From NCBI RefSeq assembly GCF_030814435.1, contig NZ_JAUSUW010000005.1:124001-188000 (forward strand): a stretch of DNA of 64,000 nt, written 5' to 3'. Positions 1 through 64,000 of this stretch are shown piece after piece; position 1 is the first letter of the stretch, and each line of letters starts with the position of its first letter. The position numbers were made by a program, and so were the translations under genes. This stretch comes from Peteryoungia aggregata LMG 23059 (GTDB lineage Bacteria > Pseudomonadota > Alphaproteobacteria > Rhizobiales > Rhizobiaceae). Under the pieces are notes generated by a model. It searched no databases. It was not told the DNA's origin and saw nothing but the letters and a program-made list of their open reading frames with translations.

Positions 1-2
1 GC

Positions 3-632
3 GAGCCGGCAGGCGCTCCGAGCCTGAAGAAGAGCCTGGAAGCCGGCAAGGTCGTGACGCTGCCGAAGGTCGACAACTTCGTCGACGGTGCGGCCGTTGC
101 CCGCATCGGCGACCACAATTTCGAGGCGTTGAAGTCGTTTCGCCCGGACCAGGTGCTGATTGTTCCCGAGAACGCGATCTGCGTGACCATGACCGACATG
201 CTGAATGTCGAGGGCGTGGTGCTGGAACCGGCAGGCGCGCTGGCGCTTGCAGCCCTCGATCTTCTGCCGCGCGTGGCCTTGAGCGGCCGCACCATCGTCG
301 CGGTCGTCTCCGGTGGCAATTTCGATTTCGAGCGGCTGCCCGACGTCAAGGAACGCGCCATGCGCCATGCGGGCCTGAAGAAATACTTCATCCTGCGCCT
401 GCCGCAGCGACCGGGAGCCCTGCGCGACTTCCTCAACCTGCTTGGCCCCGAGGACGACATCGCGCGCTTCGAATATCTGAAGAAGTCGGCCCGCAATTTC
501 GGCTCCATCCTGATCGGCATCGAGACCGGAAAGCGTGAAAACTTTGCCGAGCTGTTCGACCGTTTCGATCAGGCGGGACTTGGTTTCGAGGACATCACCG
601 AAAACGAGATCCTCGCTAATCTGGTCATCTAA
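3..632 (+). CDS. ilvA: threonine ammonia-lyase, C-terminal part (5' end cut by window edge)
   Basis: The frame is open from base 3 and reads EPAGAPSLKKSLEAGKVV, typical of the PLP catalytic domain of biosynthetic threonine dehydratase, which converts threonine to 2-oxobutanoate for isoleucine synthesis. The GGNFD segment near the middle belongs to the PLP-domain end. The last ~90 residues (YFILRLPQRPGALRDFL onward) form a single ACT-like regulatory domain, as in the short ~415-residue alphaproteobacterial IlvA rather than the two-ACT E. coli form. About half the protein is visible. The stop codon overlaps the 3' end of the convergent hydrolase gene by 8 bases. Confidence 0.93.
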   Translation, partial: EPAGAPSLKKSLEAGKVVTLPKVDNFVDGAAVARIGDHNFEALKSFRPDQVLIVPENAICVTMTDMLNVEGVVLEPAGALALAALDLLPRVALSGRTIVAVVSGGNFDFERLPDVKERAMRHAGLKKYFILRLPQRPGALRDFLNLLGPEDDIARFEYLKKSARNFGSILIGIETGKRENFAELFDRFDQAGLGFEDITENEILANLVI

Positions 633-1614
633 TCCCGAGGCCGTCGAGCCAGTCGCGGATCTGTCCTGCGATCGGTTCCGTGGTTTGCGGCGAATAGGTG
701 TCACCGGCGATGACGTGATTGTTGGCATCGCCCGTGGGGCCGGGATCGAGCAATTGATGCGGCCCGCCCCAGCGTGCGGCGACGGCCGCCGTGAGCTCAG
801 GCCGCACAACCTTGTCATTGGCCGACTGGATGAACAGGGCCGGGATCCGGATTTTCTCGACGGGTGTGTGGGTCGCAAGCCGGACGGACTGGGCCATCGG
901 GATCAGCGCCTCGACCGGATAGCTGGTCGTCCAGTTGTGGGCATTGAGCTGGCTGATCGGCGTAAAGCCGGTGCGTTCTCCGATGATCAGGCGGGCAATC
1001 TGCGGCGCGAAGGGGCCGGTCAGCAGGAAGCTGCCGGAAGCCTGCACACCGTAGTTTGGCGAAAGGAAGACTGCGGCGGCGACCTTCTCGGCCAGCGCCG
1101 GGCGGGCGAGCGCCCATGTGACGAGCGAGGCACCGGTGGAGGTGGAGATCACCACCACCCGATCGCCGATCAGCCTCCCCACCGTCAGCGCTTCGGCAAC
1201 ATCGCCGGCCCAGTCCTCGATGGTCGCAAGCCCCATCGCTTGTGGGTCCTCCAGCCCGTGGCCCGTCAGACGCGTGAAAAAGAGATTGGCGCCCAGTGCC
1301 TTGGCCACGAGGTCCGGCAAGGGGCGCACTTCGGCCGCAGACGCGGAAAAGCCATGCACATAAATGACGGAAAACGGCGTCTTTTGCCGCAGGCCGGGGT
1401 CCGCCCAGACGATCTGCCGCGAGAGGCCCTTTCGAATGGCCCCGACCTTCTGCTCCTCTTCGGCTATGAGGATCTCTACTGCCTCCGGCGACGTGTCGGC
1501 GGCGATCTTAGCCTCCCGGTCCAGCGCAAGCTCCGGCGGCATACGGTAAAGCGCGACGAGCGCCACGATCGCGACCGCGACGACTGCAAGCGACAAGCCC
1601 ATGATGGTCCGCAT
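625..1614 (-). CDS. membrane-anchored or exported alpha/beta hydrolase
   Basis: The fold is an alpha/beta hydrolase. Features are an oxyanion motif VHGFS, a nucleophile elbow STSTG (Ser about residue 159), a candidate acid in SANDKVV, and a candidate catalytic His in NNHVIAG near the C-terminus. The elbow has Ser instead of Gly in the first position of GxSxG. A hydrophobic N-terminal segment (about residues 4-23) suggests a signal anchor. I start at the Met of MRTIMG, because the upstream 15 residues are low-complexity and an anchor beginning at MRT is more natural. The substrate cannot be told; it may be a carboxylesterase or lysophospholipase. The gene is transcribed alone, convergent with ilvA and divergent from the HlyU-family gene. 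Confidence 0.8.
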   Translation of the reverse strand: MRTIMGLSLAVVAVAIVALVALYRMPPELALDREAKIAADTSPEAVEILIAEEEQKVGAIRKGLSRQIVWADPGLRQKTPFSVIYVHGFSASAAEVRPLPDLVAKALGANLFFTRLTGHGLEDPQAMGLATIEDWAGDVAEALTVGRLIGDRVVVISTSTGASLVTWALARPALAEKVAAAVFLSPNYGVQASGSFLLTGPFAPQIARLIIGERTGFTPISQLNAHNWTTSYPVEALIPMAQSVRLATHTPVEKIRIPALFIQSANDKVVRPELTAAVAARWGGPHQLLDPGPTGDANNHVIAGDTYSPQTTEPIAGQIRDWLDGLGIR

Positions 1615-1727
1615 CCCTTTCCCCCCGGTCGTCCCTCCCGACCGGGGCGAGCTTAGCATGCCGTTCGGCGACGGAAAGCCGCCTTCGCCACACTTCCTCC
1701 TGGCGCGCGGCTGTGCTAGGGGAGGCT

Positions 1728-2048
1728 ATGTCGATCCTGTCCAGCATTCTTTCGATTTTCACCGGTGGCTCCTCGTCCGAGAGCGCTGCCAAGCCCATGG
1801 CCGAACCGCAGACCTACAAGGACTGTGTGATCCATGCCGAGCCGATTCGCGAAGGCAGCCAGTTCCGCCTGGCTGGCCGTATCGTGCAGACGGTGGATGG
1901 TCGGGTCCTGGAGCGGACCTTCATCCGTGCCGACGTGTTCACGTCCCAGGACGATGCGCTCGACTGCACGTTCCGCAAGGCGCAACAGATCATCGACCAG
2001 AATGGTCCGGCACTCTTTGCCGATGGTGAGGACCGCCGCATCGTCTGA
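1728..2048 (+). CDS. HlyU-family protein
   Basis: A 106-residue protein with a short hydrophobic N-terminus (MSILSSILSIF), a Ser-rich linker, then a compact domain with TYKDCVIHAEPIREGSQFR, GRI, FIRADVFTS and KAQQIIDQNG. This is the pattern of the HlyU family, named after a Vibrio haemolysin regulator; most alphaproteobacterial members have no assigned role. The start is set by the strong ribosome binding site AGGGGAGG just before ATG. The small gene stands alone between the divergent hydrolase and the Amt fusion gene. Confidence 0.75.
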   Translation: MSILSSILSIFTGGSSSESAAKPMAEPQTYKDCVIHAEPIREGSQFRLAGRIVQTVDGRVLERTFIRADVFTSQDDALDCTFRKAQQIIDQNGPALFADGEDRRIV

Positions 2049-2150
2049 CCGGTGGGCGACTTCTCGCGAATTCATGGGGCCTTGCGGTCACTGAATGTTA
2101 ATGATGCGCCGCAACACTGAAGCCTGGTATATTGCCTGGGTTTTCATCAC

Positions 2151-5100
2151 GTGTCCTTCGCGTTTCGCTTCTGCCTCCCCCATCGTCTTGGATCGCTGAC
2201 CTCGGGCCTGTTCATAGGCACGGCGACGACGTCCTTTGCCGCCGGCGAGGCGGTTTCGGCATCGGAAGCCAAGGCTTCTGCAGATCTGGCCTGGATGATG
2301 GCCGCCGCCGGCATGGTGATGATGATGCAGGTGGGGTTCCTGCTTCTGGAAGCCGGCATGGTCCGCTCCAAGAACTCGATCAATGTCGCCCAGAAAAACT
2401 TGCTCGACTTCGTCTTCGGGGTCGTCGGTTTTGCGGCCGTCGGTTTCATGCTGGCTTTCGGTTCTTCGGGTTGGCTGCCGATAGGTCTGGATGCGGATCT
2501 CTTCTTCCTTCGCGATCTCGACACCTGGCTGGCCGGATTTTTCGTTTTCCAGGTGATGTTCTGCGGCACGGCAGCCACGATCGTGTCCGGTGCCGTGGCA
2601 GAACGCATGAAGCTTTCCGCCTATGTCTTCGGCTCGATCGTGTTGTCGACGCTGATTTATCCGATCTTCGCGCACTGGGTCTGGGGCGGCGCAATCGGAC
2701 CGAACTCCGGGGCGTTTCTTGGCAATCTCGGTTTTGTGGACTTTGCAGGCTCGACCGTCGTCCATGCGACCGGCGGATGGGTGGCACTGGCGGCCTGCCT
2801 GGTGATTGGCCCGCGGCTCGGGCGCTTTGATGCGGCCGGCAGGCCGATCCGCATGGCGGGACATAATCCCGTTCTGGCCACGACAGGCGGTCTCATTCTG
2901 TTTTTCGGCTGGATCGGATTCAACGGCGGCTCGACGCTGACGGCCTCCGCCGATGTCGCGCCGATCATTCTCAACACCGTTCTTGCTGGCGGCATGGGCA
3001 CCTGCGTCGGCTACGCGCTTGGCATCAAGCAGGATGGCATCGTTCTCCCGGAAAAGGCGCTGTCCGGTATGCTCGGCGGCCTTGTGGCGGTCACCGCCGG
3101 CTGCCATCTCCTGGAAACGGGTGGAGCCTTGCTGACCGGTGCGCTGGGGGCTGGCGTCGCCGTCATTGGCACACAGTATCTCGAAGAGAAGCTGAAGGTG
3201 GACGATGCCGTGGGCGCGATTGGCGTTCACGCCTTCGCCGGCGTGGCCGGCACGATAGCGCTGGCATTGCTCGCGCCCGTCGACCGTTTGCCGGCGGGGG
3301 GGCGTTTCGACCAGCTCTATATCCAGGTCTTCGGCTCTGCGCTGAATTTCTATTGGGCTTTCGGGCTCGGTTTCGCCTTCTTCTGGTGCCTCGACCGGCT
3401 GGCTCCCATCAGGGTCTCCGCCGATGTGGAAGACCTCGGCCTGAATGTCGCCGAGCACGGCACCCGCCTCGGTGTCGGCCATGTCGAACATGCCCTGTCC
3501 AAGCTCGTCTCCGGCAATGCCGATCTCGGTGACCGCCTCCCGGTCGATCCGGGCGACGAGGCGGAAAAGCTGACACGCTTGTTCAACAGCCTGATGGACA
3601 ACATCCAGCAGGAGGAACGCGGTCGCCACGAGTTGGAAGCGCAAGTCCGCGACCAGGAAGAATCAGAGCGGGTGGCTGCACTGGCCAACGCCACCTTCGA
3701 GGCCATCGTGATGCACGAGGGTGGCGTGATCATCGACGGCAACGAGCAGTTCGAGGTGCTGACGGGGCGGGGGCTGTCCGAACTGATTGGCACCTCGATT
3801 CTCGATCTCGTGGACGGCACCGGCCGTCGCATGCTGATCGATGAACCGAATCCCGCACCTGACGTCTCGCGTGAATTCCAGGTGGTCCGGGAAGACGGGA
3901 CCCTGGTTCCGATCGAGGCACGCGGCCGCAACATCGAGTATCGTGGACGCCACATTCGCATCAGCTGCCTCGTGGATCTCAGCGAGCGCAAGGCAGCCGA
4001 GGGACGCATGCGCCATCTGGCCCAGCATGATCCTCTGACCGGCCTTGCCAATCGCGCCCTCTTCACCGAGACCCTGGCCGCCCATGTCGGTCGTGCGAAC
4101 CGCGACTGGGGTTGTGGAGTGCTGCTGGTTGACCTCGACCACTTCAAGGATGTCAACGATCTCTATGGTCATCCGGCTGGCGACGAGGTCATCCGCGAGA
4201 CGGCGCGGCGTCTGACGGCTGTGCTCGGCCCATCCGACATGGCGGCGCGTCTCGGCGGTGATGAATTCGCGGTCATTCTCGGAAACTGTCATTTTGAAGC
4301 ACAGATCGAGGACTTGAGTCGTCGCCTGATCGAGGCCTTCCGCCAGCCCTTCGACACGGGTCAGGGCGAGCGCATAAAATGTGGCATCAGCATCGGCGGG
4401 GCGCTTTGCCCCGAGCACGCCCAGGATTTCGATGAGCTGATCGGCCGCGCGGATGTGGCGCTCTATCACGCGAAGAAATCGGGCCGGAGCACCTTCCGGG
4501 CCTATCGTCGCGGCATGGACGAACTGATCGAGAAGCGACGGGCGCTGGAAGCCGACATCGAGCGGGGCCTGGAGCGGGACGAATTCGAGCTCTACCTGCA
4601 GCCCCGCGTGGCCGCGCGGGACGGCGCGATCGTCGGCTACGAAGCGCTGCTGCGCTGGTCCCATCCCGAACGGGGTATGGTGCAGCCGGGCGACTTCATT
4701 CCGGTAGCGGAGGTGTCCGGCAAGATCATAGATCTCGGCGAGTGGGTGCTGCGCGAAGCCTGCCGGCTGGCGGCGGACTTCCCCGATCATCTCCATCTGA
4801 GCATCAACGTCTCGCCGGTCCAGTTCCGCCACCCCGACTTCTTGAAGAACGTCGAGGATATTCTTTCCGCCTCCGGTGTCCTGCCGCGCAAGTTGGAGCT
4901 CGAGATCACCGAGAGCGTGCTGATCGACGACGACCAGCGGGCGCTGGTCCTTCTCGGTCATCTCAAGTCTCTGGGCCTGAGGATCGCGCTCGACGACTTT
5001 GGAACGGGTTACTCCTCGCTCAGCTATCTCCGGCGCTACCCTTTTGATGTCATCAAGATCGACCGCAGTTTCGTCTCCGCACTTGGCGAGGAGGAGACCG

Positions 5101-5393
5101 CGAATGCCATCATCCGCACCATCATCGACCTTGGCAGCGGGCTCGGCATGCGGGTCGTCGCAGAGGGTGTTGAGACGGTGGAGCAGGCTCGCTATCTGAC
5201 AGAGGCCGGCTGCGACGAACTGCAGGGCTATCTTCTGGGCCGGCCGCAGCCTGTCGATGCGGCAATCACGGCAATCAATGCCAGCCTGGTCAGCGAACTG
5301 AGGTCAATCGCCGGGCGTTCGTTCCGCCAGGGGGGGCAACTGGCCCTTGTCGGCACGCCCATCGCGGACGTGCCGATCGCGCAAGGCGCCTGA
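2151..5393 (+). CDS. ammonium transporter (Amt) fused to PAS, GGDEF and EAL domains
   Basis: A 1080-residue protein. A signal peptide (cut near TTSFAA) precedes an Amt/Rh channel domain at about 45-425, which contains the Amt signature DFAGSTVVH and the second pore His in DDAVGAIGVHAF, so both twin-His residues appear present. A linker with probable coiled coil (about 470-505) leads to a PAS domain (about 510-615), then GGDEF (intact GGDEF at about 702-706) and EAL (EALL at about 830, with NVSP, ITES, DDFGTGYSSL, EGVE and LQGY). Both c-di-GMP domains therefore keep their catalytic residues. Inference: an ammonium-responsive c-di-GMP switch in the inner membrane. The start is GTG; no strong ribosome binding site is visible, so the start is the least certain part. 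No glnK lies beside it. Confidence 0.9.
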   Translation: MSFAFRFCLPHRLGSLTSGLFIGTATTSFAAGEAVSASEAKASADLAWMMAAAGMVMMMQVGFLLLEAGMVRSKNSINVAQKNLLDFVFGVVGFAAVGFMLAFGSSGWLPIGLDADLFFLRDLDTWLAGFFVFQVMFCGTAATIVSGAVAERMKLSAYVFGSIVLSTLIYPIFAHWVWGGAIGPNSGAFLGNLGFVDFAGSTVVHATGGWVALAACLVIGPRLGRFDAAGRPIRMAGHNPVLATTGGLILFFGWIGFNGGSTLTASADVAPIILNTVLAGGMGTCVGYALGIKQDGIVLPEKALSGMLGGLVAVTAGCHLLETGGALLTGALGAGVAVIGTQYLEEKLKVDDAVGAIGVHAFAGVAGTIALALLAPVDRLPAGGRFDQLYIQVFGSALNFYWAFGLGFAFFWCLDRLAPIRVSADVEDLGLNVAEHGTRLGVGHVEHALSKLVSGNADLGDRLPVDPGDEAEKLTRLFNSLMDNIQQEERGRHELEAQVRDQEESERVAALANATFEAIVMHEGGVIIDGNEQFEVLTGRGLSELIGTSILDLVDGTGRRMLIDEPNPAPDVSREFQVVREDGTLVPIEARGRNIEYRGRHIRISCLVDLSERKAAEGRMRHLAQHDPLTGLANRALFTETLAAHVGRANRDWGCGVLLVDLDHFKDVNDLYGHPAGDEVIRETARRLTAVLGPSDMAARLGGDEFAVILGNCHFEAQIEDLSRRLIEAFRQPFDTGQGERIKCGISIGGALCPEHAQDFDELIGRADVALYHAKKSGRSTFRAYRRGMDELIEKRRALEADIERGLERDEFELYLQPRVAARDGAIVGYEALLRWSHPERGMVQPGDFIPVAEVSGKIIDLGEWVLREACRLAADFPDHLHLSINVSPVQFRHPDFLKNVEDILSASGVLPRKLELEITESVLIDDDQRALVLLGHLKSLGLRIALDDFGTGYSSLSYLRRYPFDVIKIDRSFVSALGEEETANAIIRTIIDLGSGLGMRVVAEGVETVEQARYLTEAGCDELQGYLLGRPQPVDAAITAINASLVSELRSIAGRSFRQGGQLALVGTPIADVPIAQGA

Positions 5394-5409
5394 CAAGAGG
5401 TCAGGTGCC
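5385..5409 (+). other. 10-bp hairpin spanning the stop codon of the Amt fusion gene
   Basis: GGCGCCTGAC and GTCAGGTGCC pair (one G-T) around the loop AAGAG. The TGA stop of the Amt fusion lies in the left arm. No T tract follows, so this is not a standard intrinsic terminator, but it sits between convergent genes and may protect or end transcripts. Confidence 0.45.
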
Positions 5410-5461
5410 GATGCAGCCGCAGCGCGCGACAATACCGCGCGCACTCCGGCTGCCGTCATGG

Positions 5462-6076
5462 TCATGCAGCGCGTGCCAGTTCCTCGACCTTCGCCTTGGC
5501 CGATGCAATCGCCTTCTCGGCCGCTTCGGGACCGAAGGCCACGCCCTCGACATAGACCGTCTCGACCAGTTCGATGCCGAGGAAGCCGAGAACCGTCTTG
5601 AGATACGGAGCGGCATGGTTCAGCGGGGCTGCCGGCCCCGACGAGTAGACACCGCCGGCGGCGAGCACGAGATAGGCCTTCTTGCCTGTCGCCAGCCCAA
5701 CCGGGCCGTTTTCCGTGTACTTGAACGTCAGACCCGCACGCGCGACGTGGTCGATCCAGCTCTTCAGCGAGGAGTAGATGTTGAAGTTGATGAGGCCGGT
5801 GCCGATGACGATCGTATCGGCGGCCATAAGTTCGGCGACCAGCGCGTCGGACACGGCGGCTGCCTGGCTCTCGTCGGCTGTACGGTCCTCCGCCGGCTTG
5901 CGGATGGCGGCCGTGAAGGTGCCGTCGACATGCGACAGAAGGCTCTGCGAGAGATCGCGATGCACGATGGTGGCGCCGGTCTGGGCCTTGAATTTTTCGG
6001 CGAGTTCCAGTGCCAGGGCGTTCGAGAGGGATTCCGAGCCGCGCGGGCTCGAGGTGACGAGGAGAATGGAGGACAT
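5462..6076 (-). CDS. azoR: FMN-dependent NADH-azoreductase (AzoR/AcpD family)
   Basis: The 204-residue length matches the family (about 200). The N-terminal flavodoxin-like strand and phosphate loop read ILLVTSSPRGSESLSN, where FMN phosphate binds, and the central ADTIVIGTGLINFNIYSSLKSWIDHV motif region is the classic AzoR flavin and dimer-interface block. AGGVYSSGPAAP supplies the second FMN contact loop. The enzyme reduces azo compounds and quinones with NAD(P)H in the cytoplasm, probably for quinone detoxification. It is divergent from a LysR-type regulator 123 bases away, the usual arrangement for regulator and target, so control by that LysR protein is likely. Confidence 0.92.
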   Translation of the reverse strand: MSSILLVTSSPRGSESLSNALALELAEKFKAQTGATIVHRDLSQSLLSHVDGTFTAAIRKPAEDRTADESQAAAVSDALVAELMAADTIVIGTGLINFNIYSSLKSWIDHVARAGLTFKYTENGPVGLATGKKAYLVLAAGGVYSSGPAAPLNHAAPYLKTVLGFLGIELVETVYVEGVAFGPEAAEKAIASAKAKVEELARAA

Positions 6077-6149
6077 GACAGATTCCTTGACTGACGGTCA
6101 TGCGGATCCGTGAGGCGACCCGCAACCCGCGATGTAGGAAGAACTTGTC

Positions 6150-6192
6150 ATCGATGAAACCGTGATAATATAGATCAATTGTATCGATGAAA
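6150..6192. promoter_or_regulatory. direct repeat ATCGATGAAA in the azoR-lysR intergenic region
   Basis: Two identical ATCGATGAAA copies lie 33 bases apart (start to start, about three helical turns) between the divergent azoR and LysR genes. The region between is AT-rich. Repeats at this spacing fit a LysR-type operator, but no footprint or consensus supports it beyond the pattern. Confidence 0.4.
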
Positions 6193-6199
6193 TGGATGG

Positions 6200-7141
6200 A
6201 TGATGGACGCCAATCCCACCCTTGATCAGCTGCAGGTCTTTCTCGCTGTGGCCGATGTTGGCAGCTTTTCTGCTGCCGCCCGGCAGTTGAACCGGGCCCA
6301 GTCGGTCGTCAGCTACACGATCGGCAATCTGGAGGCACAGCTCGGCATCAGCCTCTTCGAGCGCAATGGCGCCCGCCAGCCCCGGTTGACCGAGGAGGGC
6401 AGGGCCATGCTGACCGATGCCAGGCGGATTGTCGCCGACCTGCAGGTGATGCGGGCGAAGGCTGCGGGCATGCACCAGGGGCTGGAAGCGGAGCTGTCAC
6501 TGGCGATCAGCGTGATGGTGCCGACCGATGCCATGCTGGCGGTACTGCGCGGCTTCCAGCAGCGCTTTCCGTTGGTTTCCCTGCGTCTCGAGGTGGGCGA
6601 GCTCGGTCGCCTGTTGGAGCTTGTAACCACAGGCCGGGCATCGATCGGCATTGGCGGCGCACTGGACCGCCACGACGACGCCCTGACGGTTGAGCGCATC
6701 GGTCACAATTTTCTGGTGCCGGCTGCAGCCTCAGGCCATGCACTGGCCAGCCTGCCCGGACCGCTTGCCGTGCAGGACGTCCTGGAGGAGACCCAGATCG
6801 TGGTCAGCGATGCCTCCGACCTGACATCCGGACGCGACTTCAATGTCCTGTCCTACAAGACATGGCGGGTGAGTGACATGGCCACCAAGCATCAGCTGAT
6901 CCTCGGTGGCCTGGGTTGGGGTGGGCTGCCGGCTTCCGTGATCCGTGCCGACCTTGCCGCCGGTCGCCTCGTCGCTCTCGATCTGCCGGCCTACGAACAG
7001 GGGTCCTATACCCTTTACGCGATCCGCCGCACGTCGAGCCCGCCGGGACCGGCGGGGTCCTGGCTCATCCGTACCTTCGAGGATGTCCTGTCAAACTGCC
7101 CGGGCGACGCGGGAGCCGCGCCTGTTGCGAAATCAGTTTAA
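6200..7141 (+). CDS. LysR-type transcriptional regulator
   Basis: A 313-residue LysR-family regulator. The N-terminal winged helix-turn-helix is clear: LDQLQVFLAVADVGSFSAAA, then QSVVSYTIGNLEAQLGISLFER. The C-terminal two thirds form the periplasmic-binding-protein-like effector domain. Two adjacent ATG codons are possible; the first is used here. Divergent orientation with azoR suggests that it controls azoR, probably in response to a quinone or electrophile, by analogy with other LysR-azoR pairs. The effector is not readable from sequence. Confidence 0.9.
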   Translation: MMDANPTLDQLQVFLAVADVGSFSAAARQLNRAQSVVSYTIGNLEAQLGISLFERNGARQPRLTEEGRAMLTDARRIVADLQVMRAKAAGMHQGLEAELSLAISVMVPTDAMLAVLRGFQQRFPLVSLRLEVGELGRLLELVTTGRASIGIGGALDRHDDALTVERIGHNFLVPAAASGHALASLPGPLAVQDVLEETQIVVSDASDLTSGRDFNVLSYKTWRVSDMATKHQLILGGLGWGGLPASVIRADLAAGRLVALDLPAYEQGSYTLYAIRRTSSPPGPAGSWLIRTFEDVLSNCPGDAGAAPVAKSV

Positions 7142-7178
7142 GGAATCGATTCAAAGGCTTGAATCGACTCCAGAGTTT
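7142..7178. terminator. hairpin between convergent lysR and cpdB
   Basis: TCGATTCAA and TTGAATCGA form a perfect 9-bp stem around AGGC, extended by GGA/TCC after one mismatch, and followed by a short T run on the plus strand. It starts one base after the LysR stop and ends ahead of the cpdB stop, so it may serve both strands. Confidence 0.55.
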
Positions 7179-7207
7179 TCATTCATGCCCCTGGGGAAGG
7201 CATCGCT

Positions 7208-9196
7208 TCAAAGCGCCAGTCGGAACGTCGCAAAGCCGTCTGCTCCGTCGCCTGCATCCTCGATCGTGGCGCCCGTGAAACCGGCGAGGTGCTCGCGCGC
7301 CTTCGGCCCTGTCGCGAAGGTAACGGTCGTGTCGCCGATCGGGGCGAAGGACCAGTTGCCGTCGGCAGTGGGATTGATCGTGCCCTGGTCGACGATGTAG
7401 CGAACGATGATGTCGCGGTTCGTATCCGGCCCGACGAAGATGACCTTGTCGGAGGCGATCTCCGGGAACTTGCCGCCGCCGCCGGCCCGGTAGTTGTTGG
7501 TCGCCACGACGAAGGTCTGCGCCGGATCGATCGGCTTGCCATCGTACTGGAGGTTGACGATGCGGCTTGATTCCGGATGAACGACGACGCCGTCCTTGTC
7601 GTAGCGGGCAGGTTTGGTGAGGTCGATCTGGTAGGTGACGCCATCGATGACGTCGTAATTGTAGGACGGGAAATCCGGATTGATGAGGGCCACATCCTTC
7701 GCGCCCTTCTCGATCTGGTTGAAGATGCCGGCCGACATTTCGAGCCAGTTCTTCACCTGCTCGCCGGTGATCGCCACCGCCTGGATCGTATTCGGATAGA
7801 GATAGAGGTCGGCGACGTTCCTGATCGCGATGTCGCCGGCCGGCACATCGGTGAAATAGTCGGCGCCGCCGCGGCCACCCGCCTTGAACGGGGCCGCAGC
7901 CGACAGCACTGGCAGATCCTTGTGCGGACCGTCCTTCAGCATTTGCCTGATGTACCAGGACTGCGCAATCGAGACGATCTGGATCGAGGGATCGTCGGCG
8001 ACGAGTGCGAAATAGGAATAGAGCGGCGCCGAGGTCTTGCCGACGGGCGTGCGCACGTAATCGAGCGTCGCCTGGTGTTCGGCGGCAACCGAGGCGACGA
8101 CTTCAGGTTTGTCCTTCACGTCGGCAACGATCTTGCGGTTGTCGTCACGATGATAGATCGGCCGCGCCTCGCAGGTGAAATCGACGATCTTCCAGCTCGC
8201 GCCGTCCTTTTCCAGCAGAAGGTCGATGAGGCCCATATGCGAACCCCAGAAGCCGGCCATGACGGCCGGCTTGCCGAGAAGGGTGCCCTTGACGGCATCA
8301 GCCCCCGGCACGTTTTCGAAGTCCTTCGGGCCGGGAAAGACGAGATGCTGGTGGCCGGTGAAGATCGCGTCGATCCCCTCGACACCGGCGAGATAGAGCG
8401 AGGCGTTTTCCATGCCTTCCGTCTCGCCGTGCCCGTCGATGCCGGAATGGGAAAGGGCAATCACGATATCGGCGCCTTCCTCCTTCATCTGCGGCACCCA
8501 GGCGCGTGCCGCCTGCAGGATGTCGCGAGCCTGTGCCTTGCCTTCGAGGTTCTTCGCATCCCAGAGCATGATCTGCGGCGGCACGAAGCCAATGAAGCCT
8601 ATCCTGATCGGGCTCGTTGCCCCCGAGCCGTCGCGGATCTGTTTTTCGATGATGTGATAGGGCTTGAAGTAGAGCGTATCCTGTTTCGGATCGGCGGCGA
8701 GCTGGCCCTTGGTCAGGTTGGCGCAGACGAAGGGAAACTGCGCACCGGCCAGCGTGTTGAACATGAACTCGAGGCCGTAATTGAACTCGTGATTGCCGAG
8801 CGTGCCGCAATCATAGCCGAGCACGTTCATCGCCTTGATCACCGGATGCACGTCGCCCGGCTTCATGCCCTTCTGATAGGCCATGTAATCGCCCATCGGA
8901 TTGCCCTGCAGGAAGTCGCCATTGTCGATCAGCATGGAATTTCCGGCTTCCGCACGGATACTGTCGATCAGGCTTGCGGTGCGCGCCAGTCCCATCGTGT
9001 CGTTCGGCTTGTCGGCATAATAGTCGTACGGCATCACGTTGACGTGGATGTCGGTGGTTTCCATCAGGCGCAGATGCGCCTGACTGGCGGAGGCGCGGGC
9101 GGCGAAGGGATGCAGGGTCACGAGTGCGGCCGATGCGGCGATGCCGCCCAGGAAGGACCGGCGGGACAGCGGGTGAAGATCGAGCAGGGATGGCAT
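7208..9196 (-). CDS. cpdB: 2',3'-cyclic-nucleotide 2'-phosphodiesterase/3'-nucleotidase, Tat-exported
   Basis: A 662-residue periplasmic nucleotidase. The N-terminus has a twin-arginine motif SRRSFLGG (Arg12-Arg13), a hydrophobic stretch and a probable cut after ARA, so export by the Tat system encoded later in this window is expected. The calcineurin-like metallophosphatase domain shows D49xH51 (TTDIHVN), GDFLQGNP, and GNHE at 134-137. The C-terminal 5'-nucleotidase substrate domain carries [12 protein letters not shown] near the end. It hydrolyses 2',3'-cyclic nucleotides and 3'-nucleotides to supply phosphate and nucleosides. It is downstream of the two PilZ genes on the same strand but has its own 110-base leader with a Pho-box-like site. 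Confidence 0.93.
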
Positions 9197-9256
9197 GGAG
9201 GCCTCACGAAAAACAGGTGCTGAAAGCGACAGAGGTTAAGTCGCTTTCGAGATGGT

Positions 9257-9275
9257 TGCACCTGTAAAATGACAG
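9257..9275 (-). promoter_or_regulatory. possible PHO box / inverted repeat upstream of cpdB
   Basis: Read on the minus strand, a perfect CTGTCAT half-site is followed after four bases by a poor second half (CAGGTGC). The same bases make an inverted repeat CCTGT-N6-ACAGG. PhoB control would suit a phosphate-scavenging nucleotidase, but the second half-site is weak. Confidence 0.3.
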
Positions 9276-9308
9276 GGGTGAGACACTGGCCCCTGCCGGT
9301 TTCGCCGC

Positions 9309-9665
9309 CTAGATGGACACGAGGTTGCACGGGTCCCGGTGGAAATTGCGGAAATAGGCGGTGATCTGTGCGACCGTGTTCGTCGTCTGGTCAAACTCTA
9401 GCCCCATCTTTCCTGCCCGGTACCAACGCACCGTGCATTCCATATGTCCAAGTTCGGCGCAGTATACAGAAACGGTCGCCCCGCGTTTGGCTTCGATCCA
9501 GCCCTCAAGGTGGATGGCCATGCCGGACTTTGAGATATCGAGAACGCGCATGGTGAGCTTCTGCCCAATGAATTCAAGAGTGCCCCTGATGTGACAGCGA
9601 ATCCTCTGACTGCGCCGACCGTCCGTGCTTAATTTGGCTGCAAGCATCTTTATGCGCTCCGTCAA
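9309..9665 (-). CDS. single-domain PilZ protein
   Basis: A 118-residue stand-alone PilZ domain, the c-di-GMP receptor fold. The RxxxR motif is R17-R21 (RRSQR) and the second motif (D/N)xSxxG is DISKSG at 43-48, so both ligand-binding motifs are intact. The C-terminus reads AYFRNFH, nearly the same as in the neighbouring PilZ protein, which points to duplication. The start could also be the Met seven residues in. Output partner unknown; flagella, cellulose or surface polysaccharide control are typical of rhizobial PilZ proteins. Confidence 0.85.
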   Translation of the reverse strand: MTERIKMLAAKLSTDGRRSQRIRCHIRGTLEFIGQKLTMRVLDISKSGMAIHLEGWIEAKRGATVSVYCAELGHMECTVRWYRAGKMGLEFDQTTNTVAQITAYFRNFHRDPCNLVSI

Positions 9666-9818
9666 AATGACTGAATGAAACGCAGAAAGCCTCGGCCAGG
9701 CGCCTTAACGGCATCTGGCCAAGTTCGTTAAAATGCGAGCAGTGGCCCTAGGAGAAATGAGGTATTTGGCCGGTTATCCCCGCGATTTACCGTTAACCGG
9801 GGCGGGCCCCCAGCCGTT

Positions 9819-10154
9819 TCAGCCCCGCAGGACGGGCCGGATCTCCTGATGGAAATGGCGGAAGTAGGCCGCGACCTTGGCGATCGAGTTGCTGTTGGGT
9901 CGGAACATGATGCCAACGCGTCCGCCATAGTTCCAACGGACGACGCCTTCGAGGTGGCCGATGTCGTCGTTTTCGATGGTGACCTGGCTGCCGGCGGCGG
10001 CGGTCAGCTTGGTCGCGAGTTCGAGCGCAAGGCCCGTGCGCGAGATGTTGATCACCCGTCCGTCCGCCACCTGCTTGAAGTAGTGGATCTTGCTGTCGAG
10101 CCGGCACCGGCTGCGAGGCGATTTGCGGACATCCATTCCAAGATTATTGCTCAT
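9819..10154 (-). CDS. single-domain PilZ protein (paralogue)
   Basis: A 111-residue PilZ domain with RKSPR (R10-R14) and NISRTG (36-41), so c-di-GMP binding is predicted. The start is the Met of MSNNLG, because AGGA lies at good spacing ahead of it; the longer frame upstream adds a run of unlikely hydrophobic residues. It ends AYFRHFHQE, matching its neighbour AYFRNFH. The two genes are separated by about 150 bases, so separate promoters are possible. Confidence 0.85.
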   Translation of the reverse strand: MSNNLGMDVRKSPRSRCRLDSKIHYFKQVADGRVINISRTGLALELATKLTAAAGSQVTIENDDIGHLEGVVRWNYGGRVGIMFRPNSNSIAKVAAYFRHFHQEIRPVLRG

Positions 10155-10246
10155 GCTTATCGTCCTGAAGAACAACCATTGCAGGAGCATAGTGCCGATC
10201 TGTGAGGTTCGGCTAAAACAATTCGTTAGAATTCAATGGATCGCCT

Positions 10247-10708
10247 TCAAAGTCCTACATTGGGTCGTTCGATCACCTCGCGCAGCGCAAAGCTGGAATT
10301 GATCTTCACGACATGCGGAAGCGCCGAGAGCCAGTCGCGATGGATCCGCTCGTAGTCTTCGAGGTCCTTCGCCGCGACCCGCAGGATGTAGTCGTATTCG
10401 CCCGACATCAGGTAGCAGACGAGCACATTGGGACAGCGCTTCACGGCCGATTCGAACTCGGTCAGCGTCTTGGCGAACTGGCCTGACAGCGAGATATGCA
10501 CGATGACCATCATCTTGTAGTCGATCGCCTTGTGCGAAAGGCGGGCATGGTAGCCGCTGATCACACCTGCCTTTTCCAGCATGTCGTGCCGCCGCGAGCA
10601 GGCGGATGGCGACAGGCCCACCTTCTCGGCAAGCTCCGCATTGGTCATCCGGCCATTCTCCTGAAGCGCCTTCAGAATGGCACGATCGATGGCATCCAGT
10701 TCCGCCAT
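10247..10708 (-). CDS. Lrp/AsnC-family transcriptional regulator
   Basis: A 153-residue feast/famine regulator. The helix-turn-helix reads [20 protein letters not shown]; the C-terminal RAM ligand-binding domain includes [17 protein letters not shown], a typical effector-binding block. It is divergent from alanine dehydrogenase with a 158-base gap. This arrangement is well known for AldR-type regulators, which activate ald in response to alanine, so that role is the likely one here. The start is at MAELDAID; the preceding residues are basic and not conserved in the family. Confidence 0.88.
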
Positions 10709-10866
10709 TCGTAGCTTTCTCCGTTTTGCGGCCTCCTGACGCAAGAAGCTGCGAATTGCATCGCGCCGCAGCCCTCACTTTGCAAGGACATTTTGCGGCA
10801 ACAATGTTTCAATTTTCGTATCTGAAGCGACAAGCGGCGCGAAGCCGCCGGATGAGAGGAACGAGA

Positions 10867-11985
10867 ATGCGCGTCGGTTGCCCCAAGGAAATCAAGAACC
10901 ACGAATACCGCGTCGGCCTGACGCCGGGAGCGGTCCGCGAATACGTGGCCCATGGCCATGATGTCCTGATCGAAACGGGGGCAGGTGCCGGCATCGGCGC
11001 CGACGACCACGCCTATGTCGCCGCTGGCGCGAAGATCGCAGCCACAGCCAAGGACGTGTTCGAAAAGTCCGACATGATCGTCAAGGTCAAGGAACCGCAG
11101 CCGTCGGAATGGGTGCAGCTGCGCGAAGGCCAGATCCTCTACACCTATCTGCATCTCGCGCCCGATCCGGAACAGACCAAGGGCCTGATCGAGTCCGGCG
11201 TCACGGCCATTGCCTATGAAACCGTGACCGACGAGCGCGGAGGCCTGCCGCTGTTGGCCCCGATGTCGGAAGTGGCGGGCCGTCTCGCGATCCAGGCGGG
11301 TGCGACGGCTCTGCAGAAGGCCCATGGCGGCCGTGGCATCCTGCTCGGCGGTGTGCCCGGCGTATTGCCGGCCAAGGTCACCGTGATCGGCGGCGGCGTC
11401 GTCGGCCTGCATGCGGCCAAGATGGCGGTTGGCCTTGGTGCCGATGTCACCATCCTCGACCGCTCGCTGCCGCGCCTGCGCCAGCTCGACGATATCTTCG
11501 GCGGTCGAGTCCACACCGTCTACTCCACCATCGATGCGCTTGAGCAGGAATGCTTCTCCGCCGACCTCGTCATCGGTGCCGTGCTGATCCCGGGCGCTGC
11601 TGCGCCTAAGCTCGTGACCCGCGAAATGCTGTCGGGCATGAAGAAGGGCGCTGTTGTCGTCGACGTCGCCATCGACCAGGGCGGCTGCTTCGAAACCTCC
11701 CACGCAACCACCCATTCCGACCCGACCTATGTCGTCGATGGTGTCGTGCATTACTGCGTGGCCAACATGCCGGGTGCGGTTCCGATCACGTCTGCCCACG
11801 CGCTCAACAATGCGACGCTGGTCCATGGTCTGGCTCTTGCCGATCGTGGTCTGCGCGCGATTGCCGAGGATCGCCATCTGCGCAACGGCCTGAACGTGCA
11901 CAAGGGCCGCATCACCAACAAGCCGGTGGCCGATGCCCTGGGCTATCCGGCCCATGCGCCGGAATCCGTGCTGAACGTAGCGTAA
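10867..11985 (+). CDS. ald: alanine dehydrogenase
   Basis: A 372-residue protein, the family's usual length (about 371). It begins [20 protein letters not shown], with the pyruvate-binding Arg in this block. [10 protein letters not shown] holds the catalytic His, the Rossmann NAD motif is [15 protein letters not shown], and [13 protein letters not shown] and [15 protein letters not shown] are family signature blocks. It interconverts L-alanine and pyruvate plus ammonium with NAD. ATG is preceded by GAGGAACGAG. Controlled probably by the divergent Lrp-type gene. In rhizobia this enzyme matters for alanine use and for bacteroid ammonium and alanine balance. Confidence 0.97.
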
Positions 11986-12052
11986 GGCCGCATTCTCCGG
12001 TCGCCTCACCTTGCGTCAGGTCCGCGACTATCTCGTGTAACGCCGCTGATCC

Positions 12053-12084
12053 GGGCCGGCCTTCCCCTTGGCCGGCCCGTTTTT
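12053..12084 (+). terminator. intrinsic terminator after ald
   Basis: GGGCCGGCC and GGCCGGCCC form a 9-bp GC stem around an 8-base loop, followed by GTTTTT. It lies about 70 bases after the ald stop and just ahead of the convergent DUF1203 gene end. Confidence 0.85.
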
Positions 12085-12094
12085 GTCTGTGCTA

Positions 12095-12562
12095 TCAGCT
12101 CCGCTCGATCCGGCACTGATAGCAGTTGTTGCGGGCCGAGCGGACATGCAGATAGGCGATCTCCGGATTGGAGAAGAGCTCTTCGGCGCGCTTGGTGATC
12201 CCCTGCGTTTCCACCACGCCGCCGCTGCCATAGACAATGCGGTCGTCGTGGCCATATCCGCGCACGATGTAGTCGGGGCTATCGAGCATGGTGGGCAGAA
12301 CGTCTGCCGCCTCGTAGCGCGGGCAGGCTTCTGCATGCAGGAAGATCGGACCTGTCTCGGCATAGGGCTGGAGCGTCGGGAAGGGGCGGTAGGCGAGGGT
12401 CAGATAAGGCTCTCCCGACGCGATTGGTCCGAGGCAATGGCGGCAGGGATAGCCGCCGGGCGAGATGCGCTGCTCCGGGGCAAGGCCATAGGCATCGGAG
12501 GCACCCTCCCGGTAGGCGGCGGCATCTGCGGACGGCATGGGGACGAAGTGGACGGCTGTCAT
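12095..12562 (-). CDS. DUF1203-family protein
   Basis: A 155-residue cytoplasmic protein with four conserved Cys and His groups: YPCRHCLGPI near residue 40, HAEACPRY near 85, and NNCYQCRIE at the C-terminus. This pattern and the YLTLAYRPFPTLQPYAETGPIF block match DUF1203, a family of unknown function. The paired CxxC motifs suggest a metal site. The start is the second of two close ATG codons, seven to eight bases after AGGAGA. Confidence 0.8.
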   Translation of the reverse strand: MTAVHFVPMPSADAAAYREGASDAYGLAPEQRISPGGYPCRHCLGPIASGEPYLTLAYRPFPTLQPYAETGPIFLHAEACPRYEAADVLPTMLDSPDYIVRGYGHDDRIVYGSGGVVETQGITKRAEELFSNPEIAYLHVRSARNNCYQCRIERS

Positions 12563-12722
12563 GGACATCTCTCCTGAGGTTGGATGCCGCATTTTCATCT
12601 CAGCCGCTCCAAAGCTGCCACCCGATTCCTGCGCGGTGAGATGTTGTCAAAAATGGCGTTTTTCTCTCGCTTAACCTCTGCGGTAGATACTGGGGCGACA
12701 ACAGATCGGGTAAGGGGCTCCC

Positions 12723-13655
12723 ATGACTTCTTTCAAGTCCGCCGCGGCGGCCGTGCTGGCATTCTCCGCCACATGTCTCTTCCAGCCATCCATGGCAGCC
12801 CGGGCGGCCGAGCTGACCGCAGAGCAGGTCGAGGAAGGCCAGAGATTCGTCGTCAACAACGCGATCTTCATCCTCTTCCATGAGGCGGGCCACATGCTGG
12901 TCTCGGAATTCAACCTGCCGGTGCTCGGCCGTGAGGAGGATGCCGTGGATGCGCTCTCCTCCGTCTTGTTGCTCGGCGCCGAGGACGAGGACCTCTACAC
13001 CACCATGCAGGACAGTGCCGATGGCTGGTTCCTGCTGGATGAAGCCAAGGAAGACGGCCCGCAGGAGGATGACTTCATGGGCACGCATGGCCTGGATCGC
13101 CAGCGCGCCTATGCGATCGTCTGCATGATGACGGGTGCGAATGCCGAGTTCTTCAAGGAATTCGCCGACTCGCTCGAATTTCCCGCCGAACGACGCGAGG
13201 AATGTCTCTTCGAATACCAGAAGGCCCGCGACAGCTGGATGAGCCTTCTCGCCGCCAACATGAAGGAGGGCGCCAAGACCAAATTCGAGGTGACTTACGA
13301 GCCCGCCGGCAATGAGGATCTGCAGGGTTTTGCCGATCTGCTGAAGAGTGCCGGCGCGCTGGAAACGATCGCCAACGTCTTCGGTGAAGGCTACAATCTG
13401 AAGGACGGCATCAAGATCACCGGCAAGACCTGTGGCACCGAAAACGCCTTCTGGTATGCAGGTGGCCGCGAGATCACCTATTGCTACGAAATGGCAGCCT
13501 TCCATGCCGGGCTGATCTCCACCTGGTTCGAAAACCAGACCGCTGGCGGAGAGGATGCCAGCGGCGAAGAGGATGCCAGTGGCGAAGAAGTGGCTGACGA
13601 GACCTCCGAAGAAGAAACCGAAGCCACAAGCGTCAAGCTGAAGAAGAAGGACTGA
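12723..13655 (+). CDS. exported DUF4344 metallopeptidase-like protein
   Basis: A 310-residue protein with a signal peptide (cut near AARAAE). The HEAGH motif (residues about 57-61, in ILFHEAGHMLVSEFNLPVLG) is a zinc-peptidase HExxH, followed by the EEDAVDALSS block that characterises DUF4344, a putative metallopeptidase family. The C-terminus is a highly acidic Ala/Ser/Glu repeat region (EDASGEEDASGEE) ending in basic LKKKD. The proteolytic role is inferred from the motif alone. The gene stands alone, with AAGGGG before ATG, and is convergent with the sseA-GNAT gene 10 bases away. Confidence 0.82.
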   Translation: MTSFKSAAAAVLAFSATCLFQPSMAARAAELTAEQVEEGQRFVVNNAIFILFHEAGHMLVSEFNLPVLGREEDAVDALSSVLLLGAEDEDLYTTMQDSADGWFLLDEAKEDGPQEDDFMGTHGLDRQRAYAIVCMMTGANAEFFKEFADSLEFPAERREECLFEYQKARDSWMSLLAANMKEGAKTKFEVTYEPAGNEDLQGFADLLKSAGALETIANVFGEGYNLKDGIKITGKTCGTENAFWYAGGREITYCYEMAAFHAGLISTWFENQTAGGEDASGEEDASGEEVADETSEEETEATSVKLKKKD

Positions 13656-13665
13656 GCGACGGCTC

Positions 13666-15090
13666 TCAGCCGTCCCGCTTCATCAGCGCCAACAGTTCCT
13701 GGTCGGTCAGCGGATCGACCAGGGCGTCGTAAGTGCCGACCGGCGAAAAACCGAATTGCTGGTAGAGCTGCAGTGCGCGGGGATGGTCAAGCGAATTGGT
13801 GGTGACGGTTACCGTCTTCGGATTGGTGGCCCAGGCGGCATAGAGACACTGCAGCAGGAACCACTTGCCGATTCCAAGCCCCAGCGCATGCTCGAAAAGG
13901 CCGAAATAGGAGAGTTCTACAAGGTCGTCGCTTTCCTGCGACAGCTCGTAGAAGCCGGCCGGCGCCCCATTTACATAGAGAACCGAGATCGACACCTTCT
14001 GATGATGGATGATCGCCTTCAGCTGGTCGTCGGGCAGACGCAACCGCTCGTACCAATGCCAGCGGGCGCCGACCTGGCGATGCAGGAAGCGGTAGAAGGG
14101 GAGCGGGATCTCATGCGTGCGCATGATCGCGGTCTGGATATTGACCGGAACCGGCAGGCTGGATTTCGGCGGTGCGGTCATTTCCAGCCGCGTGACATGG
14201 GCGGTCAGCGGCCCTGATGTCTTCGAGGCGAGCGGTTCGGCAGGGCCTGTCACGACGGGGGTGTCGGTCTTCGAGCCCCATTCCGACCAGGAGCCGTCAT
14301 AGAGCGAATTGTCGGTATGCCCGAGGCTCTCCAGCGCCAGCGTCACGACCGCTGCCGTCACGCCCGAGCCGCAAGAGGTCACCACGGGATTGTTGAGGTC
14401 GATGCCCGCATTGGTGAAGATCGAGCGCAGCGTCGCGAGATCCTTGAGGCGACCGTTTTCAGACAGCGAGGCTGCGGGTACGCTGCGCGAACCCGGAACA
14501 TGGCCGGATCGCATGCCGGCGCGGGGTTCGGGCTCTTCGCCGGTGAAGCGTCCGGCGGGGCGAGCATCGGCGATCTGCTTGTCGCCCTCGTCGGCAATGG
14601 CCGACATCTGGTCGAAGGAGGTGAGTTTGGCCCGGTCGAAATGTGCTTCGAAGGTGACGGGTGCCGGTTCCGGCAGGTCGGTTTCGAGCTTGCGGCCCTC
14701 CGCCTTCCAGCCGTCGATGCCGCCGTCGAGCACATAGACGCGGCGCGCGCCCATGACACGGAACATCCACCAGACGCGCGGGGCGGAGAAGAAGCCGGGA
14801 CCGTCATAGACGACGATCGTATCCTCGGCGGAAATGCCGAGCTGACCGACGGCCTGGGCGAAGAAGGAGGGCGAGGGCAGGGAATGGGGCAGGCCCGTCG
14901 ACGTATCGGCGATCACGTCCTGATCGAAGAAGACGGCGCCGGGGATATGGCCGGAGGCATATTCGACGGCGCCGTTGCGGTTATGCGCCGGCAGATACCA
15001 GGAGGCATCGACAAGTTTGAATCCGGGCGCCCCGAGGTTCTTTTCGACCCAATCCGCCGAAACGACGAAACGGCTTCTTTCACCCGACAT
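13666..15090 (-). CDS. sseA: 3-mercaptopyruvate sulfurtransferase fused to a GNAT acetyltransferase
   Basis: Residues 1-290 are a two-domain rhodanese. The first, inactive domain has SGHIPGAVFFDQD; the second has the catalytic Cys240 in CGSGVTA, the form typical of mercaptopyruvate sulfurtransferase. After a ~15-residue linker, residues 304-474 are a GNAT domain with the acetyl-CoA loop LGLGIGKWF and LYQQFGF. The frame is continuous. An internal ATG at residue 304 could also start a separate GNAT protein, as free-standing GNAT genes often do. Last gene of a cysK-alaX-sseA run with gaps of 20 and 27 bases, so a cysteine and sulfur-transfer operon is likely. Confidence 0.88.
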   Translation of the reverse strand: MSGERSRFVVSADWVEKNLGAPGFKLVDASWYLPAHNRNGAVEYASGHIPGAVFFDQDVIADTSTGLPHSLPSPSFFAQAVGQLGISAEDTIVVYDGPGFFSAPRVWWMFRVMGARRVYVLDGGIDGWKAEGRKLETDLPEPAPVTFEAHFDRAKLTSFDQMSAIADEGDKQIADARPAGRFTGEEPEPRAGMRSGHVPGSRSVPAASLSENGRLKDLATLRSIFTNAGIDLNNPVVTSCGSGVTAAVVTLALESLGHTDNSLYDGSWSEWGSKTDTPVVTGPAEPLASKTSGPLTAHVTRLEMTAPPKSSLPVPVNIQTAIMRTHEIPLPFYRFLHRQVGARWHWYERLRLPDDQLKAIIHHQKVSISVLYVNGAPAGFYELSQESDDLVELSYFGLFEHALGLGIGKWFLLQCLYAAWATNPKTVTVTTNSLDHPRALQLYQQFGFSPVGTYDALVDPLTDQELLALMKRDG

Positions 15091-15117
15091 GCACTTCTCC
15101 CGTAGTGTTCCTATGGC

Positions 15118-15849
15118 TTAGGTCTCCGGGGCTCCAAAGCGAATGCGGAACCGGCGGTTCTCCTTGCCCTTCTTTTCGATCTTGGCGATATGAATCGCAC
15201 CGACCTCCTGGGTCTCCGAAACATGTGTGCCCCCGCAGGGCTGGCTGTCAACGGCGGAGTTCTCGCCGATACAGACCAAGGACACCCGACCAAGGCCGAC
15301 GGGCGGGCGAACATTCTTCGACTTGACGATGCCGGGGTTCGCCGCAAGCTCCTCGTCGGTGATCCACTGGAGATAAACGGGATGGTTCTCGCCGACGAGT
15401 TTCATCAGGTCTGCCGTCACCTGATCCTTGTCGATGGTCTCGCCCATGTCGAAATCGACCCGGCTTTCCTCTTCGCCAACAGCAGCACCCGTGATCGGAT
15501 AGGAACAGACGACGGAAAGCAGGTGGCAGGCGGTGTGCATGCGCATGAGCTTGTAGCGGCGCGGCCAGTCGACATGCAGCACAAGCTTTTCACCGACCAA
15601 AGGCAGGGGCTCGCCGTCTACAGGGCGATGCAGGATCACGTCCTTGGTGGCGCCGTGGCGGGTTTCTCCGAGCTGGATGTGGCTGCCATCCTCGCGCTCG
15701 AAAAAGCCGGTGTCACCCGGCTGGCCGCCGGAGGCGGCATAAAAGCAGGTCTGATCGAGTTCGACCGCGCCATCGTCATGCACGGATATGACCACCGCCT
15801 CCGCCGTCGAGAGATAAAAATCGTCGCGGTAGAGGGCGATGGTGGTCAT
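15118..15849 (-). CDS. alaX: alanyl-tRNA editing protein AlaX
   Basis: A 243-residue free-standing editing domain related to the C-terminal half of alanyl-tRNA synthetase. The four zinc ligands are visible: H105 and H109 in HTACH, and C205 and H209 in CGGTH. FYAASGGQPGDTG is the conserved glycine-rich block. It hydrolyses mischarged Ser-tRNA(Ala) (and possibly Gly). The length fits AlaX-M/L forms. Its place between cysK and sseA in one operon may reflect a link to serine/cysteine metabolism, since serine is the mischarged amino acid and also the cysteine precursor; this is inference. Confidence 0.92.
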   Translation of the reverse strand: MTTIALYRDDFYLSTAEAVVISVHDDGAVELDQTCFYAASGGQPGDTGFFEREDGSHIQLGETRHGATKDVILHRPVDGEPLPLVGEKLVLHVDWPRRYKLMRMHTACHLLSVVCSYPITGAAVGEEESRVDFDMGETIDKDQVTADLMKLVGENHPVYLQWITDEELAANPGIVKSKNVRPPVGLGRVSLVCIGENSAVDSQPCGGTHVSETQEVGAIHIAKIEKKGKENRRFRIRFGAPET

Positions 15850-15869
15850 GGCAGTGCTTTCGATGGATA

Positions 15870-16907
15870 TCAGACAGTCTCGAAGGGCAGGTCGAAGGTC
15901 GGACGCTTTTCGAGCCAGGCCGGAACCGGCAGACCCTTCGAGCGCAGGAAGTCCGGGTTGTAGAGCTTCGACTGGTAGCGGTTGCCATAGTCGCAGAGGA
16001 TCGTCACGATCGTGTGGCCGGGGCCGAGATCCCGGGCCAGACGCATGGCGCCGGCGATGTTGATACCCGAGGAGCCGCCGAGGCAGATGCCCTCGTTTTC
16101 GACGATGTCGAAGACGATGTCGAGCGCTTCGGAATCGGGGATCTGATAGGCGAAATCGGGCGTGAAGCCTTCGAGATTGGCGGTGATGCGGCCCTGGCCG
16201 ATGCCCTCGGTGATCGAGGAGCCGGAGGATTTCAGCTCGCCATTCTTGTAGTATTCGAAGAGCGCGGCCCCTTCCGGATCGGCAATGCCGATCTTGACGG
16301 AGGGCTTCCTATTGCGAAGGCCCATGCCGGTGCCGGCCAGCGTGCCGCCCGAGCCGACGGCGCAGATGAAGCCGTCGACGGCGCCGCCGGTCTGCTCGAA
16401 GATCTCCTTCGCGGTCGTTGCGATATGGGCGTCGCGGTTGACGGTGTTGTCGAACTGGTTGGCCCAGATCGCCCCGTTCGGCTCGCTCTTCGCAAGCTCG
16501 GCGGCGAGACGCCCGGAAATCTTCACATAGTTGTTCGGGTTCTTGTAAGGCACCGCCGGCACTTCGACGAGCTCGGCGCCGAGCAGCTTCAGCGCGTCCT
16601 TCTTTTCCTGGCTCTGGGTCTCCGGGATGACGATCACGGTGCGATAGCCGAGCGCTTTCGCCACAAGGGTGAGGCCGATCCCGGTATTGCCTGCCGTGCC
16701 CTCGACGATCACGCCGCCGGGACGCAACAGCCCGCGCCGCTCGGCATCACGGATGATGAAGAGTGCTGCGCGATCCTTCACCGACTGGCCGGGATTGAGG
16801 AATTCGGCCTTGCCGAGAATGGTGCAGCCGGTCGCCTGAGAGGCGCCTTTCAGCCGGATGAGAGGCGTATTGCCGATCGCCTCGAGCACGGAAGGGTGGA
16901 ATGCCAT
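15870..16907 (-). CDS. cysK: cysteine synthase A (O-acetylserine sulfhydrylase)
   Basis: A 345-residue PLP enzyme. Lys44 in NPGQSVKDRAA binds PLP, TAGNTG (71-76) is the asparagine loop, and VGSGGTLAGTG is the phosphate loop. The family form is usually TSGNTG; here Ala replaces Ser, a variant I expect to be shared with close rhizobial relatives. LGGSSGINIAGA is the C-terminal active-site block. It makes cysteine from O-acetylserine and sulfide. First gene of the cysK-alaX-sseA operon. An inverted repeat lies about 75 bases upstream of its start. Confidence 0.95.
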   Translation of the reverse strand: MAFHPSVLEAIGNTPLIRLKGASQATGCTILGKAEFLNPGQSVKDRAALFIIRDAERRGLLRPGGVIVEGTAGNTGIGLTLVAKALGYRTVIVIPETQSQEKKDALKLLGAELVEVPAVPYKNPNNYVKISGRLAAELAKSEPNGAIWANQFDNTVNRDAHIATTAKEIFEQTGGAVDGFICAVGSGGTLAGTGMGLRNRKPSVKIGIADPEGAALFEYYKNGELKSSGSSITEGIGQGRITANLEGFTPDFAYQIPDSEALDIVFDIVENEGICLGGSSGINIAGAMRLARDLGPGHTIVTILCDYGNRYQSKLYNPDFLRSKGLPVPAWLEKRPTFDLPFETV

Positions 16908-16982
16908 GATGTCTGCCTTTTTTGTCTGACGCGGACACTAGAACCAAAAGCGCGGGGAAGAAAACCGGAAAACCACATGAAT

Positions 16983-16998
16983 TTGTCCTTCTGGACAA
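16983..16998 (-). promoter_or_regulatory. inverted repeat upstream of cysK
   Basis: TTGTCC-TTCT-GGACAA is a perfect 6-4-6 inverted repeat about 75 bases before the cysK start codon. The position fits an operator near the promoter. The cognate factor is unknown. Confidence 0.4.
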
Positions 16999-17199
16999 GA
17001 TTATGCGGGCAAAACGGCTGGCGCGGGAATGAACCCGTCTTTTCCGCCTCGGGGACATCAAAGGCAAGGAATGGCTTTTCGCTGTGGGCCAAGCGGAGGG
17101 AAAATGCGTTCGGGGAGGGGTTGCAGCTATTGAGTTCAGGTGTACGATTTAGGTTGTAAATTATGCGTCTGCCGGAAGGTTCTGGGAACTGGGGGGGGA

Positions 17200-18069
17200 A
17201 TGCTGGAGAAGCTGATAGACCTACTGACCAGCGATAAGGTTGACGGTGCAAAGTTACACATCATTCTCATTCTATTGGGATCGATTGTGGTATTCTTTGC
17301 TGAAAAAATTCCTCTGGACGTCGCCGAGCGCGGAGTTGTCCAGATAGCTGGCTTCATTGTTCTGATAGTTGGACTTGGCCTTTTATTCATCTCGACCGTA
17401 GATCGCTTGTTTCGTGTCTCGACCTTGGGTGGTTTGGCGGATGGCATTCTGTCTGGGCTAGTGGCGAGTTCGTTCGTCTCAATTCTGTTCTTTGCGCCCA
17501 GTTCACAGTCAAACGAAGAAGATTTCTTTTTGTACAGGATTTTTTTGGTTGGCGTGTACGGTATGCTCTATGGAGGGCTTATCGGTACATTTACAGTCTT
17601 CTTTGTTTCGCGAACTCATAACATATACAGATTCTTCTCTGCATCGTTGATTTTTTTTGTGTGCTTTGTCTGGGGGGTGAGCTCTTTTGTTTTTCCGAGG
17701 ATGCCTGTTGTCGAATCAGACCCAATAACTATGGGTGAAATTTACCTGATGCATGTTGTGTACATCGTGATCTTTACCGCCGTGCACTCGAAAGGAGTTT
17801 TGATTTTTAAGGAGTTTAGCAGATTCGATGTCTACATCGGGGGCAGTGTGGCGCTCATCTTTGTGTTGGCTGGCGTCAAGGTGAATCATGTCTATCCTGT
17901 CGGCGGGTTCGGTGACGAAAGGATATGGAGCGCCACTTTCTATGTTGACTACAAGCCAAGTTATTACCTTTTTGGTTTGGCAATGGTTGTAATGTTTATG
18001 TACGCGTCACTGAGCATAGTTCGTATATTCCACGAGTTTAAGATGGATAAAATAGAAGGGGTAGATTGA
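17200..18069 (+). CDS. orphan polytopic membrane protein, AT-rich
   Basis: A 289-residue protein with about eight hydrophobic segments (for example LHIILILLGSIVVFFA, FIVLIVGLGLLFI, LVASSFVSILFFA, FFSASLIFFVCFVWG). I do not recognise a family. Base composition is strikingly AT-richer than all neighbours and codon choice includes ttt, aaa, ata and tta codons that are rare elsewhere in the window, so recent acquisition is likely. The ATG follows directly after a run of eight G residues and two A's; the frame is open upstream to a GTG 60 bases earlier, so the G tract could lie inside the coding region. It is a single gene between cysK and phrB. Confidence 0.65.
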   Translation: MLEKLIDLLTSDKVDGAKLHIILILLGSIVVFFAEKIPLDVAERGVVQIAGFIVLIVGLGLLFISTVDRLFRVSTLGGLADGILSGLVASSFVSILFFAPSSQSNEEDFFLYRIFLVGVYGMLYGGLIGTFTVFFVSRTHNIYRFFSASLIFFVCFVWGVSSFVFPRMPVVESDPITMGEIYLMHVVYIVIFTAVHSKGVLIFKEFSRFDVYIGGSVALIFVLAGVKVNHVYPVGGFGDERIWSATFYVDYKPSYYLFGLAMVVMFMYASLSIVRIFHEFKMDKIEGVD

Positions 18070-18133
18070 GTAGGTTCTACGCTACCGCACGCAAACTCCC
18101 AGGGCATGGCGCAAAGGGTCGCCGCTTTCGCCC

Positions 18134-19582
18134 TCACTCCGCCTTCAACCCCTGAAACGCTGCCATCGCCGCATCCCTGGCCTTGCCGTGATCGACGATC
18201 GGCTTGGGATAGGTCTTGCCGAGGCTGACGCCTGCGTCCTTCAGCACCGTCAGCGGCGCCTCCGAAGGCTTGTGGATGAACTTAGCAGGCATGTCCTTCA
18301 GCTCCGGCACGAAGCGGCGGATATACGCCCCTTCGGGGTCGAATTTCTCGCCCTGGCTCACCGGGTTGAAGATGCGGAAGAAGGGGGCGGCGTCGGCGCC
18401 GGAGCCGGCGACCCATTGCCAGCTGGCGGCATTCGAGGCCGGGTCGGCATCGACAAGCGTGTCGCGGAACCAGCGCTCGCCTTCGCGCCAGTCGACAAGC
18501 AAGTCCTTGATCAGGAAGGAGGCGACGATCATGCGCACGCGGTTGTGCATCCAGCCGGTCTGCCAGAGCTGGCGCATGCCGGCATCGACGATCGGATAGC
18601 CGGTCTGGCCGCGCTGCCATTTTTGAAGCAGGTCCGGCGCGTCGCGCCAGGGAAAGGCGTCGAACTTGGCGTTCCAGTTCTTGGTTGCCAGATCCGGGAA
18701 ATGGAAGAGCAGGTGATAGGAGAAGTCGCGCCAGACCACCTCCTTGCGGAAATGGATATAGTCTTCGCTGGCATAGTCGTCCGAGAGGCCACGTGTCGCG
18801 TGCCACAGCGTTGCGGGCGAAATCTCGCCGAGCGCCAGATGCGGCGACAGTTTCGAGATATGCGCTTCGCCGGGAAAGTCGCGGCGGGTGCGGTAGCCCT
18901 TGAGGCCCGATTTGACGAAAGCCGCCAGCCGCTTGTGGGCACCGGCCTCGCCGGGCTGCCATTCGGCCTCGAAGCCCCTGGCCCAGTTCGGTCTGGTCGG
19001 CAGCAAACCCCAGTCCGTCAGCGTCTCACTGTCCGGCCAGTGATCGGGAGCGGGCAGGGCCGGCGGCGCGGGGATCGGCTCGGGCGGTTCGCCGGAATTG
19101 TCCAGCGCCTTCCAGAAGGGCGTATAGACGCGGAAATTGCCACCGGCACCGGTCTTGAGCTTGGTCGGCTCGTGCAGGATCTGGCCGGCAAAGGTGCGCA
19201 CCTCGATGCCATCGACGATCAGTTTCGCCTTGAGCGCCTTGTCTATGGCAATGCCGCAGGGATCGTAGCGGCGGTTCCAGAAGACCGCGGAGGCCCCGGT
19301 CTCGGCGAGCAGCGCCGCGAATACGGTTTCGGCCGGGCCACTGCGCAGAATGAGCCGCGAGCCCAGGCCTTGAAGCGAGGCTCCGAAGGCATCGAGGGAA
19401 TGATGCAGCCACCATTCTTGGGCCGCCCCGAGCGGGCCGGTGCCGACCGCTTCGGGCTCGCGGATATAGAGCGGCAGGATGCGGAAGCCTTCGGCGGCGG
19501 CGGTTGCCAGGGCCGCATGGTCTGAAAGCCGCAGGTCCTTGCGGAACCAGAGGATGAGCGTCTTGGAACGGGTGTCGGGCAT
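18134..19582 (-). CDS. phrB: deoxyribodipyrimidine photolyase (class I CPD photolyase)
   Basis: A 482-residue photolyase. The N-terminal alpha/beta antenna domain begins LILWFRKDLRLSDHAAL. The C-terminal FAD domain has TRRDFPGEAHISKLSPHLALGEISP, WRDFSYHLLFHFP, the long WQRGQTGYPIVDAGMRQLWQTGWMHNRVRM block, and ASWQWVAGSGADAAPFFRIFNP, all signature regions of class I CPD photolyases. It repairs UV cyclobutane pyrimidine dimers with blue light. Length fits the family. Monocistronic, convergent with the AT-rich membrane gene. Confidence 0.95.
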   Translation of the reverse strand: MPDTRSKTLILWFRKDLRLSDHAALATAAAEGFRILPLYIREPEAVGTGPLGAAQEWWLHHSLDAFGASLQGLGSRLILRSGPAETVFAALLAETGASAVFWNRRYDPCGIAIDKALKAKLIVDGIEVRTFAGQILHEPTKLKTGAGGNFRVYTPFWKALDNSGEPPEPIPAPPALPAPDHWPDSETLTDWGLLPTRPNWARGFEAEWQPGEAGAHKRLAAFVKSGLKGYRTRRDFPGEAHISKLSPHLALGEISPATLWHATRGLSDDYASEDYIHFRKEVVWRDFSYHLLFHFPDLATKNWNAKFDAFPWRDAPDLLQKWQRGQTGYPIVDAGMRQLWQTGWMHNRVRMIVASFLIKDLLVDWREGERWFRDTLVDADPASNAASWQWVAGSGADAAPFFRIFNPVSQGEKFDPEGAYIRRFVPELKDMPAKFIHKPSEAPLTVLKDAGVSLGKTYPKPIVDHGKARDAAMAAFQGLKAE

Positions 19583-19689
19583 GCAATGTCTTCTTCGTTG
19601 GCTTTGATAGCCATACGAAACACGACGGTCAGGGGATCACGCCGCGATCACGATTCTGCGTTGCCGAGTGCGGGCCCCAGAAGGGGCCG

Positions 19690-19917
19690 TCAGGCGGCAG
19701 AGCGACCCGGGGCTGCGCGACGGGCCTGTTCGGCGCGCAGCATCGCCATGATCTGCTGGGCGTTTTCGCGCACATAGAGGCGATGCAGCTTTTCGGCGAC
19801 CGGGGCGGTCGTCAAAAGGCAGGTATAGCCCTCCCGCTCGTACCAGCGGAAATCCACCACATTGTCCATGTTGACGTAGAAGGGAAAGCCGTCCCCGTCG
19901 TGAAGCTCAAGCCACAT
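19690..19917 (-). CDS. small conserved-type hypothetical protein
   Basis: A 75-residue protein starting MWLELHDGDGFPFYVNMDNVVDF. No family recognised. The start is fixed by AGGAGG seven bases upstream; a longer frame begins 17 residues earlier but skips that site. The N-terminal half is a beta-rich pattern, and the C-terminal half is helical and Ala/Arg-rich. It lies between phrB and tRNA-Asn on the same strand. Confidence 0.6.
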   Translation of the reverse strand: MWLELHDGDGFPFYVNMDNVVDFRWYEREGYTCLLTTAPVAEKLHRLYVRENAQQIMAMLRAEQARRAAPGRSAA

Positions 19918-20040
19918 CGGCCGTCCTCCTTGCATGCCTTTTCGTTGAGGCAAGGAGATAGCAGCCAAAGGTGAAGAGGGGGTTTCGAGGCGGCTGCCGG
20001 AACCATCTCACCAGATCTTGCAGTGGTACGGCCGGACAAG

Positions 20041-20078
20041 AAAGCAAAAGGCCCGCAGCCTGTTGAGGCGCGGGCCTT
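20041..20078 (-). terminator. intrinsic terminator after tRNA-Asn
   Basis: On the minus strand AAGGCCCGC and GCGGGCCTT form a long stem, with an inner GCCT/AGGC pair, followed by TTTTGCTTT. It lies directly downstream of the tRNA-Asn gene. Confidence 0.75.
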
Positions 20079-20087
20079 GGAATGAGA

Positions 20088-20162
20088 TGGCTCCCCGGGC
20101 CGGATTCGAACCGGCGACCTGTCGATTAACAGTCGAATGCTCTACCGCTGAGCTACCAGGGA
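20088..20162 (-). tRNA. tRNA-Asn (anticodon GTT)
   Basis: A 75-nt cloverleaf on the minus strand. Acceptor TCCCTGG pairs with CCGGGGA (one G-T), the D arm starts TAGCTCAGCGG, the anticodon loop is CTGTTAA with GTT, the T arm contains GGTTCGAATCC, and the gene encodes its own CCA end. The discriminator is G73, as expected for Asn. Confidence 0.97.
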
Positions 20163-20325
20163 ACAGCCGCTTGGCGCGGTGTGAGCGGGGTAATACTGAT
20201 GCTCGCTCCGTTTGCCAAGCGGTTTTTCAAAAAAAATGTCATCCTCTTGTTTTTATATGGGGACACACCATCTGCAGGAGCGCTGAGAGGGGACCGAAAT
20301 CCCTTGGAATCGAGGAGTTTTTCGC

Positions 20326-20607
20326 ATGCCCGACCGCCGTTACCGCCTTGATCATGCGCGGGGGCGTCTCGTGCTCGGCGGGCTCGAAATTCCGGTCCCG
20401 CGGTCGCGGACTGGTCGAATCGTCACCGGCACGGCGCTGGTCGGCGGTGGTTTCCTCGGTTTCCTGCCGGTGCTCGGCTTCTGGATGGTGCCGCTCGGCC
20501 TGATCGTTCTCTCGCACGACATTCCCGCCGTCCGCCGCCGCCGCCGTCGCATTGCCGTGTGGTGGAGCCGGCGCAAGGATGCGCCGAAGGCAGATCGCCG
20601 GGGCTGA
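20326..20607 (+). CDS. small membrane protein, hypothetical
   Basis: A 93-residue protein. A hydrophobic region GTALVGGGFLGFLPVLGFWMVPLGLIVLS (about 35-63) forms one or two membrane segments, with an Arg-rich cluster (RRRRRR near 70) right after, which should face the cytoplasm. GAGGAG stands about ten bases ahead of ATG. No known domain; the length and plan resemble small transmembrane proteins found in rhizobial genomes. Confidence 0.65.
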   Translation: MPDRRYRLDHARGRLVLGGLEIPVPRSRTGRIVTGTALVGGGFLGFLPVLGFWMVPLGLIVLSHDIPAVRRRRRRIAVWWSRRKDAPKADRRG

Positions 20608-20736
20608 GGCGCTGGTTCCGCGCTCCGACATGTCATAGTGAAATGACCGCCCCTGATCCGTGCCCTAAGGTGCCGGGACGCACTCGGGAGCGACAAGACG
20701 GTTCGCATCATTTCGTTCCCGGAGAAACGAGGTGAA

Positions 20737-20991
20737 GTGACCCATTCGATTCTGGCGGAGAGTTCCTTGATCCTGACGCCCAGAGACTTTCACATCATTG
20801 AGCAGGCCATGCAGGTCGTGACATCGGTTGATCCGCGTGGTGCCGACAATGGGCATCGCGAGGCGGTCGGCCGGGCGGTGATCCGCCTTTACACAGCAGG
20901 CATGACCGATCCGGACCGTCTGGCGGATGCGGCCAGCACCATGGCCGCGACCCGGCTGCTTGATCGCCGGCGTTGGCGCGAGGGTGGCTGA
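20737..20991 (+). CDS. hypothetical protein (84 aa)
   Basis: An 84-residue protein with a GTG start preceded by GAGG. The sequence is helical and looks like a soluble protein (TPRDFHIIEQAMQVV, AVGRAVIRLYTAGMTDPDRLADAAS, then a basic C-terminus). I do not recognise a family. It is located between two tRNA genes. Moderately supported by codon use and the ribosome binding site only. Confidence 0.5.
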   Translation: MTHSILAESSLILTPRDFHIIEQAMQVVTSVDPRGADNGHREAVGRAVIRLYTAGMTDPDRLADAASTMAATRLLDRRRWREGG

Positions 20992-21114
20992 GGGCAGCCG
21001 GCGAGGGGATCGGCGCCATCCACAATATGCGCTCGAAAATCGCTGAATTTCCCCTTGCGCTTACTCTCGATCCGTTCTAAATGCCGCCCACCACACGCAC
21101 TTTTCTACTCGGAT

Positions 21115-21188
21115 GGCCTCGTGGCGGAGTGGTGACGCAGAGGACTGCAAATCCTTGTACCCCGGTTCAATTCCGGGCGAGGCCTCCA
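21115..21188 (+). tRNA. tRNA-Cys (anticodon GCA)
   Basis: A 74-nt cloverleaf. Acceptor GGCCTCG pairs with CGAGGCC, the anticodon loop is CTGCAAA with GCA, the T arm contains GGTTCAATTCC, the discriminator is U73 as required by cysteinyl-tRNA synthetase, and CCA is encoded. An 8-bp hairpin (GCGGTCGA/TCGACCGC) follows about 30 bases later without a clear T tract. Confidence 0.97.
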
Positions 21189-21385
21189 TCCGAACCTTCA
21201 CAAAAAGCTGAACTTGTGCGCGGTCGATACTCTCCTCGACCGCAGGGTCTCGTGCCTGTCATCGGCCAAAACTGTGCCGATCGCCCCCGGCCGGTCGTTG
21301 CGCCCGATCTTGGCCGATCGGTCCGATTGCGCCGGCATGCGCACTCCCGCATGAGCTGGCTCTTGCGCCAACAGGAGCCATTGCC

Positions 21386-21712
21386 ATGCGTGTCACCCTT
21401 TCTCTTTTTCTTGCCGCCGGTCTTGCTGCTATTGCCCAGCCGACCCTCGCTGAGACTCTCTCGTTTACGCTCGACAACCAGACCCCCAACATGATCGTGC
21501 AGTTCCATGCCACGCCCGCAGATGGCGGCACGCGCACCGAACTGCTGAAGAAGAAGGGACTTTATGGCGGGCAATCGCGCAAGCTGACGATCGCCGACGG
21601 CAGTGACGCCTGCGTCTACAAGATCCGCGCGGTCTTCGAGGATGACAGCTTCTATGATGTGCGTGACGAGATCGATTTCTGCGAAAACGATACCTACACG
21701 CTGGCCGACTGA
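21386..21712 (+). CDS. small exported protein, hypothetical
   Basis: A 108-residue protein with a clear signal peptide (cut near TLA-ET). The mature part is a beta-rich domain with two Cys residues (DACVYKI and DFCEND) that could form a disulfide in the periplasm. The pattern LDNQTPNMIVQFHATP and KIRAVFEDDSFYDVRDEIDFC resembles small secreted rhizobial proteins of unknown function. Monocistronic. Confidence 0.65.
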   Translation: MRVTLSLFLAAGLAAIAQPTLAETLSFTLDNQTPNMIVQFHATPADGGTRTELLKKKGLYGGQSRKLTIADGSDACVYKIRAVFEDDSFYDVRDEIDFCENDTYTLAD

Positions 21713-21852
21713 TCCGCCCGTCCTGCGGCTGCGTCACCGGGCGGTCGCGAGATTCTGTGATGCGAAGGCCCGACCGGCTTGAAAGCGCCTCTGCCTGCAA
21801 TTAAAGACGGGTGGATAGCCGCTATGGCCGGTCGACACGGGGCGCGAATGAA

Positions 21853-22524
21853 ATGATGGATTACGCAGCAGCACGCACCAAGATGGTGGACAACCAGATC
21901 AGGACGACGGACGTCACGTCCCATTCGGTTCTGAACGCCTTCCTCTCGGTGCCGCGTGAAGCCTTCGTTCCGGCCGAGCTGAAGCCGCTCGCCTATATCG
22001 ACGAGGACATGCAGGTCTGTCCGGCGCAGAACGGCAACCCGCCGCGCTACATCATGGAGCCTTCGCCGCTCGCCAAGCTGCTGCAGCTCGCCGCCATCAC
22101 CAAGGATGACGTGGTGCTGGAGATCGGCTGTGGTGCCGGTTATGCCGCAGCCCTGCTGTCGCTGCTGTCTGGTTCGGTCGTGGCGACCGAGAGCGACGAA
22201 GCGCTGGTGACGAAGGCGACCGAAAAACTCTCCGAGCTTGGCTATGACAATGTCGCAGTCGTATCCGCCGCGCTGGAAGGCGGTTATGCCGCAGAAGCCC
22301 CCTATGACGTGATCTTCGTCAATGGTGCCGTCGAGGAGCTGCCGGAGGCTCTCCTGGCGCAGCTGCGCGAAGGTGGCCGTCTCGTGGCGGTCGTCGGCTA
22401 TGGCAATGCCGCGCGTGCGCGCCTCTATGTCAAGAACGGTGGCATCACTTCCTACACCGAATACTTCAATGCGGCGGTGAAGCCGCTGCCGGGCTTCCGC
22501 AAGGCCGCGGCCTTCGTTTTCTGA
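21853..22524 (+). CDS. protein-L-isoaspartate O-methyltransferase-like protein
   Basis: A 223-residue Rossmann methyltransferase. The SAM loop is VLEIGCGAGYAAALL. The N-terminal MVDNQIRTTDVTSHSVLNAF and VPREAFVP match the PIMT family, which repairs isoaspartate residues in proteins. The SAM loop has GCGAGY rather than the G(S/T)GSGY of canonical Pcm, and a canonical pcm occurs elsewhere in this window, so this is a divergent paralogue and the activity is uncertain. The start is placed at the first of the two ATG codons because upstream residues look non-conserved. Confidence 0.8.
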   Translation: MMDYAAARTKMVDNQIRTTDVTSHSVLNAFLSVPREAFVPAELKPLAYIDEDMQVCPAQNGNPPRYIMEPSPLAKLLQLAAITKDDVVLEIGCGAGYAAALLSLLSGSVVATESDEALVTKATEKLSELGYDNVAVVSAALEGGYAAEAPYDVIFVNGAVEELPEALLAQLREGGRLVAVVGYGNAARARLYVKNGGITSYTEYFNAAVKPLPGFRKAAAFVF

Positions 22525-22549
22525 AGGTCGATCCGAAATGCGCGTTCAG

Positions 22550-22572
22550 GGCCCGCCACGTGCGGGCCTTTT
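22550..22572 (+). terminator. intrinsic terminator after the pcm-like gene
   Basis: GGCCCGC and GCGGGCC form a 7-bp stem around CACGT, followed by TTTT, 25 bases after the stop codon. Confidence 0.8.
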
Positions 22573-22716
22573 CGTGACCGCGCAACAAAGTTGTGCATCA
22601 CGGCAATTCCTGATCCGGGCGTGATTTTTTTCCGCAACCGCGTATCCTAGGGTGAGCGCGAATCGGCCCAGGGCAATCGCCCGGGTCGGCAATTTCTGAG
22701 GACAACGGGGATTAGT

Positions 22717-23688
22717 ATGGCTCAGCCAAGCGTAGCGCGTGAACCGTCCATGGAAGAGATCCTGGCATCGATTCGCCGGATCATCGAAAGCAATGACCCG
22801 CTGAACGGTGGCAGCCTGTCCCAGGATGTCTCGGCCCTGTCCGACGACTACGAGCAGAGCGAAGAAGACAACGGTTATGATGGCGGCGATTTCGTTGCAG
22901 CCAATGATGCAGGCTCTGCTTTCCCTGTCTTCCAGCGCGAGATCGAGCGCGCCGAGGTGATGCCCGCTGAGGAGCCGGCTCGCGACCCGGCAGCCGAGGC
23001 GCCGAAAAGCGTGTCGCTGGCCGACCTGGCTGCCCGTGTTCGCTCTGCCTCCGAGCGCATGGAACGGCCGGTGCAGTCGAGCGCCCCGACCATTTCCAGC
23101 ACGCCGATCCAGGCAACCGTGGTGCAGCCGCGCCGCGACATGCCGCAAGCCGCTGAGCAGCAGGCACGTGCGGCAGCCCCTGTGATGGCGACCCGCCTTT
23201 CCGAAATGCGCGACCAGCAATTGCGTCCCGCACTTTCGCCAGAGCCGGCGCCGTATGCCATGCAGCGTGCCGCAGCCGAAGCGGAGCATCCTGCGGACCC
23301 GGCTCCGATGGCGCGCATCGCCTCGGTCGAGGTTCGCGTCGAGCGCCAGGAGCCAAGGTTCGTTGAGGCGGCTTTCGAGCCGACCTATGAAGAGCTTGAA
23401 CCGGAAATGCAGGCATCGCCATCGTCCGTCGAGCTGCAGCGGGAAACCGAAAGCGAAGGCCGTGATCTGACCGCGTTGGTGTCTGCTGCGACCGTCGAAC
23501 AGGTGTCACGTTCCTTCTCCGATCTCGCCGCCGCCTTCGATGGCACCGAGCGCCGCTCGCTCGACGAGATGGCCGAGGACATGCTCCGCCCGATGCTGAA
23601 GGACTGGCTCGACGACAACCTGCCGACGCTGGTGGAGCGCCTCGTGCGGGAAGAAATCGAACGCGTCGCCCGCGGCCCGCGACGCTGA
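22717..23688 (+). CDS. popZ: polar organizing protein PopZ (DUF2497)
   Basis: A 323-residue protein with the PopZ plan. A short N-terminal helix (SMEEILASIRRIIES) binds client proteins, a long acidic and Pro/Ala-rich disordered middle follows, and the C-terminal helical block (MLRPMLKDWLDDNLPTLVERLVREEIERV) drives self-assembly. PopZ forms a polar condensate that anchors the chromosome origin and pole factors; in Agrobacterium it marks the growing pole. The position directly before valS fits Rhizobiaceae. ATG is preceded by GAGGACAACGGGG. Confidence 0.9.
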   Translation: MAQPSVAREPSMEEILASIRRIIESNDPLNGGSLSQDVSALSDDYEQSEEDNGYDGGDFVAANDAGSAFPVFQREIERAEVMPAEEPARDPAAEAPKSVSLADLAARVRSASERMERPVQSSAPTISSTPIQATVVQPRRDMPQAAEQQARAAAPVMATRLSEMRDQQLRPALSPEPAPYAMQRAAAEAEHPADPAPMARIASVEVRVERQEPRFVEAAFEPTYEELEPEMQASPSSVELQRETESEGRDLTALVSAATVEQVSRSFSDLAAAFDGTERRSLDEMAEDMLRPMLKDWLDDNLPTLVERLVREEIERVARGPRR

Positions 23689-23711
23689 TCGAAGCATCCT
23701 CAGGGATCATG

Positions 23712-23737
23712 GGCCGCTCGTGAGAGCGGCCTTTTTT
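23712..23737 (+). terminator. intrinsic terminator after popZ
   Basis: GGCCGCTC and GAGCGGCC form an 8-bp stem with GTGA loop, followed by six T residues. It separates popZ from valS, so valS needs its own promoter or readthrough. Confidence 0.9.
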
Positions 23738-23803
23738 ATTGACTCGAATTGGCCAGTCCTGTTTACCAACCCACATCCAGAACTCGAAAAGTCCGGTCGC
23801 AAA

Positions 23804-26734
<2,931 letters not shown>

Positions 26735-27170
26735 GGTCTCTGCTGCGTCAGGAATGAATTTCTAAGGGCCGGATTTCAGATCCGGCCTTTCCGTTTTCGC
26801 GTTTGGCCACGATGGGACCGGCCATATTGATGCCATTTATAACGATTCTTCGACATATTTCGATGTGGTACGGGATTTTGCTGCAAGTGCGAAGGGCGAA
26901 TGCATAAAATCACATCATCCACATCATCACATGGCCTGTGGCGCGCTTGCAACGCACGGGCTCGTCCGTGGAAAAAAAATCCACATCTGGCGCTTTAGAT
27001 CGCGCCTGATGGAAATATCATCCAAAATGGGTCGTATTTGACGTTAACGTCAAAAAGGTTACGTAAAAATTTCGGCAATTCTGCGCCTGTGTGACCTCTG
27101 TCACCGGATTGTCATTCCGCCATTCCTGTCTACTATGCAAATCACAGTTTTGCCGGAATTGGGGAGAGAC
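26735..27170. other. 436-base intergenic region between valS and the FadL-type gene
   Basis: No gene seen. It holds a terminator-like hairpin after valS (GGCCGGAT/ATCCGGCC, bases 26767-26787, followed by TTTCCGTTTT), AT-rich stretches including a run of eight A residues, and two palindromic operator-like sites listed separately. Most of the region is probably the promoter of the outer-membrane protein gene. Confidence 0.6.
27037..27066. promoter_or_regulatory. perfect 18-bp palindrome plus a TTACGTAA site before the FadL-type gene
   Basis: TTTGACGTTAACGTCAAA (27037-27054) is a perfect palindrome about 117 bases upstream of the start codon, followed by TTACGTAA (27059-27066). The core resembles the MerR-family LiuR type motif described for branched-chain amino-acid and fatty-acid catabolism genes in proteobacteria; the factor here is inferred, not shown. 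Confidence 0.6.
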
Positions 27171-28427
27171 ATGGCGAACCACTTGATGAAGACAACGGCC
27201 CTCGGCCTGATCGCTGCATGCGCATTCGTGGGAGGCGCGCAGGCTGGCGGTCTTGAACGGGCCGGCTACAACATCGATCTTCTGTTCGATCCGGGCCAGT
27301 ACACGTTCGAAAGCGGTGTGGTTTACGTGGCTCCGCAGCGCAAGCTCGAGAACGTCGTGGATGAAGACGCCTCTGACAGCACCATGACGACCGCGCAGGG
27401 TTACTCGGACAGCACGACCGAGACCGAGAATTATTTTGTTCCGCGCATCGGCTTCAAGGCTGGTCTGACGGAAGGTCTCGACTGCCTTGCCGACTATTCG
27501 CAGCCTTGGGGCGTGCACACAAATCCGGGCGCTGATTGGGTTGGTGCTCAACAAAACATCGAGACTAAGGTCGACAGCGACAACTATGCGCTGACCTGCT
27601 CGTACAAGTTCGACGCGGGTGCTGGCCAGCTGCGTGTCATCGGTGGTGCCTTTTACCAGGAAGTTGGCGGCTTCAAGGAGCGCCAGGTAGTAACGTCCGA
27701 GACGCTGACTGCACTCGGACAGACCACGACTGGTGTTGGACGGCTTGATCTTGAAGGTGACGGCTATGGCTGGCGCTTCGGTGTCGCCTATGAGATCACC
27801 GAGTATGCCCTGCGTGCAAGCCTCGTTTACAACAGCGAGGTCAAGCTCGACAATATCACCGGTACGCTTGATCTGACCGAAATTCCGTTCGTGGGCGGCG
27901 TTCTGACGAATCCACTGTTTGGCCAGGTGACGGATGTCTACGGCTCGGCAGTTATGCCCGATACGGTCGAGTTGAAGCTTCAGTCTGGCATCGCGCCGGA
28001 TTGGCTTGCATTCGGCTCTGTGAAGTGGACTGACTGGAGCCAGCTGCAGCGTATTCCCTTCTTTGCTGAGGGGACGACGACTGAAGCCACCGCTCTCGAA
28101 CTTGCGTACCGTGACGGCTGGACAGTCAGCGGCGGTATCGGCCACAAGTTGAACGACCAGTGGAGCGTTGCAGGTTCGGTCACTTGGGACCGTGGTACTG
28201 CGCAGGGCTTTGGCAGCCAGACCGATGTCTGGACCTTCGGCACGGGGGTATCCTACACCCCGAGCGAGAACGTCGAGTTCCGCGTAGCCGGCGCACTGAG
28301 CCTCCTGACTTCGGGCAGCTCGGGTGAAGTGACGGTCGATGGCGTGACCTACGGCGAGGACGTCTCCTATGACTTCGGCACCGACCTTGTTGCCGCCGTT
28401 TCGACGTCCCTCAAGGTCCGCTTCTGA
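27171..28427 (+). CDS. outer-membrane protein, OmpP1/FadL/TodX family
   Basis: A 418-residue beta-barrel. A signal peptide (cut near AQA-GG) precedes LERAGYNIDLLFDPG, the N-terminal hatch region of FadL-like transporters. The rest is made of alternating aromatic strands and ends in VSTSLKVRF, with a C-terminal Phe as needed for BAM insertion. The family moves long-chain fatty acids and other hydrophobic substrates across the outer membrane. GGGGAGAGAC immediately precedes ATG and fixes the start. A long regulatory region with palindromes lies upstream. Confidence 0.88.
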   Translation: MANHLMKTTALGLIAACAFVGGAQAGGLERAGYNIDLLFDPGQYTFESGVVYVAPQRKLENVVDEDASDSTMTTAQGYSDSTTETENYFVPRIGFKAGLTEGLDCLADYSQPWGVHTNPGADWVGAQQNIETKVDSDNYALTCSYKFDAGAGQLRVIGGAFYQEVGGFKERQVVTSETLTALGQTTTGVGRLDLEGDGYGWRFGVAYEITEYALRASLVYNSEVKLDNITGTLDLTEIPFVGGVLTNPLFGQVTDVYGSAVMPDTVELKLQSGIAPDWLAFGSVKWTDWSQLQRIPFFAEGTTTEATALELAYRDGWTVSGGIGHKLNDQWSVAGSVTWDRGTAQGFGSQTDVWTFGTGVSYTPSENVEFRVAGALSLLTSGSSGEVTVDGVTYGEDVSYDFGTDLVAAVSTSLKVRF

Positions 28428-28940
28428 GCCTTGCTGACCTGAAGATCCAGAAGCCCGGCTTGTCCGGGCTTCTTTCGTTTCGGTCCCTCGCGCCCATCTT
28501 TCAGCATTCCGGAATGTGTCGATTCTGCAACATCGCATCTATCCTTCGCTGGCCGTCACGCGGGTGCCGAATTTGTCCATTTCCCGCCACAAACGAAGAG
28601 CACCGGTGGATGAAGGAACGGCAGGCGCCGTGTCCGGTGGGTGGCGTTAAGAGTTTCACATGAGCCTCTGGGGCGAAAATAGGGTGCTGATAGCAATGAC
28701 TTCGGTCGCTTTTGGGGAGCGGTCGGCAGGTTGGACGGGGCAAAACGAGCAGGCGTGTTTGGCCGCCCCGGTCTTGCCGGAAATCCAGTCTACTCTCTTG
28801 TCCATGCAACAAGGAACGACAAAGGGCTGTGACGGAGGCTCCGATCGAGCAATCGCTCATGAACCGTCTATTCATCGGTTTGATGTAATCTTGAACTCGG
28901 GCGCAGTTGAACTCGCCGCAGTTGCGGGGCGGAGCATCTG
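28428..28940. other. 513-base region before exoR
   Basis: It begins with a terminator (28449-28475). The rest shows no convincing gene: one 93-codon frame ends at the exoR start but lacks a ribosome binding site and protein-like composition. Given the tight control of exoR in related bacteria this is likely a long leader or promoter region, but no recognisable site could be named. Confidence 0.5.
28449..28475 (+). terminator. intrinsic terminator after the FadL-type gene
   Basis: AGAAGCCCGG and CCGGGCTTCT form a perfect 10-bp stem around a 5-base loop (CTTGT), followed by TTTCGTTTCGG. It lies about 20 bases after the stop. Confidence 0.88.
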
Positions 28941-29765
28941 ATGTCCATCATGACTTGGAAAATGTGCGGGCCCATGCGTCTACGCGACTGGAAGTCTTCG
29001 GCAGTGCTTTTGGCGGCAGCTCTTTTGCTGTCGTGGAGCCCTTCTGCCCGGGCCTTCGACATGAATGCCGGCGTCAGCAAGGAATCCGGTCCCTTCGATC
29101 TCTTCAAGTTCGGCTTCAACGCCTACAAGAAGGGTCAGAAGGAAGAGGCCGTCGAGGCCTATCGTTATGCCGCCGAGAAGGGCCATACCGGTTCGCGCTG
29201 GGCGCTGGCCAACATGTATGCGGCCGGTGACGGCGTCGTCGAGAACGACTTCGAGGCCTTCAAGATCTATGCCGAGATCGCCAATCAGGGCGTCGAGCCG
29301 GGTTCGGCTGATACTGGCTTCTTCGTCAATGCGCTCCTGTCGCTGGCCCGCTACTATCGCCAGGGAATCCCCGAAACTCCGGTCAAGGCGGATCTCGCCC
29401 AGGCGCGGCAGATCTATTTCCAGGTGGCATCCACCTTCGGTGTGCCGGAAGCGCAGTTTCAGCTGGCGCGCATGATCCTGGCGGGCGAGGGCGGCAGTGT
29501 GAACGTCCAGCAGGCGAAGAAGTGGCTGAACATGGCGCGCAAGAGTGGCCATGCCGGTGCCATGTCGATCTTCGGCAATGTGCTTTTCGAGGAAGGTCAG
29601 ACCGTGCGCGGTCTTGCATTCCTGACGGCAGCGCTGGAGCGCTGCAGCGCTAAGGATTGTCCCTGGATGCAGGACCTGCAGGAGCGCGCCTTCTCGCTCG
29701 CCTCCGAGGATGATCGCCGCGTAGCCGTGGCATTGGCGCCGCAGGTCTACGAGCAGGGCGACTGA
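28941..29765 (+). CDS. exoR: periplasmic regulator ExoR (Sel1 repeats)
   Basis: A 274-residue protein with a signal peptide (cut near ARA-FD) followed by FDMNAGVSKESGPFDLFKFGFNAY, which matches Sinorhizobium ExoR closely, and Sel1-like repeats (YRYAAEKGHTGSRWALANMYA; FQVASTFGVPEAQFQLARMI; WLNMARKSGHAGAM). ExoR binds the periplasmic part of the sensor kinase ExoS and holds the ExoS-ChvI system off; proteolysis of ExoR releases it and switches exopolysaccharide, motility and symbiosis or virulence genes. GGAG sits six bases before ATG. It probably has its own promoter in the long upstream region. Confidence 0.95.
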   Translation: MSIMTWKMCGPMRLRDWKSSAVLLAAALLLSWSPSARAFDMNAGVSKESGPFDLFKFGFNAYKKGQKEEAVEAYRYAAEKGHTGSRWALANMYAAGDGVVENDFEAFKIYAEIANQGVEPGSADTGFFVNALLSLARYYRQGIPETPVKADLAQARQIYFQVASTFGVPEAQFQLARMILAGEGGSVNVQQAKKWLNMARKSGHAGAMSIFGNVLFEEGQTVRGLAFLTAALERCSAKDCPWMQDLQERAFSLASEDDRRVAVALAPQVYEQGD

Positions 29766-29794
29766 TCTTCGGACCGTTTTTTGAGATGCTGCAA

Positions 29795-29818
29795 GGGCGC
29801 CCAGCAGGCGCCCTTTTT
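29795..29818 (+). terminator. intrinsic terminator after exoR
   Basis: GGGCGCC and GGCGCCC form a 7-bp GC stem around CAGCA, followed by five T residues, 30 bases after the stop. Confidence 0.9.
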
Positions 29819-29826
29819 CATGGGTC

Positions 29827-30459
29827 TCAGCCGCCCGCTCCGGGAGCCGGCCAGGTCAGGTAGACATAGATGCCGCCGACAGTGATAAAGCTCGCGCTCT
29901 TGCCCGTTGTCCTGTCGATATGGGCGCCGCTGTCGGTGAGCTGATAGCCGCCGGTGCGCTCGCGGCTGAGATTGCTCTTGAGGAAGTTCGACCAGTCGCT
30001 GGCGGTAACGCTCCTGGCGTCGCGATCAGCGCTCTCCTCGTCTGGCAGGAAGGCCGTGACCTGGCGGCCGCTCGGTGCATCGGTCACCTCAAGCGTGCCG
30101 TCCTCCAGCGCCGACAGCATCTCCTTCGCCTTCACCGCATCACCCGTGCGCGTCATTTCCTGCAGGCGATCCTTCAATCCGGTCATGAACGAGGCAGTCC
30201 GGATGTCGTCGGAAATCTCCTCCTGCACCGCTTCTGCGTCCTGCGCTGCGCTGGATCTCAGCCAGCTCTGGTCATAGGTGTCGTCGTCTCCACCTTCGGC
30301 AGCGTCTCCATAGGTGCGCATGAGATTGCCGAGCGACGCATTGAAATAGTCGGCGGGACTGGTGTCGGTCGCAGCCGTATTCTGAGCGGCCGTCTCCCGG
30401 GAGACGCGCATGTAGATCTGGCTCATCAAGAGCTGCGTTGAGGCGATGGAGGATACCAT
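29827..30459 (-). CDS. hypothetical protein (210 aa)
   Basis: A 210-residue protein, MVSSIASTQLLMSQIYMRVSRETAAQN. No signal peptide and no recognised domain. The body is acidic and helical, with Asp/Thr-rich turns, and the last third is beta-like with several Gly and aromatic residues (FITVGGIYVYLTW). GGGAG lies ahead of the start. It is convergent with exoR, so it does not share its promoter. The N-terminal SSIASTQLLMSQIY stretch is loosely reminiscent of flagellar or secreted coiled-coil proteins, but I would not name it. Confidence 0.6.
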   Translation of the reverse strand: MVSSIASTQLLMSQIYMRVSRETAAQNTAATDTSPADYFNASLGNLMRTYGDAAEGGDDDTYDQSWLRSSAAQDAEAVQEEISDDIRTASFMTGLKDRLQEMTRTGDAVKAKEMLSALEDGTLEVTDAPSGRQVTAFLPDEESADRDARSVTASDWSNFLKSNLSRERTGGYQLTDSGAHIDRTTGKSASFITVGGIYVYLTWPAPGAGG

Positions 30460-30591
30460 GGCTGAACTCCCATGCTCGATCGGGATGCGGCGAGGTCATG
30501 CCCCGCGCAGCCCCGTGTGATCGTCAGGCTCCCTGATAGGACGCCTGACTTGCATGGGGCTTGTTGGCGCGACGGGACGCTGCCCGCTCGT

Positions 30592-31377
30592 TCAGAAGTG
30601 GAAATGCCCCACCACCGGAACGTGGTCGGAGGGTTTTTCCCAGGCGCGAACATGTTTTTCGATCGCGGTCGAGCGCAGTCGGTCGGACGCCTCGGGCGAA
30701 AGCATCAGGTGGTCGATGCGGATGCCGTTGTTCTTCTGCCAGGCGCCCGCCTGATAGTCCCAGAAGGAGAAGAGCGGTGTCTCGTCATTGGTGGCGCGCA
30801 CGGCGTCGACAAAGCCGAGGTTTTCCAGGCGTCGGAAGGCAGCCCGGGTCTGCGGCAGGAAGAGCGCATCGGTCACCCACTGGCTCGGGTCCTTCGCATC
30901 ATGCGGTTCCGGGATGACATTGTAGTCACCCGCCAGGATCAGAGGCTCCTCAAGCGCCATGCGATCGCGGGCGAAGGCTTCGAGCCTTGCCATCCAGGCG
31001 AGCTTGTAGGGGTATTTGATCGGATCGTCGGAAGGATTGCCGTTCGGCAGATAGAGCGAGCAGACGCGCACCACGCCGCCTTCGACGGAAAATACGCCCT
31101 CGATGAAACGGGCCTGTTCGTCGGTCTCGTCACCGGGCAGGCCGCGATTGACTTCATCGGGCTTGATCTTGGAGAGAAGGGCGACGCCGTTGAAGCCCTT
31201 CTGGCCATGGGTCTCGACGTGATAGCCGAGCGCCTCGATCTCCCCACGCGGAAACCCTTCGTCGACCGACTTGATCTCCTGCAGGCAGGCGATATCGGGA
31301 TCGCTATCCTTCAGCCACTGGCACAGGTTCTCGATGCGCGCCTTGACGCCGTTGATGTTCCAGGTGGCAATTTTCAT
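30592..31377 (-). CDS. xthA: exodeoxyribonuclease III (AP endonuclease)
   Basis: A 261-residue endonuclease/exonuclease/phosphatase enzyme. MKIATWNINGVKARIENL, CLQEIKS (catalytic Glu), YLPNGNP, LAGDYNVIPE (Asp, Asn) and SDHVPVVGHFHF (catalytic Asp-His) are all present. It repairs abasic sites and degrades DNA 3' ends. The start is the second of two adjacent ATG codons, seven bases after the erpA stop, so erpA and xthA form an operon. Confidence 0.95.
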   Translation of the reverse strand: MKIATWNINGVKARIENLCQWLKDSDPDIACLQEIKSVDEGFPRGEIEALGYHVETHGQKGFNGVALLSKIKPDEVNRGLPGDETDEQARFIEGVFSVEGGVVRVCSLYLPNGNPSDDPIKYPYKLAWMARLEAFARDRMALEEPLILAGDYNVIPEPHDAKDPSQWVTDALFLPQTRAAFRRLENLGFVDAVRATNDETPLFSFWDYQAGAWQKNNGIRIDHLMLSPEASDRLRSTAIEKHVRAWEKPSDHVPVVGHFHF

Positions 31378-31384
31378 CATGCAC

Positions 31385-31717
31385 TCACACGGAGAAGCTG
31401 GTGCCGCAGCCGCAGCTCGCCACCGCATTGGGGTTCTTGATCTGGAACGACTGGCCGAGCAGGTTGTCGACGAAGTCGATCTCGGAGCCGGCCATGTAGA
31501 TCAGCGACATCGGGTCGATGAGCACGGTTGCGCCGTCACGGCTGATCACGATGTCGTCGCCGGCAGGCTGGCCGTCGAGGTCGAATTTGTAGGAGAAGCC
31601 GGAACAGCCGCCGCCTTCGACGGAGACACGCAGCGCCTGCTTCTCGGCATCGGCGGCGACGATCGCGGCGATTCGCTTCGCGGCGGCTTCGGAAAGGGTA
31701 ACGGTTTCGGTGCTCAT
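31385..31717 (-). CDS. erpA: iron-sulfur cluster insertion protein ErpA (A-type carrier)
   Basis: A 110-residue HesB/IscA-type carrier. The three cluster-binding cysteines are present: C38 in GGGCSGF, and C102 and C104 in SCGCGTSFSV. It delivers Fe-S clusters to apo-proteins. AGGAGG lies just ahead of the chosen ATG, which rules out the longer frame. Upstream operon partner of xthA. The divergent dgt gene shares a 197-base region containing a 16-bp perfect palindrome. Confidence 0.93.
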   Translation of the reverse strand: MSTETVTLSEAAAKRIAAIVAADAEKQALRVSVEGGGCSGFSYKFDLDGQPAGDDIVISRDGATVLIDPMSLIYMAGSEIDFVDNLLGQSFQIKNPNAVASCGCGTSFSV

Positions 31718-31781
31718 TTGGCCTCCTGCCGGGTTCAAGGCCCGGTGAAAACGGTCTTAGTCTCAGCAAATCACCGCATTG

Positions 31782-31797
31782 TCACGCAATTGCGTGA
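31782..31797. promoter_or_regulatory. perfect 16-bp palindrome between erpA and dgt
   Basis: TCACGCAATTGCGTGA is a perfect palindrome in the shared erpA-dgt promoter region, followed by TTTTT on the plus strand. A second AAATCAC copy lies upstream and could pair with GTGATTT. It could be an operator or a hairpin; no factor is known. Confidence 0.45.
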
Positions 31798-31914
31798 TTT
31801 TTGATAAGGCGGCGTGGTCCGAAACGGCTTCGGAACCCGCATCGCCTTGCGGCTTTGTCCGCTATAGGTATGAAGGCACAAGAGTTGCGTCAATGGGGAG
31901 CAAGCGGCACAGGC

Positions 31915-33132
31915 ATGACGATTGATCAATCAGCACTGGGTTTCGGCACGGGCGAACGGGCGGTCTATGCGACCAATCCCTGGAAGAGCCGGGGGCGCCT
32001 GTTTGCCGAAGGCGGCAGCCTGACGCGCTCCGATTTCCAGCGCGACCGTGACCGCATCGTCCACACGACCGCCTTCCGTCGCCTCAAGCACAAGACCCAG
32101 GTCTTCATCGGCCCCGATGGCGATCATTATCGCACGCGTCTGACGCACACGATCGAGGTGGCGCAGATTGCCCGTGCGCTGGCGCGTGCTCTGAAGCTCG
32201 ACGAGGATCTGGCGGAAGGTGTGGCCCTCGTCCATGACTTCGGCCACACGCCCTTTGGCCACACCGGCGAGGACGCGCTGCATGAGGTGCTGGAGCCCTA
32301 TGGCGGCTTCGACCACAATGCCCAGTCGCTGCGCATCGTGACAAAGCTGGAGCGGCGTTACGCTGATTTCGACGGGTTGAACCTCACATGGGAAGCGCTT
32401 GAGGGTCTTGTGAAACACAATGGGCCGCTGCTGACGAAGGACGGGCAGGGGACACGTGGTCCGGTTCCGCAGCCGATCCGCGACTACTGTGAAATTCATG
32501 ATCTAGAACTGGCAAGCTTTGCCGGTCTCGAAGCCCAGGTCGCTGCGATCGCCGATGACATCGCCTACAATACCCATGACATCGATGACGGCCTGCGCTC
32601 AGGTTACCTCACCTTCGAGATGCTGGAAGACGTGCCCTTCCTCGCAGGTCTGATGAAGGAGGTGCGCGACCGCTATCCGCATCTCGATCCTGACAGGTTC
32701 ACTCACGAGATCATGCGCCGGCAGATCACCCGCATGGTCGAAGATGTGATTGGCGTCGCGCAGGACCGCTTGAAGCAGGTCGAGCCGCAGAGTGTCGAGG
32801 ACATCAGGGCGGCTTCAATGACGATCGCCACCTTCTCGGACCAGATGGCCGAGACCGACAAGGCGATCAAGAAGCTGCTGTTCAGCCGCATCTATCGCCA
32901 CCCCGACATCATGCGCATCCGCGCCGCGGCCGCCGAGATCGTCACCGACCTCTTCAACGCCTATATGAACGACCCGAAACTGATGAAGAGCCACTTCTGG
33001 GTCAACCATATTTCCGGTCTCAATGACGGCCAGAAGGCCCGCCATGTCGGGGACTATCTGGCCGGCATGACCGACACCTATGCGGTGCGAACGCATCGCG
33101 AGCTGTTTGACCGGACTCCCGAATTGCGATAG
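31915..33132 (+). CDS. dgt: deoxyguanosinetriphosphate triphosphohydrolase-like protein
   Basis: A 405-residue HD-domain dNTPase. [15 protein letters not shown] (His78) and [15 protein letters not shown] (His107-Asp108) hold the metal ligands, [15 protein letters not shown] supplies the last. It hydrolyses dNTPs to deoxynucleosides and triphosphate; rhizobial members belong to the Dgt type 2 group, whose substrate preference is less strict. First gene of the plus-strand block; argS follows after about 60 bases. Confidence 0.93.
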
Positions 33133-33192
33133 GCACCCGACGAAATTCTTTAGAGAACGCCGGGGCTGAGCTCCGGCGCGCAGGGACACGCC

Positions 33193-34953
33193 ATGAACCT
33201 TTTCGCCGATTTCGAAATCCGGATCAAAGCAGCGCTCGACGAGATCGAGGCGGTGCGCGAGAAGCGCGACAGCCTCGACTTCAGCCGCATCGTCGTTGAG
33301 CCGCCGCGCGATGCAAGCCATGGCGATGCTGCGACCAATGCCGCAATGGTGCTCGCCAAGGGCATGGGCATGAACCCGCGCGCGCTGGCCGACCTGATCG
33401 GCGAGAAGCTGAAGCAGGATGCCGATATCGCAGACGTCAACGTCGCCGGTCCCGGCTTCATCAATATCCGCCTGTCGGTCGCCTATTGGCAGCGTTTGCT
33501 GGCGGTGATGATCCGCGAGGGAACGAGTTTCGGCCGCTCAACGGTTGGCACCGGTCACAAGGTCAATGTCGAATATGTCTCGGCCAACCCGACAGGTCCG
33601 ATGCATGTCGGCCATTGCCGTGGCGCCGTCGTTGGCGACACGCTCGCCAACCTGCTCGGCTTTGCCGGCTATGAGGTGACCAAGGAATACTACATCAACG
33701 ACGCTGGCGCGCAGATCGATGTGCTCGCCCGCTCGGCCTTCCTGCGCTATCGCGAGGCGCTCGGCGAGGAGATCGGCGAGATCCCGGCGGGTCTTTATCC
33801 GGGCGACTACCTCGTGCCGGTCGGCAAGGCGCTTGCGGACGAATACGGCACCAAGCTCTACGGCATGCCGGAAGAGGACATGCTTGCCATCGTCAAGGAA
33901 AAGGCCATCGACGCGATGATGGCCATGATCCGCGACGATCTCGCCACGCTCAATGTCCATCACGACATCTTCTTCTCCGAGCGCACGCTGCATGCCAACA
34001 ATGCCGCGAAGATCCGCACGGCGATCAACGACCTGACCTTCAAGGGCCATGTCTATCGCGGCACCTTGCCGCCGCCGAAGGGCCAGCTTCCGGAAGACTG
34101 GGAAGACCGCGAGCAGACGCTGTTCCGCTCGACCGAGGTCGGTGACGATATCGACCGTCCGCTGATGAAGTCGGATGGCTCCTACACCTATTTCGCTGCC
34201 GACGTTGCCTACTTCAAGGACAAGTTCGACCGCGGCTTCTCCGAGATGATCTATGTTCTCGGTGCTGACCACGGCGGTTACGTGAAGCGGCTGGAAGCCG
34301 TCAATCGTGCCGTCTCCGAAGGCAAGTCGAAGCTGACCGTTCTGCTCTGCCAGCTGGTCAAGCTCTACCGCGACGGCGAGCCCTTCAAGATGTCGAAGCG
34401 CTCGGGCGACTTCGTGACGCTGCGTGAAGTGGTCGAGGAAGTCGGCCGCGATTCGGTGCGTTTCATGATGCTCTATCGGAAGAATTCCGAGCCGCTCGAC
34501 TTCGACTTTGCCAAGGTCACGGAGCAGTCGAAGGATAACCCGGTCTTCTACGTGCAATATGCGCACGCCCGCTGCATGTCGATCATGCGCCAGGCGAAGG
34601 AAGCGTTCCCGGATCTCGAAATCGAGAAGCTCGACCTTGCCAGTGCCGTAATGGGACAGATCGAAGACCCGACGGAACTGTCGCTGGTGGCCAAGCTTGC
34701 CGAATATCCGCGGATTATCGAGGCGGCAGCACTGTCGCAGGAGCCGCATCGTCTTGCATTTTACCTGCATGATCTGGCAAGCTCGCTGCATGCTCACTGG
34801 AATAAGGGCAAGGATTCGCCCGAATTACGCTTTGTTAACGATAAACATAGAGAATTAACCATCGCCAGGCTTGGGCTGGTGCATGCTGTCGCCTCCGTGT
34901 TGAAGTCGGGACTGGCCATTACTGGCACCGAAGCTCCGGTCGAAATGCGATAG
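33193..34953 (+). CDS. argS: arginyl-tRNA synthetase
   Basis: A 586-residue class I synthetase. HVGH is at 138-141 ([15 protein letters not shown]) and KMSK at 399-402 ([13 protein letters not shown]). The N-terminal Add1 domain ([18 protein letters not shown]) and C-terminal anticodon-binding helical domain ending [24 protein letters not shown] are the usual ArgRS blocks. Between dgt and the SPOR gene, probably one operon. Confidence 0.96.
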
Positions 34954-35018
34954 TATCGTCACCAATTCCCCACATTGCGCTGGCAGGCGTTGAGTCGCGT
35001 GAGTGAGTGGAACAGGGT

Positions 35019-38000
35019 ATGGTACAGAAGCAGGCTGCAAACATGCGATCGCAGGGCGATGGTTTCGCGGATGATGATCCGTTGGCGGAGCTCGCCCGCA
35101 TTGTCGGGTTCGATCAGCCCCTGAAGCGCGAGCCTGTGGTGACGCTGCCGCAGGCGCCGGACATGGGTTCGGCCGATTTCAATCTCGAAGACGAATTGAT
35201 GCGCGAATTCGAGGGCTATGAGGCCGCGCCAGCGCCTGTGTCCTATGCGCCCCCGATCTCGGCGCCTGAGCCAGTCGTGTCGCGGCCGGCGGTGGCTGGC
35301 GTCCATGATGCGCCTCGTTACCGCGAGGAGCCGAGTTTCGAGCCGCAGGTTTCTGCCTTCGCGATCTCTGAGCCGGCCTATCGGGCTCCAGCCCCCGCTT
35401 ATGTGCCGGAGGCGATCGATATTGCCGATTCCGGAGTGTCGTATGCCGACGCCTATGCGTCGACAGACGATGTCGGTGTTGCTGCCCCCGAGGTCGTCAG
35501 CCGTCAGGGTTTTGCCGCAGTCCAGCAGTCAGAGCCAGGGCCAGAGTTGACGTTCGACCTCGCCGATGAGCTTGAGTTTGCTGTCGCCGACTCTGATATT
35601 CGTCCAGAACTGCAGGTCGAGCCGCTGCGCCCGGTTCATCCGGAACCGCCGCGCCTTCGGCTGCCGCTCGCAAATTTTTCCGCGCAACCGGTGAAGCGGG
35701 CCGAACCTGAACTCGGCTTGCCTACATCCCGCAATGTAGCGGAGTTTGATGCACCTGCCATTGAGGCGCGCGCTGAGGAATCCCCGCGCTTTGCAGCGGC
35801 CATGCCGCCGGCTGGCGCAGCTCCCGATGCTCCGGTCGAACTCGACTTCGGCAGCGCGACCTTTGACTGGGCTTCCGGCCCGGTGGAGCCTATTCCTGCA
35901 GCTGTTCCGCCGGTTGCGGTGACTGCCGAGGCTGTGTTGCCGCAGCCCGACAGCTTTACGATCGAGGCCGAGCGTCGCGCGGCTCCGGTCGCATCTTCGA
36001 TGAGCCAAGCAGCACCCCGGATCGACCGCGAAGAGCCGGACTTCGGTTTCGACTTCTTGAGCGAATTGGCGGCTGAAGAAGACGGTTATGCCCCTCCGCA
36101 GGCGGTGGCACCCACGGCCAGGGCCGCAGCTCCTGCCGCATCTGAAGAGGATTTCGATCCCTTTGCCGATCACGAGTTTGACCTGCAGCTGGATGACATC
36201 GAGATCGACCTGTCCGATCTCGACCTTGCCGTTGCAAAGGCCGAACCCGTGTCCATGCCTTTGCCGGCTGCCGCGGCAGCGGTGGCTCCGGTCTTCGCCG
36301 CGCCGGTCGCGTCGCCGCGTCAGGTGCCGTCAGCCCCGGCATCATTCGTGCCCTCGATGGCAGCTGCAGATGTCGCTGTCTACAGGCAGCCTGCGGCACC
36401 GGTCTCCATGCCGGCCTATTCCGCACCAGTGTCCCGCCCAGCACCGGATGCCCGCGCGTCTGAGCCCGTTGCGCCGGTCGCATCGTATCGACAGGCCGCG
36501 CCTGTCGAGGAAACTTTCAGTTTCGATCCTTCGGAGATTTCGGAACAGGACGACCATCTCGAAACCCTGAGCGGCATGGATGTTCCAGAAGTGCCGGTTG
36601 CGGAGGTGCGCCCGGCCCAGTCGGTGCAATCGGACTACGACATTGACATCGATGCGGAACTGGCAACGCTGTTTGAAGAGCCCGTCGCTCCGCCGCCGGC
36701 AAAGCCGGTCGCGTCCAGCCGCGTCGCTGCCATGCCGGTATCGACCGCTCGTCCCGCCGCAGCACCGCTCGATGATTTCGATGCCTTCGAGAAGGCGCTG
36801 GAAGAGGATTTCCGCAGCACCATGACCTCGACCGGCGCTCTGGAGCCAGAGAGCCGTGGACACATCACCATATCGGGTGAAGGCCAGGGCTTCCGCTTCC
36901 GTCGCATCAAGCCCTACCTGATCGCCGGCACTGCAGTGATTGTTCTCCTTGCGGGTGCAGGTGGTCTCTATGCCTGGCTCGGTAGCGGTGCAGTCGGCAC
37001 GCTGACAGGCGGTGAGCCGCAGGTGATTGCTGCAGACAAGTCGCCGGTCAAGATCGTGCCGGAGGATCCGGGCGGTAAGTCGGTCCCGAACCAGGACAAG
37101 GCGGTCTACGACCGCGTTGCCGGCAATGGCGTGGAAGACCCCAAGCAGCAGAGCCTGATTTCATCCGAAGAGCAGCCTGTGGACGTCGTTCAGCGCACCC
37201 TGATCCCGGAATCGCTTCCCATGGAAGGCGAAGACGAGGCCCTGGCGACGCCTGTTGGCGAAACAGAGGATCCGCGCCTGCTGCCTGACGGCCAACCGCA
37301 GCAAGCTGCAGCCGACGATCCGGCCACGATTACGCCGCGCAAGGTGAGAACGATGATCGTTCGTCCGGATGGCACGCTGGTCGCCCAGGAAGTGCCTGCC
37401 GAGCCAACACCCGCGCCTGTGGCAACAACCGCTGCAACCGCCTCCCAGGCTGCCGCAGAGCCTCCAGTCCTGGCCCCGCCAAGCGTCCCGACAACAAACA
37501 CGGGCGATACCGTGCAGACCGTCGAGACCCGCGTCGTGACCCCTGGTGGTCCGACAGAAGCGGCACCCGCACCCGTCTCGACCACGGTTGATGCTCCGGC
37601 GGCGGCTGCGGCGACGACCGATACCGCTGCAACAGCCGCTGGCACCGATGCCGCAGCACCGCGTGCGCCGATCCCGACCAGCCGTCCGGCCGACCAGCCC
37701 GTCAATGTCGTCGGCACGGTCACCGACCAGGGCAACCTGCGTCCGGCCCAGCCCGCCGCAACGGCACCCGCCGAACCGGTAGCGCAGACGGAAGTTGCTG
37801 CCGCGCCGCCTGCCGCCGCGACGCCGGCCCCGGCTGCTGCTGCGCCTGCCGGCAGCTTCGGCATCCAGATTGCGTCGCTTCCCTCGGAAGCGGATGCTCA
37901 GAAGAGCTATCGCAACCTGTCCAGCAAGTTCAGCAGTGTCCTTGGCGGCAAGCCCTGGGAAATCCGCCAGGCCGACATTCCCGGCAAGGGCACCTTCTAC

Positions 38001-38093
38001 CGCGTGCGCGTGGTCGCAGGCTCCAAGGATGATGCAGTGGCGCTTTGCGAGCAGTATCGTGCCGCCGGTGGCAGCTGCCTCGTTTCGCGCTAG
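35019..38093 (+). CDS. large SPOR-domain cell-division/envelope protein
   Basis: A protein of about 1024 residues. The first ~600 residues are Pro/Ala-rich and disordered, with repeated acidic motifs (FNLEDELMREFE, FDLADELEF, FDFLSELAAEE, IDAELATLFEE, FDAFEKALEEDF). One membrane segment follows (YLIAGTAVIVLLAGAGGLYAW, near residue 632), then an Ala/Thr/Pro-rich periplasmic linker and a C-terminal SPOR domain (GSFGIQIASLPSEADAQKSY to the end), which binds denuded peptidoglycan at division sites. An upstream GTG at 35007 is an alternative start. In the argS-nagZ-scpAB cluster, consistent with a division role. Confidence 0.8.
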   Translation: MVQKQAANMRSQGDGFADDDPLAELARIVGFDQPLKREPVVTLPQAPDMGSADFNLEDELMREFEGYEAAPAPVSYAPPISAPEPVVSRPAVAGVHDAPRYREEPSFEPQVSAFAISEPAYRAPAPAYVPEAIDIADSGVSYADAYASTDDVGVAAPEVVSRQGFAAVQQSEPGPELTFDLADELEFAVADSDIRPELQVEPLRPVHPEPPRLRLPLANFSAQPVKRAEPELGLPTSRNVAEFDAPAIEARAEESPRFAAAMPPAGAAPDAPVELDFGSATFDWASGPVEPIPAAVPPVAVTAEAVLPQPDSFTIEAERRAAPVASSMSQAAPRIDREEPDFGFDFLSELAAEEDGYAPPQAVAPTARAAAPAASEEDFDPFADHEFDLQLDDIEIDLSDLDLAVAKAEPVSMPLPAAAAAVAPVFAAPVASPRQVPSAPASFVPSMAAADVAVYRQPAAPVSMPAYSAPVSRPAPDARASEPVAPVASYRQAAPVEETFSFDPSEISEQDDHLETLSGMDVPEVPVAEVRPAQSVQSDYDIDIDAELATLFEEPVAPPPAKPVASSRVAAMPVSTARPAAAPLDDFDAFEKALEEDFRSTMTSTGALEPESRGHITISGEGQGFRFRRIKPYLIAGTAVIVLLAGAGGLYAWLGSGAVGTLTGGEPQVIAADKSPVKIVPEDPGGKSVPNQDKAVYDRVAGNGVEDPKQQSLISSEEQPVDVVQRTLIPESLPMEGEDEALATPVGETEDPRLLPDGQPQQAAADDPATITPRKVRTMIVRPDGTLVAQEVPAEPTPAPVATTAATASQAAAEPPVLAPPSVPTTNTGDTVQTVETRVVTPGGPTEAAPAPVSTTVDAPAAAAATTDTAATAAGTDAAAPRAPIPTSRPADQPVNVVGTVTDQGNLRPAQPAATAPAEPVAQTEVAAAPPAAATPAPAAAAPAGSFGIQIASLPSEADAQKSYRNLSSKFSSVLGGKPWEIRQADIPGKGTFYRVRVVAGSKDDAVALCEQYRAAGGSCLVSR

Positions 38094-38131
38094 GCCGCGC
38101 GCTGAGATATCGCCTGAGTGTCGGGCGATTG

Positions 38132-38162
38132 AGAGGCGGGACCCCGTGTTCCGCCTCTTTTC
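38132..38162 (+). terminator. terminator-like hairpin between the SPOR gene and nagZ
   Basis: AGAGGCGG and CCGCCTCT form an 8-bp stem around an 11-base loop, followed by TTTTCTT. It may partly uncouple nagZ from the upstream genes. Confidence 0.6.
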
Positions 38163-38231
38163 TTGTGTATGAGCGCCACTCGCGCGCCCCGCTCCCTTCG
38201 GCTTTTTCCTTGCCCTCGATATGGTCTTCCC

Positions 38232-39260
38232 ATGACAGCACAACCCCGTCCCGCCAAAGCCATGATCCTCGGTTGCCTCGGCCAGCGCTTGAGCGCTGAC
38301 GAGAAGGCCTTCTATCGCGACGAGCAGCCCTGGGGCTTCATCCTTTTCGGCCGCAATATCGGCGAGGCCGAGCAGGTCAAGGACCTCGTTTCGGAGATGC
38401 GCGAGACCGTCGGTGGCGGATCGCATGTGCCCGTGCTGATCGACCAGGAAGGCGGCCGCGTCCAGCGGATCCGCGAGCCGATCGCGCCGCGTTATCCCTC
38501 GGGCGCCGATCTCGGTGCGCTCTACAATCAGGATGTGGACAAGGGCCTGCGGGCCGCCTGGTTGATGTCACGCCTGCATGCCTTTGATCTCTATCGCCTG
38601 GGCATTAATGTTGACTGCCTGCCCGTGCTCGACGTGCCGATCGAGGGCGCCTCCAATGTCATCGGCAATCGTGCCTATTCGAATGATCCGCATGTGGTCG
38701 CGAGGATGGGCCAGGCGGCAGCGGACGGATTGAAGGCCGGTGGCGTGCTGCCCGTGATGAAGCACATGCCGGGCCATGGTCGCGGCATGGCCGACAGCCA
38801 TCATGAGTTGCCTGTCGTCACCGTGCCGCGTGGCGAGTTGGAGAGGCACGACTTCGTGCCCTTCAAGGCGCTGGCCAACGAGCTGATGGGCATGAGCTGC
38901 CATGTCGTGTATACCGACATCGACCCCGATCACCCGGCTTCGACCTCGCGCATCGTCACCGAGGAAATCGTGCGCAAGGCGATCGGCTTTGAGGGCCTGC
39001 TGATGTCCGACGATATCTCGATGAATGCGCTCAAGGGCACGATCGGCGAACGCGCGGTCCGTATTGCCGCGGCCCTCGACGTGGTCCTGCATTGTCATGG
39101 TCACATGGACGAGATGAAGGCTGTCGCCGCTGCCGTCTCGGAGCTCTCCGGCAGGGCTCGCGAGCGGGCGGATGCCGTCGAAACGGCATTTGTCAGCCCA
39201 GACGCTGCCGACGAGCTGTCCTTGCGTGACGAATTTGCAAACCTGATGGCGGTGGCCTGA
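38232..39260 (+). CDS. nagZ: beta-N-acetylhexosaminidase
   Basis: A 342-residue GH3 enzyme. LIDQEGGRVQRI, KHMPGHGRGMADSHHELP (the His-rich catalytic loop, near 178-190) and LLMSDDISMNAL (the nucleophile Asp near residue 260) are the NagZ signatures. It removes N-acetylglucosamine from anhydro-muropeptides in cytoplasmic cell-wall recycling, linking to AnmK later in the window. The start is the ATG of MTAQPRPAK; the upstream extension is unlikely. Its TGA overlaps the scpA ATG by one base. Confidence 0.95.
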   Translation: MTAQPRPAKAMILGCLGQRLSADEKAFYRDEQPWGFILFGRNIGEAEQVKDLVSEMRETVGGGSHVPVLIDQEGGRVQRIREPIAPRYPSGADLGALYNQDVDKGLRAAWLMSRLHAFDLYRLGINVDCLPVLDVPIEGASNVIGNRAYSNDPHVVARMGQAAADGLKAGGVLPVMKHMPGHGRGMADSHHELPVVTVPRGELERHDFVPFKALANELMGMSCHVVYTDIDPDHPASTSRIVTEEIVRKAIGFEGLLMSDDISMNALKGTIGERAVRIAAALDVVLHCHGHMDEMKAVAAAVSELSGRARERADAVETAFVSPDAADELSLRDEFANLMAVA

Positions 39261-40129
39261 TGGTGCGTGGCCCCGTCCAGCCGACGATCGTCACCCGGGC
39301 CTCTCAGGGAGAGACGCTCGCGCCGACGCCGATGGACAGTCTCTGGCAGGACAATGCTGAAGAGCGGGCCGCGAGCGATCCAGCGCTTGTCATCGACGTG
39401 GCTGGCTTCGAAGGGCCGCTTGACCTTCTCCTCTTCCTCGCCCGCAACCAGAAGGTCGATCTCGCCCGGATCTCGGTTCTGGCGCTTGCCGAGCAGTATC
39501 TGCTCTTCATCGAAAGCGCCCGCCGTATCCGGATCGAACTGGCTGCCGATTATCTGGTGATGGCGGCGTGGCTCGCCTATCTGAAATCGCGCCTTCTGAT
39601 CCCGCAGCAGCCGAAAGATGATGGCCCTTCCGGTGAGGAGATGGCGCAGACGCTTGCCTTCCGCCTCAAGCGCCTGGAGGCCATGCGCGAGGCCGCGTCC
39701 CGGCTGATCAATCGCAATCGTCTCGGTCGTGACGTCCATGCCCGCGGAGCACCGGAGCATGTGCCTTCGCGCGCTGTCAGCGCCTACGAGGCCTCCCTCT
39801 ATGATCTTCTTACGGCCTATGCGTCACTGCGCCAGCGTCAGTCGATCACCCAGGTGACGATCGAGCGGCGGCGTGTGTGGTCGCTGTCGGACGCCAGGGG
39901 TATCCTGACCCGGATGATCGGCGAGATTTCCGACTGGACCGCGCTCGATCACTTCCTGCTGCGTTATCTGCCGAGTCCGGAGGAGCGTGTGACGGCGATT
40001 GCCAGCGCCTTTGCCGCCTCGCTCGAACTGGTCCGCGAGGGGCGCCTGGAAATTCGCCAGGAAGGGGCTTTCCAGCCGATCTACATGCGCAGTGGCCCGA
40101 AGGCCGAAGCCTTGAGATCGGTGGAGTAA
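39260..40129 (+). CDS. scpA: segregation and condensation protein A
   Basis: A 289-residue kleisin. FEGPLDLLLFLARNQKVDLARISV and YLVMAAWLAYLKSRLLIPQ are the ScpA N-terminal block, and the C-terminal winged-helix end ALDHFLLRYLPS to FQPIYMR is family-like. It bridges SMC heads in the condensin complex. TGATG overlap with nagZ indicates translational coupling. scpB follows five bases later. Confidence 0.94.
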   Translation: MVRGPVQPTIVTRASQGETLAPTPMDSLWQDNAEERAASDPALVIDVAGFEGPLDLLLFLARNQKVDLARISVLALAEQYLLFIESARRIRIELAADYLVMAAWLAYLKSRLLIPQQPKDDGPSGEEMAQTLAFRLKRLEAMREAASRLINRNRLGRDVHARGAPEHVPSRAVSAYEASLYDLLTAYASLRQRQSITQVTIERRRVWSLSDARGILTRMIGEISDWTALDHFLLRYLPSPEERVTAIASAFAASLELVREGRLEIRQEGAFQPIYMRSGPKAEALRSVE

Positions 40130-40134
40130 CGACC

Positions 40135-40869
40135 ATGGCTGATGTCGACGATCTGGAGCCGGACGGCAGCATCGAGACGGAGGAGGGCGGTCATTCCGCC
40201 TCACTTCGTGCGGAACTCGACCGCCGCGAGGCGCGGCGGATCGCCGAAGCGCTGGTCTTCGCATCCGCCCAGCCGGTTTCCACGGCATTCATCGAGGAGC
40301 GCCTCCCGCGTGGAGTTTCAGCGCGCGAGATCCTGCACCAGTTGAAAGACGACTATGCCGCTCGCGGCGTCAACCTCGTTCAGGTCGATGATCACTGGGC
40401 ATTCCGCACGGCAGCCGACCTTTCCTTTGCGATCCGCAGCGATGAGGCCGAGGTGAAGAAACTCTCGCGTGCCGCCCTCGAGGTGCTCGCGATCATTGCC
40501 TATCACCAGCCTGTGACGCGCGCCGAGATCGAGGATATCAGGGGTGTGCAGACGTCGAAGGGTACGCTTGACGTGCTGATGGAAGCAGGGTGGGTCCGGT
40601 TCCGCGGTCGTCGCCGTTCGCCTGGACGGCCGGTAACGCTCGGCACCACCCGCGATTTCCTCGATCACTTCGGCCTGGAGGAGCTCCGGGATCTTCCAGG
40701 TCTCGAAGAATTGAAGGGGGCTGGGCTGCTCTCCGGCCGTATCCCGGCCAATTTCAACATTCCCCTTCCGATGGGCCATGACGAGCTCTCGGAGGAGGAA
40801 GATCCGATCACGCAACTGGATCTCGAGGAACTCGGCCTCTTGACTCCGGGCGGTGAAGCAGAGGAATAG
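40135..40869 (+). CDS. scpB: segregation and condensation protein B
   Basis: A 244-residue protein with two winged-helix domains. RRIAEALVFASAQPVSTAFIEERLP, AALEVLAIIAYHQPVTRAEIEDIRGV and GRPVTLGTTRDFLDHFGLEELRDLPGLEEL are ScpB signatures. It dimerises and binds ScpA to regulate the SMC complex. ATG is five bases after the scpA stop. The C-terminus is acidic (DELSEEEDPITQLDLEELG). Confidence 0.95.
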   Translation: MADVDDLEPDGSIETEEGGHSASLRAELDRREARRIAEALVFASAQPVSTAFIEERLPRGVSAREILHQLKDDYAARGVNLVQVDDHWAFRTAADLSFAIRSDEAEVKKLSRAALEVLAIIAYHQPVTRAEIEDIRGVQTSKGTLDVLMEAGWVRFRGRRRSPGRPVTLGTTRDFLDHFGLEELRDLPGLEELKGAGLLSGRIPANFNIPLPMGHDELSEEEDPITQLDLEELGLLTPGGEAEE

Positions 40870-40963
40870 GGTCAGCTTTTTCAACGGTGACCGGTGCCGT
40901 CCCGGATCGTCTGCGGCATTCCGGTGCGCGGACAGACCGGCTGCGGACCGTGCGGACGATAGA

Positions 40964-42091
40964 ATGAACCCAGCGAAGACCCACCATGGAGATGGTCAGC
41001 GGACTGCGGGCGTGACCTTTGCCGCCCGCTTGACCTTCGAGGATATTCGTCACCGCTACCATGGAAAGGACACGATCTGCGGTGTTTCGCTGACGGCCGA
41101 ACCTGGCGAGGTGCTGTGCCTGCTCGGCCCCTCGGGGTCGGGCAAGACGACACTGCTCAGGATTGCCGCCGGCATTGAGGCGCAGGCCTCGGGCCGTGTT
41201 GTCATCAACGACCGCGAAGTCGCGGGACCATCGATGTTCCTGCCGCCGGAGAAGCGTGGCATCGGGCTGATGTTCCAGGATTTTGCCCTGTTCCCGCACA
41301 TGAGCGTCCTCGACAATGTCCGCTTCGGTCTGACTGCGCTCCCCCGCAAGGACGCGGTCGCAGAGGCGATGGCTGCTCTGGAGCGGGTTGGGCTTGCCCA
41401 CTATGCAGAGATGTTTCCGCATGCCCTTTCGGGGGGCGAACAGCAGCGCGTGGCACTGGCCCGGGCACTTGCGCCCCGCCCGAGCGTCCTGCTCATGGAT
41501 GAGCCGTTTTCAGGTCTCGATTCCCGGCTGAAGGACACGGTGCGGGCCGATACGCTCGCAATTTTGCGTGAAAGCCGAGCGACCGCCGTCGTCGTCACCC
41601 ATGATGCCGAGGAGGCCATGCGTATGGCCGACCGCATTGCGTTGCTGAAGAATGGCCGGCTGGTCCAGGTGGGAACCTCCGATGATCTCTATCGGCGTCC
41701 CAGGGACATCTTCGCCGCAGCCTTTTTCTCCGAAATCAACGAGTTTTCGGGCCGAGTCGTGGTTGGGCAGGTCGATACGCCCCTGGGCAAGGCGCCGGCA
41801 GGCGCGATTGCCGACGGGACCGAAGTGGATGTGGCGGTGCGCCTTTCGGGTGTTTCTGTCCACAACAGCGGAGGCCCGATCCCGGCGCGCATACTTGCCC
41901 GCCGCTTTCTGGGCGTGGTCGAGCTCCTCGAACTGGCCGTTCCGGGGACCGAGCGACCTGTCCGCGCGCGCATTCGTGCCGACATCTTGTCACCAGGTGT
42001 GCGTGACGTCACGATTGCGGTTGAGCCCAAAGACATTTTGGTGTTTGAAAAGACACCGGAAAGCCCCTACATCGGGGAAACGCAAATCTAA
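40964..42091 (+). CDS. orphan ABC transporter ATP-binding protein (FbpC-like)
   Basis: A 375-residue ABC ATPase. Walker A GPSGSGKTT, signature LSGGEQQR, Walker B LLMDEPFSGLD, H-loop VVTHDAEEA. The C-terminal TOBE-type region (from about residue 245) resembles the Fe(III) and polyamine or sugar transporter ATPases of the FbpC/PotA type. No permease or binding protein lies beside it. The open frame extends upstream into the scpB end but the start at MNPAKTHHG is preferred. It sits between scpB and tatA, which are usually adjacent in rhizobia, so it may be an insertion. Confidence 0.85.
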   Translation: MNPAKTHHGDGQRTAGVTFAARLTFEDIRHRYHGKDTICGVSLTAEPGEVLCLLGPSGSGKTTLLRIAAGIEAQASGRVVINDREVAGPSMFLPPEKRGIGLMFQDFALFPHMSVLDNVRFGLTALPRKDAVAEAMAALERVGLAHYAEMFPHALSGGEQQRVALARALAPRPSVLLMDEPFSGLDSRLKDTVRADTLAILRESRATAVVVTHDAEEAMRMADRIALLKNGRLVQVGTSDDLYRRPRDIFAAAFFSEINEFSGRVVVGQVDTPLGKAPAGAIADGTEVDVAVRLSGVSVHNSGGPIPARILARRFLGVVELLELAVPGTERPVRARIRADILSPGVRDVTIAVEPKDILVFEKTPESPYIGETQI

Positions 42092-42103
42092 GGAGTGGCA
42101 GGC

Positions 42104-42322
42104 ATGGGTTCGTTTAGCATTTGGCACTGGATCATCGTTCTGGCGATTGTCCTGCTTCTCTTCGGCCGTGGCAAGATCCCGGAACTGATGGGTGACGTTG
42201 CCAAGGGCATCAAGAGCTTCAAGAAGGGCATTAGCGAGGACGACGCCGAGAGCCAGGCGGCCTCCAACGCCCAGCCCACGGCGACGAAGACGGTCGACCA
42301 CAAGGCCGACGAGGTGAAGTGA
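42104..42322 (+). CDS. tatA: Sec-independent translocase component TatA
   Basis: A 72-residue TatA. A short N-terminal segment [17 protein letters not shown] is followed by [24 protein letters not shown], the amphipathic TatA helix with the FGxGKIPEL hinge. AGGAG at good spacing fixes the ATG. It forms the export pore for folded Tat substrates such as the CpdB protein of this window. First gene of tatABC. Confidence 0.97.
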
Positions 42323-42364
42323 TCGGCTTCAGCCGATCTGGCGGGCAGCTCGACGGGCTGCCCG
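42321..42364 (+). other. tandem hairpins between tatA and tatB
   Basis: GATCGGCT/AGCCGATC (42321-42338) and CGGGCAGC/GCTGCCCG (42342-42364) form two stable hairpins just after the tatA stop without T tracts. Position fits differential mRNA stability: TatA is needed in large excess over TatB. Confidence 0.5.
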
Positions 42365-42435
42365 TAATTCGTTGAACTGTCGGAAGACAGGCGCCCGTTC
42401 GCGGCGCCATGGCGTGGCATCAGGAGCCCGTTTGC

Positions 42436-43248
42436 ATGCTGGATATTGGCTGGACCGAGCTGTTGGTGATCGCCGTCATCCTGATCGTCGTGGTGGGCCC
42501 CAAGGACCTGCCGCCGATGATCCGGGCCTTCGGCAAGATGACGAAGCGACTTCGCCAGACTGCGGGCGAATTCCGCGCGCAGTTCGACGAGGCGCTGCGC
42601 GAAGCCGAGCTTGACGATCTCAAGAACTCCGTCAACGATCTTCGCTCGCTCAATCCGGCAAATACGATCCGGGAAACCCTGAACCCGCTTCGCCAGATGG
42701 GCCAGGAGATCAAGTCTGATCTGGAGCGTTCGACGCGGCCGGACAGCAAGTCCGCCTCAACCGACGAGGATTTTGAGCAGAATTCGATCCTTCCGGATCT
42801 GCCGTTCGGTCTGGACGAGCCGCCGCAGGAGCTGAAGCCGGTGGCACAGACGCCGGCGCAGCCAGCACCGGCTCCACAGGCAGTGCCGGCTCCCGCGCCC
42901 GCTGTAGCGGTGCCTGCATCGGCCTCCGCTGTACCTGAAGCCACGACGTCTGCACCTGCGACCTCGTCTCCCGCCGCGCCGGCGCCAGCCAAGGCCAGGA
43001 AGACTGCGACCCAAAAGCCTTCTGCCAAGACAGAAGCCCCGGCCAAGAACCCGATAAAGCCAGCAAAGGCTGCGCCTGTCGCGAAGACGGTCGCTGCGCC
43101 AACGGCGGCACCGAAAACGGCTGCAGCTACAGCGAAGGCAAAACCTTCGAAGCCTGCCGCTGCCAAGGCGCCTTCGGCGCAGACACCCTCGACCGCCACA
43201 AAGGCGCCGGCCAAGCCGCGCAAGACCAAGAGTGAGGACCGCGCATGA
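42436..43248 (+). CDS. tatB: Sec-independent translocase component TatB
   Basis: A 270-residue TatB. MLDIGWTELLVIAVILIVVVGPKDLPPMIRAFGKM is the single membrane helix and hinge (the family GPKDLP form), followed by a helical region (TKRLRQTAGEFRAQFDEALREAELDDLKN). The long C-terminus is Ala/Pro/Lys-rich and typical of rhizobial TatB. It binds signal peptides with TatC. Its stop overlaps tatC by four bases (ATGA). Confidence 0.95.
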   Translation: MLDIGWTELLVIAVILIVVVGPKDLPPMIRAFGKMTKRLRQTAGEFRAQFDEALREAELDDLKNSVNDLRSLNPANTIRETLNPLRQMGQEIKSDLERSTRPDSKSASTDEDFEQNSILPDLPFGLDEPPQELKPVAQTPAQPAPAPQAVPAPAPAVAVPASASAVPEATTSAPATSSPAAPAPAKARKTATQKPSAKTEAPAKNPIKPAKAAPVAKTVAAPTAAPKTAAATAKAKPSKPAAAKAPSAQTPSTATKAPAKPRKTKSEDRA

Positions 43249-44054
43249 GCGGCGAGATCGACGACAAGCCCCAACCGCTGATCGAGCACCTGATTGAGCT
43301 CCGCTCGCGCCTCATCTGGGCGCTCGGCGCCTTCTTCGTCGCTTTCATCGTCTGCTTCTATTTCGCCAAGCAGCTCTTCAACCTGCTGGTCATCCCCTAC
43401 AAATGGGCGGTGTCCTGGGCCGGTCTGGATGTGACCAAGACCGAGTTGATCTACACGGCGCCCCAGGAATTCTTCTTCACCCAGGTCAAGGTCGCGGCCT
43501 TCTGCGCCATGGTCATCGCCTTTCCGGTGATCGCTTCGCAGGTCTACAAGTTCGTGGCCCCCGGTCTCTACAAGAACGAGCGCGCCGCCTTTCTGCCGTT
43601 CCTGGTCGCTTCGCCGATCCTCTTCCTGCTCGGCGCTTCGCTCGTGTATTTCATCTTCACGCCCATGGTGATGTGGTTCTTCCTGGCCATGCAGCAGGCG
43701 CCGGAAGAGGGCGGTGTCGCGATCTCGCTTTTGCCGCGCGTCTCAGAATATCTGAGCCTGATCATGACGCTGATCTTTTCCTTCGGGCTCGTCTTCCAGC
43801 TTCCGGTCGTCACCAGCCTCCTGGTGCGGGTCGGCATTCTGGAAAGCCAGTGGCTGGCCGACAAGCGCAAGTATTTCATCGTCGTCGCCTTCGTGATCGC
43901 CGCCATCGTCACGCCGCCCGATCCTCTCTCCCAGATCGGTCTTGCACTGCCGACGATCCTTCTCTACGAGGTGGCGATCTATGCGGCGCGACTCATCGAG
44001 AAGAAGCGCGCTGCCACGGACCTCGCCGAGGTCGGCTCGGCAGAGCAGACCTGA
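43245..44054 (+). CDS. tatC: Sec-independent translocase component TatC
   Basis: A 269-residue six-helix membrane protein. PLIEHLIELRSRLIWAL, IYTAPQEFFFTQVKVAAFCAMVIAFPVI, FVAPGLYKNERAAFLPF and FSFGLVFQLPV are family signatures, including the conserved Glu and Pro-rich patches. It recognises the twin-arginine motif. Coupled to tatB by an ATGA overlap; serS follows about 100 bases later. Confidence 0.97.
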   Translation: MSGEIDDKPQPLIEHLIELRSRLIWALGAFFVAFIVCFYFAKQLFNLLVIPYKWAVSWAGLDVTKTELIYTAPQEFFFTQVKVAAFCAMVIAFPVIASQVYKFVAPGLYKNERAAFLPFLVASPILFLLGASLVYFIFTPMVMWFFLAMQQAPEEGGVAISLLPRVSEYLSLIMTLIFSFGLVFQLPVVTSLLVRVGILESQWLADKRKYFIVVAFVIAAIVTPPDPLSQIGLALPTILLYEVAIYAARLIEKKRAATDLAEVGSAEQT

Positions 44055-44156
44055 GGCGATCCGGGCGGGCCGCCGCAGCCAACCCATCAAGACATGGGGC
44101 CGGACATGGCCGCCGGCCACTCCGCTCCCGGTCTAAGCACAAGACCTGGAACGACG

Positions 44157-45440
<1,284 letters not shown>

Positions 45441-45462
45441 TCACGCCGCGACCGGAGTGACC

Positions 45463-46233
45463 ATGCGCATCCTGCTGACGAATGACGACGGTATTCACGC
45501 TCCGGGGCTCGGCGCCCTGGAGCGAATTGCCCGCACCCTATCGGACGACGTCTGGATCGTCGCACCGGAGACCGACCAGAGCGGTCTCGCGCATTCGCTG
45601 ACCTTGTCGGAGCCCCTGCGCTTGCGGGAACTGGACGAGAAGAAGTTCGCACTGCGCGGGACCCCGACCGATTGCGTGATCATGGCGATCCGCAAGGTGC
45701 TCGACCGCAAGCCGGATCTGGTGCTGTCCGGCGTTAATGCCGGCGCCAATATGGCCGATGACGTGACCTATTCCGGAACCGTGGCCGGTGCGATTGAAGG
45801 AACCGTCCACGGCGTGCGTTCCTTCGCGCTAAGCCAGGCCTACAGCTACGAAGCCGGTGCGCCGATTCCGTGGCATGTGGCGGAAACGCTGGCGCCCGAC
45901 CTGCTCAGGAAACTGAGCAAGATCGACCTGCCACCGGGCAGCTTCCTCAATCTCAACTTTCCGAATTGCGAACCGGCTGAGGTGCAGGGCGTGGAAGTGA
46001 CGTCGCAGGGCAAGCTCGAATTCGGCCTCTCCGTGGAGGAGCGTCAGGACGGTCGCGGACTGCCGTATTATTGGCTGCGGTTCGGCGACCGCAAGGGTAA
46101 CTTCCGCGCCGGAACCGACATCCATGCGCTGCGTGAGAAGAAGATCTCGGTCACGCCGCTGAAGCTCGACATGACCGATTACGCCGTCCAGGATCGTGTT
46201 GCCGAGGCGCTTCTCGAGGGAGGAGACGCTTGA
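45463..46233 (+). CDS. surE: 5'-nucleotidase / stationary-phase survival protein SurE
   Basis: A 256-residue Sur[17 protein letters not shown] holds the metal-binding Asp-Asp, [16 protein letters not shown] and [24 protein letters not shown] are the family blocks. It dephosphorylates nucleotides (5'- and 3'-). GGAG precedes the ATG; a GTG two codons earlier is possible. The last codons overlap a TTG start of pcm. Confidence 0.95.
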
Positions 46234-46883
46234 GATCGGCCCTCGTCGAGCGCGAGGGTTTCGCGGCGCTCGTGCTGCGCCTGCGGGCCGAGGGCATTAC
46301 CAATCTCGACCTCCTGACCGCTGTCGAGCAGACGCCGCGTTCGGCCTTCGTGCCACCGGAATATGCCCGCAGCGCCTATTCCAGCCGCTCGATCCCGATC
46401 GAGTGCGGCCAGTTCATGGAGGGCGCGGACCTCGCTGTACGCCTGCTCTCGCTTCTGCAGGTGAAGCCGGGCCATCGCGTGCTTGAGATCGGCACCGGCA
46501 GCGGCTTCGTCGCCGCCGTTCTCGGACGGCTCGCCGAGCGGGTCATCTCGATCGAGCGTTACAAGACACTGATCACCGGCGCCCAGCGCAGACTGGAGCA
46601 ACTGTCGATCCGCAACGTCATCCTCAGACAGGTCGATGGCTCGAACGGCTTGCCGGGCGAAGGGACCTTCGATCGCATCTTCTCGACGGCTGCCTACCCG
46701 TCGATGCCGCGCTTCTATGCCGAGCAGCTTGTCTCCGGTGGCATGTTGCTGGTGCCGTTGATGGTCGAGGAGGAGCGCTGCGTGATGGTGCGCCTGACGA
46801 AGACAGGCAGCCGCTTCGAACGGGAGGATATGTTCGAGGTGCCGTTTCTGCCGCTGCAGCCAAAAATCGCCCAGCATCTCTGA
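46230..46883 (+). CDS. pcm: protein-L-isoaspartate O-methyltransferase
   Basis: A 217-residue [15 protein letters not shown]-like block [27 protein letters not shown], and the SAM loop [16 protein letters not shown] match canonical Pcm. It methylates isoaspartyl residues to start their repair. The TTG start overlaps the surE stop and is preceded by GGGAGGAG; translational coupling is likely. surE-pcm followed by an NlpD-like lipoprotein is a conserved proteobacterial order. Confidence 0.92.
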
Positions 46884-47064
46884 CGAGGTGCCAGCTTTCT
46901 CGCTGACTCACCTGCCTTTCAGCCGAGCGAAGCCGGTCGGCCACTGCACGATTTATATGCGTATCGTCGAATTCGTTCATAACGAATCCACGGGGTTAAC
47001 CGCCCGGTAATACTAACGCGCTTTAATGAACCCACATCAAGTTGTGTCATATGTGGGTCGAGTC

Positions 47065-48597
47065 ATGCGTAAAAGTGTATCGCCGAAAGCTGGATTGCCT
47101 GTCGCCCGTTTGTGCGGTGTGCTCCTCCTGGCAGGTACTGCAGCCGGCTGCAGTTCGGATGCCTCGCGCTTCAGTTCGATCTTCTCCACCGACAATCTGA
47201 CCACGGCGTCGATCCCGCGCCAGTCGGCGCTGCGCAACCAGCCGCCGATTCCGGCCGAGAACATTGGTGGCGGTGCGATCTATGGGCAGCAGCAGCCGAT
47301 GCCGGCCAGCCCCTCCTATCAGCCGCCGGTATCCGCCCGCGCCGCCAGCACTCCGGCGCCGGTTCAGCGCGCCGAACTGGCTGCTCCATCTGGTATCGCG
47401 TCGCCGTCGAACAACAATTCCGAACGGGCCGCCGCCTTGGCGCAGCCCTTCCCGGCAGCGCCGCAGCAGGGCGGTGAGGTTGCCGCAGCCAATTCCGGCC
47501 AGGTACTTGCCGAGCCGCGCACAACGGGGACCACGCCGAAGCAGGGCGGCTGGTCGACTGCCGGTGCCGCCCGCGTGACGTTGCGCCCCGGCGAAACCAT
47601 TGCGACGCTCGCCGATCGCTATGGCGTGCCGCAAAAGGAAATCCTGAAGGCCAACGGCCTGACGCAGGTCTCCGATGCGGCGCCTGGCCAGCTGGTGATC
47701 ATTCCGACCTTCGGTGGTCCGAACCCGGCCCGTGCAGCCGCCGACGCATCCGGTCTGCCGACCGATGGTCGCAAGCCGGTGCTTCCGGGCGACCAGCAGC
47801 AGAACGTCGCTGTCCTGCCGACTGCGCCGAATTCCCGGGAGAAGCAGCAGGTTGCAGCCTCTGCTGCAACGGGCAAGACGACGAACGGTGCTGGCACGGG
47901 AGCGGGCTCCTACGTGGTCAAGCCGGGTGACTCGCTGGCACGCATCGCCAAAACCAACGGTGTGTCTGTCGACGACCTCAAGGCGGCGAACAGCCTGACC
48001 ACCGGCAACATCCGCATCGGTCAGGCCCTGGTCATTCCTGCAAAGTCTTCTGCCGCCCCATCTGCGGCCACCGCTCAGGCTGCTCCGGCTGCCGATCCGG
48101 TCAAGACAGCTTCCGTTCCGGCAGCTGGTCAGCCCGCCGAATACAAGGCGCCCGCCGCCACGAAGTCCGTGACGGACGTCGCTGCGGTCAAGCCCGAGAC
48201 CGCAGCGCCGGAAATGACTGGCATCGACAAGTATCGCTGGCCGGTTCGTGGCGCGGTCATCGCCAATTTCGGCGCCAATATCGACGGCAAGCGCAGTGAC
48301 GGGATTGCCATTTCGGTCCCGCCGGGCACGCCGATCAAGGCGGCGGAGAACGGTGTCGTCATCTATGCAGGCAATGGCCTGAAGGAGCTCGGCAATACGG
48401 TGCTCGTCCGCCACGACGACGGCAAGGTCACCGTTTATGGCCATGCCGACAGCCTTTCGGTCCAGCGTGGCCAGAAGGTGCAGCGCGGCCAGACCATCGC
48501 GACGTCAGGCATGACCGGAAACGTCAAGCGTCCGATGTTGCACTTCGAAGTCCGCAAGGATGCAGCCCCGGTCAACCCCATCACTTACCTGGAATAG
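47065..48597 (+). CDS. nlpD: LysM/LytM lipoprotein, NlpD-like amidase activator
   Basis: A 510-residue lipoprotein. The lipobox LAGTAAGC gives lipidation at the Cys near residue 29. Two LysM repeats (VTLRPGETIATLADRYGV and YVVKPGDSLARIAKTNGV, peptidoglycan binding) precede a C-terminal LytM domain. That domain keeps WPVRGAVIANFG and LHFEVRK but has RSDGIAIS where catalytic M23 enzymes have HxxxD-type ligands, so the zinc site is degenerate, as in NlpD/EnvC activators of division amidases. An upstream ATG 13 codons earlier lacks a ribosome binding site. Follows surE-pcm. Confidence 0.87.
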   Translation: MRKSVSPKAGLPVARLCGVLLLAGTAAGCSSDASRFSSIFSTDNLTTASIPRQSALRNQPPIPAENIGGGAIYGQQQPMPASPSYQPPVSARAASTPAPVQRAELAAPSGIASPSNNNSERAAALAQPFPAAPQQGGEVAAANSGQVLAEPRTTGTTPKQGGWSTAGAARVTLRPGETIATLADRYGVPQKEILKANGLTQVSDAAPGQLVIIPTFGGPNPARAAADASGLPTDGRKPVLPGDQQQNVAVLPTAPNSREKQQVAASAATGKTTNGAGTGAGSYVVKPGDSLARIAKTNGVSVDDLKAANSLTTGNIRIGQALVIPAKSSAAPSAATAQAAPAADPVKTASVPAAGQPAEYKAPAATKSVTDVAAVKPETAAPEMTGIDKYRWPVRGAVIANFGANIDGKRSDGIAISVPPGTPIKAAENGVVIYAGNGLKELGNTVLVRHDDGKVTVYGHADSLSVQRGQKVQRGQTIATSGMTGNVKRPMLHFEVRKDAAPVNPITYLE

Positions 48598-48620
48598 GTG
48601 TATTGCGTACCAGGTCAGTG

Positions 48621-48654
48621 AAAAGGCCCGGAGCTCGCGCTCCGGGCCTTTTTT
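48621..48654. terminator. bidirectional intrinsic terminator
   Basis: AAGGCCCGGAGC and GCTCCGGGCCTT form a 12-bp stem around TCGC, with TTTTTT on the plus strand and AAAA on the left. It lies between the nlpD-like gene and the convergent DUF815 gene and can serve both. Confidence 0.92.
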
Positions 48655-48680
48655 GCATGCAGCCGGGTCGGACCTTTGCC

Positions 48681-49553
48681 TCAGCGACGATCCGTGGAAA
48701 TCCGGAGCCGTCCCGCGAGATCCTGAATATACTGCCAGGCGACGCGACCGGATCGTCCGCCACGGGTTGTTGCCCATTCCAGTGCCTCGTGATGCAGTTG
48801 CTCGCGCGGCAGCGGCAAGGCGAAATGCGCGGCATAACCGTCGATCATGGTCAGGTAGTCGTCCTGGCTGCATTTGTGGAAGCCGAGCCACAAGCCGAAG
48901 CGGTCGGACAGCGAAACCTTTTCCTCGACCGCCTCGGAGGGATTGATCGCTGTCGATTGCTCGTTCTCCATCATGTGGCGGGGAAGGAGATGGCGCCGGT
49001 TCGAAGTGGCATAGAAAAGCACGTTGTCGGGGCGCCCCTCGACGCCTCCGTCAAGCGCGGCCTTGAGCGATTTATAGGCCGTGTCGTCATGGTCGAAGGA
49101 GAGGTCGTCGCAGAATAGGACAATCCGGTGTGGCGCGTCCTTGAGGATATCGAGGAGCGCGGGCAGGGTGGCGATGTCCTCACGGTGGACCTCGATCAGC
49201 TTCAGCGAGACTCCGCTACTCTTGATTATGTCGGCATGCACCGCCTTGACCAGCGAAGACTTCCCCATGCCGCGTGCGCCCCAGAGGAGCACGTTATTGG
49301 CCGGAAAGCCCTCGGCAAAACGGAGCGTGTTCTCGTGCAGGATGTCCCTGACATGGTCGACACCGCGGATGAGGCCGAGCTCGACGCGGTTCGGTCGCTT
49401 CACCGGCTGCAGATGGAGCCGGGCAGGGGCCCAGACGAAACAGTCGGCAGCCTGCCAGTCGTTGTCGGCGGGTGGCGGACCTGCCAGCCTTTCCAATGCG
49501 TCGGCAAGACGCTTCACCTCAGCCAGAAGTGCTGCCACGCTCTGATCGGCCAT
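48681..49553 (-). CDS. DUF815 AAA-type ATPase
   Basis: A 290-residue ATP-binding protein. Walker A GARGMGKSS (92-100), Walker B VLFCDDLSF (near 145-153), and the YATSNRRHLLPRHM sensor-like block identify DUF815, a conserved ATPase of unknown biological role. ATG start preceded by AAGGA. Convergent with the nlpD-like gene across the bidirectional terminator, divergent from yajC. Confidence 0.9.
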   Translation of the reverse strand: MADQSVAALLAEVKRLADALERLAGPPPADNDWQAADCFVWAPARLHLQPVKRPNRVELGLIRGVDHVRDILHENTLRFAEGFPANNVLLWGARGMGKSSLVKAVHADIIKSSGVSLKLIEVHREDIATLPALLDILKDAPHRIVLFCDDLSFDHDDTAYKSLKAALDGGVEGRPDNVLFYATSNRRHLLPRHMMENEQSTAINPSEAVEEKVSLSDRFGLWLGFHKCSQDDYLTMIDGYAAHFALPLPREQLHHEALEWATTRGGRSGRVAWQYIQDLAGRLRISTDRR

Positions 49554-49757
49554 TGTCATCCTTCTCCCGTGCTTGCGGCCCTTCGAGCCTCTGGTTGGGC
49601 GGTATCACGCAGATTTGCGGGCATAAAGGGTGCGAGGCTGGAAAATGGTACGCCGCGCTGCTGTTTCTGTTGCATTCACGGGCTCTCTCACTATATTCCG
49701 GCGACCTGACGAGGGGGCCGCGCGGCTCTCCGAATTCGCTTCAATAGGGAGTCTTTC

Positions 49758-50105
49758 ATGTTTATCACGCAGGCCTTTGCCCAGGACGCGGCTGCCGCTC
49801 CGAGCGCCATGGGTTCCGGACTGGAGATGCTTCTGCTCTTCGCACCGCTGATGGTGGTCTGGTACTTCTTCCTCATCCGCCCGCAGCGCCAGCAGATGAA
49901 GAAGCGTGAGGAAACCCTGTCCGCGATCCGTCGCGGCGACCAGGTCGTCATGGGTGGTGGTATTGTCGCCAAGGTGACCAAGGTCATCGACGACAAGGAG
50001 CTCGAGGTCGAGATCGCCGACGGCGTCAAGGTTCGCGCCATGCGCCAGTATGTGGCGGAAGTCCGCGTCAAGGGCGAACCGGTCAAGACCGAGACCGCCG
50101 CCTGA
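49758..50105 (+). CDS. yajC: preprotein translocase subunit YajC
   Basis: A 115-residue protein with one membrane segment (LEMLLLFAPLMVVWYFFLI) followed by RPQRQQMKKREETLSAIRRGDQVVMGGGIVAKV, the YajC signature. Accessory component of the SecDF complex. secDF follows after about 60 bases with an intervening GC hairpin. Confidence 0.96.
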   Translation: MFITQAFAQDAAAAPSAMGSGLEMLLLFAPLMVVWYFFLIRPQRQQMKKREETLSAIRRGDQVVMGGGIVAKVTKVIDDKELEVEIADGVKVRAMRQYVAEVRVKGEPVKTETAA

Positions 50106-50114
50106 TCCCCGCTT

Positions 50115-50133
50115 GGCCGGCCTCGCGCCGGCC
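50115..50133 (+). other. hairpin between yajC and secDF
   Basis: GGCCGGC and GCCGGCC form a 7-bp stem around CTCGC, about 10 bases after the yajC stop. The T run that follows comes late (TTGCCTTTT), so it may act as a partial attenuator. Confidence 0.4.
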
Positions 50134-50167
50134 ATTGCCTTTTCCGACGCCTTAATTCGAGAGTTCC

Positions 50168-52720
50168 ATGCTTTACATTTCTCGCTGGAAGACATTGCTC
50201 ATCTGGTTGGTCGTGGCGATCAGCGTTCTGGTTGCCCTGCCCAATGCCTTCACAGACGAGGAACTGGAAGCCTTTCCGTCCTGGTTCCCGACCCACAAGG
50301 TGACGTTGGGCCTCGACCTTCAGGGCGGCTCCCACATCATGCTGAAGCTGGAGCGCCAGGACATCGTCAAGGAGCGCCTGGAGACGATCGTTGGCGACGT
50401 GCGCACGCAATTGCGCGACGCCGGCATCCGCTACACGGGGCTGTCGGGTGTCGGTCAGCAGATTCAGGTTCGCATCACCGATGCCGACAAGATCCCGGCC
50501 GCGATCGAGGCCCTGCGCACGCTGACCGATCCGGTCAGCGTTGGCGGCCTCACGGGCGGTACGGTGACGGAAGTCGCAGTGGAACAGGCCGAGGATGGCC
50601 TGCTGCGTCTGACACTTACGGATTCGGGCATTGACTACCGGGTCTCGTCGGCCCTGACACAGTCCATGGAAGTGGTCCGTCGTCGTGTCGACGAACTCGG
50701 CACGACAGAACCCTTGATCCAGCGCCAGGGCGACGATCGCATCATCGTGCAGGTTCCGGGCCTGACCGATCCACAGCGTCTGAAGGCGCTTCTCAACCAG
50801 ACCGCCAAACTGTCCTTCCACATGGTGGACACGACAATGCCGGTAACGGAGGCGATCAACACGCGTCCGCCGGCGCAGTCGGAAATTCTCTATTCGAACG
50901 ACGATCCTGCGGTGCCCTACCTGATCGAGCGGCGCGCCCTGATCTCGGGTGAAAACCTTGTCGATGCGCAGGCTTCCTTCGATCAGCGTTCCAATGAACC
51001 TGTCGTCAGCTTCCGCTTCGACAGCCGTGGCGCACAGCGATTTGCCCAGGCGACCCAGGAAAACGTTGGCCGTCCCTTTGCCATCGTGCTTGACCAGCAG
51101 GTGATCTCGGCGCCGGTCATCCGGGAGCCGATCATCGGTGGCTCGGGGCAGATTTCGGGCAATTTCTCCGTCGAAGGCGCAAACGATCTCGCCGTTCTGT
51201 TGCGGGCCGGCGCCCTTCCGGCAACCTTGACCGTGGTCGAGGAGCGCACCGTCGGTCCCGGCCTTGGCCAGGACTCGATCAATGCCGGCGTTACCGCCAG
51301 CATCATCGGTGGCATCGCGGTCGTGATATTCATGATTGCCTTCTATGGTACCTTCGGCGTGATGGCGAACATTGCGCTGGCGGCCAATATTGCGATGATC
51401 CTGGCGGCGCTGTCGCTGATCGGCTCCACGCTGACTTTGCCCGGCATTGCCGGCATTGTGTTGACCATCGGCATGGCGGTCGACTCGAACGTTCTGATTT
51501 ACGAGCGTATCCGCGAGGAGGCGCGCAATGGCAGGCCGCTGATCCAGGCAATTGACATCGGCTTCAAGAAGGCTTTTGCGACGATTGTCGACGCCAACCT
51601 GACGACCCTGATCGCGGCAGTCGTTCTGTTCTTCCTCGGCTCGGGACCCGTGCGTGGTTTTGCCGTGACGCTGTCGATCGGTATCGTGACGACAGTTTTC
51701 ACGGCCTTCACGCTGACCTTCTGGCTGATGGCCTTCTGGTACCGCTGGAAGCGCCCGAAGCACCTGCCAAAGAGTGTCCGCACCGGTTTCTTCGACAACC
51801 GCAACATCCGCTTCATGGCGGCGCGCAAGTTCAACTTTGTGGCAGCAGCCCTGATTTCCATCGCCTCGCTGATCGGTTTCGCGACCGTCGGTATGAATCT
51901 TGGCATCGACTTCAAGGGTGGTTCGATCATCGAGGTCCAGGCCCGCGACGGCAGCGCGGATCTGTCGGATATCCGTGAACGGCTGAGCCAGCTCAATCTC
52001 GGTGAAGTTCAGGCCCAGGGCTTCGGTGATGCATCGAGCGCTCTCATTCGTCTTCAGGCGCAGGACGGTGGCGAGAACGCCGAGCAGTCGGCACTGAGCA
52101 AGGTGCGCGGGGAGCTGGAGGCCGAATACGACTTCCGCCGCGTCGAGGTGGTCGGTCCCTCGGTGTCCAGCGATCTGACCTATTCGGCGACCATTGGCGT
52201 CGCGGCTGCTCTGTTCGGCATCCTGATCTACATCTGGTTCCGCTTTGAATGGCAGTTCGCGCTGGGAGCGATCATCGCGACACTTCATGACGTGATCTTC
52301 ACACTCGGCCTCTTCGTGCTGACGGGGATCGAGTTCAACCTCACCAGTATCGCGGCCATTCTGACCATCATCGGTTACTCGCTGAACGACACCGTCGTCG
52401 TCTATGACCGAATGCGCGAAAACTTGAGGCGCTACAAGAAGATGCCGCTTGAGGTGCTGATCGACGAATCGATCAACCAGACGCTCTCGCGTACGGTTCT
52501 GACTGCCGGCAGTACGATCCTGGCGCTGGGTGCGCTCTATCTTTTCGGGGGTGAAGTCATCGCATCCTTCACCTTTGCGATGCTGGCGGGCGTTCTGATC
52601 GGGACCTTCTCATCGATCTATATCGCCGGCCCCGTGCTGATCGCCTTCAAGTTGCGCCCGGAGAATTTCCAGCGCGATGAGTCAGAAGGTGAGAAGGCGA
52701 CGGCCAAGGCCGGGGCCTGA
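50168..52720 (+). CDS. secDF: preprotein translocase SecDF fusion
   Basis: An 850-residue fusion of SecD and SecF. LGLDLQGGSHIMLKLERQD is the SecD D1 motif; NPRLVIDYR-equivalent blocks and LRAGALPATLTVVEERTVGPGLGQDSI are SecD-like; VLTIGMAVDSNVLIYERIREE and a second LNDTVVVYDRMRENLR mark the SecD and SecF membrane domains. About 12 membrane segments. It uses the proton-motive force to pull translocated proteins. Fusion is usual in rhizobia. Second gene of yajC-secDF. Confidence 0.97.
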   Translation: MLYISRWKTLLIWLVVAISVLVALPNAFTDEELEAFPSWFPTHKVTLGLDLQGGSHIMLKLERQDIVKERLETIVGDVRTQLRDAGIRYTGLSGVGQQIQVRITDADKIPAAIEALRTLTDPVSVGGLTGGTVTEVAVEQAEDGLLRLTLTDSGIDYRVSSALTQSMEVVRRRVDELGTTEPLIQRQGDDRIIVQVPGLTDPQRLKALLNQTAKLSFHMVDTTMPVTEAINTRPPAQSEILYSNDDPAVPYLIERRALISGENLVDAQASFDQRSNEPVVSFRFDSRGAQRFAQATQENVGRPFAIVLDQQVISAPVIREPIIGGSGQISGNFSVEGANDLAVLLRAGALPATLTVVEERTVGPGLGQDSINAGVTASIIGGIAVVIFMIAFYGTFGVMANIALAANIAMILAALSLIGSTLTLPGIAGIVLTIGMAVDSNVLIYERIREEARNGRPLIQAIDIGFKKAFATIVDANLTTLIAAVVLFFLGSGPVRGFAVTLSIGIVTTVFTAFTLTFWLMAFWYRWKRPKHLPKSVRTGFFDNRNIRFMAARKFNFVAAALISIASLIGFATVGMNLGIDFKGGSIIEVQARDGSADLSDIRERLSQLNLGEVQAQGFGDASSALIRLQAQDGGENAEQSALSKVRGELEAEYDFRRVEVVGPSVSSDLTYSATIGVAAALFGILIYIWFRFEWQFALGAIIATLHDVIFTLGLFVLTGIEFNLTSIAAILTIIGYSLNDTVVVYDRMRENLRRYKKMPLEVLIDESINQTLSRTVLTAGSTILALGALYLFGGEVIASFTFAMLAGVLIGTFSSIYIAGPVLIAFKLRPENFQRDESEGEKATAKAGA

Positions 52721-52724
52721 GCCG

Positions 52725-53123
52725 ATGGTATTCGGCTTCGGAGACAAGGGCATCACAATCCGTGATGCCCATTTCCCGGGTCGGCCCGGCATCGACAGCT
52801 ACGGCAATGGCGGCTTCCGCTTTGCCGACATGTCGCATCGCGGCTCGCTGCTTTTGCTTCCCTCCGGCGTCTATGGCTGGGAGCAGACGGAAGAGGAGCC
52901 GATAACGCAAGCCTCGCTCGCCCGCGTCTTCGCCGAAACCGGCATCGAATTCCTGCTCCTTGGGACCGGACGCCAGCTGCGCCTTGTCGATCCGGATCTG
53001 AGGGCGGCCCTCAAGGCAAGGGGCATCGCCACAGATCCGATGGGAACCGGGGCGGCGATCCGCACGTATAACATCATGCTGGCCGAGCAGCGCCCGGTCG
53101 CCGCCGCTTTGATTGCGGTGTGA
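52725..53123 (+). CDS. Mth938-domain protein (NDUFAF3-like)
   Basis: A 132-residue protein of the Mth938/DUF498 fold. IRDAHFPGRPGIDSYGNGGFRFADMSHRGSLLLLPSGVYGWE and FLLLGTGRQLRLVDPDL are family-specific. Human NDUFAF3, a mitochondrial complex I assembly factor, has the same domain. The ATG is five bases after the secDF stop, so translational linkage is likely. An alternative longer start overlaps secDF but is less family-like. Function in bacteria is not firmly established. Confidence 0.88.
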   Translation: MVFGFGDKGITIRDAHFPGRPGIDSYGNGGFRFADMSHRGSLLLLPSGVYGWEQTEEEPITQASLARVFAETGIEFLLLGTGRQLRLVDPDLRAALKARGIATDPMGTGAAIRTYNIMLAEQRPVAAALIAV

Positions 53124-53145
53124 ACCAGTCACTGGAAGGTGCATT

Positions 53146-54000
53146 GTGAGTGAGACCCTGTCGGCCAATGAGGCGCTTTGCCTGCAGGCCTTGCGCGAAA
53201 TGGACCGGGATCGCTACCTTGCGAGCCTGCTGAGCCCGACCGATCGACGGTCGGCCATCACCGCTCTCTATGCTTACAATGCCGAATTGGCCCGTGTTCG
53301 CGACGTCGCGCGAGAACCCCTGCCGGGCGAGATCCGGCTGCAATATTGGCGCGACCTGCTTGAAGGTGCAGCGCATGGCGAGACGGCGGCAAACCCGGTG
53401 GCTTCCGAAGTGCTGCGAGCCATCCAGGCCTGGCGCCTTCCCGTTTCGCCGCTCGTGGCCATGACGGAGGCGCGCATTTTCGACCTCTATGATGATCCCA
53501 TGGAAACTACCGCGATGTTCGAGGGGTATGCCGGCGAAACGGCGGCCGCCTTGGTCCAGCTCGTTTGCCTGGTTCTCGACGCCGAGGCAGCGGAAGACGT
53601 CGCCGAGATTGTCGGACATGCAGGTGTGGCGTTATCGGTGGCGGGTGCCATCCTGTTGCTGCCGGCGCACCGCGCACGCGGACAGCTGTATCTTCCGACA
53701 GAGATCCTGGCCGCAGCAGGGCTTGATCGAGAGAGTTTTCTGGGCAACGGCGATGATGCGCGGCGATCCGCCGCCATCGAAGCCTTTGCCGGATTTGGGC
53801 TCGATCATCTGCGCAAGGCGCGTGCGGCGGGTCGTCTGCCGAAATCTCTTGTCGCAGCCTTCCTGCCTGTCACCCTGGCGGAGCCCGTGCTCAAGCGGGC
53901 CCAAAAGACAGGAGACGGCTGTCTATCGGCGGATCTTCGCCCATCGCAATGGCGCCGCCAGTTGGCGATGATGCGACTCCTGCTCACGGGCCGGCTCTGA
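53146..54000 (+). CDS. squalene/phytoene synthase-fold protein (NDUFAF6-like)
   Basis: A 284-residue isoprenoid-synthase-fold protein. AITALYAYNAELARVRDVAREPLPGEIRLQYWRDLLEG matches the first motif region; LSVAGAILLLPAHRARGQLYLPTEIL covers the second. True squalene and phytoene synthases have a second Asp-rich motif (NxxRDxxED) here; this protein lacks the acidic residues. NDUFAF6, a complex I assembly factor, shares these features, so an assembly rather than a catalytic role is inferred. GTG start preceded by GGAAGG; the first codons come 22 bases after the Mth938 stop. Confidence 0.82.
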   Translation: MSETLSANEALCLQALREMDRDRYLASLLSPTDRRSAITALYAYNAELARVRDVAREPLPGEIRLQYWRDLLEGAAHGETAANPVASEVLRAIQAWRLPVSPLVAMTEARIFDLYDDPMETTAMFEGYAGETAAALVQLVCLVLDAEAAEDVAEIVGHAGVALSVAGAILLLPAHRARGQLYLPTEILAAAGLDRESFLGNGDDARRSAAIEAFAGFGLDHLRKARAAGRLPKSLVAAFLPVTLAEPVLKRAQKTGDGCLSADLRPSQWRRQLAMMRLLLTGRL

Positions 54001-54097
54001 GCGCACTGGCTTGTCCCGGCGGACGCCACGCTCACGCAAGGCTCGCCTGCTAGCAGCCTTTGCGCTAGAGTGTGTGTAAAGGAGGCGAGAGCAGAAC

Positions 54098-54550
54098 ATG
54101 GTGACTTGGGGTATCGTCTTGGCGCTCGTTGGCGCATTGGCCTATTTCGCGTCGCGGATGGCACGGCAGGAGGAGGAAGACGGCTTCCAGGACGCCGGCT
54201 TGGCCATTCTCGAATTCGGCAGAGCCTTTCCCCAGGAAGCAATCCGCAGTTTGCACGCCACGGCAGACGGCAAGGCCGTCTTCGTTCGTCTGCATGACAA
54301 CAAGGCAGGCTTCATGCGCAGCATGCGCAACCACTTCGCCTGCCATTTGATCGAACCCGGCACGGTCCGCGTCCGTGACCTGCCTGGTGGGAAGGGCTTT
54401 GCCATCGAATTTCTCGATGCGCCCTTCCACAATGGCGAATTCACCTTTTCGAACCCGACGACTGCCGCCGAGGTGTCGCTCTGGCTGCTCGGCAACTATG
54501 TTGGCCACGCCGACCGGCAGCCGGATACGCTGTCCAGCACCACCGGTTGA
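54098..54550 (+). CDS. hypothetical membrane-anchored protein
   Basis: A 150-residue protein with one N-terminal membrane segment (WGIVLALVGALAYFAS) and a soluble domain (AILEFGRAFPQEAIRSLHATADGKAVFVRLHDNKAGFMR, FTFSNPTTAAEVSLWLLGNY). GGAGGCGAG precedes ATG. No family recognised. It follows the NDUFAF6-like gene at about 95 bases on the same strand, so it may belong to the yajC-secDF transcript. Confidence 0.65.
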   Translation: MVTWGIVLALVGALAYFASRMARQEEEDGFQDAGLAILEFGRAFPQEAIRSLHATADGKAVFVRLHDNKAGFMRSMRNHFACHLIEPGTVRVRDLPGGKGFAIEFLDAPFHNGEFTFSNPTTAAEVSLWLLGNYVGHADRQPDTLSSTTG

Positions 54551-54558
54551 CGCCCAGT

Positions 54559-55968
54559 TCAGGCGGCGCCAAGCCAGGTCTTGCAGTGTTCGAGCGCACG
54601 CGCCGCAATCAGCTGACGCTTCATGATCGTCTTGTCCTTGCCACGGAAGCGCTTGATGCCCTCAGGCTTGACGATCGAGCCCGGCTCCAGCTCGGGGAAG
54701 AGCCCGAAATTGATGTTCATCGGCTGGAAGGAGCGCTTGCCCGGCTCCTCGTCGGAGACGATGTGGCCGCCGGTGATGTGGTTGAGCAGTGCGCCGAGTG
54801 CCGTGGTCGCCGGGGGCACGCTGATCGTCTCGCCCTTGCGCTGGGCAGCCGCAAAGCGGCCGGCAAGCAGGCCGATCGAGGCGCTTTCCACATAACCTTC
54901 GCAGCCGGTGATCTGGCCGGCAAAGCGCAGGCCGGGACGGGCCTTCAGCTGCAGGCTCTGGTCGAGCAGGGTCGGTGAGTGGATATATGTGTTGCGGTGC
55001 AGGCCGCCGAGGCGGGCAAATTCCGCGTTTTCCAGCCCCGGGATCATCCGGAAGATCTCGGCCTGGGCGCCATATTTCAGCTTCGTCTGGAAGCCGACCA
55101 TGTTGTAGAGCGTGCCGAGCGCATTGTCCTGGCGCAGCTGCACGACGGCGTAAGCCTTGACGGTCGGGTTATGGGCGTTGGTCAGGCCCATCGGCTTCAT
55201 CGGCCCGTGGCGCAGCGTCTCGCGACCGCGCTCGGCCATGACCTCGATCGGCAGGCAGCCATCGAAATAGGGCGTGCCTTCCCATTCCTTGAAGCCCACC
55301 GCATCGCCCTCGATCAGGGCATTGACGAAGGCATTGTACTGGGCCTCGTCAAGCGGGCAGTTGATATAGTCCTTGCCCGTGCCGCCGGGGCCGACCTTGT
55401 CGTAGCGCGACTGATACCAGCAGATGTCCATGTTGATCGAGTCGGTATGCACGATCGGCGCAATCGCGTCGAAGAAGGCCAGTGCATCCTTGCCCGTCCG
55501 CTCGCGGATGGCCTCGGCCAATGCCGGCGAGGTGAGGGGACCCGTTGCGATGATGGCGAGATCCCAGTCCTCAGGCGGCAGGCCCGTCACTTCCTCGCGC
55601 ACGACAGTAATCAGCGGATGCTGGTGGATGGCGGCGGTGACCGCATCGGAGAAGCCATCGCGGTCGACGGCGAGCGCGCCACCGGCAGGCACCTGGTGCT
55701 TGTCGGCGCAGGCCATGATCAGCGAACCGGCAAGCCGCATCTCGGCATGGATGACGCCGACGGCATTCGATGTCGCATCGTCAGAGCGGAAGGAGTTGGA
55801 GCAGACCAGTTCGGCAAGGCCGTCGGTCTTGTGCGCATCCGTGCCGCGCACGCCGCGCATTTCGTGCAGGATAACCGGGACGCCGGCCTCTGCGACCTGC
55901 CAGGCGGCTTCGGAGCCTGCAAGGCCGCCGCCGATGATGTGAATGGGGGAGAAGGAGCTGTTTGTCAT
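54559..55968 (-). CDS. trmFO: folate-dependent tRNA (uracil-54-C5) methyltransferase TrmFO
   Basis: A 469-residue FAD protein. [19 protein letters not shown] is the dinucleotide motif; [10 protein letters not shown]-like block [24 protein letters not shown], and [15 protein letters not shown]-type block [26 protein letters not shown] identify TrmFO. It methylates U54 of tRNA using methylenetetrahydrofolate and FADH2, rather than SAM. ATG at MTNSSF is chosen. Convergent with the hypothetical membrane gene. Confidence 0.95.
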
Positions 55969-56111
55969 GGGCGGCTCCATATCACGCCTCGCGGCGCGAG
56001 GTCCATCGGGTGCCGGGCTTCCGACGAGGGCTGTCGATCACATTCGAGAGGCCGGAATCAAAAACGGCACCATGCGGTGCCGTTCGACAGGCTGCTTCTT
56101 GCAAGATCCAA

Positions 56112-56255
56112 TTAACGGAACGAGCGCGAAGCGATGTTGCGGATTTCGTAGCGGGTGATGCCGATATCGCTCAGGGTCTGGCTGGAAAGGTTGCCCAGTT
56201 CAGCCATCGTGCGGCGGTAGCTCATCCAGTTCTTGGCAATGCGGATCGGGTTCAT
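56112..56255 (-). CDS. small DUF1127 protein
   Basis: A 47-residue Arg-rich protein, MNPIRIAKNWMSYRRTMAELGNL, then LSDIGITRYEI, the DUF1127 core. The family is common in rhizobia; small members of about this length have been linked in Agrobacterium to RNA turnover and nutrient metabolism. GAGGAAA is 6 bases ahead of ATG and fixes this short start; a longer open frame upstream is not coding-like. Confidence 0.85.
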   Translation of the reverse strand: MNPIRIAKNWMSYRRTMAELGNLSSQTLSDIGITRYEIRNIASRSFR

Positions 56256-56460
56256 GGTCGTTTCCTCGGTGTATCTCTTGGCTGATCTTGCGGCTTCTTC
56301 CGCATCAGCGATTGACGTTCTTATACGCCCGTAAAACAAGATTGTGCAGTGCAAATAATATGCGACTGCTATGCGTTTGTGCATGGGGTTGCCGTGATAA
56401 GCAGCAAGCCTAGTGGACTGGTCAAAAACGCGCCATGGGTTAATGCCTGTTGACGAAAGC

Positions 56461-56486
56461 AAAAAAGCCCGCATTTGCGGGCTTTT
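56461..56486 (-). terminator. intrinsic terminator after tyrS
   Basis: On the minus strand AAAAGCCCGC and GCGGGCTTTT form a 10-bp stem with a 4-base loop and six T residues. It begins 30 bases after the tyrS stop. Confidence 0.9.
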
Positions 56487-56515
56487 CGATAGTGTCCGGA
56501 GGCGATGATCGCAGA

Positions 56516-57772
56516 TCAGACCGGCTTGATGAGAATGTGCTTCTTTTTTCCCAGCGAAAGCTTGATCACGCCATCGGCGGTGAGCTCTGCAGTGCCGACA
56601 GACATGCGCTCATCGGAGACGCCAGCATCGTTGATCTTGACGGCTCCACCCTGGACATGACGACGAGCTTCGCCGTTCGAGGCTGCGAGACCGGCCTTGA
56701 CGATCAGTCCGAGCAGGCCAATGCCGGCTTCCAATTCGCTCGCCGCGACTTCGACCGTAGGCAGGGTATCGGCGAGCGCCCCTTCCTCGAAGGTCTTGCG
56801 CGCCGTTTCGGCAGCCTGTTCAGCGGCGTCGCGACCATGCAGCAGCGTCGTGACTTCCGTGGCGAGGATCTTCTTGGCTTCGTTGATCTCCGATCCACCA
56901 AGTGCTGCCAGACGCGCGATCTCGTCCATCGGCAGGATGGTGAAGAGCTTGAGGAACCGCACCACATCGGCGTCTTCGGTATTGCGCCAGTACTGCCAGA
57001 AGTCATAGACCGGCAGCAGATCGGCATTGAGCCATACGGCGCCAGATGCGGACTTGCCCATCTTGGCACCGGAAGAGGTCGTGAGCAGCGGTGCCGTCAG
57101 CGCATAAAGCTGCGGCGTGCCCATGCGGTGGCCGAGGTCGATGCCGTTGATGATGTTGCCCCACTGGTCGGAGCCGCCCATCTGCAACCGGCAGCCATAG
57201 CGCTGGTTCAACTCGACGAAGTCGTAGGCCTGCAGGATCATGTAGTTGAATTCGAGGAAGGACAGCGACTGCTCGCGGTCAAGCCGCGTCTTGACGCTGT
57301 CGAAGGAGAGCATGCGGTTGACCGAGAAATGCCGACCGACATCGCGCAGGAACTCGAGATAGTTCAGCGGGCGCAGCCATTCGGCATTGTTGATCATCAG
57401 GGCGCCGCCCTTCGGACCCTTGTTGTAGTCGAGATAATGCGAGAAGCAGCGCTTGATCGAGGCGATATTCTCCTCGATCGTCTCGATGGTCATCAGCTTG
57501 CGCGCTTCCTCTTTGAAGGAGGGGTCACCGACCATGCCGGTACCGCCGCCCATCAGCGAGATCGGCTGGTGGCCGGTCTGCTGGAACCAGCGCAGCATCA
57601 TGATCTGCATCAGATGACCGACATGCAGGCTGGATGCCGTTGGGTCATAGCCGATATAGGCCGTCACGCTTTCCTTGGCGAGCAGGTCGTCGAGCCCCGT
57701 TTCATCGGACATCTGATGAATGAAGCCGCGCTCGGAGAGGATGCGGAGGAAATCGGACTTGAACTTCGTCAT
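56516..57772 (-). CDS. tyrS: tyrosyl-tRNA synthetase
   Basis: A 418-residue class I synthetase. HVGH is at 50-53 ([17 protein letters not shown]), the second signature is KMGKS ([14 protein letters not shown]), a variant of KMSKS seen in some TyrRS proteins. The C-terminal S4-like domain ends [19 protein letters not shown]. The start at MTKFKSDF is chosen over the longer frame. It is divergent from anmK with a short gap. Confidence 0.95.
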
Positions 57773-57910
57773 GACGCTGTTGCTTTCGGTTTCTCTGGTC
57801 TTTCGGTGGCACACTTTAAAATCCGCGCGGGCTTTAGCATTGTTTTTTGAATTGTGCACCCGTCTCGGTCATGAATGTCCGGCAACACAGGCGTTCGAAT
57901 CGGGTGGCAT

Positions 57911-59575
57911 ATGGCGGAAATGAAGACGGCGATCGGCCTGATGAGCGGCACGTCGATGGATGGCATCGATGTTGCGCTGGTTCGCACCGATGGCGAGGCG
58001 GTGGTCGAGCGCGGCCCCTTCCTCTCCGTCCCCTACGAGCCGGCCTTCCGCGATAGGCTGAAGCAGGCGCTGGAAGATGCCAAGGCTATCAGGCACCGCG
58101 ACGAACGTCCTGATGACCTCTCACGTATGGAGAGGGCACTGACTCTACGTCATGCAGAAGCGGTCGCACTTTTCTTGCAGCAAGAGAAGCTCAAGCGTGA
58201 GGATGTCGACCTTATCGGCTTCCACGGCCAGACGGTGCTGCATCGACCGGATGAGGCGCTCACCGTGCAGCTGGGCGACGGGCCGCTGCTGGCAGCCGAA
58301 ACCGGCATCGACGTTGTCTACGACATGCGCGCCAATGACATGCTGCATGGCGGGCAGGGCGCCCCGCTGGTCCCGGTCTATCACCAGGCACTCGCCCATC
58401 AGATTCCAGCTGCGGACTGGCCCGTCTGCTTCGTCAATATCGGCGGCATCTCGAACCTGACCTTCCTCGACCGCGACGGCACGATCATCGGCTTCGACAG
58501 CGGACCCGGCAACACGCTGATCGATCAATGGGTCGAGGCCCATGCCGGCATTCCCTATGACGACGGCGGCCGCATCGCCTCTGAAGGTGGTGTCATCATG
58601 GGACTTGCCGAGCGCTATCTGGACAATCCATTTTTTACCGCAAGCAAGCGCCGGTCGCTGGACCGCAACGATTTTCGTCCGCCTGAAGGCCACGAGGCCG
58701 AGCTCTCGGATGGCGCGCGCACGTTGGCCTATGTCTCCTCAGCCGCTATCCTGAAGTCGGCCGGCCATCTGCCCAGTTCTCCGAAGACCTATGTGATCTG
58801 CGGCGGGGGGCGCCTGAACCGCTCGATCATGGGCGATCTCGTGACCCTTGCAGGGGAAAAGGGGGCAACGGTGCTCACTGCCGAGCAGGCCGGCTTCAAC
58901 GGCGACGCCATGGAGGCAGAGGCCTGGGCTTATCTTGCGGTGCGCTCGGCGAGGGGGCTTCCGCTGACCTTTCCCGGAACGACAGGTGTTCGCGAGCCGG
59001 TCAGCGGCGGTGTGCTGGAGCCGTCGGCGTTGTTGCGGACGGAGCGCCTGATGCTGACGCGGTGGCAGGATGGTGACGAAGAGCAACTCGCCCATTTGCA
59101 TGGCGCGCCGGAGACCAGCATACATGTCGGGCATGGCCAACCTTGGGAACCGGACTATGCACGACAACGGCTGGCCGGTTGGCGAGCGGGTTTTCAGCGC
59201 TACGGTATCTCGACCTTGAAGCTGATGACCGCTGATGGCTCGGATTTTGTCGGGCGTGCGGGAATTGGTTGGTACGAAGACGCCCAAGTCCATCAACTTG
59301 CCTATTCGATCGTCCAGTCCGAATGGGGTAAGGGTTACGCGAGCGAGATCGCCAGCGCTCTGGTGGGGTGGTTCTTCGAGGCTGAGATCGGGGAAAGGCT
59401 GGAGGCCATGGCGCATGTCGACAACGCGGCCTCGTTACATATCCTCAAAAAGACAGGCTTCCGGGAAATTGGCATACGCTCCGTCCGAGGGGAGCCCTGC
59501 CGCTTCTTTGAGATGCTCCGGTCCGATTATGCGGATCTCGCAAAGGCCAGCCCGTCCCGCAATCCCACTTCATAG
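57911..59575 (+). CDS. anmK: anhydro-N-acetylmuramic acid kinase fused to a GNAT acetyltransferase
   Basis: A 554-residue protein. Residues 1-370 are Anm[19 protein letters not shown] (phosphate loop), [39 protein letters not shown] and [13 protein letters not shown]. AnmK phosphorylates anhydroMurNAc in cell-wall recycling, downstream of NagZ. Typical AnmK ends here (about 370 residues). The frame continues without a stop into a GNAT domain from about residue 375 ([12 protein letters not shown], acetyl-CoA loop [24 protein letters not shown]), most like RimJ/RimL types. Start ATG choice is the first with family-like sequence. The 3' end overlaps the patatin-like gene tail to tail by 49 bases. 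Confidence 0.88.
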
Positions 59576-60372
59576 GCATGGCGGATGCCGGCAGCGTCGC
59601 CGACGGAGAACTTGCCGACCGGGAGGTCTTCGCTCGGGCCCACCACCACGCGATTAGGGGCGGAGGGCGGCTTTCGGCCAAAACGGGTGGTCAGAAGCAA
59701 TGTCCGCCAGCCCTTCGCTTCGACTTCCGTGAGCTTCATCAGTGGCGGATTGTCGACGAGGCCGCCGTCGAGATAGGCACGTCCTCTGACACGCCCGACC
59801 GGCATGAAGGGCGGGACGGAGGAGGTCGCCATCAACGCATCCACGAGTTCGCCGGGATAGTCGCAATTATGCGTCGAGATCCAGGTAGGGCGCAATCTCA
59901 TCCGCAGACCAGCCTTTGAATGGGTGCCGTCGGTCAGAAGCTTCTCGATCTGATAGGCGCCGATCGAGCCCAGTGCCCCGAGCGCACCGGGCATCCAGTC
60001 CGGCAGGCCGGAGAGCTGGATCAACATCGGCGGCCCCGCCTTGAGCGTGGCGAGTTCCTGCTCGCCGAACGCGTCTGCGAGCAGTTGCCTGAAGAGCTTA
60101 CCCGCCACGAGCGGCGATTCCCGCCGCCGGAGCGCTCGCCAGTCAACACCGCGATGGCCCTGTTCGGCAAAGGCGAAGGCGGAAGCCCTGACACGGTCGC
60201 CGACACCGGCAAGATGCATCGCGCCGTGATAGGCGCTGGCCGAAACGGCGACATAGAAGCGCGGATTGAGCGTCTGATGTTCGCTGTAGGCTTTCAGGAA
60301 GCCGCTTTGCCAGTAGCATCGGTTGCCACCGCCTGCGAGGCCGACGGCGTCAAATGTGATGGGTGAGGTCAT
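59527..60372 (-). CDS. patatin-like phospholipase-family protein
   Basis: A 281-residue patatin-fold protein. [11 protein letters not shown] is the oxyanion Gly-rich loop; VAVSASAY (Ser44 in an AVSAS elbow) stands where GxSxG is usual, and [11 protein letters not shown] supplies the DGG catalytic Asp. The Gly residues of the elbow are replaced by Ala and Ser, so activity is uncertain but the dyad is present. Cytoplasmic. Its 3' end overlaps anmK-GNAT tail to tail by 49 bases. Confidence 0.8.
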
Positions 60373-60403
60373 TGAAAATCACGAGTTGAAAACATTGCGC
60401 AAG

Positions 60404-60613
60404 CTATTCTCGTCGAAGCATCGCTAGAACCGCATCGACTTTGTCTTTGCCGATTTCTGCGCGCTGCGTGAAACGCTTTCGCACCTCATTCTGTTCGATG
60501 ATGTCTTTGGTCACCTCGACGAAGAAATCGTTGAGTGTCAGGCCATTCTCCTGGGCAACACTTTCGATTTGCGCATCCAGTGGCTCGGGCAGCGTGATAG
60601 TGATTGATTTCAC
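60404..60613 (-). CDS. probable antitoxin of a PIN toxin (ribbon-helix-helix type)
   Basis: A 69-residue protein starting MKSITITLPEPLDAQIESVAQENGLTLNDFF, the pattern of ribbon-helix-helix antitoxins (a first strand then two helices), with a charged C-terminus for toxin binding. Its ATG overlaps the toxin stop by four bases (ATGA). The order is toxin first, antitoxin second on the minus strand, the reverse of most type II pairs. Confidence 0.75.
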   Translation of the reverse strand: MKSITITLPEPLDAQIESVAQENGLTLNDFFVEVTKDIIEQNEVRKRFTQRAEIGKDKVDAVLAMLRRE

Positions 60614-61035
60614 AGCGAGAGCTCCCTGAACAGTCGTGTCGGCTCGATGACCTCGACACGATCAAATCTCAAATCGCCACCAGAAAAATCCCTGGTGTTG
60701 CTGGTCACAAGATAGCGCGCATTCGCCGCAATCGCCAGTTCGATCAGGTGATTGTCGCCCTCGTCACGGAGATTCGGACGCCAACGGTAGTGAATGTCGA
60801 CAAGTGTACAGCGTGAGAAAAATGCATCCAGCAGATCATTGCGGTCGTGGAGGTCGAAACGCGCACGCTGAAAGTGTGTCGTGCGGTTCACGACGTCTTC
60901 GTATTCGAGATAAAGCGCCAAACTCAGCATCGGTGCAAGCCTGCCGGTCAGGCAAGCCTCGATCACCTTCGAAGCAGGACCCTGGCCGATACAAGCGCTG
61001 ACCAGCACATTTGTATCGGCCACGATCCGGATCAT
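60610..61035 (-). CDS. PIN-domain toxin (COG1569-like)
   Basis: A 141-residue PIN nuclease. MIRIVADTNVLVSA holds the first Asp (Asp7), LYLEYEDVVNR gives the conserved Glu, and RDEGDNHLIELAIAANARYLVTSNTRDF provides the other acidic ligands. PIN toxins cleave RNA. The start codon follows the hydrolase stop with only one base between, so the toxin is probably transcribed and perhaps translated with the hydrolase. It precedes its antitoxin. Confidence 0.82.
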   Translation of the reverse strand: MIRIVADTNVLVSACIGQGPASKVIEACLTGRLAPMLSLALYLEYEDVVNRTTHFQRARFDLHDRNDLLDAFFSRCTLVDIHYRWRPNLRDEGDNHLIELAIAANARYLVTSNTRDFSGGDLRFDRVEVIEPTRLFRELSL

Positions 61036-61036
61036 C

Positions 61037-61714
61037 TTACCGGATCCGCTTGGCGGCGGGTTCCGGAACCAGTTCGCCTTCGAGGCGACGGTCGAGATAG
61101 TCTTCGCACTCGGCCATCAGCGTTTCCACCTGGCCGTTGAAGAAGTGGTTGGCGCCTGGCACCGTCTTGTGGGTGATCAGGATGCCCTTCTGGGTCTTCA
61201 GCTTGTCGACGAGGCCGATGACGTCCTTCTCGGGAGCCACCTTGTCGCTGTCGCCGTTGATGATCAGGCCGGATGACGGACAGGGGGCGAGGAAGGAGAA
61301 GTCGTAGATGTTCGGCTGCGGCGCGATCGACATGAAGCCTTCGATCTCAGGGCGACGCATCAGGAGCTGCATGCCGATCCACGAGCCGAAGGAGTAGCCG
61401 GCAACCCAGCAGCTCTTCGAATCCGGATGGAGGCTCTGCACCCAGTCGAGGGCAGATGCTGCATCCGACAACTCGCCGGCGCCATGGTCGAATTCGCCCT
61501 GGCTGCGGCCGATGCCGCGGAAGTTGAAGCGAAGCGTGGTGAAGCCGCGCTTCTGGAACATGTAGAACAGCTGGTAGACGATCTGGTTGTTCATCGTCCC
61601 GCCGAATTGCGGATGCGGATGAAGGATGATCGCGATCGGTGCGCTCTTTTCCTTGGAGGGTTGATAACGGCCTTCGAGACGACCCGCGGGGCCGTTGAAA
61701 ATCACTTCGGGCAT
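61037..61714 (-). CDS. alpha/beta hydrolase (COG2945-like)
   Basis: A 225-residue cytoplasmic hydrolase. PIAIILHPHPQFGGTMNN is the oxyanion region, VAGYSFGSWIG the nucleophile elbow, INGDSDKVAP the Asp, and VPGANHFFNGQ the His. The family is widespread in proteobacteria without a firm substrate. Start at MPEVIFNGP; the frame upstream is longer. Divergent from the cysteine desulfurase gene across about 200 bases; the PIN pair follows directly. Confidence 0.85.
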   Translation of the reverse strand: MPEVIFNGPAGRLEGRYQPSKEKSAPIAIILHPHPQFGGTMNNQIVYQLFYMFQKRGFTTLRFNFRGIGRSQGEFDHGAGELSDAASALDWVQSLHPDSKSCWVAGYSFGSWIGMQLLMRRPEIEGFMSIAPQPNIYDFSFLAPCPSSGLIINGDSDKVAPEKDVIGLVDKLKTQKGILITHKTVPGANHFFNGQVETLMAECEDYLDRRLEGELVPEPAAKRIR

Positions 61715-61770
61715 TAGGTTCCGGTCCCTGACATTTTTGCGGTTCGTCAACACCAAATTAGAAAGCTGAC

Positions 61771-61820
61771 TTGACGGCGTCAGTCAGCTTTTCTAGAACG
61801 AAGTTTAGAACCGTTCGAAA
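61771..61820 (+). promoter_or_regulatory. putative suf promoter with Irr/ICE-like operator
   Basis: TTGACG and TAGAAC are spaced by 17 bases (61771-61776 and 61794-61799), a good sigma-70-type promoter. Directly downstream (61804-61820), TTTAGAACCGTTCGAAA is an inverted repeat with 7 of 8 arm pairs, close to the Irr box (ICE) pattern of alphaproteobacteria. A strong hairpin (61764-61789) overlaps the promoter. Position suggests iron-dependent control of the suf operon; the factor is inferred. Confidence 0.6.
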
Positions 61821-61919
61821 CTGGATGGCGTCGCATCCGGGGTGAAGGTGTCATAAGGCAAGCCCGGCGGAAATTTCAAGGAAAATGCACCGCATGATGC
61901 ATGGGAGTCCGAACTGAGG

Positions 61920-63086
61920 ATGGCTATTGAGCGCATCTATCTCGACTGGAACGCCACCGCGCCCCTGAGGGCTGCGGCGCGCGACGCCATGCTCGACGCG
62001 CTCGCCATGCCCGGTAACCCGTCTTCGGTGCATGCCGAAGGGCGTGCAGCAAGGGCCGTAATCGAAAAGGCGCGTCGCGCCGTCGCAACGCTTGTTGGTG
62101 CGGAAGCCGCGCATGTGACCTTTACCGCAAGCGCGACGGAAGCTGCCAATCAGGTTCTGTCGCCGGTCTACCGCATGGGCAAGTCGCGTGTCGGCCTTGG
62201 ACGCCTCTATGTCTCGGCAATCGAGCATCCGGCCGTGCGGGCCGGCGGGCGATTCCCCAAAGAGCGCGTGACGGAACTTGCCGTGACGCCTGCGGGACTG
62301 ATCGATCTTGATGCGCTTGCCAGCACACTGGCAGGCCATGACGCGTCCGAGGGGCTGCCGCTGGTTGCCGTGATGCTGGTCAACAATGAAACGGGGATCA
62401 TCCAGCCAATCCGCGAGGTCTCCACCATCGTAAAGAAGTTTGGCGGATTGCTGGTGGTTGATGCCGTGCAGGCTGCTGGCCGCATCCCGCTGTCGATCGC
62501 AGATCTCGGCGCCGACTTCCTGATCCTGTCGGCCCATAAGCTCGGCGGTCCGAAGGGCGTGGGTGCGCTGGTGTCGCAGGGTGAGACTTTCATGCCGGAG
62601 CCGCTGGTGCGCGGTGGCGGCCAGGAAAAAGGGCATCGGGCCGGTACCGAGAATCTCGCGGCGATCGCGGGCTTTGGGGCAGCCGCAGAGCGGATGTCGG
62701 CGGATCTGGTGAGCCGGAATGCCGGGATTGCCGCACTGCGCGACCGGGCGGAGGCAGGCATCGTCTCGGCAGCACCGGAGACCGTGATCTACGGTCGCAG
62801 TGAGACGCGGGTCGGCAATACGAGTTTCTTCCATCTGCCGGGGCTGAAGGCGGAAACCGGTCAGATCGCATTCGATCTGGAAGGCATCGCGCTGTCGGCC
62901 GGAGCCGCCTGCTCGTCTGGCAAGGTCGGCGCGAGCCATGTGCTGACCGCCATGGGCGAGGATGCCGCGACCGGGGCGCTTCGCTTGTCGATTGGCCCTG
63001 ATACGACGGAGAGCGACATCGATCGCTTTCTGGACGCCTTTGTGAAGATTGCTGCCCGCCGCAAACCGGCGGGGCAGGCCGCCTAA
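61920..63086 (+). CDS. cysteine desulfurase (IscS/NifS class)
   Basis: A 388-residue PLP enzyme. IYLDWNATAP, HPAVRAGG-type region EHPAVRAG, VDAVQAAGRIP, the PLP Lys207 in SAHKLGGPKG, and the catalytic Cys331 in AACSSGKVGASHVL are present. It takes sulfur from cysteine to build Fe-S clusters. Located at the head of the suf operon, 141 bases before sufB. GAGG lies immediately before ATG, closer than ideal. Confidence 0.95.
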   Translation: MAIERIYLDWNATAPLRAAARDAMLDALAMPGNPSSVHAEGRAARAVIEKARRAVATLVGAEAAHVTFTASATEAANQVLSPVYRMGKSRVGLGRLYVSAIEHPAVRAGGRFPKERVTELAVTPAGLIDLDALASTLAGHDASEGLPLVAVMLVNNETGIIQPIREVSTIVKKFGGLLVVDAVQAAGRIPLSIADLGADFLILSAHKLGGPKGVGALVSQGETFMPEPLVRGGGQEKGHRAGTENLAAIAGFGAAAERMSADLVSRNAGIAALRDRAEAGIVSAAPETVIYGRSETRVGNTSFFHLPGLKAETGQIAFDLEGIALSAGAACSSGKVGASHVLTAMGEDAATGALRLSIGPDTTESDIDRFLDAFVKIAARRKPAGQAA

Positions 63087-63227
63087 GGCGGCGAAAAACC
63101 GGGCCAAACATCGTTTTTCCCTTGCCAAGAGGGGTGAAATGATGGCTCGGGAACCTTAAGTATGGCGGGTCACCGCCCAACGTTAACAAGCTGCCGGAAT
63201 TTGGCCCGGCAAGATTGGAGAACGACC

Positions 63228-64000
63228 ATGGCTGCTGTGCAGGAAACGATCGATCAGGTCCGCCAGATCGATGTGGATCAGTACAAGTATGGTTTTGAAA
63301 CTACCATCGAAGTCGACAAGGCCCCGAAGGGCCTGTCGGAAGACATCGTCCGCTTCATTTCGGCCAAGAAGAACGAGCCCGAATGGATGCTTGAATGGCG
63401 CCTCGACGCCTATCGTCGCTGGCTGACGATGGTCGAGCCCACCTGGGCACGCGTCGACTATCCGAAGATCGACTTCAACGACATCTACTATTATGCGGCG
63501 CCAAAGACGGCTGCCGGCCCGAAGTCGCTAGACGAAGTCGATCCCGAACTCCTGAAGGTCTATGAGAAGCTCGGCATCCCGCTGAAAGAGCAGGAAATGC
63601 TGGCCGGCGTCCAGACTTCGAAGATCGCCGTTGACGCCGTCTTCGATTCGGTTTCGGTCGTCACGACCTTCAAGGAAGAGCTTATGAAGGCCGGCGTGAT
63701 CTTCATGTCGATCTCGGAAGCGATCCGCGAATATCCTGACCTGGTGAAGAAGTATCTCGGCTCGGTCGTGCCCGTCACCGACAATTATTATGCGACGCTG
63801 AACTGCGCGGTCTTCACCGACGGTTCCTTCGTCTACATTCCGAAGGGCGTTCGCTGCCCGATGGAGCTGTCGACCTATTTCCGCATCAACGAGAAGAACA
63901 CCGGCCAGTTCGAGCGCACGCTGATCATCGCCGAGGAAGGCGCCTACGTCTCCTATCTCGAAGGTTGCACGGCACCCCAGCGCGACGAAAACCAGCTGCA
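63228..64000 (+). CDS. sufB: Fe-S cluster assembly protein SufB (3' end cut by window edge)
   Basis: The frame starts [23 protein letters not shown], preceded by GGAG, and runs to the last base. Blocks [68 protein letters not shown] and [27 protein letters not shown] identify SufB, the scaffold of the SufBC2D complex. About 257 residues (roughly half) are visible. Downstream genes (sufC, sufD, sufS) are expected outside the window. Confidence 0.96.

Follow-up and report, generated by a model that had tools for sequence, protein, structure and literature searches.

Bacterial relatives of NDUFAF3 and NDUFAF6 that follow secDF in Alphaproteobacteria are candidate assembly factors for mitochondrial-type complex I

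Two genes lying directly downstream of secDF in Peteryoungia aggregata LMG 23059 encode proteins that we call AF3 and AF6. They are probably the bacterial NDUFAF3 and NDUFAF6, that is, assembly factors for the alphaproteobacterial (mitochondrial-type) form of respiratory complex I. Two observations are added here: both catalytic motifs of the synthase family have been lost across the bacterial AF6 group, and in one alphaproteobacterial family AF6 was lost together with the native type of complex I.

The central idea is not new: in 2009 Saada et al. reportedly connected NDUFAF3, on the basis of gene conservation, both with C8ORF38 (NDUFAF6) and with SecF/SecD/YajC, a cluster for membrane insertion in bacteria. 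Our own literature searches for NDUFAF3 with SecF and YajC, or with SecD, found no paper. A later article, which cites Saada et al. 2009, describes tight co-evolution of the trio NDUFAF3, C8orf38 and C2orf56 (PMC3436739).

Results

A four-gene cluster

We refer to the whole 64,000-nucleotide stretch of DNA that was analyzed as the window. The cluster within it consists of four genes:

49758..50105, + strand: yajC, translocase accessory subunit (PF02699 YajC, 9.2e-24; TIGR00739, 80.2 bits, cut-off 44.2)
50168..52720, + strand: secDF, fused SecD-SecF translocase subunit (NF011315 SecDF, 1451.6 bits, cut-off 1249; SecD_SecF_C, 1.6e-85)
52725..53123, + strand: AF3, Mth938/DUF498-domain protein of NDUFAF3 type (PF04430 DUF498, 1.3e-31, 109.2 bits, cut-off 33)
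53146..54000, + strand: AF6, squalene/phytoene-synthase fold, NDUFAF6 type (PF00494 SQS_PSY, 6.7e-47, 160.8 bits, cut-off 26)

All four genes run in the same direction, with gaps of 62 bases between yajC and secDF, 4 between secDF and AF3, and 22 between AF3 and AF6; AF3 starts with ATG and AF6 with GTG. The layout proposed in the sequence-only reading, including the 4-base and 22-base gaps downstream of secDF, was recovered at the same coordinates. Each of the four products exceeded the curated Pfam cut-off for its domain (YajC, SecD_SecF_C, PF04430 and PF00494). The AF6 query used for the Pfam, NCBIfam and PDB sequence searches bore one extra leading codon. Across the 4.83 Mb host genome there is one PF04430 match (AF3), one NuoH, and two PF00494 matches, namely AF6 and a second protein that has both Asp motifs (DDLID and RDIGED).

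AF3 carries the domain of NDUFAF3

NDUFAF3 (C3orf60), a mitochondrial complex I assembly factor, carries the Mth938/DUF498 domain, and AF3 has the same domain with a score more than three times the cut-off. The relationship of AF3 to NDUFAF3 that had been suggested from the sequence therefore appears sound at the level of this domain. A PDB sequence search gave as solved relatives 2fi9 (1.2e-38), 2fvt (7.2e-33) and, weakly, 2ab1 (C11orf67, 0.0048), the last of which we take to be the structure of AAMDC. According to a passage of PMC11810957, NDUFAF3 and AAMDC have a common Pfam and InterPro domain, which is not named there. Unlike NDUFAF3, AF3 is bacterial and adjoins secDF; it was not found in any of the six genomes of family f19 in our class sample (0/6).

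AF6 has lost both catalytic motifs and kept the fold

The hallmark of the enzymes in the squalene/phytoene-synthase family is a pair of DxxxD motifs that bind magnesium and substrate. The sequence-only reading had the second Asp-rich motif of AF6 missing. The alignment that we ran to examine the Asp residues agrees on the second motif and shows that the first is gone too: aligned with DDxxD paralogues, the window AF6 reads ARVRD and LLPAH at the two sites. DxxxD occurs at either site in 0 of 83 AF6-type rows and at both sites in 8 of 8 enzyme paralogues. An AF6 that lost only the second motif was thus rejected, both DxxxD sites being replaced in the alignment. The stretch holding the second motif has disappeared altogether in 5 of 37 class-wide AF6 rows (L055, L061, L063, L070 and L071), which are shortened proteins of 211-242 aa. 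A strongly conserved stretch with the consensus RLQWWRD contains W68, the sole invariant Trp there in the class-wide alignment.

The fold, as modeled, is intact. An AlphaFold2 model of AF6 (mean pLDDT 95.9, pTM 0.93) covers the synthase fold in full: it matched 8isa with Z 27.9 (rmsd 2.7 over 271 residues), human squalene synthase 3weh with Z 22.7, and YisP 3we9 with Z 22.4. With the squalene/phytoene synthases HpnC, HpnD and CrtB the window AF6 has the family and fold (PF00494) in common; unlike them it has no DxxxD, and it scores far below the NCBIfam equivalog cut-offs, none of which it reached (HpnD, 65.3 bits, cut-off 278.6). When the 37 class-wide members were compared with NCBIfam, five families were listed, all of them HpnC, HpnD or CrtB models. 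Family models therefore now direct the AF6 group to squalene/phytoene synthases (the best being HpnD, HpnC and CrtB), and no model of its own appeared. Judged by the absent motifs, AF6 appears not to be an active synthase. It is also unlikely to be the squalene synthase of its genome, because the second PF00494 protein with both motifs exists.

NDUFAF6 (C8orf38) is likewise a member of the squalene/phytoene-synthase family in which both DxxxD motifs have been lost. According to PMC12470011, AxxxD and AxxxH/SxxxH stand at these sites in NDUFAF6 of human and Arabidopsis, but not in the fly or nematode proteins; the AxxxD and LxxxH of the window AF6 are close to them. PMC8007014 likewise states that the motifs are missing from NDUFAF6, from Candida NDU1 and from the orthologues of both, and that complex I needs NDU1 in order to assemble and be active. 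With the same fold family, the loss of both Asp motifs and similar replacements, AF6 appears to be related to NDUFAF6, as had been proposed. No eukaryotic NDUFAF6 was listed in the PDB sequence searches with AF6. Unlike NDUFAF6, AF6 is bacterial and sits in a secDF cluster, the second-motif stretch is lost in some lineages, and its complex I role is putative.

Conservation of gene order

We fetched 37 loci from a 57-genome class sample and dropped one DDxxD paralogue, leaving 36, each from a different family. At 29 of these 36 loci yajC, secDF or AF3 lies within about 4 kb upstream of AF6, with AF3 itself present in 21. A set of 80 named loci, the best 80 of 580 confirmed candidates, is more uniform: AF3 is upstream of AF6 in 79, within about 210 bases in 77 of these, and yajC and secDF are found in 75 and 70 of the 80, respectively. 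The nearest named AF6 relatives come from Rhizobium, Neorhizobium and Pseudorhizobium, at up to about 61% identity, a set that may omit records very close to the window. Because the layout recurs in other families, it is not a chance neighborhood.

At seven of the 80 named loci (L262, L263, L264, L266, L267, L268 and L292) the order is yajC-AF3-AF6 with no secDF between, so that AF3 and AF6 form the tighter pair there. Other genes also recur. Of the 36 class-wide loci, 30 have a superoxide dismutase (13 loci) or a Urate_ox_N-type membrane protein (20 loci) upstream of AF6, three of them both, which means that the neighborhood is not one of translocase genes alone; the 80 named loci (the best 80 of 580) showed neither. 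Examples of such genes, Urate_ox_N (PF06181) or iron/manganese superoxide dismutase, are at 3290-3892 of locus L060 and 3143-3745 of locus L051, with AF6 set as the + strand.

Searches with seven E. coli Nuo queries, the NuoA query being incomplete, gave no match in 127 loci of about 2-13 kb, a set that includes two paralogue loci that are not AF6 (L067 and L215). The idea that AF6 or AF3 stands beside nuo in some lineage was rejected for want of any Nuo match in these loci.

Distribution across the class

We searched 389 alphaproteobacterial genomes, each at least 95% complete, and counted an AF6 match as strong at E < 1e-39. NuoH was found in 350 genomes, PF04430 in 233 and strong AF6 in 223. 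Strong AF6 was present in 222 of the 350 genomes with NuoH versus 1 of the 39 without, and PF04430 in 232 of 350 versus 1 of 39. The association runs one way, with 88 of the 350 NuoH-bearing genomes having neither PF04430 nor strong AF6. E. coli, included as a control, has a NuoH match but neither PF00494 nor PF04430. The sole NuoH-less genome with AF6 or AF3 (G229) has both, and no NuoD match; its congener G085 has NuoH.

Several features of the counts affect how they should be read. NuoH was counted at E <= 0.001, so some of the 350 matches are weak or partial (G127, 3.6e-23; G075, 1.7e-54) and these genomes may lack native-type complex I, while G252 was scored as NuoH-less though NuoD is present. 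In 80 of the 303 class-sample genomes that match AF6 the match is weaker than the cut-off; these 80 include paralogues as well as some true AF6, of which G248 is a demonstrated case, and the AF6 counts are therefore probably lower bounds.

Genome reduction explains part of the class-wide co-occurrence. Among the 39 genomes without NuoH, 35 are no larger than 1.8 Mb. Within this size range, and with kinship ignored, AF6 was found in 6 of 60 genomes with NuoH versus 0 of 35 without (p 0.08, not significant), AF3 in 8 of 60 versus 0 of 35 (p 0.025), and either gene in 12 of 60 versus 0 of 35 (p 0.003).

Co-loss of AF6 and native-type complex I in one family

The 110 genomes of family f19 contain two types of nuo locus. 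In the gammaproteobacterial type NuoC and NuoD are fused (NuoCD) and NuoH is 56-81% identical to that of E. coli; the native type (20 loci read) has unfused NuoC and NuoD, and its NuoH shows 41-46% identity. The type was read from the sequence in 20 native and 18 gammaproteobacterial loci and assigned by NuoH score in the others. AF6 is present in none of the 9 genomes without NuoH (which have no NuoD above the family cut-off either), in none of the 11 with only gammaproteobacterial-type nuo, and in 84 of the 86 with the native type. Genomes known to have both types (G417, G432, G443, G451, G456, G475 and G480) have AF6 by score or motif. In this family the distribution of AF6 is thus tied to native-type complex I, as would fit a protein like NDUFAF6. 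Part of the literature on acetic acid bacteria describes two nuo operon clades, of which the extra one was possibly acquired horizontally, and none in Gluconobacter oxydans (PMC4596401).

For the 20 genomes without AF6, the best profile match was a DDxxD paralogue in all 20; a second, weaker match could be read as a separate frame in 8 and was also DDxxD, and there was no third match. Most of the 84 AF6 genomes were accepted by score rather than by individual reading; they include two with a stop inside the AF6 match (G488 and G412) and two scored on contig-end fragments (G396 and G413). Left out of the 86 are G406, G436, G449 and G493, which have AF6 and no strong NuoH, with NuoD present in G436 and G493. 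Two genomes have native-type nuo without a working AF6. In G434 none was found. G445 (locus L214) runs against the general pattern in that it holds broken AF6 remnants though native-type complex I is kept.

We placed 70 of the 110 genomes on an rpoB tree, built by a quick method with SH-aLRT support only. The 20 genomes that have no native-type nuo fall into a single clade (SH-aLRT 98), so that loss of native-type nuo is a single change on the tree, with loss of AF6 on the same branch; two more losses of AF6 occur elsewhere. The co-loss of AF6 and native-type complex I in this family is one event. The AF6-less clade includes genomes of 2.9-3.7 Mb that have the other type of complex I.

Discussion

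On the best reading of these results, AF3 and AF6 serve complex I of the alphaproteobacterial type as assembly factors that have no catalytic activity and that seem to aid assembly without being indispensable to it, since NuoH occurs in many genomes that lack them. From mitochondrial work we infer which subunits they would bind and in what order. AF6, lacking catalytic residues, probably holds newly inserted NuoH (ND1) at the membrane, and AF3 probably holds quinone-module subunits until docking; to judge by gene order, SecDF and YajC of the same operon would help to insert the membrane subunits. A defining property of NDUFAF3 is its binding to NDUFAF4 and to quinone-module subunits. A review table assigns NDUFAF3 to the Q module and NDUFAF6 to the PP module (PMC10910544). 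Elsewhere, individual passages cite a role of NDUFAF6 in ND1 biogenesis (PMC8007014) and suggest that it may help to stabilize a peripheral-arm sub-complex that interacts with ND1 (PMC4938201).

The sequence-only reading had proposed an ancestral link between SecDF/YajC and complex I assembly. Its complex I half gains from the co-occurrence with NuoH and from the one co-loss in family f19, while its SecDF half comes from gene order. Against the proposal stand the 88 of 350 NuoH genomes with neither gene, the lack of nuo matches in the 127 loci, the absence of AF3 from the six f19 genomes, the seven of 80 named loci without secDF, and the superoxide dismutase or Urate_ox_N neighbors at 30 of 36 loci. 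Some of these points would also fit another view, in which AF3 and AF6, rather than being dedicated to complex I, give general help to membrane-protein insertion by SecDF/YajC/YidC and the complex I role is a specialization of mitochondria. That the cluster with secDF and yajC recurs across families speaks for such helpers, as do the missing nuo matches and the 88 genomes. However, AF6 in family f19 tracks the type of complex I, whereas membrane insertion is a general need throughout, and the seven named loci keep yajC-AF3-AF6 together with no secDF in the cluster; we regard general helpers as unlikely.

Less probable again is a retained lipid function, in which AF6 would bind an isoprenoid or quinone-like lipid, or convert one, and pass it on to complex I or some other membrane complex. 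A confident model shows the synthase fold preserved in its entirety (mean pLDDT 95.9; Z 27.9 to 8isa and 22.4 to YisP 3we9), but both DxxxD motifs are absent from 83 of 83 rows, the second-motif stretch is gone from 5 of 37 class-wide, and a separate PF00494 protein of the host has both motifs. We think it very improbable that the co-distribution is a mere by-product of genome reduction and shared ancestry, with the gene order an old relic that implies no functional coupling. The small size of 35 of the 39 NuoH-less genomes, the single branch of the f19 co-loss and the unrelated-looking superoxide dismutase/Urate_ox_N genes at 30 of 36 class-wide loci would suit a relic; set against this, the AF6-less f19 clade holds genomes of 2.9-3.7 Mb with another type of complex I, and 79 of 80 named loci (the best 80 of 580) preserve AF3 ahead of AF6.

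If AF3 and AF6 are indeed complex I assembly factors, counterparts of two human disease genes exist in genetically tractable bacteria, where their molecular roles could be studied without the organelle. On a more specific proposal our opinion is evenly divided: AF6, with AF3 where present, would be a chaperone dedicated to complex I of the alphaproteobacterial, mitochondrial type, a role older than mitochondria, and cells that switch to the gammaproteobacterial type would cease to need AF6 and would lose it. Were this true, it would be the enzyme's lineage, not the organelle, that decides whether AF6 is needed. The replacement of native-type complex I in family f19 offers a natural experiment for matching each enzyme to the assembly factor it requires.

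Other features of the window

A 150-aa open reading frame at 54098-54550, 3' of AF6, has no Pfam or NCBIfam match. A promoter scan gave no promoter-like sites, and we draw no regulatory conclusion from it. In the gap between yajC and secDF, at 50114-50134, there is a G+C-rich hairpin of eight pairs that was flagged as terminator-like and is possibly an attenuator; the scan of the window found 6 terminator-like sites against 3.9 expected.
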